Shown piece after piece: positions 1 to 64,000 of a stretch of 64,000 bases of DNA. Below the pieces are notes generated by a model. It saw only the letters and a list, made by a program, of their open reading frames with translations. It did no database searches and had not been told where the DNA came from. Both the position numbers and the translations under genes were made by a program. The stretch is taken from contig CM026570.1 in NCBI GenBank assembly GCA_015143295.1, positions 2,690,047-2,754,046 on the forward strand. The letters are read 5' to 3'. The stretch comes from Tetracentron sinense. Lineage: Eukaryota > Streptophyta > Magnoliopsida > Trochodendrales > Trochodendraceae. Position 1 is the stretch's first letter; each line of letters starts with the position of its first letter.

Positions 1-84
1 CTAACTTAAGAATTGTTTATCAGATATTCATTTGTGAACAAAAGCTATATACTAGAGCACAGTTGAATCAACATATAAACACAG

Positions 85-851
85 GTGACTCAGAGGTGGA
101 TGGCAGTGAGAGTGAAAGAGGTGGTTTCATGGGGCATCCTATGTGTGAGTTCTGCAGAAACCCATTCTATGGGGATAATGAGCTGTACTCGCATATGTCC
201 ACAGAACATTATACTTGTCATATTTGCCAGAGGTAAACTTTGTTTTCTGTTAACAAGAATGATACTATGCTTTGATTTTGCAATTCAATAGTGCTAAAGC
301 CCACATAATACCCATTTATTCTGTTCAATGCAGGTCGCATCCGGGACAATACGAATACTATAAGAATTATGATGATTTGGAGGCAAGATATTTTCAGTCT
401 TCTTGCATGATAATGTCCTCTCTTTTCATCTGTTTTTTGGTTCATAAATTGACATCATAGGTGTCTGTCACAGATCCATTTCCGGCGAGATCATTTCCTA
501 TGCGAGGATGAGGCCTGCCTTGCCAAAAAGTTCATTGTTTTCACATCTGAATCTGAAATGAAGGTGACTTCTCAGTGTGCATAAATATGGTGTATGAGTT
601 CTTTATCATTGTATTATGTGGCGTTTGTTAAGGTTGTCTAAATTGTATGACTTTGGATGGTAACGATATTGTTTTCCATTCCCCTTCCTCTATTGTGGAC
701 TATTTCCAGTTAATTATTTCTCTTTTATTCTTTTAGAGGCATAATGCTATAGAACACGGAGGGCACATGTCTCGTTCCAAACGTAATGCTGTTCTTCAGG
801 TGTGTATGATCTTTCTAAATTTTGGTCATGTTTCAGAGGATTTAGTCCTGA

Positions 852-912
<61 letters not shown>

Positions 913-2746
913 TATATTGCATCTTTTTGGTTCATCAATTGGTAAATACCCTCATTGCATGTAGCTGTTTCGTAGTTAAGTTCTGCGCTTACACTTTAAT
1001 ATTTTGCATTTTGTTTTTCCTTGGTTGGTGTTGTGACCATAGTCGTGTGCTACTCCACTTTTCTTTTTCTGCATCCAGATACCAACTAGCTTCAGATTTC
1101 GACGAAATAATGAGCAAGATCGTCGTCGTGGAAGGGGACGGGGATTCCATCCTGATTCTTCTGACAATCAACTTTTATTGGCCATTCAAGCCAGTTTTGA
1201 GACAGCAAATGCAGATAGCACAATTCATGATCTGCCATCCAACGCACAAGTGGTTTCTGATCATGGAGAGATGTCTGAAATTGATGCAATTGTAGGCCCC
1301 TTTGAATCATTAGGTACTACAGATTCTGAGCCGTCCTTGAGATACCGTCAGGCCCTGGGGCAAAATTCAATGAATGCACCTCTGGCAGAGTCCTCCTTTC
1401 CTCCACTCCCCATGGCACCAAGCAGTCAACAGAAACTCAAACATGACTCAGAGCGGTTGGCTAAGAACACAATGGCTGCCCGCCTTCGCCGCAGTAACAA
1501 AGGAACTGTAACTGTCCTTAATTCAGCTCAGGCTTGGCCAGCAACAAGTCGACCTGTATCATCATCTAGTAGTTCTGCCCAGTCTAGGTGTATAACAAAT
1601 TATGGTCTTGTATCATCATCTAGTTCATCCAGTTCTAACCAGAGTAAGCCGGCAACAGCTAATGGACCTGCACCATCTAGTTATGCGAGTTCTACTCAGG
1701 CTAGACCTGCAACTGTTCATGGAGTTGTATCTGCAAGTTCTTCAAGTTCTTTGTGGAGTTCGAGTAGCACTAGTACGGTCAGCCATTCCACATCAGCTCC
1801 TAACCTTGTTGACAGTGGATTTTTTGGCACTACCTTTTCTAATTTTCCTCCTGTTTCTGCAATACAAAAGAACAAGTTACCCACAAGTAGCCAGTCTTCT
1901 CTGAAAGTGGAAGATGTTCGCACTGCAAACAAGTCTTTGGTGGAAAGGATCCGTGCTGCTCTAGAATTTGATGAGGACAAATTCGCTGCTTTCAAAGAAA
2001 TCTCTGCAGAGTATCGTCAGGGTTTAATCAGCACTGTGGAATATCTGTCCTATGTGCATCAGTTTGGCCTGTCACATCTTGTTGTTGAGCTAGCTAGACT
2101 CTGTCCTGATGCTCAGAAGCAGAAAGAACTTATTGAGACCTACAATGCCAGTGTGCTCACCGATGGTCCACAACAAATTGGTTGGGGCAACAGCAGTGCT
2201 CACTTAAAAGTCAGTAGTGGGTCTAAGAAAGGTAAAGGAAAATGTGTAGATGATACTGACAGTAGGTCGAAGGATATGTTAGCAGATAACATTATAAGTA
2301 CAGTGAGGAAACTGCAGTCGAGCTACAAGCCTTCAGAAGAAGCGGAGGTATTATTGAAAGATGGGTATCGTGCTGCCAAAGGCAAAGCGAAGGTATTGGG
2401 TTTTAATGAACAGGCGGAATTGAGTTCTGCCAGTGAGCTTAGAGTTCAACCAAGAGGTCAAAGTGAATCACCAACTTTTAATGGTGGCTCTAATAAAAAA
2501 TCAGGGGCCACGGGAGGAGTAACTAAGCAACGGAAGAAGACCTCAAAGTTCCATAGAGTACGCCTGGGTGATGGTTCAGCGGCAGCACATTTAGACCTTG
2601 GACATTCTGATCCTGGACCTGATCTTGCAGAAGAGACGACAGATGATATTGAGAACTCTTCTGAAGGGTTGCCAGTTCGTGGTGTTTGGAGGAATCGAGG
2701 AGGTCTGAGACTCGTGGCAACGACTCATAGAGTCCCACCAAAATGA
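85..2746 (+). CDS. HEL2: HEL2/ZNF598-type E3 ubiquitin ligase, 3' part (5' end outside window)
   Basis: Five exons are visible: 85-232, 334-382, 474-563, 737-799 and 1079-2746, with the stop at 2744-2746. The first three encode Cys/His zinc-finger sequence with motifs MCEFC, YTCHICQR, YYKNYDDLE, HFRRDHFLCED and RHNAIEHGG. This is the hallmark order of the Hel2/ZNF598 family. An arginine-rich patch (RRRGRGRG) opens the last exon. It is followed by Ser-rich low-complexity sequence, a conserved helical stretch starting near VERIRAALEFDEDKF (about 1940-2150), and a basic then acidic tail. Family knowledge: these ligases ubiquitinate small-subunit ribosomal proteins at collided ribosomes to start ribosome quality control. 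The RING domain expected upstream is not in the window, so the gene is partial here. Intron 383-473 appears to start with GC rather than GT. Exon joins keep one open frame throughout. Family assignment is firm; function is inferred from the family. Confidence 0.93.
855..913. repeat. (CT)n(AT)n compound microsatellite in HEL2 intron
   Basis: About 17 CT units run directly into about 12 AT units inside the last intron of the HEL2-like gene (800-1078). Confidence 0.95.
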
Positions 2747-2956
2747 TGATTTTGTGCAGTAGTCTTGTGGAAAAGCACTTGTTTTTGGTAATCAAGCTGG
2801 CTAGATGGGATGAATCTATAGGTTGGGCTATTTTTTCCCTTCGTCCTTGATTTAATCTTGTTTTGTCTAGTTTGGAGGATGAATATATTTTGTACTGTGA
2901 TGGTGACCTTGTTACTAGAAAGCCGATGGGCTGACATGGTAATTGCAGATTCAGAA

Positions 2957-3028
2957 CAGGACTTTGCCTCAAATATGGCTGATCCGGGTTTGCAGGACTT
3001 TGCCTCAAATATGGCTGATCCTGGTTTG
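2957..3028. repeat. Two tandem 36-bp units in the HEL2 3' region
   Basis: Units at 2957-2992 and 2993-3028 differ at one base. They lie 210 bp past the stop codon, probably in the 3' UTR. Each unit contains CCTCAAATATGGCTGATCC. Confidence 0.9.
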
Positions 3029-4106
3029 CGGCAAGTTTTATCATGATGGTTATAGGTGTTATAACTTGAAAAGAAAAAGGAACAAATGAGGTATTAGGGT
3101 TTCTATTTTTTCTTTATAGTGAAATGGGTCGCATTATAGTGGTTACCCCCTTTTCTTTTTGGAATACAACAGTATAGATATGAGCTTGAGCGCACGTTAA
3201 TCTTTTGTTTTTGGTAATTTAATGTACAATAGAAATGCTCTCTTTTCTTGTTTATCTTCCAGAGTAATGTGTCTTATGACTAGATCAATGTTCTATTATG
3301 GGTCCTTATATTTTTGCAACCATGTACTGATTGGCACTCACCAGTTACCACACATTCCAGTGTCGTTTGGTTAATATGCTGATTCTCCAACTAGGGAAGA
3401 TACTAACAAAAAGTTACCACAGATACTGGCCAAACCACTCAATAAGCAGATAAATGTTGCAAAATGTTTTGTTTATTTTCTCAATCAGTGCGATTGAAAT
3501 GGGAAATCTGATTTCCTTGGTGTCCAACAACTGTCAATTCATGATATACAAAGTCCGGAATCCATAGTAACATGCTCTACTGATAGTAATTAAAGAAAAT
3601 TTAATGAAATTGTTTAGACCTAATGATAATGGTGTTGCACATTTCGCTTTGTCGAATGGATGAGCCCATCATGGGCACCGGTAGTGCGTTCTCCTGCAAG
3701 TGCAAGTGCAAGTGCACCTCATTTTCATGTACAAGGGTGGTACAAAATCCTTGTCATAGTCATGGAAAGGACCTGTAATTCCTAATATAAAACTCAAGTT
3801 CACTTCTAAGCTGAAGAATGGGCAGCAGACTACTTTCGTCCCATGCATCAACTAACCTTATGCTACAGCAGTAGTCAAGTTTATGTGGAATGGATACCTC
3901 ATTTGCATTTCTTTGGGGAATATTCTAATAGAGAATAATAAATAGGACCATCTTAATCTTTATGTTTATTAAGTTTACAATAGTAACCAAGAGGCTTGTC
4001 AACACATAAAAATATCAGGCTCAGCCTCACAGATTGGTATGGTGAGAATTTACAACAATGTACACATCCCAACTAAACATGAACGAATGTATCTTCCGGG
4101 GTCTGC
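3029..4106. other. Convergent intergenic/UTR stretch
   Basis: AT-rich sequence between the tail-to-tail HEL2-like and ATG8 genes. It should hold both 3' UTRs and polyadenylation signals (an AATAAATA lies near 3938 on the plus strand). No coding sequence or clear repeat was recognised, apart from a short GCAAGT triplication near 3700. Confidence 0.6.
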
Positions 4107-7100
4107 TTAGCCGAAAGTTTTCTCACTGCTGTAACACATGTATAAAAACCCATCCTCATCCTTGGAGGACTCATATACAGAGTCCATGAGACTGGCTGTA
4201 GATAACAGTCAATAGATGAAACACATTAAATGGTTCTTTCATTCTTGAACAAGACATGTGGCAATGGAAACCGTGAAAAATTTATACTGCAGGGAAAGAT
4301 GTCTAGCGATACCTGTTTGAGGTAAGGTGGTGTTCACAAATACAAAGAGAGCTTTTCCAGGTGTCAGATGAAGCCTGCTGCTTAAGACGTGGATAAACTG
4401 CCCAACAGACATGTCTCGGGGAACCAGGTATCTGGGGAAAAAAAAAGAGGAACAGATGACAGCAATGTTCAAATTATGAGCTTAATTTCATTGAAAAGGG
4501 ACAAAGAAACGCAAGTTTGAGCTCAGTGTTATCAGTTATTTATAAGGTTCTGCCCTTTCTATGTCACATGTTGGAAACACATATAGACAGTTTTAAGACT
4601 GGTTATTCAAGTGGTTGCTTCTTAAACTAGTGAGAAGCTAGCAAGGGAGGGTTTCCAAGGCACAAAGCAGAATCCTTTCACCGTATTTGCTAAAAAAACT
4701 GTGATATAAGTGAATCCATTTGCATTTATGTTCTGAAGGCTCTTATGCAATGCAGTGGCAGCTCTTACCAGAATCTATATCTATATCTATTCTAAGGCAG
4801 AGTGAGTCTTCCTCCTGCAGCCACATAGGATTACCTCATGAAACCACATAAGCTAATTTACTTCTCTTCATTGTGAACCACATCACAAAAGTTAAAACCA
4901 ACTACTTTACTGTTTATTTTTCTCTCCTTAGAAAGCATACACAACCACTTTACTGTTTAAGTTTCTCTCCTTAGAAACCAACCGCTTTACTATTACCCTA
5001 AGTTTTTCTCTTTAGAAACCAACCACTTTACTATTAGCCTCCAGGGACTATTGAGACGGTGACCAGGCTCTTCTCTCTCATGCATGCCACATCTTGAAGG
5101 TGCTTGAATGGCTAGGAAATCCATGGATATGGTTTTTCCTTTAAACGTGATGATGATGATAATGCCACAAGCACATTCATTCCAATAATCTCCAAGAAAA
5201 CCCTTTTGTTTTTGCTCGGCTTCTCTTATATGGACAAATCTTCTTAGTGTGGACAACTATTGTTGTCAATTAAATCTTAACTTACTAGATAACATATCAC
5301 CATAATTAATTTGTGCTACTACTACTCAAGGCTTCCAGGGCGGAGCCATGATTTTCTTCGGGGGGGCTAATAATGGGGTTGGAGGTGTAGCCCTTGAAAA
5401 AAAAACGAGGGCCAAGTTCGTGGGTCACAGTGTCTGTTTGTGTACGTTTGTAAGGAATATTTTTTTCTCAGATGTTTAGGGGGGCTAGAGCTCCCATCCC
5501 CCCAGTTCCGCCCCTCTCCCAAACTACGCCCCTATTAGTACTATAGGTTTTCTTTACCCAAAATTTCAGGGGGGCTTCTGCCCCTGATAAGGATATCTTT
5601 CCCGTGCATGGCACGGGGTGTTTACTAGTTTCATACTAGCTTCATACTAACTTAGGGATATTGGAATTTTCCTTTTCTTTTTCTGCGGACGAAAGATTAA
5701 AAACCTGTAGGTATACTTTCAAATTACTGCAGCAAGTCCACCCCAACTAAAAACCAAGGAACAAAAAAAAAATAGAAGAGAAGACATAAAAAAAAAGAGC
5801 TTATTTACAAATAATTACGAAAAGCAGTGTAGTGATGTAGTCAAAGGTTCTAGGCAATGCATATACGATAGTGGTTCCCTAATAAAAAACTATATGTATA
5901 TATATAATGAAAAATTAGTGTTAAAAATAGACAGAAATGTATTCAAATTAAAGGGAGAGAAAAAAGGATGAAGAATCATGAAACCCTGAAAGGAGAGGTT
6001 CTTACTCTTAATCTTCAAATGCTTCTTGGTGCCTTATCCGAACTATTTGGGTAAGGCATCATGAATATTGTTCCTCCATCCTAATCTATTGAGAGTCATA
6101 TCTTTGGTAAAGTGTGTGTCATCAAATCTTTTCTCATCAACTCCATTCACATCCATTTAGGCCTCCCTCCCCCTTTAGATCCTTCAACTTCATTAACTTG
6201 CTCCTTTGCCATTGTTGGTTATCATTGAACATGTCCAAACCATGTCAATTGATTCCACCTTATTCTATCACCTATTGGAGCTACACCTCGATTCTATTGA
6301 ATGCACACAATTCACTGACAAAGACCTCCAAGACTTGCTCTGCATCTATAAATTTACTATTATTCTTTCAACCCTTTAGATGGCGCTTCTTAGAATATTA
6401 AGCAAATAAGAATCAATTAGAATTTATGTCATCATTTTCCTTAATTAAATCATAAAAATGAAAAGCATATTATGATCATACTCCCATGCAACAGTCATTT
6501 AAATTAGAAACTCTGTTGGACTTGGTTTGGAACAAAGGGAAAGACTTGAAACACTTTGGACAAAGCAAAAAGAATTAACAAAAGCATGTGCATTTTTATT
6601 TGGCAAGAAAAAAACTGGTTGTACTGATCATGTAAGCTGAGCATGAAAAATCTTCAAATGAGCTACAAGTGCCTGGACTACGGAGTTAAGGATTCACTGT
6701 CAACAGCTTTATTTATATATGAGCATATATAAGATATAACTCTCTCATAAAGGATCAGTTAAGCTAATAAGCTCTTAGAAGATCGATCTCAGACATATCA
6801 ATATGGCACGAATGTTTGTTGGAGATAGCAAGAACCCCTTTTTCTTTTTATAAAAATAAAAAAGTAATCTACTTTTAGGAAGCCAATACAAAGATAGAAC
6901 TTACTTTTTCTTTTCCATCTCAGGAAGGTCAGTCCTTGAATATCTTTCAGCAACCACCTGCAGAAATCCATTATTCCATTCAAATATTAGAAAGTAAAGT
7001 CTGATGTTTTGAGATAACTTTAATAGTTTCTCGGTATTAAAAAGAAATATTTCAAATTCTAACTTGGGCATGAAAAATAAAATACATTTCAATTACCCTC

Positions 7101-8263
7101 TTAGGTCAGTTCAGATGCAAATTCTAGCAATTTTTGCAGTTGAGTTTTTTCCTCTCTAGTTATACTGCACATGTGTAATTGGGAAATTCAGCTAGCATTT
7201 TCTAACATTTTAATAGTCATTATGTCAATGAGGGTACTCCACTTCTTGAAGCTAAGTCTGAAGTTTAGGCTTCTAACCACTAACCACTAACCACTAACCA
7301 ATGAAGAGATACTACCATACCGTCATTCCTATAATCCGATTTCCTGAAAATCCTTCCTAGCTTCATCCAAGAAGATATATCAGTATTTTTCCTTACCATA
7401 GATGATGGAACCTTGAGTCTCAATGATCCTATTGCCCTGACACAAAGATGTGTTTGCACAACAGAAAACCATCTCACTTGTGAAAACACTTATAACTCTT
7501 TGTTCCAACTTACAACCAAATAATAGGTGTTTATGGAAGCTTTAACACAGAGGAAGCTATTAAGCTACAGAAGAAGGGCTTAAAGCTCGTAGAATTTCCC
7601 GCCACACACTTACCTACACACAGAGTACTGTGAGACTACACGAGATGTTATGTTATTCACCTCAGCAAATATAGGCTCAGAATCCCTAAATCTAAAATCC
7701 CTATAAACTCAAAAAACTAGTGAAAATTATATTTTATTGGTAAATAAAATATTGCCAATAATTCCTTGCACTTCAATGATTTCAGAAATTGCTAAAGTTT
7801 CTGAATCACCCACTAAATTTCCTTTAAAATGAACGGAAGAAGTTGCGAATTTATTCAGTTCTTGCAGTAAATTTGATTCGGTTTCCTAAAATAGTTCTGA
7901 ACGAAATACAGATCATATAGTGTAATTTGAGAACGAATTAAAGAGAAAGAAACAGGAAATTTCAAGTTCATGAACAAAAATAAGCGATCTGCAACAAATA
8001 TTTGGCAACAATTTCCATGATTCCTTAGGTAATAGAAATTAATTGGCAAAAAGAAAAAAGAAAAAGCAATTCGTAAACTTACAGGCACTCGATTAGGATA
8101 TTTGGCGAGGATTTCTCGTGATTCCTCAAATCGTTCCTCTGCAGCCGATCAAACATGGAAATTGAGATGGAAAAATAGGAAACTGAAACACAGAAGATTA
8201 TGAGAAAATCGAAGAAAACGAACCGAATGAGAACTCCTCTTTGAAAGATCTGATCTTCCCCAT
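4107..8263 (-). CDS. ATG8I: Autophagy-related ubiquitin-like protein ATG8, clade II (ATG8h/i type)
   Basis: Five exons on the minus strand: 8263-8224, 8138-8083, 6957-6905, 4431-4313 and 4195-4107. They sum to 357 nt, or 118 residues, with all phases matching. The protein starts [20 protein letters not shown] and contains [47 protein letters not shown] and [18 protein letters not shown]. It ends [10 protein letters not shown] followed at once by TAA. Family knowledge: ATG8 is conjugated to phosphatidylethanolamine through that glycine, coats autophagosomes and binds AIM-motif cargo receptors. Most plant ATG8s need ATG4 to trim a tail; the Arabidopsis ATG8h/i clade does not, and this copy matches that clade. 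Introns 2 (1.1 kb) and 3 (2.5 kb) are long, and intron 3 holds a Helitron. The start is the only ATG giving the canonical N-terminus. No TATA box is obvious upstream. Confidence 0.95.
4774..5628 (+). mobile_element. Non-autonomous Helitron in ATG8 intron 3
   Basis: The 3' end has a 17-nt hairpin CCCGTGCATGGCACGGG (5601-5617) followed by a short spacer and TTTACTAG, then T, which is the Helitron 3' signature. The proposed 5' end is TCTATATCTATATC at 4774 after an A, giving the A/T insertion context. The 3' end is nearly identical to that of the element at 47825-49079, so they are one family. Inside are about three tandem units near 4903-5040 with core ACCACTTTACT. A hAT-like piece starting GGGCGGAGCC lies near 5335. 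No RepHel coding is present. The 3' end is firm; the 5' end is less certain because it abuts a short repeat. Confidence 0.65.
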
Positions 8264-8495
8264 CGATGGTCTGTGACGCCTGTATGAGATGAGAGAGCAG
8301 TGATGATGATGATGATGAAAAAGCGCATGTTAGCGTCATATACTTTCTTTGCTTTGCTTTTAAAGTAAGGAGTAAAGATTGGATAGACACGTTTTCTCAT
8401 TTGGATGGTCTGGATTTAAGTACGACCAGGCTACCGGTTTTAAATTGTTGAAGTGGAAACCCGTGTCGTTTTGGTCGACCAGTAAGTATGGCTTT

Positions 8496-8528
8496 GAACC
8501 CGAACCCGAACCCGAACCCGGACCCGGA
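8496..8528. repeat. Hexanucleotide (GAACCC)n tract
   Basis: About five units of GAACCC, 230 bp upstream of the ATG8 start codon and reading into a degenerate GACCCG. Confidence 0.85.
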
Positions 8529-8579
8529 ACTTTGTTAAGAAGTCAACGACGTCACTACCCATAAAGAGAGGACTCGTAA

Positions 8580-8892
8580 TCATCTCAAGTTGAAACCGGT
8601 TTTTGGCAAAACCGGTTACACCCCTGTGGTCATCACGTGTCCCTTTTTACACTCCTTAACTATGGTTAAGATTCATATACCCTTAGGGTTCGCCCATGCC
8701 GGCCGCTTTCGCACCCTTGGAGAACAGTCCTGACCAAAGGATTGGGGCACCCCAAGTTACCCAAAAAAAAACGAAAGGCATTATTCAACCCTCCAAACCT
8801 TGTACTGAAAATTGGAGGGTAATATTTTTTATTAGGTATTAAATCATTTATCTAACTAGGTTAGGGGGTTAGCACTTATGGTGGCGCTCAAC
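8580..8892. mobile_element. Composite MITE fragment plus SINE tail
   Basis: 8590-8690 matches one arm of the foldback element at 15044-15395 (shared words: ACACGTGTCCC-like, CCTTAAC.ATGGTTAAG, CCCTTAGGGTT). It is followed at about 8700-8780 by a SINE-like 3' segment (CCTGACCAAAGGATTGGG) ending in an A-run, similar to the SINE at 29697-29860. Boundaries are not resolved. No gene is visible. Confidence 0.5.
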
Positions 8893-9088
8893 AGTCACAC
8901 CAAGACTCGAACACTAAGTCACACCTCCCCAAAGGGAGACACACCACCACTGGGACTAGTTCATGGTGTGTAAGCAATGAATAATTCACTGTCACACCAA
9001 GACTCGAACACTAAGTCACACCTCCCCAAAGGGAGACACACCACCACTGAGACTAGTTCATGCTGTGTAAGCAATGAAGAATTCAGTT
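8893..9088 (-). repeat. 98-bp tandem duplication of a tRNA-derived SINE head
   Basis: Two units (8893-8990 and 8991-9088) are nearly identical. On the minus strand each has a B-box-like GTTCGAGTC and an A-box-like TAGTCCCAGTGGTGG, and resembles the head of the SINE at 50237-50422. It ends ten bases before the Copia element. Confidence 0.7.
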
Positions 9089-9097
9089 GGGGGAACT

Positions 9098-9688
9098 TGT
9101 TGGGAAAAAACACACTTTTCTTCTTTTTTCTGTATGTAAATCAAGAATAAATTACTACAATAAAAGTAAATAAATTCAAGTACAAACACGTAATATTTTT
9201 AACATGAAAAACCTTTCAAGATGAAGGAAAAAACCACTGGACACTAGTCCAGGAAAAACTTTCACTATGTGAATAATAGGGTTACAAGTGACCACTCTAG
9301 ACACAACTAGAGTATACCAACATCAAGTGAAAGCAACACTTGGAATACAATGTTTCACTAAATAAAGTGAATGAACTAATGAAATAAGCCCACTTACCTC
9401 AAAAAGAAATGCAAGATGTAAGAGGATGATCTTTTCTTCTTCTTGTACCCAAGTTTCTCTTCTTTCCTTGAGGTAGCAAAATTCAGAATTTTTCTTCTCT
9501 CTTTTGAGAGGTTTTTCTCACAACACAAGTGTGAGTTCACAAGAGGAATTCCAAAAGGCCCTCACGATTTTAGCTTAAGGGAGCAATAGACAAAGCATTA
9601 ACTACAATCCTTTCCAAGAAAATGTTGTTGGAAGATTTTACAAGAAAAGGTGGTGGGTCCCACTCCTCATAAAGGAGGAAACCCAACA
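9098..9688 (-). repeat. 3' LTR of the Copia element
   Basis: 591 bp, starting TGTTGGGAAAAAACACAC and ending GAAACCCAACA on the plus strand. It pairs over its whole length with 13697-14288, with scattered substitutions. Confidence 0.9.
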
Positions 9689-9719
9689 AACTCTCCCTCC
9701 AATTTATGAAGAGAGTTCC

Positions 9720-12700
9720 ACTATGTTCATACCTGCAACTCTTCTACAAAACTCGAACTTATCTTTAGGAAGACTCTTTGTCATCACATCTGAGTCATTC
9801 TTCTCGATATAGATCTTTTCAAGGTGTAGAAACTTCTTTTCTAACACATCTCGAATCCAATGATGTCTTATCTCAATGTGTTTAGACTTGGAATGAAATT
9901 TGAATTCTTACTCAAGTGAATAGTACTCTGACTATCACAATGAATAACATGCCTACTTTGTTCCAAACCAAGTTCTTCCAAGAACCTCTTCATCTATAAC
10001 ATTTCCTTGCAAGCTTCTGTAGTTGCAATATACTCTGCTTTTGTGATAGACAAAGTCACACACTTTTGCAATTTAAACTGCCAAGATACAGCTTCTCCTG
10101 CAAAGGTAAGCAAATGCCCTGAAGTAGACTTCCTATGATCAAGGTCACCTGCCATGTTTGAATCTGTGAATCCCTCCAACTCAGGCTTAGACATCCCAAA
10201 GCACAAACACATTTTAGAAGTTCATATTAGATATCTAAGAATCCACTTAACTGCTTCTCAATGTTTCTTGCCTGGATTTGAAAGAAACCTACTTACAACT
10301 CTAACAGCGTATGTAATATTCGGCCTTGTGCAAACCATTGCATACATCAAACTTCCAACAACTAAAGCATATGGAACTCTTTCCATATAACTTCTCTCTT
10401 CTTCACTTGAAGGACTTTGCTTTTTACTCAGCTTGAAATGACTTGCAAGTGGAGTGCTAACTGGTTTAACATTCTTTATTTGGAATTTCTCAAGTACCCG
10501 CTCTATGTATCTTTCTTGTAATAGCCACAACTTCTTGGCTTCCTATCATGAGAGATCACCATGCCCAAAATTTGTTTTGTCATTCCTAAGTCTTTCATGT
10601 CAAAAGATTTGTTTAAGTTTTCTTTAACCTGTCAATCATGTTAGCATCTTTACCAACGGTCAACATATCATCAACATAAAGCAAGAGAATAATGAAGTCA
10701 CCATTAGAAAATCTTCTAAAGTAAACATAATAGTCCAAGTTTGATCTTTGATACTCATGATCCATTATAAATGAATCGAACTTGTTGTACCACTGTCTTA
10801 GTGCTTGTTTCAACACATAGAAGCTTTTATTTAACTTGTAAACCATGTGTTCTTTATCCTTGATTTCAAAACCTTGTGGTTGCTCCATGTATAGCTCTTC
10901 ATTCAAATCTTCATGAAGGAATGCGATCTTGACATCTAGTTGCTCAATTTCCAAATTCAAGTTTGCCGTCAAACCCAAAATAATCCGAATAGATGAGATT
11001 TTGACTACGGGAGAAAAAATCTCATCAAAGTCAATTCCCTTTTTCTACCCAAAGCATTTCACAACTAACCGTGCCTTATATCGCACTTTCTTTACATTGT
11101 CTTCATGCTTTACCTTGAAGACCCATTTGTTTTTCAAAGCTTTTCTTTATTTTGCTAGCTCAACAAGATCATAAGTATGGTTCTTATGCAATGAGTCAAT
11201 CTCATCTTGCATAGCTTACAACCACTCACCCTTGTGCACATCAACTTGAGCTTCTTGGAAACTTTCCGATTCACCTTCATTTATAACCATCACATACTCA
11301 TTTTGAGGATATCTACTTGAAGGTCTTCTCTCTCTAACAGATCTTCTTAATTGTGATTCAAATAGTTCTTTTTCATTAGAGTGTTGCTCTCCTTCTTCAA
11401 CATCATCTTGTTCATTCTCATTTTTAAGATGCTCTTCCCCACTATTTTCATTTTGCACTGGTGGAGGGATAAAAGTAGCTTCATTTGACTCATTTACAAT
11501 CTTTTGAGGCTCTTTTCTCTTCTCAAAATCTTCAATGGTTTGATCCTCTTAAAAGATCACATCTCTACTTCTATGTAACTTCTTATTTATCGGATCCCAC
11601 AATCGAGAACCAAATTCTGCATCACCATATCCCAAGAAGACACATGGTAAAGACTTGTAGTCTAGCTTGGAACGAAGCTCATTAGGAATATGCATAAAAG
11701 CTTTGCATCCAAACACCTTCAAATTGGAATATCAAATATCTTTTCCACTCCATAACTTTTCCGGAATTTGTCCTCCAAGTGGAACCGATGGAGAACGATT
11801 AATTAGATAACACGCGTTATGCATTGCTTCTCCCCAAAAGTGTTTTGGCAACTTTGCACATGCAAGCATACTTCTCATCCTTTCAACTATTATCCAGTTC
11901 ATTCTTTCCACTACCCCATTTTGTTGAGGAGTACGGGGAATGATTCTTTCATGTTGAATACCATGCATATCACAATAACTCTTGAACATCTTTGAAATGT
12001 ACTCTCACCCATTATCTGTACGAAGACACTTGAGAGTTTTACCACTTTCCCGTTCAACTATATCATGAAACACTTTAAAGATTTCAAACACTTCATCCTT
12101 GGATTTCATGGTATAAGACCACACTTTTCTAGATGCATCATCTATGAAGGTAACAAAGTAAGAAGCACCACCAAGAGATTTCACACTCATAGGACCACAC
12201 ACATCTGAGTGTACTAATTTTAAATTTTTAGATTTATGTTTATTACTACTTTGAAGAAATGAAACTCTATGTTGTTTACCGGCTAAGCAATGATCACAAG
12301 GTTCAATGGACGTACCTTTCATTCCGGTGATAAATTGCATTTTTGCCAAAACTTGAATGTCTTTCTCGCTCATGTGACCAAGCCTTCAATGCCATAAATT
12401 TGGTGATGAATCTTCCAAGGCAGTGTTCACTTCGCCCTTGAATAAGTGGGCCTTTATTTTGTAAAGAGTAGCTTTTTTCTCATCCCTTACCACGATGAGA
12501 GAACCCTTGGACAACTTTCATCTTCCTTTCCCAAAATGATTCTCATACCTTTCATCATCCAACTTTCCACATGAGATTAGATTCAATCAAAGAACTGGTA
12601 CATGTCTCACATCCTTCAAAACAAGCTTGTGACCCACATGTGTTTCAATGTGAATATCACCGATGCCAACAATTTTTGAAGCACCACTATTTTCTCATTT

Positions 12701-12980
12701 AACCATACCAAATTCACCGGAATTGTATGAAGAAAAGAAGTCTTCATTTGGTGTTGCATGATAAGAAGCACCAGTGTCAACAATCCATTCGAAATCATTA
12801 CATATGGCACCAAAACAATCTTCATCATATGTGGTGAGCACTTCATCATTGCCTTTTGTTGCAACCCCCATGGTTCCATTCTCTTTATCATTACCTTTTT
12901 CCTCTTTCATGTCTCTTTTGAATTTTCAACATTCTTTCTTCATATGCCCTTTTTTGTGATAATAATAACATTCAACATTA
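9720..12980 (-). pseudogene. Broken Copia pol (zinc knuckle, PR, IN, RT, RNase H)
   Basis: Read on the minus strand. A zinc knuckle near 12960 keeps CYYYHKKGHMKKEC, where the second Cys of CX2C has become Tyr. The protease motif DTGASYHATP lies near 12760. Integrase pieces (12373-12005 and 11989-11732) carry CDHCLAGKQH, DVCGPM, LRTDNG and QQNGVVERMN. Reverse transcriptase pieces (10978-10613 and 10530-10258) carry LDVKIAFLHEDL and LLLYVDDM. RNase H (10212-9994 and on to about 9730) carries AVSWQ, KAEYIA and HCDSQ. Fragment frames differ and in-frame stops separate them. All hallmarks of Copia pol are present, but no intact protein is encoded. Confidence 0.92.
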
Positions 12981-13089
12981 GTTCTTGATTTGGATCTCCA
13001 TTTGCTTTATCACGAAAGTGATCACCCCAATTCTTGGATCTTCCTCTTTCTTCACTAGCCAAAATTTGTTGATGAGAAGAACCCGATGC

Positions 13090-13647
13090 TTATCTTCTAA
13101 CCTCTTCATTCAATAAATTACTAGTGACATGACTCATAGAAACAACCCCATCCGGTGCCAAATTACTAAAAGAAACAACCATTGTCTCCCAACTTTCCAA
13201 TAATGAAAGAAGCAACAATAAAGCTTGCAATTCATCATCTAGCACCATCTTCATAGCTGCCAATTGATTGACAACGCTACGCATTTCATTCAAGTGTTCC
13301 GTAATTGATGTCCCTTCCTTGAATTTCAAGTTCACCAACTTCCTAATCAAGAAGGCTTTATTCCCGGCCATCCTTCTTTCATAAAGATCTTGTAATTTAT
13401 TCCATAATTCTTTTGCGGAGCTCTCATTTGACACATGGTGAAAGACAACATCATCCAACCATTGTCGAATATTTCCAAATATTGTTTTCTTATCCAACTT
13501 CTTCCAATTTTCATTTGACATGGATTCCGGCTTACTTTCAATACCCTCAATCGGAGCATACAAATCCTTACAATAAAGTAAGTCTTCCATCTTCGGTTTC
13601 CAAATTCCCCAATTTTTTCCATTTAAACTAATCATTCGAGTTTCCAT
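13090..13647 (-). pseudogene. Copia gag (UBN2/retrotran_gag type) fragment
   Basis: Open for 185 codons. It starts METRMISLNGKNWGIWKPKM and contains LWNKLQDLYERR, LIRKLVNLKFKEG and LNEMRSVVNQLAAM, typical of the Copia capsid domain. It ends before the zinc knuckle, which lies out of frame downstream. It begins 50 bp inside the 5' LTR, where a Copia gag should begin. Confidence 0.9.
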
Positions 13648-13696
13648 CTTAATTCACACACAAAAATAAACCCCAATAACCTTGCTCTAATACCAC

Positions 13697-14288
13697 TATT
13701 GGGAAAAACACACTTTTCCTCCTTTTTGTATATGTAAATCAAGAATAAATCACCACAATAAAAATAAATAAATTCAAGCATAAATACACAATATTTTTAA
13801 CATGGAAAACCCTCCAAGATTAAGGGAAAAACCATAGGACACTAGTTCAGGAAAAACTTCTACAATGTGAATAATTGGGTTACAAGTGACCACTCTAGAC
13901 ACCACTAGAGTATACCAACATCAAGTGAAAGCAACATTTGGAATACAATGCTTCACTAAATGAAGTGAATGACCTAATGAAATAACCCTACTTACCTCAA
14001 AAAAAAAAAATGCAAGATGTAACAGGATGATCTTCTCTTCTTCTTGTACCCAAGCTTCTCTTCTTCTTTCCTTGAGGTAGCAAAATTCAGTTTTCTTCTC
14101 TCTTTTGAGAGGTTTTTCTCACTACACAAATGTGAATTCACAAGAGGAATTCCAGAAGGCCCTCACGAGTTTGGCTTAAGGGAGCAGTAGACAAAGCATT
14201 AAGTACAATCCTTTCCAAGAAAGTGTTGTTGGAAGGTTTTATAAGAAAAGGTGACGGGTCCACTCCTCATAAAGGAGGAAACGCAACA
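13697..14288 (-). repeat. 5' LTR of the Copia element
   Basis: 592 bp partner of the LTR at 9098-9688. The terminal TG at its plus-strand left end has mutated to TA. An A-run near 14000 differs in length from the partner. Confidence 0.9.
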
Positions 14289-15043
14289 GAATTGGAGATA
14301 AAAATACATGCATATGATATGGTTATACAGGGGTTTTTACTCATAAGGGCCTGATCACTGTATGATTGTGACACATTGCTTTAACATGATCTACATTCGT
14401 TATTTGATCTATCCCTACATTAATGTTTGCTCAGGTAGCAGTTGATTATTTTTATAGTGTCGTACTGCTAGCCCTACTCTCAAGCATCCAAACTCTAAAT
14501 CCTAAACCACCATGTGTCCTCTCTTTCAATCAATAACTAACCTTTCTTTTTTGCTTTAACTTGTGTTGGTTTGTTGACCGATAAATAATGGGAATAGCTT
14601 AGGTCTGGCCCTTTCCTATGCTCGATACTCTTGAATACTACTATCGGTCATTTTCACATATCAGGAACATCAATATCTCATCCACCAAGCATTGAGGGCT
14701 AGTACCCCATAACACCATTCTCGGTATCTCAACGCAACTCGCATCTCTATAAGATGACCATGAGCACTCGCATTCCTTCTACATCCCTCCTACATGACAA
14801 TGATGCATTAACATGTGCGCCAAACTAAGCAAGAACCTCCGGCCTAATGCACAATTTGGTTCCTAGAATAAGAATCCACAAGTTCTTCAATGACTCAGTC
14901 TTCTATCGTTATGCTGGTCAACGACTCAAGATTCATAGATGAGTGAGTTTTGATTACTTGGTGGGCCATAAAGTCGATTACAGGCAATCATAAGAAAACA
15001 AAACAAGATAAAGAAACGTTAGTATTTCTAAGGGTGCAACTCC
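14289..15043. other. Intergenic stretch with no recognised feature
   Basis: Mixed-composition DNA between the Copia element and the foldback MITE. No open frame of note, no RNA gene and no repeat structure was seen. Confidence 0.5.
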
Positions 15044-15395
15044 TCTCCAGTGATAACCGGATGTGGCACATCCGGTTATCACCCCTAGAGGTCGCCACGT
15101 GTCTCCTTTGACACCCCTTAACCGTGGGTAAGGTTCACCCACCTATTTTTGGTTTTTTTAAAAAAATATTAATTCTATTTTTAAAATTAAAAAACTGTTT
15201 TTAAAGTTTTTTTAATATTAAAAACAATTTTTCAATTTTAAAAATAGAATGAATATTTTTAAAAAAAAACCAAAAATAGGTGGGTGAACCCTAGGGGTGG
15301 GTGAACCTTACCCACGGTTAAGGGGTGTCAAAGGAGACACGTGGTGACCTCTAGGGGTGATAACCGGATGTGGCACATCCGGTTATCACTGGAGA
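15044..15395. mobile_element. Foldback MITE with arms spanning nearly the whole element
   Basis: 352 bp that folds almost completely on itself. Left arm 15044-15170 (TCTCCAGTGATAACCGG ...) is mirrored by 15270-15395 (... CCGGTTATCACTGGAGA), and the AT-rich middle is also self-complementary. Each outer end additionally holds its own hairpin (ATAACCGGATGTG/CACATCCGGTTAT). It carries no coding. Related copies lie at 8590-8690 and 42703-42967. It sits 245 bp beyond the stop codon of the xylosidase gene. No TSD could be assigned. Confidence 0.85.
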
Positions 15396-15639
15396 TGATT
15401 TGGCACCTATTTCTAATACATATGACATAGTAGAGAAGAGAAGGGGAGAAAAAGAAGATTTTTTTTTTCTTTATACATTCTCAATTAAATCCCTAGACAT
15501 TTTATTTTTCACATGAATATACCACACCCTTGCATTACCTATTTATCACATACCAGACCTAGCACTAATTTTTTTTTGTTAAGGGAGAACCTAAACAAGT
15601 CATAAGAAAAATAAAGGCCTAAAATCTTATAACAATCTG

Positions 15640-18600
15640 CTAATATCGGAAATTGACATGAAGGGGAAATGAGATAGCTCCATCTCCCACCATAATGGTG
15701 TGCCCGCCCGACGGCAACAGTGTGTAACCATTGTTCTCGACCACACTCAAGCTCTTGCATCCATTTAATGTGAACTTAGCCATCTTGCTCCCCCCTGCCG
15801 GCACAAAAACCCTTTGGAACCCTATCACTTGCTTTGCATGAGTCCTAGCAATTCCTGTTGGAGGCTTAGAGTACACCATTATGACCTCATCCCCGTCTTT
15901 GCTCCCAACATTTTGGACCTCAACCTCAACCTCGAACTCAAATTCTTCATTACAACTCATGTCATTGACTAGCACGGCCGGGCACGCCGGCCTATATGCA
16001 CCGTCCTCGAAGGTGAGATCGCGACAATGTTGGTACTTGTCCAGCTTAACATTAAGGGACCTTTGTGAGGATGTTATCTGGTAGGTGAAATTGGTGTAGC
16101 TGAGACCATAGCCAAATGGGTAGACGGTCACGCCATTGAAGAACTTGTAGGTCCTTCCAGGGTAGCCCAAGTGCTCAACTGACCTTAGTGGCATGGATGT
16201 CATTGGTAGTTGATTAGCATAGTCAGCTTCATACCATGTAATGGGTAATCTTCCACCTGATAACATAGAATAGATATATACTATTAGGACATGAACATAA
16301 CTCAACATACAGACTGGCAGGGTTAGCCTGGGAGAGGGGCGAAGTCGGGGGGACGGGGCTCTAGCCTCCTAAACTTTTGGGAAAAAATATATATTCTATA
16401 CAAATGGACACAAACAGACACGATGGCCCATGAACTTAGCAAGGAGGGAGAGTTGAGACATCTTCCTATTTCTAGGGTCTCAGAATCCTACCCATCAAGG
16501 ATTCTAGGTCCACATAATTAAGAGTTATAATGCCCTCAAATTATGATACGCTAATGCGTGTCAAGGGTAAGGTATACCTTAATGATCACCACCATAAGAT
16601 CATACTCCTGTTGGCATGCTTCAATCAAACTGAAAGATTAATTCGGGGTTTTGAAATCAAACCCCATGATCATTGTGTGACCACAAGATCTACCATAGAT
16701 ATGAGATAAAAACACTTACCGGGGTTGTATTTCCCAAAAACTATGTCAGCGATGGCATGACCACCTTCCTCACCGGGATATCCAGCCCAAAGTATGGCTT
16801 GGATTTTAGGGTTACTCTTAGCAAAAGAGATATCAACCCCACCTGCAGACATGATTACAAGAATAACTGGACCTTTGGCTACAGCAGCAACCTGGTTGAT
16901 CAGCTGAGTTTGGTTACCAGGTAGGAGGAGATCAACCCGATCCATGCTCTCGGCCTCAATTGAGAGATCCAAACCAACGACTAAGATTGTAGCATCTGCA
17001 TTCTTTGCAACTTGCATGGCTGGGAAGATCAAGCTCTCATTCTTGCATAGCACATCATCACATCCCGTTGCATATGTCACGCCCCCAATCGCCGAGAAGG
17101 CGTCAAGAGGAGAGGTATACTTGCATGGAATACCTGTATTTGATTCACAAACATTATTGTGATTGTAGTAAGTCAATATAAACATAATTATATTCAAATT
17201 TTAGATTTATGTTATACCTGCATAGTTTCCGATCATGATATTGGTAGCATTAGCGTGCGGCCCAACCACCGCAAGGTTCTTGAACTTATCAGAGCTCAAA
17301 GGCAAGGTTTCATTAGCGTTCTTAAGCAGAACAATTCCTTCTCTTGCCGCTTCGGTGGCTAACTCGATATGTTCATCCGTGCACACATCCTCCTTCCCTA
17401 GTGACATGAAAGAAGGGCTGCCATCAAAGAATCCAAGCCTCATAAGCACAATATAGAGATAGTTCAAGGACTTGTCTATCTCATTTTCCCTAACTTTCCC
17501 TTGCATCACTGCATTCTCTGTGAAATTGGTGTAATACACTCCACAGTCCAAATCCATTCCTGCAATGATATAGAAATAGAAAACATTTTAACTTAGTAAA
17601 AATAAGAAAGAACATTTGGGTCTAGACACTGATTTGGGTTTTGATTGTGGGTGGGCTTGCCTGCTTTAAGCACTTGTGCAACAGCATCCTCATTAGTGTC
17701 ACCAAGCCATTTGTGGTCTTTAACTATCACTTCGATAGAATCACAATCAGAAACAATGTACCTATATATTGTATACATGTAATTTGCAATATGTATGAGA
17801 ATATCTTCAATTTAGAAAAGAATTTCAAGGAGATAAAATAATTTTCAGTACAATACCCATGAAGATCCCATTCTCCTCTGATTGTATCTTTCAAGAGTTT
17901 TGGATCAGCACAAGTAGGAATTCCATTAACACGGTTATATGAGCACATGACACTACTAACATCTCCGTCCTTGACACACATCTGAAAGGGCCGAAGGAAT
18001 GTCTCGAGCATATCTTGTTCAGTCACCTTCAAAACATAAACAAAAATCAAAATATTCTTTAAATATTTGAATTTGATTGGTTATGAATTTATGTTAATTC
18101 TGTAGTGATCTTACCCTTGCATCGAAATGAAAGCGATCTACACCGAGCCAGTTATCCACATCATAAGCTGCATAGTGCTTACAACATGCAGAAACCTTTA
18201 GAGGCCTAGAGTTCAAGTCTTTAGCATTCTTGTGCCCCTCTACATCTTGCAAGCCTCTAACATAGTTAGTTGCATAGGTGCCAACAATATATGGATCTTC
18301 ACCTGATGTCTCTGTGATTCTTCCCCATCTAGGGTCTCTTACTACGTTAATGTTGGGACTCCAGTACGTCAATCCAGCACGACCAAGGTTATACATAGCT
18401 CTTGCCTCTGTGGAAACAACCTGCAACAGTAGAAAATAGAAAATATATATCATTCAATACATTGAAATATTGTTCTATCTATGAAGTGAAATGTTTATTA
18501 CCTGGCCTATGTTTTTCCAGAGCGACTCGTTGAAGGATGCTGTTGTAAGGATAACTGCAGGAAAGCTAGTTGCACCAGGAACAAGGTCATCAAAATGGGT

Positions 18601-18990
18601 GCCAGGACCTACATCAGAGACCCCATGGAGGGCTTCTGACCACCACTCGTACTTGGGAAGCCCAATCCTAGGCACTCCATATGCAAGATTCCCGATCTGA
18701 TGCACCTTTTCAGTAAGTGTCATCTGATCGACTAGGTCTTTCGCTCTGACAGTATAGGGAAGAGATGAGTCACAGTAGGAAAAGGTGGCCATGTCCAATC
18801 CCAAGTCAGCGAACCTCAAAGGATCGCATACATAGGTGAAATTGGATTTGATCTTTGGTACAGGAGAAGGTGAAGGATATGGAGACAAATCTAGAGAGAC
18901 ACCTCTAGTAGTAGTAGTAGAAGTAGACAAGAATGCAAGAAAAAGAGAAAGATGACAAGTCAAAAGAGAAAGACGACTTATTTTAGCCAT
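15640..18990 (-). CDS. BXL4: Beta-D-xylosidase, glycoside hydrolase family 3 (BXL3/4-like)
   Basis: Seven exons on the minus strand: 18990-18502, 18420-18115, 18026-17857, 17761-17661, 17559-17218, 17133-16720 and 16256-15640. They total 2439 nt, or 812 residues. A hydrophobic N-terminus (about residues 8-22) is a probable signal peptide for secretion to the cell wall. The GH3 N-domain shows [36 protein letters not shown] and [24 protein letters not shown] places the expected nucleophile at about Asp326, by family analogy. The GH3 C-domain and a fibronectin-III-like end (from [11 protein letters not shown] on) follow. Family knowledge: plant BXLs release xylose, and in some cases arabinose, from xylan and arabinoxylan in the apoplast. 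The sequence resembles the Arabidopsis BXL3/4 group ([25 protein letters not shown]); substrate preference is not readable here. Intron 4 (17660-17560) uses a GC donor. No frame breaks were found. Confidence 0.95.
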
Positions 18991-19047
18991 TTGCTGAGAG
19001 AGAATAGGAATCTTCGATGTGAATGTTTTGAAGCTAAGCTCTAAATG

Positions 19048-19055
19048 TATTTATA
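19048..19055 (-). promoter_or_regulatory. Probable TATA box of the xylosidase gene
   Basis: TATAAATA on the minus strand, 58 bp upstream of the ATG, implying a short 5' UTR of roughly 25-30 nt. Confidence 0.6.
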
Positions 19056-19409
19056 GTGAAATATATTAGGGCTAGTTCTTATTTGTATACTTATCCATTT
19101 GTTAATATTAAATAGGAAAGTAATCCAATATGAATGGCAACATCTTAAATAAATCCCAATTTGCTATTGCTTAGGTAGTGAAAATAAATTTCTTTCCTAA
19201 TAGATAATTTGATTTTATCCAAAACACTTGGCATTTCATCTGTAAATAGATTTCTACTAAGAGTTTTACTATAAACAAAAGCTATGGTTCTGCAGATAAC
19301 TGGAGCTCCTAAAGAATAGACTCGGGAGGGAGTGCTAGTTTCAATCACGTCACACATTAATGGTGCCTGACCCAACAAAAGTATTTGACTCTCATTCTAT
19401 GGAGCAATT

Positions 19410-20340
19410 GAGATAAATTACATCGACCTTCCCTCAGGTTTGGGAAAATTGTAAAAACCTCTCATCCTGAGATTTGGTGAAATATTTGACGAAACCTCCC
19501 CTATTATTTCTGAACTACCCTCACTAATGTCTACATACCATTGCTAATGTTCTTTTAGCCATGGTTAGTAAGTGGTTTTAGAGACAGACAATAATCGTCG
19601 ATAAAAGTTGACTATTAGTGTCGGAAAGCTATTTCTGTCGCTACAACCTTTAGGGACGCAATTATTTTCGATGGATTGGCGACGTCTACATTTTTTGTCA
19701 CTATAACCTTTAGCAACAAAATAAGTAGTTTTAGCGACGGAAAATGTCCGTCATTAAAAGTGATTTTTTTTTGTAGTGTCATCAAGTTGACATCGTTAAT
19801 CGATGATGCTCTTTTATAAATTTACCCCCATTTATTTACTCGAGCAAATGACGTTGTATATCAAAATTGAATAATTTCAAGAAGGATAATCTAAGCATTA
19901 TAAAATATTTAAACCAAGGCATACTAACAAAAGAGGGAATATGCTACGTACCGACAACTAAAATAGAGGAGAGGACAATGTAATTTCAGAAACAAGAGGA
20001 GAGATTTTTGCAATATCACCAAACCTCAAGGGGGTCAATGTAATTTCATAAACAAAAGGAAAGGTTTATGCAATTTCACCGAACTTCAAGGGAGGTCAAT
20101 GTAATTTATGAAAAGATAAAATAGTTTCCTTATATGCACTTATGAGTTATCCATGGATAATTGGATTATTACTTTATTACCAAAGTTGCAATTAGCAACT
20201 CTATGGGTTTGGTGAAATTGAAAAACCCCCCTCTTATTTCTAAATTACAATGACCTTCCCTAAGGTTGGTGAAATTACAAAAACCTCCCCTCTTGTTTCT
20301 AAAATTACATTATCTTCTCCTCTACTTCAATTACTTTTTT
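19410..20340. repeat. Inverted/tandem repeat cluster with a CACTA-like terminus
   Basis: Related blocks with words such as CCTCAGGTTTGG, AAAAACCTC and TGTAATTTC occur at 19410-19510 and 20210-20300, and inverted at 19970-20110, as in a terminal-repeat DNA transposon. Between them, 19600-19780 ends in a run read on the minus strand as CACTACAAAAAAAAATCAC, the typical CACTA/EnSpm end. Its partner end was not found. No transposase is visible. Confidence 0.5.
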
Positions 20341-20593
20341 CTCCTCTACTTTAGTTGTCGGTAACAAACTCAAATTGATTTACCCCTTCAAATCATAAAT
20401 CTATTTGCTAATATTCGTTCTTACTACAAAACTATAGTTTTTATAAGCTTTGGCTTTCCCTCTTATTCACGGCCTCTCTCTCAAATGCTCTCTTTCATGC
20501 TAGAATCATTGAAAGAAAAAATCAATTTATCAGATTATTTCTGGCTTTGAATTGATCAAGAATCATTTCTCTGGTTCAGGCTATTTTCTCTTA

Positions 20594-21765
20594 GGTGGTG
20601 TTTGGTAACACTAATCTAAAAAGAAGAGCTTATTTGAAAATTGTGCTTAATAGGACTTTAAATTGTTAGGTTGAAGGTTAATTGCACATCTACATATTAG
20701 AGATTTTACAGGTAAAAACCTCTACTTTAAAGTAAGTAGAGGTTTTTATTAGGGAAATATTATGTTAGGGAAATAATGATGTAATATCTATGAGATACAC
20801 AAGATCTCATAGACAATATTGAATTAGCATCAATCAAAGATTTGATTAGGATTTGATTAAATCAGGTTTCTATCTTGAGATCAATGTAATCTCTATATAA
20901 ACCCTATTAGAGGTCATTGTAATTATCCAAGTTATTCTCAATAAATTCCTATTCTATCATGGTATCAAAGTAGGTGATCCACCGCCTATTTTGATTTTTT
21001 GTAATTTTGCTTTTCCGGTGGATGGTGCCGCCACCGCCCGCCGAGTGTGAAACCTTTGATTTTTATTTTATTTTTAATAAAACCTAAAATCATTTTCTAT
21101 ACCTTTACAACCCCAGTTCTCATTTTCATACCCATACTCATGTCTCACGGTCTCTCATTTTCTTTTTATTTATTGAAAATTTTTCCAACGAAATTTTTTT
21201 ATTTAAATCGCCGATTATACTTCATGTGCTTTGGGAGAAGATCATGACAACCTGATCTAATGGGCCACCGGCATCGATAGACTAAAAAAATGAGGAGGAT
21301 GCAATATAGATAGACTTCACAGACTGACGATGACCACTAAGCACAAAACTATTCATCAACAAATTATCAAAGAAGATTAAGGGTGAGGAGTACTCGACTT
21401 GTAGCAAACACATGAACATCTAGCTCGATCCTCATGTGTTTTAGGGAGAGTATTAGGGAAATATTATATTAGGGAAATAATGATGTAATATCTATGAGAT
21501 ACACAAGATCTCATAGACAATTTTGAATTAGCATCAATCAATGACTTGATTAGGATTTGATTAGATTAGGTTTCTATCGTGAGATTAATGTAATCTCTAT
21601 ATAAATCCTATTAGAGGCCATTGTAATTATCCAAGTTATTCTCAATAAGTTTTTACCTCTAAAATGTAGACATGCAATTAACCTTCAACTTAACAATCTA
21701 AAGTGCTACTAAGTACAATTTTCAAATAAGCTCTTTTTTTTAGAATAGTGTTACCAAACACCACC
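20594..21765. mobile_element. Tourist-like (PIF/Harbinger) MITE, interrupted by a TRIM
   Basis: Terminal inverted repeat GGTGGTGTTTGGTAACAC at 20594 pairs with its complement ending at 21765. Both sides are flanked by TTA, the PIF/Harbinger target. The arms match for about 110 bp. Removing the insert at 20747-21648 leaves a MITE of about 265 bp. Confidence 0.85.
20747..21648 (+). mobile_element. TRIM: miniature LTR retrotransposon nested in the MITE
   Basis: Two 198-bp LTRs (20747-20944 and 21451-21648), both starting TATTAGGGAAATATTAT and ending CTCAATAA. A methionine-tRNA-type primer site TGGTATCAAAG lies about 15 bp after the left LTR. The purine tract AGGGAGAG abuts the right LTR. The 5-bp TSD GTTTT is perfect on both sides. 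The internal region of about 500 bp has no gag or pol. This fits a terminal-repeat retrotransposon in miniature. Confidence 0.9.
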
Positions 21766-21768
21766 TTA

Positions 21769-22665
21769 ATCCCTTTGTTCTAAATTTTTGGAAATAAGAG
21801 GTTTGCTTTGTGATTGAACAGTTTGGATCGATGAGTTGGCTGAGCTGCCTATTAGTTTAACCATTTAAAAGGCTATTGTCCATTCGGGATGATGAACCTC
21901 CATCTTGCAGTTTTGGTGTTTTACATTGTCGTTAATTGCATTTTTGTGCCAGCCTTACTAGCATCCTATTTGGTTGATTTGAGTCATGGTTCTAGAAGTG
22001 AAGAATTCCTAATGTGCCTAGGGAACAAGGATAGTCCTGATTCTACCTTTATAAACGGAGAAGTATACGAAAATAAGCTAAATTAGACGAACTTAACCTC
22101 ACCATCTTGTCAGTAGCACTAAAGGTGGTGATTTTCAGATTAGAAGATAACACATATCCCACATTATTATCTATTGATGTTCCAAACTAACCATATAATA
22201 TTTATTTCCCGGTTATATGGTAAAAGTTTCATAATTTTAAGGAAGGAAAAATTAATAGTAGGGAACCTTAGTACGAGATCAAAATTGTCAAAAGTAGCCT
22301 CTTTATGTTAATAAGAAAACAATGATAAATTATTTTGAAGTGATCTTGCTTGTGGTGCCGTTCCAAGTGAATTGTACAATGTGATTCTGAAGAAATCATG
22401 GAGTGTTAATGTTGCATTTAGTTTAGGTGTTGGTTTCTAAGGACCATGAGTAAGGCTGTCAATTTGGGGGGCGCTCTGAAACCTACGAAATAGAGGGCTT
22501 GGTAAGATCTAGCCCCTCCCTCCCTGCTCCCACTAATCTTATATATATATACATATAATGAGGGATATTGTCCCTTCTTAAAGTCTCCAAAACTCAAGTT
22601 TAACCGTATAAAAATAGGGGTACTGTAGTAATTTCTACCAACCCCCTCTATAAAATATCATTATA
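21769..22665. other. Intergenic stretch with no recognised feature
   Basis: AT-rich DNA. An open frame at 21889-22086 begins with a hydrophobic run but has no recognisable homology or gene context. Nothing supportable was seen. Confidence 0.45.
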
Positions 22666-22676
22666 AGCTCCATACT

Positions 22677-22834
22677 TTTTTTTTTGGTATCGGCATACAT
22701 TAGTAGAGTCAGTACGGTCAGTAGTTAGTTGGGGGCATTGAAGTTCTTGCAACTCTTACCCCAAGGGGATTAGATCCCAGACCTTCCCCATGGAAGGCCA
22801 CACCCCTACCACTCACGCAAGAGACAGGGGTGTT
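22677..22834 (-). mobile_element. tRNA-derived SINE with 11-bp TSD
   Basis: The perfect direct repeat AGCTCCATACT flanks it (22666-22676 and 22835-22845). On the minus strand it starts with an A-box-like GCGTGAGTGGTAGGG and has a B-box-like GGGATCTAATCCCC. It ends in a poly(A) tail, seen as a T-run at 22677-22685. Confidence 0.85.
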
Positions 22835-22854
22835 AGCTCCATACTAACTTAACC

Positions 22855-23100
22855 AATTAATCCCGCATGCTCTCTCTCTCCCTCTTAAGTCACATGTTAA
22901 AACTACTGTTCTCCCCTCATCTCTCAAACTCAAACAATGCCTCTCTTACATCTTTCACATTTTAGTACTAACTTAACAAATTAACCCCACATGATCTCTC
23001 TCTTTCTCTCTCTCAAGTCACATGTTAAAACTATTGTTGTTCCCTCATCTCTCAAACTCAAACAATGACTCTCTCACATCTTTCACACATTTTAGCTAGA
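22855..23100. repeat. Two tandem units of about 128 bp, CT-rich
   Basis: Both units contain TCACATGTTAAAACTA and CTCTCAAACTCAAACAATG. They lie between the SINE and the solo LTR. Confidence 0.8.
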
Positions 23101-23337
23101 GGAAATGTACTTGACCAATTTAGGAGTTGTATAAAATCGGACACAGTAGAAGCTTTAGTTTGTTGTCAATATTGGAATTGTTCGAAGGATAGTAATTCAC
23201 TTGATAGATAATGTTAGGTCCACTTTCTTTTTCATTCACTCTCTCATTTTTTAAACAAGGGAAAAAAAGTGGTGGGCCCCACAAAAATTGTTATATTTTT
23301 TTTGCCTTCTTATTCGAAAAAAAAAGAGTGGACCTAG

Positions 23338-24089
23338 TGTTTGGGAAAAGGTGCTGCACGGAAGGGATTGCTATCAATGGGTATTCACAAGAAAATACGA
23401 CAAACACACAATACACAAGATATATAGTGGTTCACCCAATTCAGGGCTACGTCCACTCTAGAAACGGTCCAGATATACTTCTACAAATAAAAAAGAAGAT
23501 TACAAGAGAGAAGATAAACAAAAATACACACATTACCTTCCAAAAAAAATATATACACACACTAAGGACTCTACCACAACCCTTGAAAGACTCTCACACA
23601 ACCCACAATTCTTTGTTCACTCTCTCAACTCAAACCTGACCTAAACTCGAATATTTTTAGGACAAAGGAAACACAAAACCCGAACCCTTCAAAACCGAAC
23701 CAATACTCTCCACTATGAGAGCACACCGAGATAAAGCCGTGAGAACACTCTCCTCTCTTGAGAGCTAATAAGGGCTTTCCATGGGAGATCTCTCGTTCTC
23801 CATGGAAGCTCAACCCACACCTCACATCTTGCTTTCTCTCTCTCTTAAGGTTCTTCAATAAGCCTCCACCCTAGGTTTATTTATAGCCACTAAACAATCT
23901 CACTCTAATTAGGACTTTCTCAAAACTCATCTCCATGAAAGAAGCAATTTCCTATTTCAAAATAGGAGTCTTCAAAACGGAACTCAAAATCCAGCCGTCT
24001 AAAACGTGTCGGCTACCAATCGATTGGCCATGCTTGGCCGATCGATCGCCCATGTTGGGTTTGCTCTAATTCGAGCCAAAAACCCCACA
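23338..24089 (-). mobile_element. Solo LTR, 752 bp, TSD CCTAG
   Basis: Begins TGTTTGGGAAAAGG and ends ACCCCACA on the plus strand, with the perfect 5-bp repeat CCTAG at 23333-23337 and 24090-24094. A minus-strand TATAAATA at 23878-23885 suggests minus orientation. Palindromes CCAATCGATTGG (24016-24027) and CGATCGATCG (24039-24048) lie upstream of that TATA box. No internal region or partner LTR is nearby, so it is best read as a solo LTR left by LTR-LTR recombination. The open frame at 23211-23639 overlapping it is not a gene. Confidence 0.88.
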
Positions 24090-24094
24090 CCTAG

Positions 24095-24799
24095 CATTCC
24101 CCTTCACTAGATATGTCATAGTTAAATGTATTAGAAAATGATTTAGATAGTTAAACATAAGATAGATTGGGTTTTCTTTAGTAAAAACTAATTATAAAAG
24201 ATTTATAATTACATTTTAAATATTTTACTCTTTTTTTTTTTGTACTTTGTCTCATTACCGATGACAATTTTTTTGTAACTTAGCCATATTGTTCTTTGTA
24301 TTGTATTTTCGGCCCCAAGCCCAGATAAAGATGAGGGATACATATCAGGTTTATAGTTAGTGTAGAAAAAAATCTACTAAATTATACGACTTAAAATTTT
24401 CTTTCACTCCTCTTTATGTCATGGCTTTGCCCTAATCCTGCCTTGGCCCTTTAGGGTAGGTCTTTGGTATAACTAGTTTAAACCTTCCAAGGGCTAGGGT
24501 CTCACTCTTATAAGTGAGGGATAGGTCTGGTAAGACTTAGGCTATGCATGTTCTAGCCTTGCCCTTTGACAACCCTACTCAGAAGAGAGAGAATAACAAA
24601 GATTTGCAGTGTTCAAGGTTGGCAATATACAGTGCGTTCAAGGTTGGCGATCTGCAGTGCCTGGTGATATTAAATCGCTTCATATGTTTCGGGGTTGATG
24701 GATATTCTTCCCATGTAGAGAGATATATGGTCAACCATGAGAGATATGTTTCACTAAAGGTGTTTGTGAGCATGGGATCTTCCTACCCACTTTCACAAT
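24095..24799. other. Intergenic stretch with no recognised feature
   Basis: AT-rich, with a short imperfect duplication near 24600-24660 (AAGGTTGGC.AT). No gene or delimited element was seen. Confidence 0.45.
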
Positions 24800-27700
24800 T
24801 ATATGTTTTGACTTGAGTCGCCACCTATTTATTCTTAGGGATAGGTCCCGGGTATTTGTTTGTTTGGATAAGGCAAATGGTCTAATCAGAGTTAGGGTAA
24901 GTGGTTCGATTAAGCCCTGAGGAAGGTGTTAGGCACCCCAAGACCCCCGTTTTATAACGGTTACCTACTCCCTAAACTTAAGCCAATTATAATCTCAAAG
25001 TTTAATTAGAATGTCCAAAGTTTTTAAGTGAGTGCTAATCCAAGAAAAATAGAAAGCTAGATGGCTAGGGTCGAACCCGAGTTGGGTTGCCTACGTACTC
25101 ACATGTGAGATCAGACCGAGCGTAGTTCTGGCACATGAGCCCGTGCCGAGGTTAGAGGGTAGTGTGTGTGTGCATAGGGTGGTCAAATGGTCTAGCCTAG
25201 AAGGCTATGGTTTAGTTGACCGGGGAGGTCAAGTGCACAAGGGGTAAGTCTAACCGCGGTTAGAGGAGATTTAACTATGGTTAGGTGAGCTAACCAAAGC
25301 TAAAGAGATCCTACAAGTCTCTTTTTGGTTTTTTGTATTTTTATATTTTTTTGGGATTTTGGAGATATTTGAATGTTTTTGGTATTTTGGTTATATTTGC
25401 ATGTTTTTGGTATTTTGATTATATTTGAATGTTTTTTGGTATTTTGACATTTTATTATGTTTTTGGTATTTTGAGCTTTTATCATGTTTTTTTGGATTTT
25501 CATATAGGTAAGGTTTTGAAAAACTTAGCTAAAGTCACATTTAATCCAAGAGTTTGGCTAAAAGATTATATTTTAAGACATAAAGAGGGATGTGCCTTAT
25601 GAATGTAAATGGTCTATTGCCAACACTTATTTTGTTGAATTGGTGTTGATAATAGATCAAATATCATTATCTTTGGTATGAGACATTTTTAAGAATGTCC
25701 TCTTTAAGTCCTTAAACTATCATTTATTTTAAGTCCTTAAACCATCACCTACCCATTCAACATAGAACATGAAGGAAAAATAAAGAGATGAAAGAAAATG
25801 AAAACTCATCCTCTCCCTTTTAAGGTGGTTCATTTACACAATTATTAATGATGTAATGTTGCTCTAAAGAATGTTAGGGAGGGGATGAGCTTTCACAAAA
25901 AATTCTAGAAAGAGAACTAGAATCTCAAAAAAGAAACAAAATGAAAAAGAGAGGTATAGCTTTAGCTTTCACTCTCTATGGGCCTACCCATATCCACATT
26001 TGTGGGTACATAAAAAAGAAAAAATATGTACAAGAAAAAAATGAACATCTCTTTGTTTTTGATATGGGGTCCCTCTACACCATTAGATTGATGTAGAGGG
26101 GCCTAACTATGCTTGAGAAATGAGAGATCAAGAAGGAAGAACCAAATAAAAAAAAAAGATAAAAAATAAGAGAAGATGAAAGAAGGAGTGCCTACTCCTC
26201 CAAGAATTCTCCTTCAATGCTCCAAGGGGTAGGGTTTTAGAATCCACAAAGGAAGAGAGTTAGCAAAGAACTCTAAGCTTTTAATCTTACAATTCTTTCC
26301 AAACTCTAAACCTTAGTTTCTTCCCCCTTCTTCAAACTCAAGAGAAATACAAGTGGGTGAGAACCTTCTAGGGGTCTTGAGGGATGGATCTAAGGGGCTA
26401 AGGGATTGGTATTTATAGGAAAACTAAGAGGTTGGGTTGTGTCTTTTACATGAGGGATAAAATGAGCTAGTGGGTAAAGACTTGAGTGTTGTAAGGTGAG
26501 TTGATAGATTGAGTGTTGTAAGGAGTGTAAGAGAGTGTAAGAGAGTTGGTGGGTTGAGTGAACTATGAGTTATATGAGTATGGGTTGTAGGATATAGGGT
26601 GTAAGAGAGGTGTAAGAGAGTTGGTGGGTTGAGTGAACTATGAGTTATATAGGTATGGGTTGATGTAAGAGAGGTATAAGAGAGTTGGTGGGTTGAGTGA
26701 ACTATAGGTTATATGGGTATGGGTTGTAGGATATAGGGTAGGTGGATATGGATATGTGGATTAGGTCTTATGGATCATGGGTTATTAGTAGATGGGTCAT
26801 GGGTTATGATTATTGGACTTTGACTATAACATTTGGGCTTGGGCTATGGAAATAGGCTTTGGCTTAGGCAATTGGGTGATTGAGTATTTGGGCTTGACTA
26901 CTTGGGTTGGGTAATAAAATTAAGTAATTGGGTTTGATTGAGTTGTCTAGGTATAAGTTTGGTCAAATGGGCTTGGGCCTTGGGTATACCTAGGGTTTAC
27001 TAAGGTTAGGCTAGGGCTACCTAGGGTTTGGGTTTAGGACTACCTAGGGTTAAGCTTAGGGTTAACTAGGGTCTTAACTAGGGTTTAGTCCTATGGTTAA
27101 GGGTTTACCTAGGGTTTGGAACTAGGGTTGATCTAGGGTTTGAACCATAGCTAAATTAATTAACCATGGTTAAGGGGGTGTAAAAATAGGGTGCTGACAG
27201 CTGCCCCTCTTTGTCGGAGAATGCCAGGTTGGAAATTGAACGACAAAGACTAGAATCACCGTATTTTTACACCGGAGCACGCAAGGTAGAGTGAGGTGAT
27301 GGTCGATCTCACAACCGCTTCACCGAAGATAGATGAGATGAAGGTCGATCACATAACCGTTTCACCGAGGATAGATGAGGTGAGGGTCGATCACACAACC
27401 GTTCACCGAAGATAGATGAGGTGAAGGTTGATCACGCGACCATTTCATCGGAAATGAGGTGAAGGTTGATCGCACAACCATCTACCGGAGATGAACCAAA
27501 GTAATGATGGGTGCAGGATTAGCGTCACTGGAGGCTGTAAACGACACCCGGTCACACGACCGCATCCGCATACCTCTTGATTAGTGAGCTAGTAGAGCAA
27601 GAAGTACTTCACTGAAGGCCGCAACTGACATCTGGTCACTCGACTATGACAGTATACTCCTTGATTAGTGAGCTAATCGAGCGAAAAGAACTTCAGTGGA

Positions 27701-27880
27701 GATCGCAACTGACACCCAATCACACGATTGTGACAGTATACTCCTTGATTAGTGAAGGGGAAGCGAAGTCACAGACAACTGCCCGATTGTCCGAGAATGA
27801 TAAATGAAGGTAAAGACAGCCGTCCGACTGCTTCACCTGAGGTAGACAACGCTGTGGATCGACCCCATCTTGCCACTATC
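24800..27880. repeat. Tandem-repeat-rich retroelement-like non-coding region
   Basis: It opens with words common in plant Gypsy-type LTRs (TTGAGTCGCCACCTATT, GAAGGTGTTAGGCACC). Four tandem arrays follow. 25325-25500 has T-rich units with core TTTTTGGTATTTTG. 26540-26740 has three units of about 75 bp (GAGAGTTGGTGGGTTGAGTG). 27290-27490 has about five 44-51 bp units (GATGAGGTGAAGGTCGATCAC). 27560-27760 has about 80-bp units (CCTTGATTAGTGAGCTA). 26980-27130 is full of CTAGGGTTT words. No gag or pol motif was found. The retroelement identity is an inference from the opening words. Confidence 0.5.
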
Positions 27881-29204
27881 TTATAATAGAAAATGTGCGT
27901 TCTGGTTAATTATATTTGAGCACACCATGGGTCCCAATGTCCACACGAGTTTTTGTGTTAATTCTAATGCTTGCAATAAGAAAGATTACACAATAATAAA
28001 GTTTCATTATGAAATTTAATCTTAAATAGTTTTTTTTAAAATTAAAATTTTGAAATATTTCGATATTTTAATCAAAATTTCATGAAATTTTAGAAATTTA
28101 TATATATTTTTTAAAATAAAATAATAATATTTATATAAATATATTAAATTTTAATAAAATATTATTTTTTAACATATATATAATTTTAATAAAATATTAA
28201 TAAAAAAGGAATCCAAAATCCTGCCAAAATAACCGAGATTTCGGTTTAGGGTGGACGACAGAAATCACTGATAATATCAGGATTTTAGACCTTGAGTCTA
28301 CGAGTACTCTTATTATATTCTCAAATCCTAATTTTTTTAAATTTCAAATTAGATATTTAGATTAAAGTTTATGTGACTTTAGAAATTGATAAAATAAATC
28401 AAACCAAATCTAATTTTGAGATTTAATTTTTTTTTTATAAACGCAGATATCCTAAACCTTAAAGACTCATATTACTCCCACATGCTGCATGGGGAAATAC
28501 GTTGATAAATGTAGGATTCATGAGTATATTTGAGATTACTTAGACGGATTCGAAAGAAAAGTGTCAAAATGTTTATTTTTTAACCAAACAAATACTTTTT
28601 TTATAAGGTTGCTTCCTAAGTCATTAAACTTTTTTTTTTTTTATATAGGCGATTAATGGTTGATTTGAATGCCAACGTGGAGTCAACTAACATAGCTACT
28701 GGACTAGCACTCCCCAATTAATAAGTATTAACCATTGCTTGGATTAACTCTAATATAATAATAAGGTTTATGAAAACACTCATTTACCATGAAATCATGC
28801 ATTGATACAGCACCTTAGGACGTGTAGAAGTCGTGGAATCCAACATCTCATGAACATGGTGACATGTAATATTAATATTAAAATATTAACTTTTTCTAAA
28901 TAAAATTTTTTTTGGTAATGAATTTTTTTTTTAAATAATGAAAGCAGTGATGGCTTAATGAGGTAAGAACTGTGCTGAGACTTATTAAGCAACCCACCAA
29001 CTTTCACCAACTCCCTATTTTAAGTGTTTGAAGTGGGTGGGCCTCTCACCGGCCATCACCTAACCCGTATGACCGCTACGTGCCGGTTGCCTGCCTACCT
29101 TTGGGATTGAGATTGGATAACATTCAATTGCGATTGAATTAGGGAGAAATCAATTACACTCACAAGTCAACACGTGTCCCTTTTAATAAAAAAAATTTGG
29201 AAGA
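27881..29204. other. Very AT-rich intergenic DNA
   Basis: 27990-28200 and 28320-28440 are almost pure A/T. No gene, RNA gene or delimited element was recognised. Confidence 0.5.
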
Positions 29205-29207
29205 TAA

Positions 29208-29451
29208 GGTGGCGTTTTGGATTGGATTTTATTAGCTAAATATCAATTTTGATAAAATAGATTTTGTAAAATTAATTATCAAATAATCATTTTTTCAAAT
29301 AATAATATTGGGAGAATACAAAGATGATAGACTGAACTTCGTATTCTTCGAATACTATTATTTTAAAAAATAATTATTTGGCAATTTATTTTACAAAATC
29401 TATTTTATCAAAATTGATTTTTGGTTAATAAAATCCAATCCAAACACCCCA
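29208..29451. mobile_element. Tourist-like MITE, 244 bp
   Basis: Inverted termini GGTGGCGTTTTGGATTGG and its imperfect complement CCAATCCAAACACCCCA, flanked by TAA on each side. The arms pair for about 90 bp (TAGATTTTGTAAAATTAATT against AATTTATTTTACAAAATCTA). Confidence 0.82.
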
Positions 29452-29496
29452 TAAGCTTAGGATTGGGTGGACGCCAACCAGTTGCATTAATCATAT

Positions 29497-29655
29497 TAAC
29501 TGTGGTTAAGATCTACCCCTTTATAATCTTAGTTTTTAGAGAACAATTTTTAAAAATACTTTTAACTCTAGTTAACAATTCTTATAATTTATATTTTTTT
29601 AAAACTAACATTAAATTGTTGAAACTAAGGATTAATAAATCCTAACCACAGTTAA
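29497..29655. repeat. Short inverted-repeat element
   Basis: TTAACTGTGGTTA at 29497 is mirrored by TAACCACAGTTAA at the right end, with an AT-rich, partly self-complementary middle. It shares the TGGTTAAG words of the 15044-15395 foldback family, so it may be a divergent member. Confidence 0.5.
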
Positions 29656-29696
29656 TAGGAATTAAAAGAGTGGTGAAATAACATGTGAGTGCAATT

Positions 29697-29860
29697 TCTC
29701 ACTCCTCATTTGGGGCCAGCCTCGCACAAGTTTTACCGGGGCTTACCTGGTGGGGTGGGTTGTGGGCTCACGTCGCACCTTCGGGAATAGTCTTGACCAA
29801 AGGGTTGGGACACCCTGAGTTCGAAAAAAACAAAAAAAAAACAAATAAACAAAAATAAAA
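29697..29860 (+). mobile_element. SINE with 16-bp TSD
   Basis: The direct repeat ACAYGTGAGTGCAATT (one mismatch) flanks it at 29681-29696 and 29861-29876. The body contains GGGCTTACCTGGTGGGG and GTCTTGACCAAAGGGTTGGG and ends in an A-rich tail. A similar 3' body lies near 8700-8780. Confidence 0.85.
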
Positions 29861-29876
29861 CACGTGAGTGCAATTA

Positions 29877-31733
29877 ATCTCTCGGATTTGAGAAGGCCGG
29901 AAGGGAACCTCCTCGTGGGAGCAGCACTTTGCTATAGACCGTAACAAAGGCCAATGCCGCACTTTCCCGAGGTGGCACTCACTTGTTGTCATGTGGTTCA
30001 TGAGTTGAGCCGTTGATTTGGGTTCTCAGCTTGAGCAATATTGGTACTTGTTGCGTCTCATCGGATTCACCAAACATAACTTGATTTTGACTCGATTGTA
30101 TAAGGAAAATATACGAGTGTTGTCCCCACAGCACATTTTTAAAGTTTTCAAACCTAAAATTGTGAATGCTTGCTTCCTATTTCACATGTTAAGAAAAATA
30201 TTTTTTCTGAGACATTTATGGTCCTAATCCAGTCCTAAAGGTAAATGGAAAAATAGCTATGCATGTCGCAACTATAGTGGAATTAAGGATTTTGCATAAG
30301 AAAAGAAATTTCTAATAGAATATCTATACCTAAAAGTAGAAAAAAGATACCATGTTGCGCAAATCCATTCGATGGGTTACCTCTTGATTGGGTACATTAA
30401 TTAGATTAGCTAGACCATTCGATCATAGGCATTATGCATATATGCTTGTAATTAGTAAGAGATTATTAGGAAAGTTTGATGCATTGATATTAATACCATT
30501 CCTCCAAATAGATTAGATTATAGTAAGTGTATGTGATCGTTGATGTGGAACCAAATAGTAGAAATAAGACAGTGAAGGTGAAGAGATCAGGTACATATCA
30601 CTCCTTTGATAAAGCCCTGAGTATATTACCTTCGGGGGAATTGGAAGTGACAAGCATTAGCATCCATTGGTTTACATAATTGTAAAAAATCCAAAAATGA
30701 AAAAAAAAATCTTCATGACTGAGGCCTCCCCATTTCTCTATTTGTATGTGTCATCGGAGCGGAGCCAGGGTCAAGGGTATGAACTTTTAAAAAAAAATGT
30801 TTATACTATTATTTAATTATTTAAGAGAGTATTAGGGAATGTTTTAAGGTCGCAGTTACCCTAAACTTCTAGAAAAAAAATACTAACAAATTGACATAAA
30901 CAATTGAAATGGCTTACAAACTTAATCTTCAAAATTTTTCATGTGAAGCTAAAGTCCTGTGCCCTCACCTAGAATATTCGGAATCTCTAATCATTCTCTG
31001 CACAAATTTAACAATAGTTACTAACATCTTAAATCCACTACCCTTGCCTCCCTGTAAGAATGTTCTGACTCCATCCCTGGACCGAGCCTTGTCAATTTTG
31101 AAGACAAAATATGCTAATCCACTTTCTTTTCTTTTGTATGTTGAATTTTTCATATTTTTAACGATGTTTTGACTAATCTCTTAAAAGAACGCCAAGATTG
31201 GATCGTTTGGAGTCTTTTGACTGGGCAATGGGATTGTTGATGGCATACGAGATTTCATGTCTACTAACCAAGGGCCATGGATGCGCACCACTTGTATGTA
31301 TGTAGTAATTTTCAAACTGTATAATTTAAATTTTTCTTTCACAACCTAATTCGAAAATGACATAAATCATATTAACCAATATCTAGGTGTCCTAAACATG
31401 TCAGCCGTTTCAAAAGACCAAAACACCCTCCCCACTTCACCACGAATATAGGCAAAGACCCCAAGGACATAAGAGTCTTCTTCACCTTCCCTTTTAGCTC
31501 AACTGAGTCAAGCCTATAAGATAAGCCGTCAAGCCGACGACCGGCTGGGGTTGGTGAATTACAGGCCTTTCCCGGTATATCTAAGAAGCACGACCACCAG
31601 AGTAGTTCGAGCTCCTCCCACCCACTCCCAAAAATCGTAGCCGCAGGTTGCGAGTATTCAACGGCTATGATTCGGAAGTGAAGTTAAAGACGGTCGTGGC
31701 CGTGGGATCTGGATCTCAGGGAATCAGGTCCTC
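29877..31733. other. Intergenic and upstream region of the SAM synthetase gene
   Basis: No coding sequence recognised. 30745-30920 contains GAGCGGAGCCAGGG, a hAT-like word seen also near 5335 and 42519. The last 300 bp should hold the SAMS promoter. An open frame at 30909-31172 has no recognisable content. Confidence 0.45.
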
Positions 31734-31740
31734 TATAAAA
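31734..31740 (+). promoter_or_regulatory. Probable TATA box of the SAM synthetase gene
   Basis: TATAAAA lies about 125 bp upstream of the leader-exon donor, in GC-balanced promoter-like DNA. The start of transcription is expected near 31765. Confidence 0.7.
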
Positions 31741-31764
31741 CGGACTTGAAGGCTAAGAGTAAGA

Positions 31765-31865
31765 ATCGTAGAGTTCCGCGAAAGGAGGCAAAAGGTCCTC
31801 TTTCGACTTTCGAGAAGCAAAATCAGATCTGCAGCAGCACCATCTCTAGGGCTATTCTCTTCCAG
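31765..31865 (+). other. Non-coding leader exon of SAM synthetase
   Basis: 5' UTR exon inferred between the TATA box and a donor at CCAG|GTATCTG (31866). The matching acceptor is GTGCAG at 34531-34536, nine bases before the ATG. Plant SAMS genes typically have an intron in the 5' UTR. The first base is an estimate. Confidence 0.65.
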
Positions 31866-32971
31866 GTATCTGTTCTTGTCTTAGTTCATCGATTTCAGGT
31901 TTAGTGTTTTTTCTCCGGTTTCTTTATATATAATCATTAATGTGAAGAAATGTAGCGTGCCTTTTTCTGCTCTGATAGCCGGATCTGGTCGGGTTCCTTG
32001 TTAATCTGTGTTGTCGTTGTTTTTTGGGAGATTTGGTTCAAATCAGTTTGTTCTGGAAGTTTGGTAGAAATGCTTACAGATCTGAATATTAATGCGGATT
32101 TTATTCTGTGATGTGAGTTAGTGATTTGTTTTTTCAGGAGATCTCGATGCATGAATTGAGGTTTTGAGGAATTTTGTTTCAGAGATTCATATATCTTGTA
32201 ATAATGTTGATTTGTTTTTTTTCCGCGCAAACTTTTCATTTGAAGATATACCTGGATTTTGAACTCACTATAGAATTTTCTGTTCAAAAAATCAGTTAAT
32301 TTTTCTATCTCAAGTAATTTCCTCGGGTGTTTGAGTTGGTACTTTTGCTTGTTTTCAGGATCTAGATTTCTTCTAGAGTCTATCTGACTTCGTTGCTAGA
32401 CGGCGAGCCATAGAGTTTAAGTATTTTTCCGTCATTTTGTTGTTCTACCTTCGATTATTGTCACTAGTTGCCAGAAACCCAAATTAAGATTTCAGATCTG
32501 TTATTTCTCGAACTCGGAAGAAGGAAGAATCTTGAGCTTTCGTGCGGATAATATTTTTTTCATGTTTTTTGTCAGCTTGGTTTTTCCGGATTAGTTTTGA
32601 TAGTCTGGACTCCGAAGAATTATTCCTTCTAAGTTCTTTCCTGCTCATGGTCTCCTTTTATCCTTATCAAATCCATCTCTCCTTCGAAAGCTTATCTTTC
32701 CTAGTGTTCTACTCTTTGATCGCTTTGTTTGCTTGTTTCAGAGGTAGTAGTTAATCTTCCTTGGAGTCCTGTTGTTTCCATATTTCACATACCTGTGTTC
32801 TTCCTAATAGATCTCTGTTTTTATGCGTTGATCGATTCTGCTAGAATCCCGTCTGCTCCTGAAGACCAAGATATTTTTTGGCTTGGATTCTTTAACTGCT
32901 AGATCTGTGAGTTTGGTGGCTGGATAGAAGTGAACGTAATATCTTTGCAGGATTCCATTTCGGATTCGTTA

Positions 32972-34160
32972 GAGCATCTCCAACCGGAGTCTCCATTTTG
33001 GAGACTCAAAATACTATTATTTACTGAAAAAGTGTGTTTAGAGCCTTTCCCTATTTGAAGCAACACCAACCATGGGTCTCTATATCTATCTCTATCACTA
33101 TTCAACAAATAAGACTTTATTTAAACAAAATTTATATCTCACATATATTTACTAATTTTCCTTCAAAAACACGAGTTTATATGGTAAAACTTAATCATTC
33201 CCCCCACTTTTGTCCAAAATTCAATCATTTTATCCAAAATTTCCCTCCAACCTTTCTTCTATAAAATCCAACACATTATTGTTTTAACGGTATCATCGAT
33301 ATCATTAAATATATTTAATATATATTTAATATTGGTCTCATTTTAACGATATCGTTGATAGTACCAATTTTATAAAAATCAGATTTATATATTGAAAGTT
33401 ATACTAATTTTATGAAAGTAGGGCGAAAAATGTAAAAGGATACAGTTGGTATATAATTTAAAATAGATATGTGAACAAGGGTAAAGTTGATATTCTACCT
33501 AAATGAATAGTGTTAGAGACAGATTTTGGAGCCCCACTTGGGTCTCCAAATTTGGAGACGCAAAATCGTTTCATCAAAATAGAGCCCGCTTTAGAAGCTC
33601 ATCTCCAACCGGGTTCTAAAAACACAAATTAGAGCCCCAACTCCCTCCAACCGGGCTCTATTTTGATGAAACGATTTTGGGTCTCCAAATTTGGAGATAA
33701 GTGGGGGCTCCAAAATCTAGTCTCCAACACTATTCATTTATGTAGAATACCAACTTTATCCTTATTCACATATCTATTTTAAATTATATATCAATTGTAT
33801 CATTTTATACTTTTCGTCCTACTTTCATAAAATTAGTATAGCTTTCAATATATAAATCTGATTTTTATAAAATTGGTACCGGTGGAAAGATATCGACGAT
33901 ATCGTTAAAATGAGACCAATATTTAACATATTTTTTTTAAAAAAAGTTTTACAATATTAACTCATGTGTTTTTGAAGGAAAATTAGTAAATATATGTGAG
34001 ATATAAATTTTTTTTAAATAAAATCTTATTTGTTGAATAGTGATAGAAATAGAGACCCATGATTGAAGTTGCTTCAAATAGGGAGAGGCTCTAAACACAC
34101 TTTTTCAATAGACAATAGTATTTTGAGTCTTCAAGATGGAAACTCTGGTTGGAGATGCTC
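32972..34160. mobile_element. 1.2-kb inverted-repeat (PIF/Harbinger-like) element in the SAMS leader intron
   Basis: Termini GAGCATCTCCAACC and GGTTGGAGATGCTC are perfect complements flanked by TTA on both sides. About 550 bp of the left half (for example AGTGTGTTTAGAGCCT, ACCCATGGGTCTC-like and CAACAAATAAGA) is mirrored in the right half. A second internal CATCTCCAACCGGG near 33602 suggests two fused or nested copies. No transposase is visible. Confidence 0.85.
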
Positions 34161-34224
34161 TTACAATCTTTTATCCACAAAGTGTGAAACCAAATCTAGC
34201 CTTATTTCTTTTGGACTTTGCTAC

Positions 34225-34351
34225 TGAGACTGCAAAAGGTCCGAGGCCTCACGACCATGTACGAGATTTCAGGTGGGGCCCATCTTCACATGGCGGGCTC
34301 CACCTGAAATCCCGTGCATGGGCACGAGGTCTCGGCCCTTCTGCAGTCTCA
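34225..34351. repeat. 127-bp near-perfect hairpin in the SAMS leader intron
   Basis: TGAGACTGCA at 34225 and TGCAGTCTCA ending at 34351. The arms match for about 55 bp including GATTTCAGGTGG, and the loop is about 15 bp. It is GC-rich unlike its surroundings. It could be a small foldback element or a hairpin RNA source. No TSD was assigned. Confidence 0.85.
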
Positions 34352-34545
34352 AAAGCATTTCCCTTTCTTTTCCTTTTTGCTTTTTGTGGGAATAAACTTT
34401 TGAAGTGATATTTAGACATAGTGCTGTGATTCGTACAAAGCACTTCAACCATGAACATGGGTCTTTGTTCTTAGTTCTTACAATTGCAAAGATTTGCTTC
34501 TCATTCGTATATTGAGATATCTGGTATTTTGTGCAGCTTGTGAGA

Positions 34546-35727
34546 ATGGAGACCTTCCTATTCACCTCTGAATCTGTGAACGAGGGCCACCCCGACAAGC
34601 TGTGTGATCAGATCTCCGATGCCGTGCTTGATGCCTGTCTTTTACAGGACCCCGACAGCAAGGTTGCCTGTGAGACATGCACCAAGACCAACATGGTCAT
34701 GGTCTTCGGAGAGATCACAACCAAGGCCAACGTAGACTATGAGAAGATTGTGCGTGACACGTGCCGCACAATTGGGTTCGTTTCGGATGATGTGGGTCTT
34801 GATGCTGACAACTGCAAGGTCCTGGTTAACATTGAGCAGCAGAGCCCTGATATTGCCCAGGGAGTCCATGGCCACTTCACCAAGCGCCCTGAGGAGATTG
34901 GTGCTGGTGACCAGGGCCACATGTTTGGCTATGCCACCGACGAGACCCCGGAGCTTATGCCCCTCAGCCATGTCCTTGCAACCAAGCTCGGGGCACGCCT
35001 AACTGAAGTTCGAAAGAATGGCACCTGCTCCTGGTTGAGACCTGATGGTAAGACTCAAGTCACTGTTGAATACCACAACGACAATGGTGCCATGGTTCCC
35101 ATCCGTGTCCACACCGTCCTCATCTCCACCCAGCACGACGAGACTGTGACTAACGATGAGATTGCTGCTGACCTCAAGGAGCACGTCATCAAGCCTGTCA
35201 TCCCCGAGAAGTACCTCGACGAGAAGACCATCTTCCACCTCAACCCGTCAGGTCGTTTTGTCATTGGTGGCCCCCATGGTGATGCCGGTCTCACCGGACG
35301 CAAGATCATCATCGATACCTATGGTGGTTGGGGAGCTCACGGTGGTGGTGCCTTCTCTGGGAAGGACCCCACCAAAGTGGACAGGAGTGGAGCCTACATT
35401 GTTAGACAGGCTGCCAAGAGCATTGTGGCCAATGGGCTTGCCCGCAGATGCATTGTGCAAGTATCTTATGCCATTGGTGTACCCGAGCCCTTGTCGGTCT
35501 TTGTTGACACTTACGGTACAGGAAAGATTCCAGACAAGGAGATCCTCAAGATTGTGAAGGAGACTTTTGACTTCAGACCTGGAATGATCACCATTAACCT
35601 GGATCTGAAGAGGGGTGGAAACGGCAGATTCTTGAAGACAGCTGCCTATGGGCATTTTGGCAGGGACGATCCTGACTTCACATGGGAGGTGGTCAAGCCC
35701 CTCAAGTGGGACAAGCCCGAAGCTTAA
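34546..35727 (+). CDS. SAMS: S-adenosylmethionine synthetase
   Basis: Single coding exon, 393 residues, the usual plant length. It makes S-adenosylmethionine from ATP and methionine in the cytosol, the methyl donor and the precursor of ethylene and polyamines. Motifs: [15 protein letters not shown] with the substrate-binding GHPDK (residues about 5-19), [15 protein letters not shown] with the GAGDQG signature (about residue 117), and the glycine-rich loop [19 protein letters not shown] (about residue 270). It ends PLKWDKPEA. The start is the ATG at 34546; the frame is open a little further upstream, but only as GTG codons across the acceptor. A leader intron of 2.67 kb precedes it and holds two large hairpins. 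Codon use is GC-rich in the third position compared with the other genes here, typical of highly expressed genes. It is convergent with the CAF gene. Confidence 0.98.
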
Positions 35728-36287
35728 AGATGGAACGACCATGCCACATTTACCTCTCTCTCTTTATCACTAGCTGATCAAATAATTTGCCTCCAACCTA
35801 CCTAAGAGAATGCCTAATGTTATTCCCTATCAATTTCATTTTTTTTTTCTTTTCTTTTGTTGTCTGTTGGATTTAAAAGAAGATGAGTTTTTATTTTATA
35901 TAGGTTGATGGGAGAAAGAAGTTGGCAGATGCCTATGTGCTTTCCTATCATTATCAATGTATTGTGTTTGTTAGTTGAGAGAGATAAAGAGACTTTCGAT
36001 TGTTCTGAAACTTCTATTTCGTAGCTTAGCTCTTACTAGGCTTCCTCTTTTAAGGAAAAAGGAAAAAAAAACACAAGGACTGGGTGGTGATATGCAAGGC
36101 ATCTATTTCTGTCATTGTCCCAATCCAGACCTTACCTTTAATATGTTGTACGGTGGAGACTGTCCTCTTTGACATTGGTAAACTGGCTTGCAAGGGGTTT
36201 TTATCCTGGTGCAATCAGATATTTGTCAATAGAAATGAGGCATTAAATCCGCATTAACTTTTTGTGGGATAGAAAGGAGTAAACATA

Positions 36288-36480
36288 AACCCCCGGGGTG
36301 TAGCCCAATGGCTGAAGGACAAACCGGAGGTCTTGAGGTCGATTCATGGGCTCCCCTCAATAGCGGTTGTATGGGGTGCAGGGTATTCCTTATGCAGCAC
36401 GTGGGACTAGTGAGTCTAGTATGAGTCTTTAGGCGGTGAATATGGATATCCACGTCAAAAAAGAAAAAGAAAAAAAGGCT
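36288..36480 (+). mobile_element. tRNA-derived SINE with 8-bp TSD
   Basis: TAAACATA flanks it at 36280-36287 and 36481-36488. The A-box-like TGTAGCCCAATGGCTGAAGG and B-box-like GAGGTCGATTCATGG are 35-40 bp apart. It ends in an A-rich tail (36456-36477). It lies between the SAMS and CAF 3' ends. Confidence 0.85.
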
Positions 36481-36834
36481 TAAACATATATAACCATTTT
36501 CGTTATAGCAAGGAAGAGGTTGCCTGCTTCCCCACTCATTGTGGGACACATTCTCTCCTCTCATTCCTCTGCTTCGCATGCAAGCCCACACAAAAGAAAA
36601 GAGAATTAATTTAAAGAGAACAAGACTTTACGGTAAGACTGAACTTTGTAAACTTCTTTCTTCTTCTGCAGATATCTTATGTTATCCCTACTTTGTAAAT
36701 CACATGACACAAAATTCACCAATGGCCTCTATTATATATATATAATCATCCCTTTTTTTTTGTTAGGGTTAAAATGAGCAGCAAGACCTTACCCTGTCAA
36801 CAATTGATGCACAACAGATATCTTTCTTGCAGAT

Positions 36835-39800
36835 TCATTCCCCACTGAATCCCTCTGCAATCGAATCCACAGGTAATGACCCCAAAGGAATGGACGACTC
36901 CACCTCTTCAAATGATGCACTAACATAGTCCTCCTCGTCTCCCTCACCATAAAGGTCATCTTCATCATAATCATCACCGTCCACTTCTGAACTACTTGCA
37001 CCATCCCCACTTGACAAGATTAATGCTGGATATGAATGTTCTGTGGCCTGTGACATTCCCTCAAATTCCTCGACCTTCTCTAGGAGAGCATCAGGACCAA
37101 GCTCAATCTCATCCAGCAACAATGCCTTGCTTGACCCTATTGCACGCTTCCACAGGGCCATCACTCTTGGGCTAGTGATCACTGTATTAGTGACAGGTCT
37201 ATGCCGCTCATCACCGGACATGCCTGGAAAACTCATTCAAGCAGCAATAAAGCATCACGATACAGCATTACCATTTACCAGACCATGAAGTGGCAGATAA
37301 CATATTGTGGCATGCAAGAAAAATAGAAGAAATGGCCAAGAAGTTCAACAAGGGTTATTTGTGCTGAGTGGTATACAAGTCACAAAGGCAAGTAGAGGTA
37401 TATGCCATTAGATGCATCTCTCCGAGAGATCTCGTAGGCCAAAAATTAACCCAACTTGATGACCCTAACCATACATCACAGGATTTTCTAGACTAAAAAT
37501 ATTTGGAAGATTTGGAAGGTTAGGACCATGATATTGGGTCATTCATTTTCAAATGAGATCTCCTCAATGGATCCCATGCTCAGCATATCTGTCATGTGCC
37601 CTAGGATGCCATTAGCAGGCCATGCTTACAGCATTTCCTCTACTTATCTTGCAAAATAACCACCTGCAGAGATCAATTAGTGGTTTTTTCGGAATCAAGT
37701 TGCCTAATTGGTCCTGGTTCTTGGGATGGTAACTAGGTCTTACCATCCTTTAATCTTTGCATAAGATCATCTGACGATGGAGATAATGCATTGTCGGAGA
37801 CTGATGGATCTTTCACATTACCGTGCTCTGGAATTTCAATTTATCAGTTTACACTGTTAGTTCCAATGCAAATTGATACAAAGTAACTTATCCCGTTATT
37901 CTCTCTAGTGCTGTAATGCATACCTGAACTATCCAAACCAGATGCAATGCCATTGCCAGAGGGATGAATGTTTGAAACAAATGGAGCTTCTGGATACATG
38001 GATTTCCAATCATCGCCCCTCCAAATTAATATTTGCTCATCATCGAAAGACAGTAGAACACAAGGAACCAATTCCTGTCAACCAACAAATAGGAAGTGAA
38101 CAACAAAACAATTCACTACTGGACAACTAGAAATCAGTTCCAATAACCTGCATATCAGTTATATCATCCCCACTAAACAAAATACCATTTTTTGTCCATA
38201 TCAAAAGCCAACAAACATCTTTAGTACCACAGAGATCCATCCACCTGGAAGGTATTGTCTAATCTCAACCAATGCCACGTGCAAACTTTGAAGTACATAA
38301 TCCATTGAATGGTGGTCAATATACTATACCCTGCACATGACTGGAGAACTACCTAACCTATTACTGCTCATTTCACCTAGGAATAATTATTTCAGGGGCT
38401 TATTAAGATATTCCAGATCTTCTGCAAATGAACCCTTACAGAGATACACACTACTTCCTTTTGGGCTGTGGAATCTGGCCATTACATCTGTCATGTACTC
38501 AAGGATAAGATGACGGACTGACGAAGCCATCAAAATCAAGAGCACCAAAGTCAATGATGGAAGCTAAGGATTTTTTTAAACATCTAATTTTAATTACCTA
38601 CTTACAAGTTACAACCAGTGTTTTCATGACCAAACCGGAGGTCAAATTGGTTGGGTCTTCGGTTCCCAATTAGACCTGTTCAACCGGTCCGGTTGAACCG
38701 TGGCCTTTATCTTTAAACATATATTTTTTTTCTTTTTTTTGGCCGGTTCTTATGGTTTTCCCAGTTTTTCCGATCATATCATCGTTTCTCTGGTTGAACC
38801 AGCCGGTTCTTCTGGTTTTTGGTTTTAAGGCAGTTTTTAAAAGAGCCCAGTCTGGGTGGTTTTAGGGACCAGTTCACTAGCCAGTTCCGGGTTTTACCGG
38901 TTCAACTGGCCAGTCTGGTCCAGTTTTCAAAACACTGCTTACAACCTATGATTTCACATCTAGGAGGAAGGTCTACCAACTCCCAAGTATGATTAGTTTG
39001 ATTCAAACTCATAATGCCGCATATGGAGAAGAAAGAGCTTCCTTATAGTTTAAGGGACCATCTTCAACTCCAAAGATAGCCTTTTTTCTCTTACTACATC
39101 TATGTTCTTCAAATTAATCTTCTTCCAAATTTTAACAGTGACTACTGGTAGTAATATCAGATTGCACTATCATATTTTATTTCTTATATGAATCTTCAAA
39201 AGAAAGATGTTAAAAAAATTTGCATCTCGAGCTTCTACATTTGTATTAGGTTCCAGCGAATTTTTATCTACTTCTAGAACCAGATACCTATAGACAGCAC
39301 TGTTCTCAGAATAACCTATGAATCAGAAGTTTTAGGTGCTAAAATATTTCCATAATATGCGGTAAACATACTCCAGCTAGCTAACCCTATAATTTCAGGG
39401 ATTTAAAATAAAGGTCTAGGTTCTCCTCAACTCCTAAGGAGTTTTACCAATTTCTTATGTGTAACCTTATTAAGTATTCAACATGCAGAGAGAATAGATT
39501 CCCCCAAGTTTGATGATATTCCTTAACTACCTAACAGTTGCATTCATTTTCTCCTTTAAAGGTTGGTCTTTCCTTTTAACAATTCCATTTCTTTTTTACG
39601 TGTATATGGTGTAGTGATTTCATTTTCTATTCTATGTTGTTTATGAAATTCCCTAAATAGGTAGCAATCTTATTCCCCAACTCTATCTGATTTAAGCCTT
39701 CATTGATCTTTTTAACTGACTGCTTTAGTTTGGTAGTGGCCCTCCTGCCACATCACACAAGGGGAAGGTCCATCAATTCATTGGGAGTTCCCCTATCTTC

Positions 39801-39938
39801 TTAACTTATATAATTTAGTATATAAACTAATACTTTTTTTATTTGCATGTATAAACACTTCATGAAGGCGATGTAAAATTTCTTACCACCTCTAGTCATA
39901 GTGATCTTTAGGTTTCCTTAATCACTGTGGATTAAGCC

Positions 39939-39978
<40 letters not shown>

Positions 39979-42900
39979 CCTCCCTCCCTCCCTCCCTCCC
40001 TCTCCACACACACAATAAATTCTACCTATGAACTAGCTTGAACCTGCTCAGTTTGAATCAAATATGGTGTGGGATGAGGCTGATCTACATTCTGAATGCT
40101 CTGTCTGATGACTTATTTGACTTTAACTGTTCATGAGACCATGCTACTAATATATGCGAAGCTTTGAAAAAGAAGAACCTGTCTGAACTCTGAAGATGCT
40201 GGAAATAAAAAGCATGCAGTAAGGGTGATTCTCAGATTTTAAGATGACTGATGAGAGATCAGTAATCAATCAGGTTCATGATTAACAATGAAATAATGGG
40301 TAAGGGAATGAAAACAAAAGAAGCATTTAATGTGGGTGCTCTAATTGAGAAGCTGCTGCTTTCATGAAAGAAGTAAAAGAGCTCCCAGAAATACAAGAGG
40401 ACATGTCTCTTGGAAACATAGCAATCCGTTTTTGGATTGATGTACCAGGGACGAATAGAGTAGACATAGGCCAATGCATCAGTCAAAAAATTAGAGTGAT
40501 ACTTGATTTTTCAGACATAGAATATTAGATATCTGAAACAAGCATTCAAACAGTTTCAGATCAGTCCAGGCAGAAGCAATATTCAACTTTTCAAGAATAA
40601 TCAGTAATTTTTGCTGAATGGGTTTCATTGAAGGGTTCCACTTTTGACTGTATTGGCAAAGAGTTTCTAGGGTTTATCATGTTCAGGAAATCAACTTTAA
40701 GATTGTTGGATATGAGAATAGATGGATGCAACCAATGAATGGAGAATAGGAGTAATAGAAGTCATGAGGAGACTTATCAATCTGAGTCAAAGGCATGGCA
40801 AAAGACTACTGTCCTTCACCACCTCTTGGATGGTGTCCTTGGTGGAGTAGGGTGATGACTGCTGCCCTCCAGAAGATTAAAGTCTCTCTCCGACTAGTGT
40901 GAAACGGTCTAATATGCAATCCCAACTCCGAAAAAAAACAAAAATTGCAAAGAAGATCAAGAGAGGAGAAAGACCGTATTCTGTATGTGCAGAAGCCTGA
41001 TGCGAGGTCTTTATATTAAGGTCTTGCACTTGGTTGCAAATAGGTCTATTAAAACCCATTAGCACATGACATGACACCCCACGGCTAACCAGCAAGCTCA
41101 GGAGTTATTGTGTACCAAAACACAGTTAAATTAAACATGGAACATATCCAGAGATAAGGATGGAGAAGTTCGGCTGTCCAGCAATATTAGTATAGAAACT
41201 AATGAGGGTTGATATTATTTTCCTACTAATGTTCACAAAAGATCTCAAAGACTAGCGTTAAAACTCTTAACAAAGATATGCATAAGTCCGGTTAGCTTTC
41301 TATGCGCAAAAAGAGTTAGAAGATCGTAAAAAGCTACACAAACCTTAAGCTTGGCACCTATCTTTTTATAATCGCTTGCATGCATCCCTTGGCAGTCAAT
41401 CTTCACCAATGGACTTCCTTCGAAAGCATCCTTCACATCTTTTACGAGGTTAATGTACACTCCATTTTTCGCTGCATTGTTAAATAAGAGATCGGTCAAC
41501 TAACTTAAACTCTACATAAAATTCATAGAATATGAGTCTTAGAGAGGCAAGATATATAGGTCCAATCTCAGCTACAAGTAAAGGTCAAGAACAAGATGAA
41601 TTTGAAGATTAGGTCGATATATATTATATATGTCCTTATTAAGAAGTCAATAATAATGCACCAAATCCATGAATAAATTTGATAAATAGACATATAAATA
41701 AGTGTTGGAGGCACATCACAGAATGTAAGACCCAATATAACCCCAAGAGAAATTGATGAGGCCGACTGCCTCTCAAGACTTGTATGTCTAAGCAATTCAT
41801 CATTCGAAGCATGACATGCCAAGGGTCATTGGGTGAACCACGATTCACAAATAATTAAGACCTAAGTATTGGACTACCAAAACCTAAATGGTGTACTTAA
41901 TTTATTTTGAAGCATAAGATAACAGAAGATGATGTCTGTTCAGTATGTAAGCCTGATGCAATGCCAGCAACAATCCAGGTTCAATATGTATTGTTGAGGT
42001 GCAAGCTAGAATCAAGCCGAACCCATTTTCCAAACTGTTGGCTCCCTTTATTAGCAAATGAAGTGATTTGTCCACTTGATTCAATATTTTTTTCATCATA
42101 AATAACACATAACTGCAGAGTTCATATGAAAATACCATATTTGCAGGTGGAAATATGTTTTATACTGTATCACTTATTTATTTATTTACTTTTCACCGAT
42201 AAAACAAGATCAGAATATATTAATGACGGAAAAAGAGTACAGATGCGAAGCCATGGGATCACAATTCACAACAAGATGAGCCCAGAAATTCGCTATAGCA
42301 AAATCAGAAAATCAATTCTACAATATGCCAGGAGATTACAAAAGAATGTACAAGCATGCTACATCAAACCCCTTTCAAATAGAATACTAGTGTAACGGCA
42401 TCTGGCCAAACTTATAGCAAACTCCGGCAAGGAAAGTGGACACTCCCTCAAACACCCTAGAGTTCCTTTCCTTCCAAAGTAACCAAGCTACTGCTGATGA
42501 AAGTAGTGCCTCATCATCCAGGGGCGGAGCCAAATTTTTAGTAGTTCCTTCATGTTTGATATGAAATAGTGGGCCTCACAAATTTTTTTAATTCTTTTTA
42601 GTGTACTTGCTCCCCACCCCAAAAAAAAATTTTTTTTGTCTATTATTATATAGTGGCCTCCCAATTTTTTTGCCATATATATAGTGGGCCCTCTAATGGA
42701 GTCCGGTTATGCCCTTTAGGTCGCCACATGTCCCTATTGACACCCCTTAACTATGGTTAATATTCACCCACTCTTAGGGTTCACCTACTTATCCTTGGTT
42801 TTAGAAAAAAGTATCAAAACATTTTAACCTTAGGAGTTAGTGAATTTTAACTAAGGTGAGAAAAAAAAATTGATATTTTTTTTAAAAACCAAAGATAGAT

Positions 42901-45900
42901 GGGTAAATCTTAACCACAATTTAAGGATATCAATAGGGATACGTGGCGACCTCAAGGACATTACCGGGAAAAAATTCTCAAAATAAAAAAATTACCCTTA
43001 AAAAAATATAATTTCTCGGGGGCTATGCCTCCGAACCCCCAAGTTCCATACCTTCAAATCCATCAGTTTTTTTATGCGTATATTTCAGCCTCCCCAATGA
43101 AAAATTCCTGGCTCCAACCTTGCCATCATCTATACACCCTACCCCCACTCCCAATGGTATTGAAAGCCAACAAGATAAGAAGTATGGTAAGGAACGGACA
43201 AAGATCTACTTGATCCCCAGACAAGATAAGAAATAGTTTCAAACCTTAGAAACAAAATAACAATGTAGTAGAAGGTGACAACCGACTCCTCTTGACTCCA
43301 GGCACATGAAATAGCCATCCGCCTCAATATGGGACACCAAACTCTAGACTTTGCTATGTATTTAACACACAACTCAACAAAAGCATTCCTATCCTCTGCT
43401 AAAGACGAAAGAAACCTAAAGTCATTCCCAAGTTTGGTGTTCCCACACCATCTATCCAGCCAAAGTCTCACATCATTCCCTCTGCCCACCAAACATGTTT
43501 CGAGAAGTCCACCCACCCGACCATGATGCCCCTCCACAACCCAAATCCATGGGAACCTCTGACCTCTTTGGGTTCCCAGCCTAAAACATCTACGTATTTT
43601 AGTGAGATCACTCATCTCCAAAAGCAGTCTTTTTCAATTTCCAACCGCCAAAACCTAATGGGGCCTTATGCTTTGTTCACCCGGCCATGTTTAGGCTGTC
43701 CTCAATTTGCAGATGCTTAAGTTCTGTATGCATAAGAAATATCTCCAATCTAGTTATTTGCTCAATATCTCATCTCCCTAACCCAGAATGAAATAGACCC
43801 AGACAAGACAGAGTTATGTTGATTTCATCCAGAGTAAAAACAACCCTTATTACAACAAAGAAGATCATATGCAAGAAGAAATCTAGGGGTATCAATTGGC
43901 CAGGCTTGCATTTTTGTAATTTTTTAATAAGACCAGCCTCGAGCTCAGCCTGTGTACAAGAGATTTTTGTGGCCCAAATTTGGCCTGTTCAGTGGACACC
44001 CCTAAGGAAATCTTGAGAGAAACGAGTCACCTATGTTTACCTAGTTTGCAAATTGGCAGCAGAGTTTTTCCTTTCATCCGCATGTCATCTGCTTCTAATT
44101 TTGTCAGTCCTTCTGGAGCTTCCTGGATAAGCTTTGGGTAAACCGGAGTAGCTGGCTTCCAGAGCATTGTTGGGTACTGTGGACGGGTACGATAGTTGTA
44201 GTTTCTGCCACGAAAAAGATATACAACACCACCAACTCGATGAATGATCTTGCCCCCAGTTTTTTCCTGTCATTATGATTAACACTTAGGGCAAAACAAA
44301 CAAGATTATTGTCAAGGCTTTTATGGTAATCTTATGTGCATGTAGAATATATTTTGCATTTTAATATCAGCATGATCAATGCATTATCTAGTATCAACTA
44401 CATAGCCAAGACTTGAAACAGCGAAAGAACAGACAAGGGATTGAAATTATGTTTTATGGTATGGAAGCAGTAGTTTCTTAAAAGCAGTACTCCTTTGAAC
44501 TTATTGCTGGGGCAGTCAAATAGTTCATGTTAGACTTCGACACTTTGGAAATCATATGTTAAGACTTAAAAAAGAAATGTTGCAATTGGATGAAGTCAAA
44601 CAAGTCATCTTAATACAGAAGTTCATCCCCAACAAAAAAAATACGGAAGTTCATAAACAAAGTGAAGGGCCATCTAAAGATTCTAAACAAAGAAAAATAT
44701 GAATATGACAATACAAGATGACAAAGAAGTATTGGGAAATAGAAGTGGTAGTAAGTATTACGTTTATACCATTATCATTATGTGTCAGATATACAATGAA
44801 CTAAGTATATAATGTATTGTAGCCACACACTGTCTTTCCCTATAAGACATAGAAATGGTCGATAGTAATTATATAAGACAACATTTCATTCTAGATCTAC
44901 TTGCATTTATTGGGCATATGTTACAAAATTAAGGTTTTTATTAATATTGTTGAAAGTTCCAACATAAATTCAAATAAAAGATATTACGGAAAGTTTGGAA
45001 GTTCAGATTGCTCATATTATTGTAAGTAATTTACTAGTCCTCACAAAACTATGTCATTGCGCACTTTGCGCTTGCATTGCTGGTCCAAAACCGAGATAAA
45101 GGAGGATGGAAATCATGGAATACAAGTCTTGCCAAATGCTATGACATGAATCCTGAATTTGGGAAAAGGCATTGATGATGATGATGATGATGATACTAGT
45201 CCAAATAAATATAAAACTCAGAAATATGAAAATAAACTAACAAATATATGTAATCTCATCAAGAGCATCAAGTTTGAATTAAAAGCAATGGTTCATACAA
45301 TTAAGAACAGTTTCCTCAAGTGGCACACTAGAGGAAAGAGAAATTTCATAAAAAAAATCACTCAACATTCTGAAAAAACAGGAAGACGTTTACAGTTCAA
45401 GAATTCAACTTAAATGATGAAAATGACAACCTCAATATGATGGCAAACATTATCCATATCAACAGTCGGAACACCTCGGCATCGAACTTTACAAATCCGT
45501 TGACGCTTCCAATGTGCATGAACCAACTCCAACATATTATGGGTTAATCCATCTCTTCCTACAAAATTGGTGTAAAGTCAAATGAGTACAATTCACAGGA
45601 GAATTAACTAATTCATCAAAAACTAGTACCCAATATATCCAGATTACATCAGAAAATCACTAAATTTTAAGTCAAAAACACCAAGAACCTTACCGAGATT
45701 CACCTGGCGATTATGAGACAAGTGGGGCTTAACAAGCATTCGAATTTCCGCTTTCGTTAAAGGCTCTCCAAGTATCTCCTGCCTGGATCTCCCTTCCTTG
45801 GGAAACCTTCCAAGCGGAAATGGCCCCGGCATCTCCACATGCTTCACGCCCTTTGATCCTGGAGGGGGTGGATTAAACGAATCAAACAACGGAATATTCT

Positions 45901-46354
45901 TCTTCGATTTTTTCAACGGAGCCTTTCCCGTCCACGGCCTCGGCATTGTTGGAGGAGCAAATGGTAGAAACGCCGGTTCACGAATCCCTAATGGCTTAAC
46001 CTTGGGCGTCTCCGAGTAGCTGAATTGGAACTCGAACGGAGCTCCAGGAAGGAGATACGAAACTCCGGATTCTCCGATGACGACGGAGCGATCACCATCC
46101 GATGAAATTACTCCGTCAGAGACCGGTTTGTAGTATTTTGTTCGGCGATGAACGGATTTAAAAGCGGGGGTTTTGGATTTATCATGAGGTTTTTCGGATT
46201 GTGGAGGGACTTTTAGGGATTTTTGGGATTTCGGATATTTAGGGATTGGGATGGGTGGTGAGGGAGGTTTTGAAGTATGGGGATCGTTAATTCGAGGGTT
46301 TGAAGGAGGTGAGGAGAAAAGATTAAGGCCTGGAAGGGTTGCAAAAATCGCCAT
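36835..46354 (-). CDS. CAF2: CRS2-associated factor, chloroplast group II intron splicing (CAF2-like)
   Basis: Seven exons on the minus strand: 46354-45694, 45558-45431, 44266-44041, 41471-41344, 38074-37924, 37827-37744 and 37223-36835. They total 1767 nt, or 588 residues, with all phases consistent. The N-terminus is Pro/Ser/Lys-rich, as expected for a chloroplast transit peptide plus linker. CRM domain 1 runs about residues 196-290 ([48 protein letters not shown]). CRM domain 2 runs about 318-410 ([39 protein letters not shown]). A strongly acidic segment ([19 protein letters not shown]) precedes the C-terminus. Family knowledge: CAF1 and CAF2 bind CRS2 and splice different subsets of plastid group II introns. 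The length fits CAF2 better than the longer CAF1, but this is a judgement. Introns 3 and 4 are 2.6 and 3.3 kb and hold transposons. A hAT element lies just upstream of the start. Confidence 0.93.
38616..38937. mobile_element. hAT-like MITE in CAF intron 4
   Basis: CAGTGTTTTCATG at the left and CAAAACACTG at the right, flanked by GTTACAAC and CTTACAAC (8 bp, 7/8). The body is rich in AACCGG words. It is related to the element at 46503-46758. Confidence 0.85.
39943..40011. repeat. (CT)n(CCCT)n microsatellite in CAF intron 4
   Basis: About 16 CT units, then about 6 CCCT-type units, then a short (CA)n. Confidence 0.95.
42519..43122. mobile_element. hAT-like element inserted in the LINE
   Basis: Termini CAGGGGCGGAGCCA and TGGCTCCAACCTTG, with 8-bp flanks TCATCATC and CCATCATC (7/8). 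No transposase. It contains the foldback MITE at 42703-42967. Confidence 0.78.
42703..42967. mobile_element. Divergent foldback MITE inside the hAT element
   Basis: CCGGTTATGCCCTTTAGGTCGCC is mirrored imperfectly by GGCGACCTCAAGGACATTACCGG. It shares CACCCCTTAAC.ATGGTTAA and CACCCACTCTTAGGGTTCACC-type words with 15044-15395, so it is the same family but older. Confidence 0.75.
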
Positions 46355-46502
46355 TAACGAGCTCTCTTAAATTCGGGTAAAATGAAAGCAAATGCATGTA
46401 CTTTGAGAGTTATTTTCAGTTTTCTGGTTTTTCCTGTTGCTGCAGAGTGATAAGAGTAGACTTAAGACTTGAGAGATAGATAGAGAGCGTGTGTGTGTTG
46501 TG

Positions 46503-46758
46503 CACTGTTTTCATAGCTGGACCGGTTGTCGAACCGCTGAGTGGCCGGTTTCCGGTTTAACCGGTTCGATCGTACCCTTTTTTATTAAAAAAGTATTTTT
46601 TCCTATTTTTATATTGTTCTGGCGTGGTCAATTGGCCGGTTCTGGCGTGGTCAATTGGCCGGTTCTTAAAGTGATCTAATTTGGGGGTTTTGGAAACCGG
46701 TGAGGGGATCGGTTCCGATTTTTGTGTTTCGACCGCTGGTCCAATTTGGATAACACTG
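46503..46758. mobile_element. hAT-like MITE upstream of the CAF gene
   Basis: Perfect 8-bp TSD GTGTTGTG (46495-46502 and 46759-46766). Termini are CACTGTTTTCATAGC and GGATAACACTG. The body is AACCGG-rich and contains a direct duplication of TTCTGGCGTGGTCAATTGGC. It starts 149 bp upstream of the CAF start codon, so it is in the promoter or 5' UTR region. Confidence 0.88.
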
Positions 46759-46766
46759 GTGTTGTG

Positions 46767-47824
46767 CATGCCCTGCAAGGCGTGCGGGATGCAGGAGATA
46801 TTTGAGGGTGTTTTCTTGTTATCAGAAAGAAGAAAGAAAATCCGCTCCTAGCTGGTTAAATGCTTTAACCTTAGGAATTAGTGATTATTAACTACATTTA
46901 AAGAAGTTAAAAAAGGGGAACGTGATGGGAAAGAATTAGTATACTCCCAAATCCTAACTATTTATTTCAATTATTAAACGGGTAGGATTAGAACTGATGT
47001 AAATAAGACAAAATAAGCTAATTCAAATCCTAACCTCCGGTGGTTTTTATAAACTGTTTGGATTATGAAGTATATTTGGGAGTACTCATGACCGGCTCAA
47101 CAGGAAAATTGGGGGGAGGGGGGACTAGACACCCTCTTTGCTTCAACTTTCGAGGAGAATATATATATATATGGTAAAATCCAACAATTAAGGTTCTCTA
47201 CTAAAGATTCTCAAAGCCTTAGGGTTAATATGTTTAATTTTGATTTTTTAAAAAAAATTGATTAACAATTTTAGGGTGTTGCTTCGAGCACACCGATGTT
47301 TATTGACTGGATACCAAATATATAACTTAGTAACTATACACCATTAAAATGTAACAAATTCTGCGAGCACACCAAGAGGTAAAAGAAAATACATATAAAT
47401 TTTCTAATTATACATCATTCTAAACTTAAGACCATAAAATATAATAAATATGCTTACCCTTTTGGTGGACCCAAACCCAATTGAAGGTCTAATAAATTTT
47501 TTTTGGTAAACTCAATCATACCACAAGGCAAGGTCTAATAACTTAGTATCAAATAAATTATACTCAATTCACTTATATATTGCACCCTTATTTTGTGTGG
47601 GTTAAAGAAGCCAACTGACATTTGCTTAGTTTTGATCTGGGTATGACTTTATCTTAGATATTATGGGAAACTCAACATTAAAAATGGTGTGGAGGAAATT
47701 AAACTATTTGAAAAATGATAAGTAAAATGTTTATCTCAAATAAAGAGCATGGAATAGCTGTTTATTACTTATAAGATATCTCAAACTCTACTAGAATTGA
47801 AATAAGGCGACAAAAAGATACAAA
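46767..47824. other. Intergenic AT-rich stretch
   Basis: 46840-46930 shares CTTTAACCTTAGGAATTAGTG-type words with the foldback family near 42820. No gene or other delimited element was seen. Confidence 0.45.
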
Positions 47825-49079
47825 TCTATACTATATACTAAAGAAATAAAATACCTACGTGCCACCCTTCTTTAGTCACTATTTTTCTTTTCTTTAGCCA
47901 AGTCATCACTCATTTATATCACATTCTTCTTTCTCTCTCTCCTTTCAAACGGGACACACTTCAAAGAGGTCTCAAACACAACACTTCCCCAGCACGTCAG
48001 TCGCTTAATAGTTAAACCTTTCATCCCCAACAAAGTGAATTCCCAAAGACTTCTTTCATCTCCCAACCAAATTCCACAATAAATATAAATGAGCAATGAT
48101 AGGTATACCCATTAAATCCATTTAGAAACCTAAGGTTGACCTCATTGGTCCAGCCCCCTCTCCCCTCCCCTCCCCCTCCTCTTAAATACTCACCACGTTA
48201 ACTATTTCCCAATATAAATCTATCTCACATCACCTCATTTATCTCATTCAATAAAGAGCACACTCCCAAGTCCCATTATATACCTCTCCCAACAATGTTT
48301 CTCTCTCATGCACTTCTCCCTTTCATCTCCCTCATTGTTTCAAATAGCCTTTTTATCTATCTATGAAAACATTTTCACCCTCACACATCATTAATCTCTC
48401 CAGACCACAGCAAACCGTCTCTTCTCAACCACCCACATTGTCTCTAAGAATCCTTTATCCGCTCTCTCGATTCCTCATCTCATATATATTTGATTGATCT
48501 ACAGTCGACTTCAAGAGTGTTTCTAAGCATGGATCGAGTTGGTTTTTACCGGCACCATACGTCGTCTTTGTCCCCTCTCATTAAGCAAAGCAAGAGAGAG
48601 GCTGCTACAATTGTCATAATGAATAATGCGGGAATGTAGCGGAGAAGCTTGATGTTACTCTAGGCGAGGCCGAAGATACAATCGGTCTAGGAAAAGTGTT
48701 CAAAGCATTGGGGCATGCCGTATATGGCCGTAGATGAGGGGCTGGACACACAAGTTGCAGGCATCTTGAAAGTAGCTGAAAGTTCAGTATGATGATGTGC
48801 ATAATGAAGATAGATACGGCAAGCTTGAGTTATGCTTACACATTCAAAAAGTATGTTTTCTTTATTTCCAACCGGGTTAGACCATGCATGTGTGGTCCTT
48901 CATCCTATATCAGATGGATGACCGGTGATATAATTCTAACATAAATGATGTTCATTTGATTAATTTTATGATTCAGACTAACATTATATTTATACTTTTA
49001 TTTTATTATATTTTATAAATATTATTTTCAATTTAATGTTATGTCTTCTTAACCCGTGCATGGCACGGGTCTTTACTAG
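47825..49079 (+). mobile_element. Non-autonomous Helitron, 1255 bp
   Basis: Starts TCTATACTATATACTAAAG after an A and ends with the hairpin CCCGTGCATGGCACGGG (49053-49069) followed by TCTTTACTAG, then T. Both ends fit Helitron rules (TC start, CTRR end, insertion between A and T). No RepHel is encoded. Its middle includes a short ATG-initiated stretch (48530-48640, starting MDRVGFYRHHTSSLSPL) that may be captured host sequence but was not identified. Confidence 0.88.
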
Positions 49080-49273
49080 TAAAGAAAAAAAGAATTAGTT
49101 TGATAAGCTTAAAGCAGGTGCGTCAACAACCGTTCTCTCGCGCCAGCTTCCAAACTATGAGAGCAATTACTAGAGTATAGGGACAAGCGTCATCAGCTGC
49201 GAAAGGACATTAACCACGTTAGTTAGAATACCATAAAATTTCTTGAGAGAGAGAGAGAGATATTATAGAGTGT

Positions 49274-49450
49274 TTAGCACCTACTTGGATGAGGGTAAAC
49301 GGTGAAACTAGTGCCACTAAAATCGCAATCCCAGGAGTTCTTCCCTGCGGCGTTGTAATAGAGATTCATGGCGACCGAAGCGCGAGAGAATAGTTCGTTA
49401 GGGTTGTAACAGACGCCGCTCTCCGCAAAGCGGCTACAGTCAACTCCGGG
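49274..49450 (-). pseudogene. X8/CBM43-domain remnant
   Basis: On the minus strand one frame reads GVDCSRFAESGVCYNPNELF, then MNLYYNAAGKNSWDCDFSG and ends PHPSRC with a stop at 49274. This matches the second half of plant X8 (carbohydrate-binding family 43) domains, with four of the expected cysteines. In the same frame, stops lie just upstream (TGA twice within 20 nt before GVDC), and no N-terminal half was found. It is therefore either a decayed copy or the last exon of a gene whose structure could not be resolved. It lies 195 bp beyond the Helitron. Confidence 0.6.
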
Positions 49451-50227
49451 TCACCTTCATATGCCTGCAAAACATTATACTATCATAAAGCAAGATATCA
49501 CAAAGTGATAGCTATAGTATCACCAATAAAGGAAACGTTTTTACCCAATCGAAGAACTGAAAGAAAGATCTAACCAAAAAAAAAAAACTGAAAGAAAGAG
49601 CCTGAACTTACCTGCTTCCGTTTAAGATTCGGAATAGGAACAATCCTCGCCTCTACAAGAGATAATTTCAAATTTAGGGGGTGAAATTATGGTATACATC
49701 GCATACTTATAATAATAAGATTATATGCCATCACAACAGCCTATTCCTAGAACTACGGTATCAGTGAGAATACCCAAGGATCATCCTTCAGTGCTACAAT
49801 CATGCTAATCAAGTTGTAGTTCTCGCTTTCCTGATTGTGAAGTGTAAGGGGATCTGCACGGCCGAGGGACTTAGTCAGGTGCTCTAAGAGGCCACGATAC
49901 CCTTGCCCACCCCCAAAAAAAATGAAAACTAAAAAATTAAAATAAAGAGGAATTAAACATATTCTCATAATTCAAAAAAATATATCATTTTCTTTTTTAT
50001 TTTTGGATAATGCTAGCAACATTTTCTTTGTTAATAGTTAATAAATTGTATGAATGCAACACATGTCCTTCCATGAAGAAAGTGAATTAAAAAAAAAAAG
50101 TGTAGTTGCATTATCATTTATTTTATTATAAAAAAAAGTTGTGAGAAGTATTGTTGAAATGATATGATGTAACTAACACACACATCCAAACCTAAGGTAG
50201 CCGCTAATGTGCCATAAGGGTAAGTCC
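49451..50227. other. Unresolved stretch, possible exon remnants
   Basis: A minus-strand segment at 49621-49662 (PIPNLKRKQ) ends at a good donor (CAG|GTAAGTTC) and begins after TTGTAG, so it looks like a 42-nt exon. A minus-strand frame near 49750-49910 contains GYRGLLEHLTKSLGRADPL, which was not recognised. Both may belong with the X8 remnant. No complete gene can be drawn. Confidence 0.4.
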
Positions 50228-50236
50228 AAGCAACCA

Positions 50237-50422
50237 TTTTTTGTTTTTGTTTTATTGGTTCGAGATATACATTTAGTCCGCAACGCCAGTTAGGTGTTAG
50301 TATCTGTTCCGTTAGTGGGCGGGTGGAGAATATATACAAACTTCCACTCTCTCGAGAATGGAACCCAGTACCTCCCCCCAAAGCAGGGGATACACTACCA
50401 CTGGGACAAAGCCCTGGTATGT
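50237..50422 (-). mobile_element. tRNA-derived SINE with 9-bp TSD
   Basis: AAGCAACCA flanks it at 50228-50236 and 50423-50431. On the minus strand it has an A-box-like TGTCCCAGTGGTAGTG, a B-box-like GGGTTCCATTC and an A-rich tail. The head matches the SINE units at 8893-9088. Confidence 0.85.
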
Positions 50423-50431
50423 AAGCAACCA

Positions 50432-51297
50432 CTCCAAATGAGCATGTTTTAAGGAGGGCTGATGGTCCCTCTTATACACCCCTACGAAGTCCACTTCCCA
50501 ACCGATGTGGGACTAAATCCGGGATACACCCTAACACACGTGGTAACAAAGCCAAATTGTTTTTTTTTTTAAATTTGAAATGAGTATGCTTAATATTACA
50601 CTAAAATAAAAACAGAAGCCTTTTCTATTAATGGAGTTAGAAAACCGCATCCTACATCTTAAAGAGAAAGGCCAGTTTTAAGAAACAGGCCCAATTACTT
50701 ATCTTGTTTACGCAAATACTGTAGACAATTTTCGCATGTCAAAAGAGGGATTGACTTATGGGACTTGGGGATTCTTTAGAAAGGTTTTAGGATATAGAGG
50801 ATGGAGAGCTAGGGTTTCTATTTGGGATTTTGGAGATAGGAGAAATGACTTATTAGGGTCTTGTATTTATAGATTGTCGTGAGTTCTACTGTAACTTAGT
50901 AGCAACCCCCAAATGTTAGAATCTCGCTTAATTGATATCTTCTCAATGATTCTAACAGCCTGATCAAGGCATCCGGAACATCCCCATAAGATTTATCACT
51001 AGAAAAATAAATATTCATATGGTTTGATCTCGTCACCGGAATTGAAATACTGTTTGATCTCGTTGCCGGAACCCACTTGAAGTCGGAACCCAAAGGTTTA
51101 ATCCTCCATCTGCGATCTGGACTTACTTTGAACAACCCTTGGGTTTCTTTTCCTGGAAAAATAGCTGAAGTAGAAACAGAGACGTTAATGTTAACGTCTT
51201 CCACTACTAACGGAGAGATTTCAATTTCCCACCCACATTTTCACCACATATCTAGCTATAAATACGGTTAACACCATAGAGGACTACATTCCGTATG
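50432..51297. other. Intergenic stretch, one unassigned open frame
   Basis: A 102-codon minus-strand frame at 50896-51204 is open but matches no recognised family and has no supporting context. Nothing else was seen. Confidence 0.4.
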
Positions 51298-51302
51298 GGA
51301 TG

Positions 51303-52784
51303 TGAAAAATCAATCCGGTGAACCTCAAATCTAAGGTTTGAGTTGAGAACTCACAAATTCAAGGGGATAGCTAGGCCTCCCTACAAGTCTATCTACTCTT
51401 TTTAATATTTAACAATTAAGTTATTAATTAAGGAATGATGTACTTTAAAGTGCGGAATAGGGGGAAACAAGCAAACCACAACACAAGCAATTTTTACGTG
51501 AAAACTCTTCCGGGAAAAACCACCGGACCTAGTCCAGCAATGAGATTCACTAAGACAAAGTCAACGAGAACTTAAATACTCGAACTTGACTCCTTCGAAC
51601 TCGTCATTACGATCCTTCAGTTCTTAGTCTTCCACGCCTCGAAAAGTCATCATGTACTCACAAGTCCCGTGATCAACCGCAGTGGCTCATACTTCTCTTA
51701 GATCTCCAAAACAACCACGATCTTCTGATCGATCTCCGTCAATAACAGTTTTGGATTCCACGAACCAAATCACACATCCACGATCCTTCTCGGATCGATC
51801 TCATTCGCAAAGGCTCTGAAACACTCCGATCAAGTAATTCTTTCCAGAACAGATTGATGGTTTGATTAAAATCAAATCCTATATGGACTCTATCAATGAG
51901 AAAGTCCAAGCAAGCAAGAATGGAGCAATAACTTGCAAAAATTAGGATGAAAGAGAAACTAATAAAGGGAGGAGAGAAAAATAAATCCTGGAGTTTCTAT
52001 GAACTCTAGAGATGCCCCAAAGTACTCTCTACACACTCTCAAAGACTATTTTTCGAACTAGAAGGGTTCTAGTTAAATAGAAAAATCAAAACCAAGGTTT
52101 AGAAGTTGCTAAAAACCAAGGAGGAAACAAATCCCATATCAGGGTCGACCCTGGGAGTCACTTGGGTCGACCCAACAATGCACTTCGGTCGACCCAAGCG
52201 TCTTCCAGGGTCGACCTCGGATTTTTTCACTCTCTGCCTTTTTTCACCATACAATTTTTTGGAGACTCAGGGTCGACCCAAAGTGGTCAGGGTCGACCTT
52301 GAGGTATAAAATCAATTTCAAAAACTCATTTTTAGCTCTTGCATCCTTGACAAAAGTTGTAGATCTTTTCGACGTGGTCGATTTGATATATTATGGAGCA
52401 AAATCCGAACGACGGTTTGGAAGATATGCCTCTTACAAGCAGCCTTAGTTTTTTAAGAACTTTAACATTCTTTAACTTATTTTGGGCTTACATATCTAGT
52501 CACCTAAGGTTCATATGATTAGTCTAAGTCAATTTCCACTTAAAGTATCATATTATGATTGTTCTAAGTCAATTCTCACTTGAGATAACATGGTATCTAG
52601 GTCACTTACCATCCTATGAGTAAAACGAAGGATATGAACTAAATGCCTTCAACCGAGTCTTCAACCGATCTTCTTCGGTCTTCATCTTCATTTGTTGTGG
52701 ATGCTTGAAGGCAATGACCCAAGATACACTAGACTCACTTGTTTTAACACCGGAATAAGCCAACACAAAAACATGGACTTTACA
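51303..52784 (-). repeat. 3' LTR of the gag-only element
   Basis: 1482 bp, TGAAAAATCAATCC to GGACTTTACA on the plus strand. It aligns end to end with 56471-57954, with modest divergence. Confidence 0.93.
52144..52297 (-). promoter_or_regulatory. Phased GTCGAC palindrome array in the LTR
   Basis: GTCGAC starts at 52144, 52166, 52188 and 52210 (spacing exactly 22 bp), then at 52272 and 52292. A TATA-like TATTTAA on the minus strand lies at 52073-52079, so the array is upstream of the presumed LTR promoter. The partner LTR has the same array. Confidence 0.7.
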
Positions 52785-54634
52785 ATCTCCCCCGTTGGCA
52801 ATTCCGTGACAAAATCAAACTGAAATACATGACTTGACACAAACTCAGCCAAACACATCAAACGGTGAATTAGGACATTACATGACTCCAACACAATTAC
52901 ATTATAGCAATTGACAAATAAACTTAAATGAAGACACTGAAGCTCTTGTCAAGAAAAATCTGTCTGCTGCAACCCTGCACATGCTCATAAACAAAATACC
53001 CAGTGAAGCATGTATAGAATATAAAAATACATAAACACAAGTATTGCAAGGAATGTACTGAACTTGGGAACTTATACGCAACATTCTCCCACTTTTTGAC
53101 ACAATTACCAAAGGTAGTCATGAAGTCAATATCACAAAGAATATATCAATTTAACATCATGTGAAATATCAAGGCAGTCACAATACAACCAATCTAATGC
53201 AGATAATGCGGAGACTTAAAAGCGGGGAACAAAATAGCAATATAAAGCACAAACTCCCCCTCAACAACTCAACTTGATCTTCTCGCCCTAAGATCAAGGA
53301 CACCACCAAAATCAGGGCTCTATGCTAGAAAGGTCCATACCAACTAATAACGAAACACATAATACTAATGCTAAAAAGGTATCATGTGTCACACAAACAT
53401 GCATCAAAAACATTTCAAGCAATAGTAATTTAAAATTACAACCCCAATGAAGAACATGATTAGTTAGTCCGACTGAAGATATACATCTAACTAAATCTCA
53501 CGGAATGCTAAAGCATAGCCAATTCACTTAGTCACATTTAGTGAACAGTTCAAAAGTGAAGCAATATGTATGTAGTGGTGGTCTGACTAGATACTAGATC
53601 AATTTCTTTCCCTTTCCAAGGATATGACATTAATCATTAAGGGGACTCCCGGAGATACAATATTTTAGAAGTCAAACCTAATTAGATCCAAATATGCTGA
53701 TTTTTTACATTTTGGTGCTCATTTATCTATTTTATTTGACTAAATATTTTTCTTTTACTTTTGGTCAAATACTTCCACCATTTGTAAGATTTCTTTTGAT
53801 GTTCTTTATCTGAACATATCTTATCATGCAATTATGACTTTGACACATCCAGGTAGGTAGTCCTGGCTATTGGCAACAGGGGCTTTCACTCTAGTAACCC
53901 AGATAGATAACTACTATTCGCATAAGTAGCCATTACATACTATTTGCATCCAATAGTGACTTTCACACTAGCCCAGTAGGTAGTCTTTTTCATTGCAACA
54001 ATTTTTGCTCATGGAGGATACACAAAATGGGGATGATTAACAATATGGCCATTCTAGATTGGTCATCCAATGTCACACTTTTGGGATAAGTCAAACACCT
54101 ACAGATTGAGAGTTAGACCTCTCAACAGAATCAGTCAGAGTGCATGTGAAAGTGCAAAACATACACACATGAATAAGTCTTTAACTGTACAAGATAAAAT
54201 CAGTCTAATTTTCAGCCTAACCAAGAGATTATGAAGGTGATATATCCTCAATCAGCGACAAGTATAGAAATAAAGACCACACAAGGAATGCAAACATGCA
54301 AGTCAACAAGAGCAACATGACAAAAATATTTTTGGATTTTATGATTTTTCAGTGTTTTTGAGATTTTTCAAAATAAATAAAACAGAAAAACAGACCAAAG
54401 CAAATAAAAACTAGTAAAAAGAAAAATTATTAGTATATACAAACATCACAGCACTAGGACAAGATAGAACACTAACAGCACACCCTAGGCTATGACAGGC
54501 ATGGGCTAAGTAAAGCCTTTCAGGTCTTCCTTTCTCACCCAAACGGTTTTAGCAGTTTGATTGACCATTTTGTCTCTAACCATTTCAGTTGAGGTAGGTA
54601 TGACATTTTGTCTCTTCCTCCTATTTCTCATTTT

Positions 54635-55892
54635 CTAGGATTGAGTCCTAGAATTATGGCAAGCATTATGGTTCTCCCCATTACATCCGTTATATCTAGC
54701 ATAAGGAGTGTCATGGCTATGCCACTGTCTAGAGTTGTGAGCAATTTTCATCACATCTTCACACAAACTCCTAGACTTCTCCATTAGGACCTCAACTCTC
54801 CTTTGAAGATTTCCATTAAAATTATTGTGGTTCTCAAAACCATGATTGGGCATTCTTCGAAGTATAGGACATCAAGGCTTAATATAACCCTTCACTCCAT
54901 ATTTATGACATGTAGGAATGAATTTCTGAGTTGAAGGGTCCTTCCAATTTTCAGGAGGGTGCCTTTTAGTACCAGGCTCAGTGTTCGAGGTAGATGGAGT
55001 TCTTTTCACATCTCCACACTTCTGAATTTGCTCAATATCAGTCAACTTGAGTTCAAGACTTGTCTTTTCATCAAGACAAACATGCAAATCAGATTCAAGA
55101 AGCTGAGTCTTGACAAGGAGGGAACTCTTCTCTTTCTCAAGCTGTGACACAAGAGCTTTCAACCTTGAAGCCACTTGGTCTAAGGCATCTCTTTCCATTT
55201 CAATAGATTTGACCTTTTTGGTCATGAAAAATTGGACATTTTTCAGCTTTAGGCATTCCTAAAATAACTCATCATAGGCTGCCTCAAGGTCTCCTACAGA
55301 ATCTGAGTCATTCTGACTTTCTTCATCCTCACCATCACTATGGTGTTGGTTACTCACAACATTTGAAGAAGATTCTTCAATCCCAGATAAGGATGCAGTG
55401 AAGGCCACTTAACCCCTAGTCTTCTCACAAGAAGAACTATTTAATTCCTCAGATTCAGATTCACTGTCATCTTGCCTTGCCCTTAAATATTTTCTTATTA
55501 GAGCACTCAACGACAATATGGCCGTAGCCTTGGCATTCATAGCATTGAACACTTTGGGATTTACTATCTGCACTTTTAAGATGTTTCTTATTTTCAAAGT
55601 GCTTGGACTTGGGTATCTCAAATTTTTTTTGTCCTTTCGGATTAAATCTCTTATTAAATTTCTTTACAAATAAAGCCAACTCTTCATCATCATCCTCAAA
55701 GTCTTTATCTGAACCATCTATGGATTCATTGACGGATTTCAAGACAACAGATTTTGGTTTCTTAGAAGAGTTCAAATTTAACTCATAGGTTTTGAGAGAT
55801 TCAACCAACTCTTCAATTTTGAAAGCATCAACATTTTTGCTCCATTCGATGGCAGTAACCTTTGATCGAAATATCTCAGGTAGAGATCTCAA
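54635..55892 (-). pseudogene. Gag remnant with zinc knuckles and coiled coil
   Basis: Three minus-strand pieces. 55892-55467 encodes the gag tail LPEIFRSKVTAIEWSKN through an acidic segment to the zinc knuckle CYECQGYGHIVVEC. 55225-54872 encodes a heptad-rich segment (VASRLKALVSQLEKEKSSLL) ending in a second, degenerate knuckle (CHKYGVKGYIKP). 54853-54635 continues it. In-frame stops separate the pieces. It resembles Copia gag proteins with a long coiled-coil extension. Confidence 0.8.
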
Positions 55893-56470
55893 AAAATTTC
55901 TAACAATTTTATACTCAAGAATTTTTTTCCCCTATATTGAAACTAGAATTGACAATGTCACTTAGATTAGTATAAAAATTGTCAAAAGTTTCATTATCAT
56001 CCATCATCAACTTTTCAAACTTAGAGGTAAGCATTTGAAGTTTGGAGATCTTGACAATTGTAGTCCCTTCATGGGTAATTTGAAGAATGTCTCATGCCTC
56101 ATTCGAAGTGTCACATTTAGAAATACGCCGAAATTTTTTGAATATAACATAAGCGAAGATTGCATTTAGACCCTTACTGTTCCATCTACAACTTTCAAGA
56201 TCTACATTGGTCCATTCAGAAGAAGGTTTAGGAATAGTCTGGTCATCTATGGTCTTTGTTGGATGGGTCCAACCTTGTTCAATGAAGATCTATACTCTCT
56301 CAGCTACTGATTTTAGAAACGCTCTCATTCAAGCTTTTCAATAGGCATAATTATTCTCATCAAATAATGGGGGACAAGAGATGGATCTTCCCTCTTTTCG
56401 GAGATTCATATTCACAGAATATAAGAATGAGATTGCACTAAAAAATTAGTGAACCCGCTTTGATACCAAT

Positions 56471-57954
56471 TGAAAAATCAATCCAGTGAACCTCAAATCT
56501 AAGGTTTGAGTTATGAACTCACAAATTCAAGGGGATGGTTAGGTCTCTATACAAGTCTATCTACCTTTTTTAATATTTAACAATTAAGTTATTAATTAAA
56601 GGATGATGTATTTTAAAGTAAGGAATAGAGGAAACAAGCAAACCACAACACAAGCAATTTTTACAGGGAAACCCTTCTTGGAAAAACCACCAGACCTAGT
56701 CCAGCAATGAGAATCACTAAGACAAAGTCAACAAGAACTTATAAGACTCGAACTTGACTCATTCGGACTCGACACTACAATCCTTCATTTCTTAGTCTTC
56801 CACGCCTCGAAAAGTCATCACGTACTCACAAGTCTCGTAATTAACCGCAGCCGCTCGTACTTCTCTTAGATCTCCAAAACAACCACGATCTTCCAATCGA
56901 TCTTCGTCAATGATGGTTTCGGATTCCACCGACCAAATCACACATTCACGATCCTTCTCGGATTGATCTCCTTCAAAAAGGCACCGGAACACTCCGGCCA
57001 AGTAGTTCTTTCCAAAACGAGTTGATGGTTTGATTAAAATCAAATCTTAGATGGACTCCATCAATAGAAAAGTCCAAGCAAGCAAGAATTGAGCAATGAC
57101 TTGCAAAAACTAGGATGAAAGAGAAACTAATAAAGGGAGGAGAGAAAAATAAATCTCAGAGTTTCTATGAACTCTAGAGATACCCCAAAGTACTCTCTAC
57201 ACACTCCCCAAAGTCTATTTTTCAAACTAGAAGGGTTCTAGTTAAATAGAGAAATCAAAACCAAGGTTTAGAAGTTGCTAAAAAACAAAGAGAAAACAAA
57301 TCCCATATCAGGGTCAACCTTGGGAGTCACTTGGGTCGACCCAACATTGCACTTCGGTCGACCCAAACGTCTTCCAGGGTCGACCTTGGATTTTTTCACT
57401 CTCTGCCTTTTTTTCACCATACAATTTTTTGGAGACTTAGGGTCGACCCAAAGTGGTCAGGGTCAATCTTGAGGTATAAACCCGTTTTCAAAAACCTATT
57501 TTTAGCTCTTGCATCCTTCACGAAAGTTGTAAATCTTTTCAACGCGGTCGATTTGATATATTATAAAGTAAAATCTAAGCAACGGTTTGGGAGATATGCC
57601 TTTTACAAGCAACCTTAGTTTTTTAAGAACTTTAACAACCTTTAACTTATTTTGGACTTACATATCTAGTCACCTAGGGTCCATATAATTAGTCTAAGTC
57701 AATTTCCACCTAAAGTATCATATTATGATTATTCTAAGTCAATTCTCACCTGAGGTAACATGGTATCTAGGTCACTTACCATCCTATGAGTGAAATGAAG
57801 GATATGAGCGAAATGCCTTCAATCGAGTCTTCAACCAATCTTCTTCGGTCTTCATCTTCATTTGTCGTGGATGCTTGAAGGTAATGACTCAAGATACACT
57901 AGACTCACTTGTTTTGACACTGAAATAAGCCAACACAAAAACATGGACTTTACA
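56471..57954 (-). repeat. 5' LTR of the gag-only element
   Basis: 1484 bp partner of 51303-52784. Its palindrome array is at 57313 (decayed to GTCAAC), 57335, 57357, 57379 and 57442, with the same 22-bp spacing. Confidence 0.93.
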
Positions 57955-58173
57955 GGATGGATACTCTTAATGTTGGTGAACTCTCTGTGAGTTAATACCA
58001 TAAGAGATCCTACGTCTTTCTATATACTCAAATTGATGCACTCACGGAAACCTTTTAGTTCATTAGGGGTTGCACATGTTGCCTAATACTTTGCAACATG
58101 TACACACTTGCACTCAACCCAATTTAGTGAAGTATGAACTACCAACTGTGAAGTGGGAACTGCCAGGAATTTG

Positions 58174-58460
58174 TCTCATGCTCTTAGCTCATAGAATATA
58201 TTCACGAAGCCGCCCTTTTCACTCACCTGCGAATTCTTCTCATGCTCTTAGCTCGTAGAATATATTCATGAAGCTGCATTTAGCTCGTAGAATATCTTAA
58301 TGAAGCTGCCCTTTTCACTCATCTACAAATTCATCTCATGCTCTTAGCTTGTAGAATATATTCACGAAGCTGACCTTTTCACTCACCTACAAATATATCT
58401 AATGCTCTTAGCTCGTAGAATATATTAACGAAGTTTCCCTTTTCACTTACTTGCAACGGC
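58174..58460. repeat. Minisatellite, period about 64 bp
   Basis: Four to five units with core CTCATGCTCTTAGCTCGTAG, AATATATTCACGAAGC and CCCTTTTCACTCACCT. One unit has an internal 32-bp partial duplication. Confidence 0.88.
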
Positions 58461-59354
58461 ATAGAATCTCTCCAACTAGGAAAACTATAAACATGATGAA
58501 CCTACCCCAAAAGGCTAGAATATCTCTTCATTTTATACTTCAATCAAACGAGTAATACCACTCTTACCTTAGGTGCGTAATTGTCTTTTGACCAAGTATC
58601 CATCTGTATCACATTCTCTTTTTGTATTTTTCCCCCTTACTCAATGTCTTCACAAAGAAGGCTGTTGGTTAATTAGTTCAAACAGCTTGCACACGATGAT
58701 CACAAAATCAAATTCAACTAAGAGGCACGATAAACGCTTCTTGAAGATAGTTGGAGCCTCCCGTTTGTGCAAGGGATTAAAGCAACTCTATCCCCGGAAT
58801 TCAACCTAGCCAGGAATCGATCTGTTCCTCTACAAATCTGCACTATCTGGCAGGAACTGTACTTAAACCTCTATTTAGGATGCCCACAAATTGTTATTCC
58901 AGTTAGGGTCTGAGTTATCACTTTACAAGGATAGCAATTAGTTACACAGATTGTATAAACCGGATTAGGCTATCACAAGTGATTGCCAAACAAAATTACT
59001 CTCTAGGAACGATTCTGAAACAGTTCCAGAATTGCATCTGTATGGATTCTGTAAACTAGATTCTGAGAATTCTATAATCAATTCTAAAGAGACACATTGT
59101 TTGGAAACAGATTGTTTACAGGCTCTGTTTGGTAACAATGCCCTAAGGTCAATGTATTACTACACTAGCCAAGTTCTCCTTCTGTTCTCTGTTCTTGGTA
59201 AATCCGGATAGTGTTTTGTTTGGTTACAAAGCGATCTCAATTTACCAGACTAATAGTCAGATCACTTCTCTGTTTGGCGACAGAGAATGAATTGGTCCAA
59301 ATGGACTGGTTGAATACGTGATCTGGCTTACTGGGTTGAGTCGTCTTCAACCTT
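58461..59354. other. Probable Copia LTR lower part
   Basis: No gene. The sequence probably runs into the 3' LTR of the Copia element at 60345-64000, but without its partner LTR the left boundary cannot be placed. Confidence 0.4.
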
Positions 59355-59880
59355 GAGATGGGCTTCAAATCTCCAATAGATTTCTGGACTTTCTTTCTCT
59401 GGTTCGGCCTCTCTCTTTCTGGTCTCAATCTCACAGAGGTTTGATATGATTTTCAACTTCTGTATAATCCTCCTATTCATCCTCACCTTATATAGGCGAG
59501 GGCTAGGCCTTGGGAGCCACTTGAGCTTCCTAACCAACACACTCACTGAGTCTCTTGGGTTTCCCCAACTGACCCATTCAATAGCCCACCAAGTTCAATG
59601 AACCTAGACACACATCAATGATCCGTTCAGATCTCCAATGGAGTTCTGGAGCTTTCTTCTCTGGTTTGGGCTCTCTCTTTCTGGGTTCAATCTCGCAGAG
59701 GTCTGATACAATTTTCAACTTCTGGAAAATCCTCCTCTTCATCTTCACCTTATATAGGCGAGGGCTAGGCCTTGGGAGCCACTTGGGCTTCCTAACCAAC
59801 TCACTCACTGAGTCTCTTGGGTTTCCCCAACTGACCCATTCAATAGCCCACCAAGCTCAATGAATCTGGACACACACCCA
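59355..59880 (-). repeat. 262-bp tandem duplication carrying two TATA boxes
   Basis: Two units, with CTCCAAT at 59371 and 59633, about 90% alike by eye. Each contains CTCGCCTATATAAGG on the minus strand (near 59490 and 59750). They lie in the presumed LTR of the Copia element, so the LTR promoter appears duplicated. Confidence 0.8.
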
Positions 59881-61886
59881 TGATCCGTAACGGATCACAA
59901 AATCCAAACCACCATCTCAATCCTGATCAAATCTATACCGTTCATCTGACTTCTATTCTTAAAAAGAATAGGCAACTCAAGTGACTCGCGAAGTGCAAAG
60001 TGCGCCTCATAGCGCTCATTGCTCCTGCACTTGCGCGTGTCGCTATCGGTGCGATACACCTCGCTAGTGCACCCACACTTGGTGTGTGAGCACACACAAA
60101 GAACAATCTCTAAGGAGAGGAGATTACTTATTAATTGGTTTCAACTCTCATTAATTTCCTATGTGGGACTAATACAAGCCACAAAAGTTTTCTTTTGAAA
60201 ACATGGTTTTTTCTTCCCAAAACCACTAGTGTAAAAACACCATTTTAAATCCAACCAAATGTTTTTCTTTCAAATCATTAAAGTTCAACTTTTATTTTAT
60301 TAAAATCAATTAAAAAATCTGTTTTTAATAAATCGAAATCGACAAACCCCCACTTGATTTATAAAAACATTATTTTAAATTATTATAGGATAGGCATCCT
60401 AGAAAGTCCTGTGCATAAATAAAAGTACCTTTAGGATTTGAACTTTTACTTAGTGTAAACTAATCAAAGTTAATCCGAGAACGTAGTGGACGTACCTTGA
60501 ACTAATGGACCCATATGGAAAAACCGGACTCGTCGCACACACACTTCTTTCAGAGATAAATTGTACACATTAGTTATACACTTTTGAGTCTGTGCCACAT
60601 CCCAGTTTATTATGCGCTCTAGAAATTACCTATAATCTCGTAAGAAGTGACTACCTTCCACACACAGAAAGGTGAGCCATCAAGAGCGTCTCTATACTCA
60701 CTCCGACATGAATAAGTCCATGGACTCATTAAGAGAATTATTATAAAATTCTCAACCTCAACAAAATATAAGAGATCATTTGTAAGATAAACATTTACAA
60801 GAAATTTCACTACTACATCATAGGAATGGACATGCCTCATTTTCATTAAAATGTAGTGCATACAAATAAATAAGACCATAGCTTGTTTCTCTCTTTGAAC
60901 TTGAGAAACTCATCAAGTAGGGTTTCCACTATATCTTATATCATTACAGGTTCTTCAGTCTCATTCCCTTCAATGTCGATGAAATCAATCTCTTCCAAGG
61001 CCCTTGGATAAAGGATCTGGCAAATTTTCTTTGGACTTAATATATTGAATGGCCACAGCGCCATCACCAATTAGACCCCTTACATGTTGATGCTTTAGAC
61101 GTATCTGTCTGGACTTCTCATTATAATTCACATTGTATGCCTTAAGCATAGCAGCCTGATTATCACAATAGATTGTAATTGCCAGCACTGGCTTGCTTCA
61201 TACTGGTACGTCTATGTCGCGACCCAAAATACCCCCTAAGAGTTAAGGATACTTTAGTCATGACTGCCGCATCATACCCTCCAGTATGATACATAAGGCA
61301 TACATACCATCCTATCAAAGTATATTATACACATAGCAGAAAACAAGCGGAAGCGCAATTTAATAACACTCCTATCGATAGGTTCAAATCTGAACTAACA
61401 GAACACCTATCCAAAATATGAAGCATGTAGTGGACAAGCCCCACTCTCAATACTTATCAAAATACAAGTATACTCTCTCTCCCTCTCAACAGAAATCAAA
61501 ATCGGGCCGCCTATCCAGCGATCCACCGTCCTGGTAGTGGTCCATAGAGGGCTCCGGATCATAGTATTCTTCCTCTATCCAAGGCTCCGTGCCACAGACA
61601 TCGAAAGGAACATGTGCACCTGCCGAAGTCAATAGTCGGCTGAGCATGGAATACCCAATGTCTACAAACTACTAAAGCTAGCAAGCCATAACAGAAATTG
61701 TAACATACTTTCAAGTCAAGTAAAGCGAGTAATTAAAACCAAATACGACTAAGCCAACATACTTCAAAATCGTAGAGCTGAAACCACGATACTTTTCAAA
61801 CCATATACTGTGCAAGCTTTTCAAAACATATTTCTAAACAAGGCTTTACAAGCATGACTTTGAGACATTCTATACAAGCAAAGTGT

Positions 61887-62100
61887 TTTCCTTCTCGGAA
61901 CACCTTGGAGACGAGTTCATACTTTACAAGCTTTCAAAGTGATTCCCTTCTCGGAACACCTTAGAGACGAGTTCAAAACTTATCAAAGTGATTCCCTTCT
62001 CGGAACACCTTAGAGACGAGTTCATACTTTACAAGCTTTCAAAGTGCTTCCCTTCTCGGAACACCTTAGAGACGAGTTCATTTCTTTCATTGAGCAAGCT
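61887..62100. repeat. Four tandem units of 49-56 bp in the solo LTR
   Basis: CTTCTCGGAACACCTTAGAG recurs at 61891, 61947, 61996 and 62052, joined by GACGAGTTCATACTTTACAA. Confidence 0.9.
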
Positions 62101-62900
62101 TTGAGACTTTGAGCCAAGTACAATACTTTGAGCACAATACATAGAAATCAAAACCAAATATCGAGCAAAACCTCTTTCCGAAACAAAGTACAATTTAAAA
62201 CTTCTTTTCAAAACCCAAATCATTCACTAAGCAAAAACCCTTTTTCTTCCATCCTTTTGATTGAACAAAACCCAACATACAAGTGCAAGTGATCAATTGT
62301 GTACAAGATTTGAACAAGAACTCTAAATATAACTTATCTTAATCATAGTTTATCAATAACAAATCCAAGACCTTGATTTCCTAAGGAAATCCTCCCAAAA
62401 CTTGAAACCTAGCACAAAACATAACTATACTAAGTTTAGTAGAGTGTATTTACCTCAAAAGGAAGTTTTTTACACTTCTATGGAACAAGAATCAAGCTTG
62501 AAGAAACATGGTTGAAGCTTTGAGAAGCCTGAACCTTAATTGGAAAAACAAACCAAAAACCCCCTTTTTGATTTTAGAATTTGAGAATCACCTTGGGTAG
62601 AAAACCCAAGCTTTAAAACACTAAAATAGCAAAGTATAAACCTTAGAAGCAAGGATTGAGGTTTACTTTGGGCCGAAAAGAACGGTTTGAGAAATCAACG
62701 TGTTCTTCTTCTTCTTCTCTTCTTCAATCCCTCAAAAATCCAAGCTTAGGATTTGAATAGATCAATCCCACGAATTCAGATCTTATTTATAGTTCTAAGA
62801 TTGCCAAAACCCCTAAAAGTCCTTGAAAATATCTCAAAATATATCAAAATATCTTCCCAAGGTCGGTTGGCAAAGTTATGAGTCGTTCTGCGCCTGAAAT

Positions 62901-62994
62901 CGTCGACGAGTGGTCTCCAGTCGTCGACGAGTGGGTTTCAATCGTCGACGAGTGAGTTATTTTTGCATTCTGGTGGGTTGACTCATCGACGAGT
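62901..62994 (-). promoter_or_regulatory. Phased GTCGAC array upstream of the solo LTR TATA box
   Basis: CGTCGACGAGTG starts at 62901, 62922 and 62943 (spacing exactly 21 bp), with a related ATCGACGAGT near 62985. It lies 110-200 bp upstream, on the minus strand, of TATAAATA at 62784-62791. Confidence 0.7.
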
Positions 62995-64000
62995 CCAAGG
63001 CACTCGGCGTCGAGTGGAACCCACAACTTTTTGAGTTTTTTCCCGCTTTATTATTTTGGTCATACCTTTTGACTCGCTTATCCGATTTTGACGATTCAAC
63101 TTGCGTTGGATTCTTCTTCGAAAAGGCTACAACTTTTATGTTTTACAAATTTTATAATTCTTCTATATTCATGGACTAAATTTCCCTTGAAGCTAACTGA
63201 TCCGAAAATGATTTTCAGCAGCCCAGATTTTCAACAGACTCGCTTCCGGAAATCTGACGTTTGACCCAATCTCGACTCAAAATCTGAAAAAGTAATAAAC
63301 ATGAACCTTGAAGAGGGTTTCAATACCTTTTTAAAAATTCAAGAATCACTCGATTCCGATCCGTGCTGAGAATTCTAGAGCTCTTTAAAGTTGAGGGTAT
63401 GTTAGGCATCCCTTTCTTTGACACTTGGAGTATGTTATACTCTCATTTTTCATTTGTCCCTAACCCCCCAAAACAATTTCCATATATATTTTGATTCATG
63501 TAAAACTTCATTTCATTTTAAAACATGAACCCACAATTTCATTAGGGCTTTAAGTCTTGAAGGCACTATTCACAGCACTATTCACATGAATAGTGAACCT
63601 AAATTCCGGGGCTCTACAGTCTACCAATACATTTTTGAGTCACTCAGCTTCCTCTCCTGTAGATGAGAGTGTTATAAACTCAGATTCCATTGTAAAATGA
63701 GTTATACAAGTCTGCTTCTTGGATTTCCATGAAATGACACCTCCTCCCAGAATATAAATTCAAGTAGTCACCGAGGTAGATTCATCTTGTTCTGAATTCC
63801 ACGTCGCATCGCTGTATCCTACGAAAACAGCGGGAAAACTCTCATAATGCAACCCGTAATACATGGTATCCTTTACATACTTTAAAACTCTGTGAAGAGT
63901 GTCTCAATGCACTTGAGAAGGGTTGCTAGTATATATTCTCAATTTTCCTACTGCATAGGCTATGTCAAGCCTGGTGCAGTGCATGGCGTATATAAGACTG

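What the first reader, a model, noticed from the sequence alone, without database searches (positions are those of the whole stretch)
52144..62994. Helically phased CpG-centred palindromes upstream of TATA boxes in unrelated LTRs
In the gag-only element's LTRs, GTCGAC recurs four times at exactly 22 bp (52144, 52166, 52188, 52210), with two more nearby. The partner LTR repeats this at 57313, 57335, 57357 and 57379. The unrelated 2.4-kb solo LTR has CGTCGACGAGTG three times at exactly 21 bp (62901, 62922, 62943). All sit about 65-160 bp upstream of a minus-strand TATA-like box. A third LTR (23338-24089) has CCAATCGATTGG and CGATCGATCG about 130-165 bp upstream of its TATAAATA. Two turns of DNA separate the sites, so they face one side of the helix. 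This could be an enhancer for a dimeric factor or a target or sensor of CG methylation. The one lost site (GTCAAC) fits methyl-CpG decay. I know of no named description of this architecture.
Basis: partly seen in the sequence, partly recalled or inferred. Interest (0 to 1): 0.75.

Follow-up and report, generated by a model that had tools for sequence, protein, structure and literature searches.

The report
Palindrome boxes in plant retrotransposon promoters
Several unrelated families of plant jumping genes carry rows of short mirror-image DNA sites, about two turns of the helix apart, just upstream of a likely promoter; such boxes were described in 2010 for one group of these elements, and here they also turn up in a second major group and in a miniature element, which hints at a shared kind of switch.

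Summary
The sequence observation is confirmed. The three LTRs are of different kinds: a gag-only, Sirevirus-like copia element (A), a solo LTR of a Ty3/gypsy chromovirus (B) and a solo LTR of a TRIM-like element (C).

Beyond that report: (1) boxes in a chromovirus and a TRIM-like LTR, although 2010 called them Sirevirus-specific; (2) a genome-wide preference for 19-22 bp spacing (GTCGAC pairs: 11,635 at 19-22 bp, 1,407 at 7-18, 1,558 at 23-38; ATCGAT: 31,343 at 19-22, 6,688 at 23-38); (3) dyad-symmetric covariation of the arms; (4) homologous gypsy LTRs whose array is replaced by a non-homologous one at the same place; (5) conserved cores among fast-changing spacers.

Against a strict helical rule: exact 21/22-bp spacing is not invariant, a three-turn mode shows for GTCGAC but not ATCGAT, 49-50-bp gaps recur, and my sample fits 10.0 bp better than 10.5. 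Best explanation: cis-regulatory sites for a dimeric DNA-binding factor. No factor, expression, methylation or small-RNA data were available.

The parts
51303..52784 (-). 3' LTR of the gag-only Sirevirus-like element A; target duplication GGATG at 51298-51302 and 57955-57959
   Evidence: LTR pair 90.7% identical over 1,485 bp; ends and duplication
56471..57954 (-). 5' LTR of element A
52144..52297 (-). Palindrome array of the 3' LTR: six GTCGAC cores (52144, 52166, 52188, 52210, 52272, 52292), LTR positions 488-641
57313..57467 (-). Palindrome array of the 5' LTR: four intact cores (57335, 57357, 57379, 57442) and two decayed (GTCAAC at 57313, GTCAAT at the sixth place)
52073..52080 (-). TATA-like box CTATTTAA, 63 bp downstream of the last core in sense direction (3' LTR)
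   Evidence: mean column identity 0.95, only 75th percentile of the LTR's 8-mers
56457..56470 (-). Primer site: CA/ATTGG/TATCAAAGC junction, one base from the published Sirevirus junction
52785..52794 (-). Polypurine tract and attachment site CGGGGGAG-AT/TG, one base from the published Sirevirus AGGGGGAG-AT/TG
55467..55931 (-). gag fragment with CCHC knuckle
   Evidence: Pfam copia gag 18.8 bits (cut-off 27) and zf-CCHC 19.1 (cut-off 20.8), both below cut-off
61215..63618 (-). Solo LTR B of a Ty3/gypsy chromovirus, duplication GTCTA at 61210-61214 and 63619-63623
   Evidence: related full copy L122
62900..63016 (-). Palindrome array of LTR B: three GTCGAC cores 21 bp apart (62902, 62923, 62944) and two variant boxes starting at 62983 and 63004
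62784..62791 (-). TATA-like box TATAAATA of LTR B
   Evidence: position kept in copies
23338..24089 (-). Solo LTR C of a TRIM-like element, duplication CCTAG at 23333-23337 and 24090-24094
   Evidence: strand taken from the TATA-like box, not tested otherwise
24016..24048 (-). Two ATCGAT-centred palindromes with centres 22 bp apart
23878..23885 (-). TATA-like box TATAAATA of LTR C

Best explanation
The arrays are cis-regulatory boxes of the LTR promoter: the same kind of thing as the published Sirevirus RM boxes, but more widespread. Each box is a dyad of roughly 16 bp around an RTCGAY core (GTCGAC or ATCGAT). Two to seven boxes lie about two helical turns apart, some 60-130 bp upstream of a TATA box, so that dimers of a nuclear DNA-binding protein could sit side by side on roughly one face of the DNA and raise transcription of the element. 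Spacers turn over quickly; core, symmetry and approximate spacing are kept. Shown here: anatomy, genome-wide spacing preference, dyad covariation, core-versus-spacer conservation, nearness to TATA-like boxes, occurrence in copia-, gypsy- and TRIM-like LTRs. Inferred: protein binding, dimer, activation. The factor is unknown.
For: Spacing: GTCGAC pairs 2,909 per bp of spacing at 19-22 bp against 117 at 7-18 and 97 at 23-38; ATCGAT 7,836 against 418 at 23-38. Family A, 30 rows: non-CpG divergence 6.7% in cores, 22.4% in array spacers, 8.4% in the rest of the LTR; CpG kept in 133 of 169 core cells against 800 of 1,226 elsewhere (p=0.002). Within 17 arrays, identity between units is 0.73 at the four bases next to the hexamer and 0.40 further out. 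Arms covary symmetrically at 88 sites from 24 sources, arms 1-5; on an overlapping earlier set of 48 sites only arms 2, 4 and 6 were significant. Homologous chromovirus LTRs carry non-homologous arrays at the same place. TATAWA lies 20-130 bp beyond the array in 16 of 26 stretches, background 0.29.
Against: No binding, expression or transcription-start data. Ten of 26 stretches have no TATAWA there. Phase is loose: gaps of 19-22 bp all occur, recurrent 49-50-bp gaps in L272 and L273, no 30-32-bp mode for ATCGAT (9 of 50 listed), and neighbour gaps in my sample fit a 10.0-bp period (R 0.79) better than 10.5 (0.66) (loci were partly picked by spacing). The control CAGCTG is itself enriched at 19-22 bp (146 per bp against about 30), unexplained. 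Spacer divergence may be inflated by misalignment. Many loci are related, so p values are optimistic.
Confidence: 0.6

Rival explanations
1. The arrays act through RNA. Palindromic transcripts fold into hairpins that feed small-RNA production and silencing; the regular spacing is a by-product of tandem growth.
For: All 17 arrays folded are more stable than shuffles (z -2.65 to -8.36), which palindromes give by construction. In maize the Sirevirus palindromes are small-RNA hot spots (passages in PMC5311732 and PMC10760457).
Against: On the sense strand G.T mismatches in the arms do not exceed A.C: 18 against 30 (14 LTRs), 39 against 54 (A copies), 5 against 15 (B copies, p=0.04 in the opposite direction). 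A box upstream of the TATA box would be transcribed only from the 3' LTR or from another promoter. Small-RNA hot spots do not by themselves explain why elements keep the boxes.
Confidence: 0.2
2. Ordinary minisatellites: tandem growth by slippage in a tolerant part of the LTR, without function.
For: Unit number varies between copies (three, four or five 21-bp units in family B). One 2-bp to 20-bp class of gap changes occurs in family A.
Against: Units share the core and little else (0.73 against 0.40); spacers diverge while cores do not; arms covary symmetrically; the same RTCGAY core recurs in unrelated LTRs with non-homologous spacers. Simple slippage predicts core and spacer to diverge alike.
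Confidence: 0.12
3. The arrays are targets or sensors of CG methylation.
For: Every intact core has a central CpG; 24 of 180 family-A cells are the simple CpG transitions GTCAAC or GTTGAC.
Against: Core CpGs are kept more often than other LTR CpGs (0.79 against 0.65). Another CpG-centred palindrome, ACCGGT, gives 2,778 pairs at 19-22 bp against a control of 1,425, and a good part of the listed ones overlap GTCGAC arrays. A pure CG sensor would not need dyad arms.
Confidence: 0.08

Closest known systems
Sirevirus repeated-motif (RM) boxes, Bousios et al. 2010, PMC2829016 (seen: outline and abstract, sections 9 and 19 whole, parts 1 and 3 of 3 of section 4, search passages)
   Same: Palindromic, CpG-bearing, repeated boxes in the upper half of the LTR, upstream of a TATA box; flanks diverge while boxes stay; Vitis RM is CGGTCGACCG and Tnd-1 RM is ACAATCGATTGT.
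   Different: The paper studied Ty1/copia only and calls the RM Sirevirus-specific; here boxes also sit in a Ty3/gypsy chromovirus and a TRIM-like LTR. Array A lacks the CGG-CCG signature and has six exact cores, not eight or more. Helical spacing, arm covariation and array replacement do not appear in the parts of the text that I saw.
Maize Sirevirus palindromes as small-RNA hot spots, Bousios et al. 2016 (not held; known from passages in PMC5311732 and PMC10760457)
   Same: Palindrome-rich, fast-evolving cis-region of Sirevirus LTRs.
   Different: Maize families with a different palindrome (CACCGGAC...GTCCGGTG); no small-RNA data here.
Repeated activator boxes in the U3 of plant LTRs such as Tnt1 and Tto1 (recalled; Tnt1 box I is mentioned in PMC2829016)
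   Same: Repeated boxes upstream of the LTR promoter.
   Different: Other motifs and families; not compared by sequence here.

Membership tests
Sirevirus (element A) | 5' LTR/internal junction CA/ATTGG/TATCAGAGC | tested here: met
   CA/ATTGG/TATCAAAGC, one base different
Sirevirus (element A) | Terminal PPT AGGGGGAG followed by AT/TG | tested here: met
   CGGGGGAG-AT/TG, one base different; related LTRs L108, L118, L121 have the exact 12-mer
Sirevirus (element A) | Several identical PPT copies upstream of the 3' LTR | tested here: inconclusive
   One exact copy (53254) and two with one mismatch (53086, 53282) within 0.5 kb; one-mismatch matches also occur elsewhere (24 on that strand of the 64-kb window)
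Sirevirus (element A) | Reverse transcriptase in the Sirevirus clade | not tested
   No pol open frame seen in the element; no tree of an autonomous partner was made
Sirevirus RM boxes (array A) | Palindromic boxes in the upper half of the LTR, upstream of TATA | tested here: met
   LTR positions 488-641 of 1,482, TATA-like box at 705
Sirevirus RM boxes (array A) | At least eight copies with a CGG-CCG signature | tested here: not met
   Six exact cores, arms mostly GGG...CCC; CGGTCGACCG occurs in other arrays of the genome
Sirevirus RM boxes (array A) | Boxes form the LTR's CpG island | tested here: inconclusive
   CpG observed/expected 1.06-1.11 at LTR 301-600, but 1.28-1.41 at LTR 901-1300, away from the array
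Sirevirus RM boxes (arrays B and C) | Carried by a Sirevirus | tested here: not met
   B is gypsy, C is TRIM-like; they work like RM boxes at most, they are not members as defined in 2010
Ty3/gypsy chromovirus (LTR B) | gypsy-type pol and C-terminal chromodomain | tested here: met
   In related full copy L122: RVT_1 76.2 bits, RNase H 51.6, Chromo 25.3 (cut-off 25.1); integrase core below cut-off. The Tekay/Del label is recalled, no tree made
TRIM (LTR C) | Two LTRs flanking a very short non-coding interior | tested here: met
   Among 40 scored places, four same-strand pairs 961-982 bp apart and one of 865 bp, leaving about 0.2 kb inside. Interior not read; a 752-bp LTR is long for a TRIM (recalled)

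The most novel reading that the evidence does not exclude
One nuclear factor, or one family of factors, reads RTCGAY dyads about two turns apart in copia, gypsy and TRIM-like LTRs alike. The array is a plug-in promoter module that unrelated retrotransposons have acquired or re-evolved, replacing its sequence again and again while keeping core, symmetry and approximate helical face.
Probability: 0.35. Interest if true: 0.75.

Novelty: new variant of a known kind. Interest (0 to 1): 0.55.

Why it matters
If the boxes are sites for one class of host factor, that factor would be a common on-switch for many of this plant's retrotransposons, and tens of thousands of mapped box pairs would make it directly testable by DAP-seq and reporter assays. 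It would also extend a feature described as Sirevirus-specific to a second superfamily, which points to convergence or exchange of modules rather than inheritance within one lineage.

Tried and rejected
RNA stem as the selected form: tested by G.T against A.C mismatch counts, no support. Kept as a rival because of the published small-RNA link.

Strict fixed phase: rejected in strict form. The 30-32-bp mode of GTCGAC pairs (35 of the first 50 listed) did not repeat with ATCGAT (9 of 50).

Any CpG palindrome: ACCGGT pairs are only about twofold over control.

W-boxes from CpG decay: 23 GGTCAACC/GGTTGACC against 110 GGTCGACC in family-A rows. These contain TTGACC (W-box, recalled). Noted, not pursued.

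Paper searches: (GTCGACGAG) listed 30 of 205 papers, none about retrotransposon LTRs by title; two searches found none; I saw listings, and passages of four papers.
Full report
WHAT IS THERE. The motifs are at the stated places, except that 57313 is the decayed GTCAAC. Element A is an insertion on the minus strand with LTRs 51303-52784 and 56471-57954 (90.7% identical), a 5-bp target duplication GGATG, a primer junction CA/ATTGG/TATCAAAGC and a PPT/attachment site CGGGGGAG-AT/TG. The solo LTR B is 61215-63618 with duplication GTCTA; LTR C is 23338-24089 with duplication CCTAG. The host genome has 1.16 Gb; that it is a plant is inferred from its elements, and the species was not identified.

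THE THREE LTRs ARE DIFFERENT KINDS. A resembles Sireviruses by its junctions; its gag fragment matches copia gag and the CCHC knuckle only below the curated cut-offs, and no pol was available for a tree. A full copy of family B (L122) encodes reverse transcriptase, RNase H and a C-terminal chromodomain, so B is a Ty3/gypsy chromovirus. Family C occurs as same-strand pairs of its 752-bp repeat, four 961-982 bp apart and one 865 bp apart among 40 scored places: TRIM-like. The two C palindromes have centres 22 bp apart. Of 20 other C copies, 11 read exactly CCGATCGATCGG at the first palindrome, and 19 have no indel between the two; the window's CCAATCGATTGG looks like a CpG-decay variant (counts by eye from its alignment).

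COPIES CHOSEN BY FLANK. To avoid choosing copies by the array, LTR sequence next to it was the query. Only the 40 best places of about 2,400 (A) and 4,000 (B) first-look candidates are scored, so these are the copies nearest the window. Family A: 30 loci; one (L057) shows no array at the anchor. With the two window LTRs and without two duplicate rows, 30 rows were aligned. Gaps in sense order are 20 (23 of 30 rows), 62 (19), 22 (26), 22 (19) and 22 (14), the rest mostly 18-21 or 59-63, some from missing or misaligned sites. Family B: 39 stretches plus the window; 21-21-21-41-21 in 16 of 40, 21-21-41-21 in 7, the rest variants.

CONSERVATION. Family A, non-CpG columns: divergence 6.7% in cores (46 columns), 22.4% in array spacers (110), 8.4% in the rest of the LTR (1,204). 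CpG is kept in 133 of 169 core cells (six sites) against 800 of 1,226 elsewhere (43 sites) (Mann-Whitney by site p=0.002). Misalignment may inflate the spacer value. Of 180 core cells 119 are GTCGAC, 24 are GTCAAC or GTTGAC, 9 are GTCGAT and 11 are gaps. No such core-versus-rest test was made for family B; its array CpGs range from 0.23 to 0.90 kept.

GENOME-WIDE. GTCGAC triples, spacings 14-44 bp: 3,636 against 34 for CAGCTG. Pairs: 7-18 bp 1,407 (control 393; most listed ones are one tandem repeat with 18-bp pairs), 19-22 bp 11,635 (control 584), 23-38 bp 1,558 (control 471). Of the first 50 listed 23-38-bp pairs, 35 are at 30-32 bp, 7 at 23-26, 4 at 33-38, and 4 contain an inner site. ATCGAT: 31,343 at 19-22 bp (control 420) and 6,688 at 23-38 bp (control 1,877); of the first 50 listed there, 9 are at 30-32 bp and 10 at 23 bp. 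ACCGGT at 19-22 bp: 2,778 against 1,425. Listings cover only the start of contig C1. The enrichment of CAGCTG itself at 19-22 bp (146 per bp against about 30) is unexplained.

DYAD SYMMETRY. At 88 sites from 24 sources the arms are symmetric above shuffles at arm positions 1-5 and not at 6-10, although arm bases vary freely (arm 2: A 11, G 26, T 25, C 26). An earlier, overlapping set of 48 sites gave significance only at arms 2, 4 and 6. The sites are partly related. On the sense strand G.T mismatches do not exceed A.C (18/30, 39/54, 5/15). All 17 arrays fold more stably than shuffles.

ARRAY REPLACEMENT. In five chromovirus-like LTRs (L150, L147, L117, L116, L119) homology to LTR B ends at its position 587-605, just before the array, and the arrays that follow did not align to B's: B 21 bp, L150 30, L147 31, L117 19-20, L116 19-20, L119 20-21. 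Homology resumes beyond the array in L150 and L147 only. L274 shares the same block and has an ATCGAT pair 21 bp apart. L111 and L112 gave only very short matches to LTR B. Against a simple phase rule, L272 and L273 hold recurrent 49-50-bp gaps, and neighbour gaps in the sample fit 10.0 bp (R 0.79) better than 10.5 (0.66). These stretches were picked by me from the listings for array diversity.

PROMOTER POSITION. TATAWA lies 20-130 bp beyond the array in 16 of 26 stretches (background 0.29, p=6e-4) and TATAAAT in 8 of 26 (background 0.06). The four ATCGAT stretches have TATAAAT at 59-63 bp. Ten of 26 have no TATAWA there. The TATA-like box of A is only moderately conserved (75th percentile of 8-mers). 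No transcript data were available.

LITERATURE. Bousios et al. 2010 describe Sirevirus RM boxes: palindromic, repeated, forming CpG islands, shortly upstream of TATA, absent from the other Ty1/copia elements examined; Table 3 lists CGGTCGACCG and ACAATCGATTGT (part 2 of section 4 was seen only in passages and in section 9). Passages of PMC5311732 and PMC10760457 say that the maize palindromes are small-RNA hot spots; the 2016 paper behind that is not held. I found no description of such boxes in gypsy LTRs or of helical spacing in searches; these cover open-licence papers only, and mostly listings were seen.

VERDICT. The feature is real and of a known kind. New here are its reach across superfamilies and the spacing, symmetry and turnover evidence. 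Most likely it is a cis-regulatory array for a dimeric factor (0.6), with small-RNA production as a side effect or rival (0.2). Interest 0.55.

Noticed in passing
L118:787-823 and L119:814-850: A 37-bp stretch of the array is 94.6% identical between a Sirevirus-type LTR (L118, exact Sirevirus PPT junction) and a chromovirus-type LTR (L119), spacer included: possible exchange of array pieces between superfamilies.
   Followed up: no
52144-52297, copies L040-L068: CpG decay of GGTCGACC gives GGTCAACC/GGTTGACC, which contain TTGACC (W-box, recalled): 23 against 110 intact in family-A rows, so ageing LTRs may gain WRKY-type sites.
   Followed up: partly
whole genome G000: The control hexamer CAGCTG is itself enriched in pairs at 19-22 bp (584, or 146 per bp, against about 30 per bp at other spacings); a further palindrome array family is possible.
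   Followed up: no
52140-52216: Spacers of array A are partly palindromic too, so the array matches its own reverse complement at about 80% over 77 bp.
   Followed up: partly
G000:C1:14917402-14918691 and G000:C1:20044294-20045916: A tandem repeat of about 123 bp carrying GTCGAC pairs 18 bp apart.
   Followed up: no
9100-14288: Another direct-repeat pair (9100-9688 and 13699-14288, 90% identical) with a primer-site-like GCTCTAATACCA at 13684: probably a further LTR element on the minus strand.
   Followed up: no
33361-33879: Long inverted repeat, arms 231 bp, 88% complementary, 57 bp apart, with a second inverted pair around it at 32968-34164.
   Followed up: no
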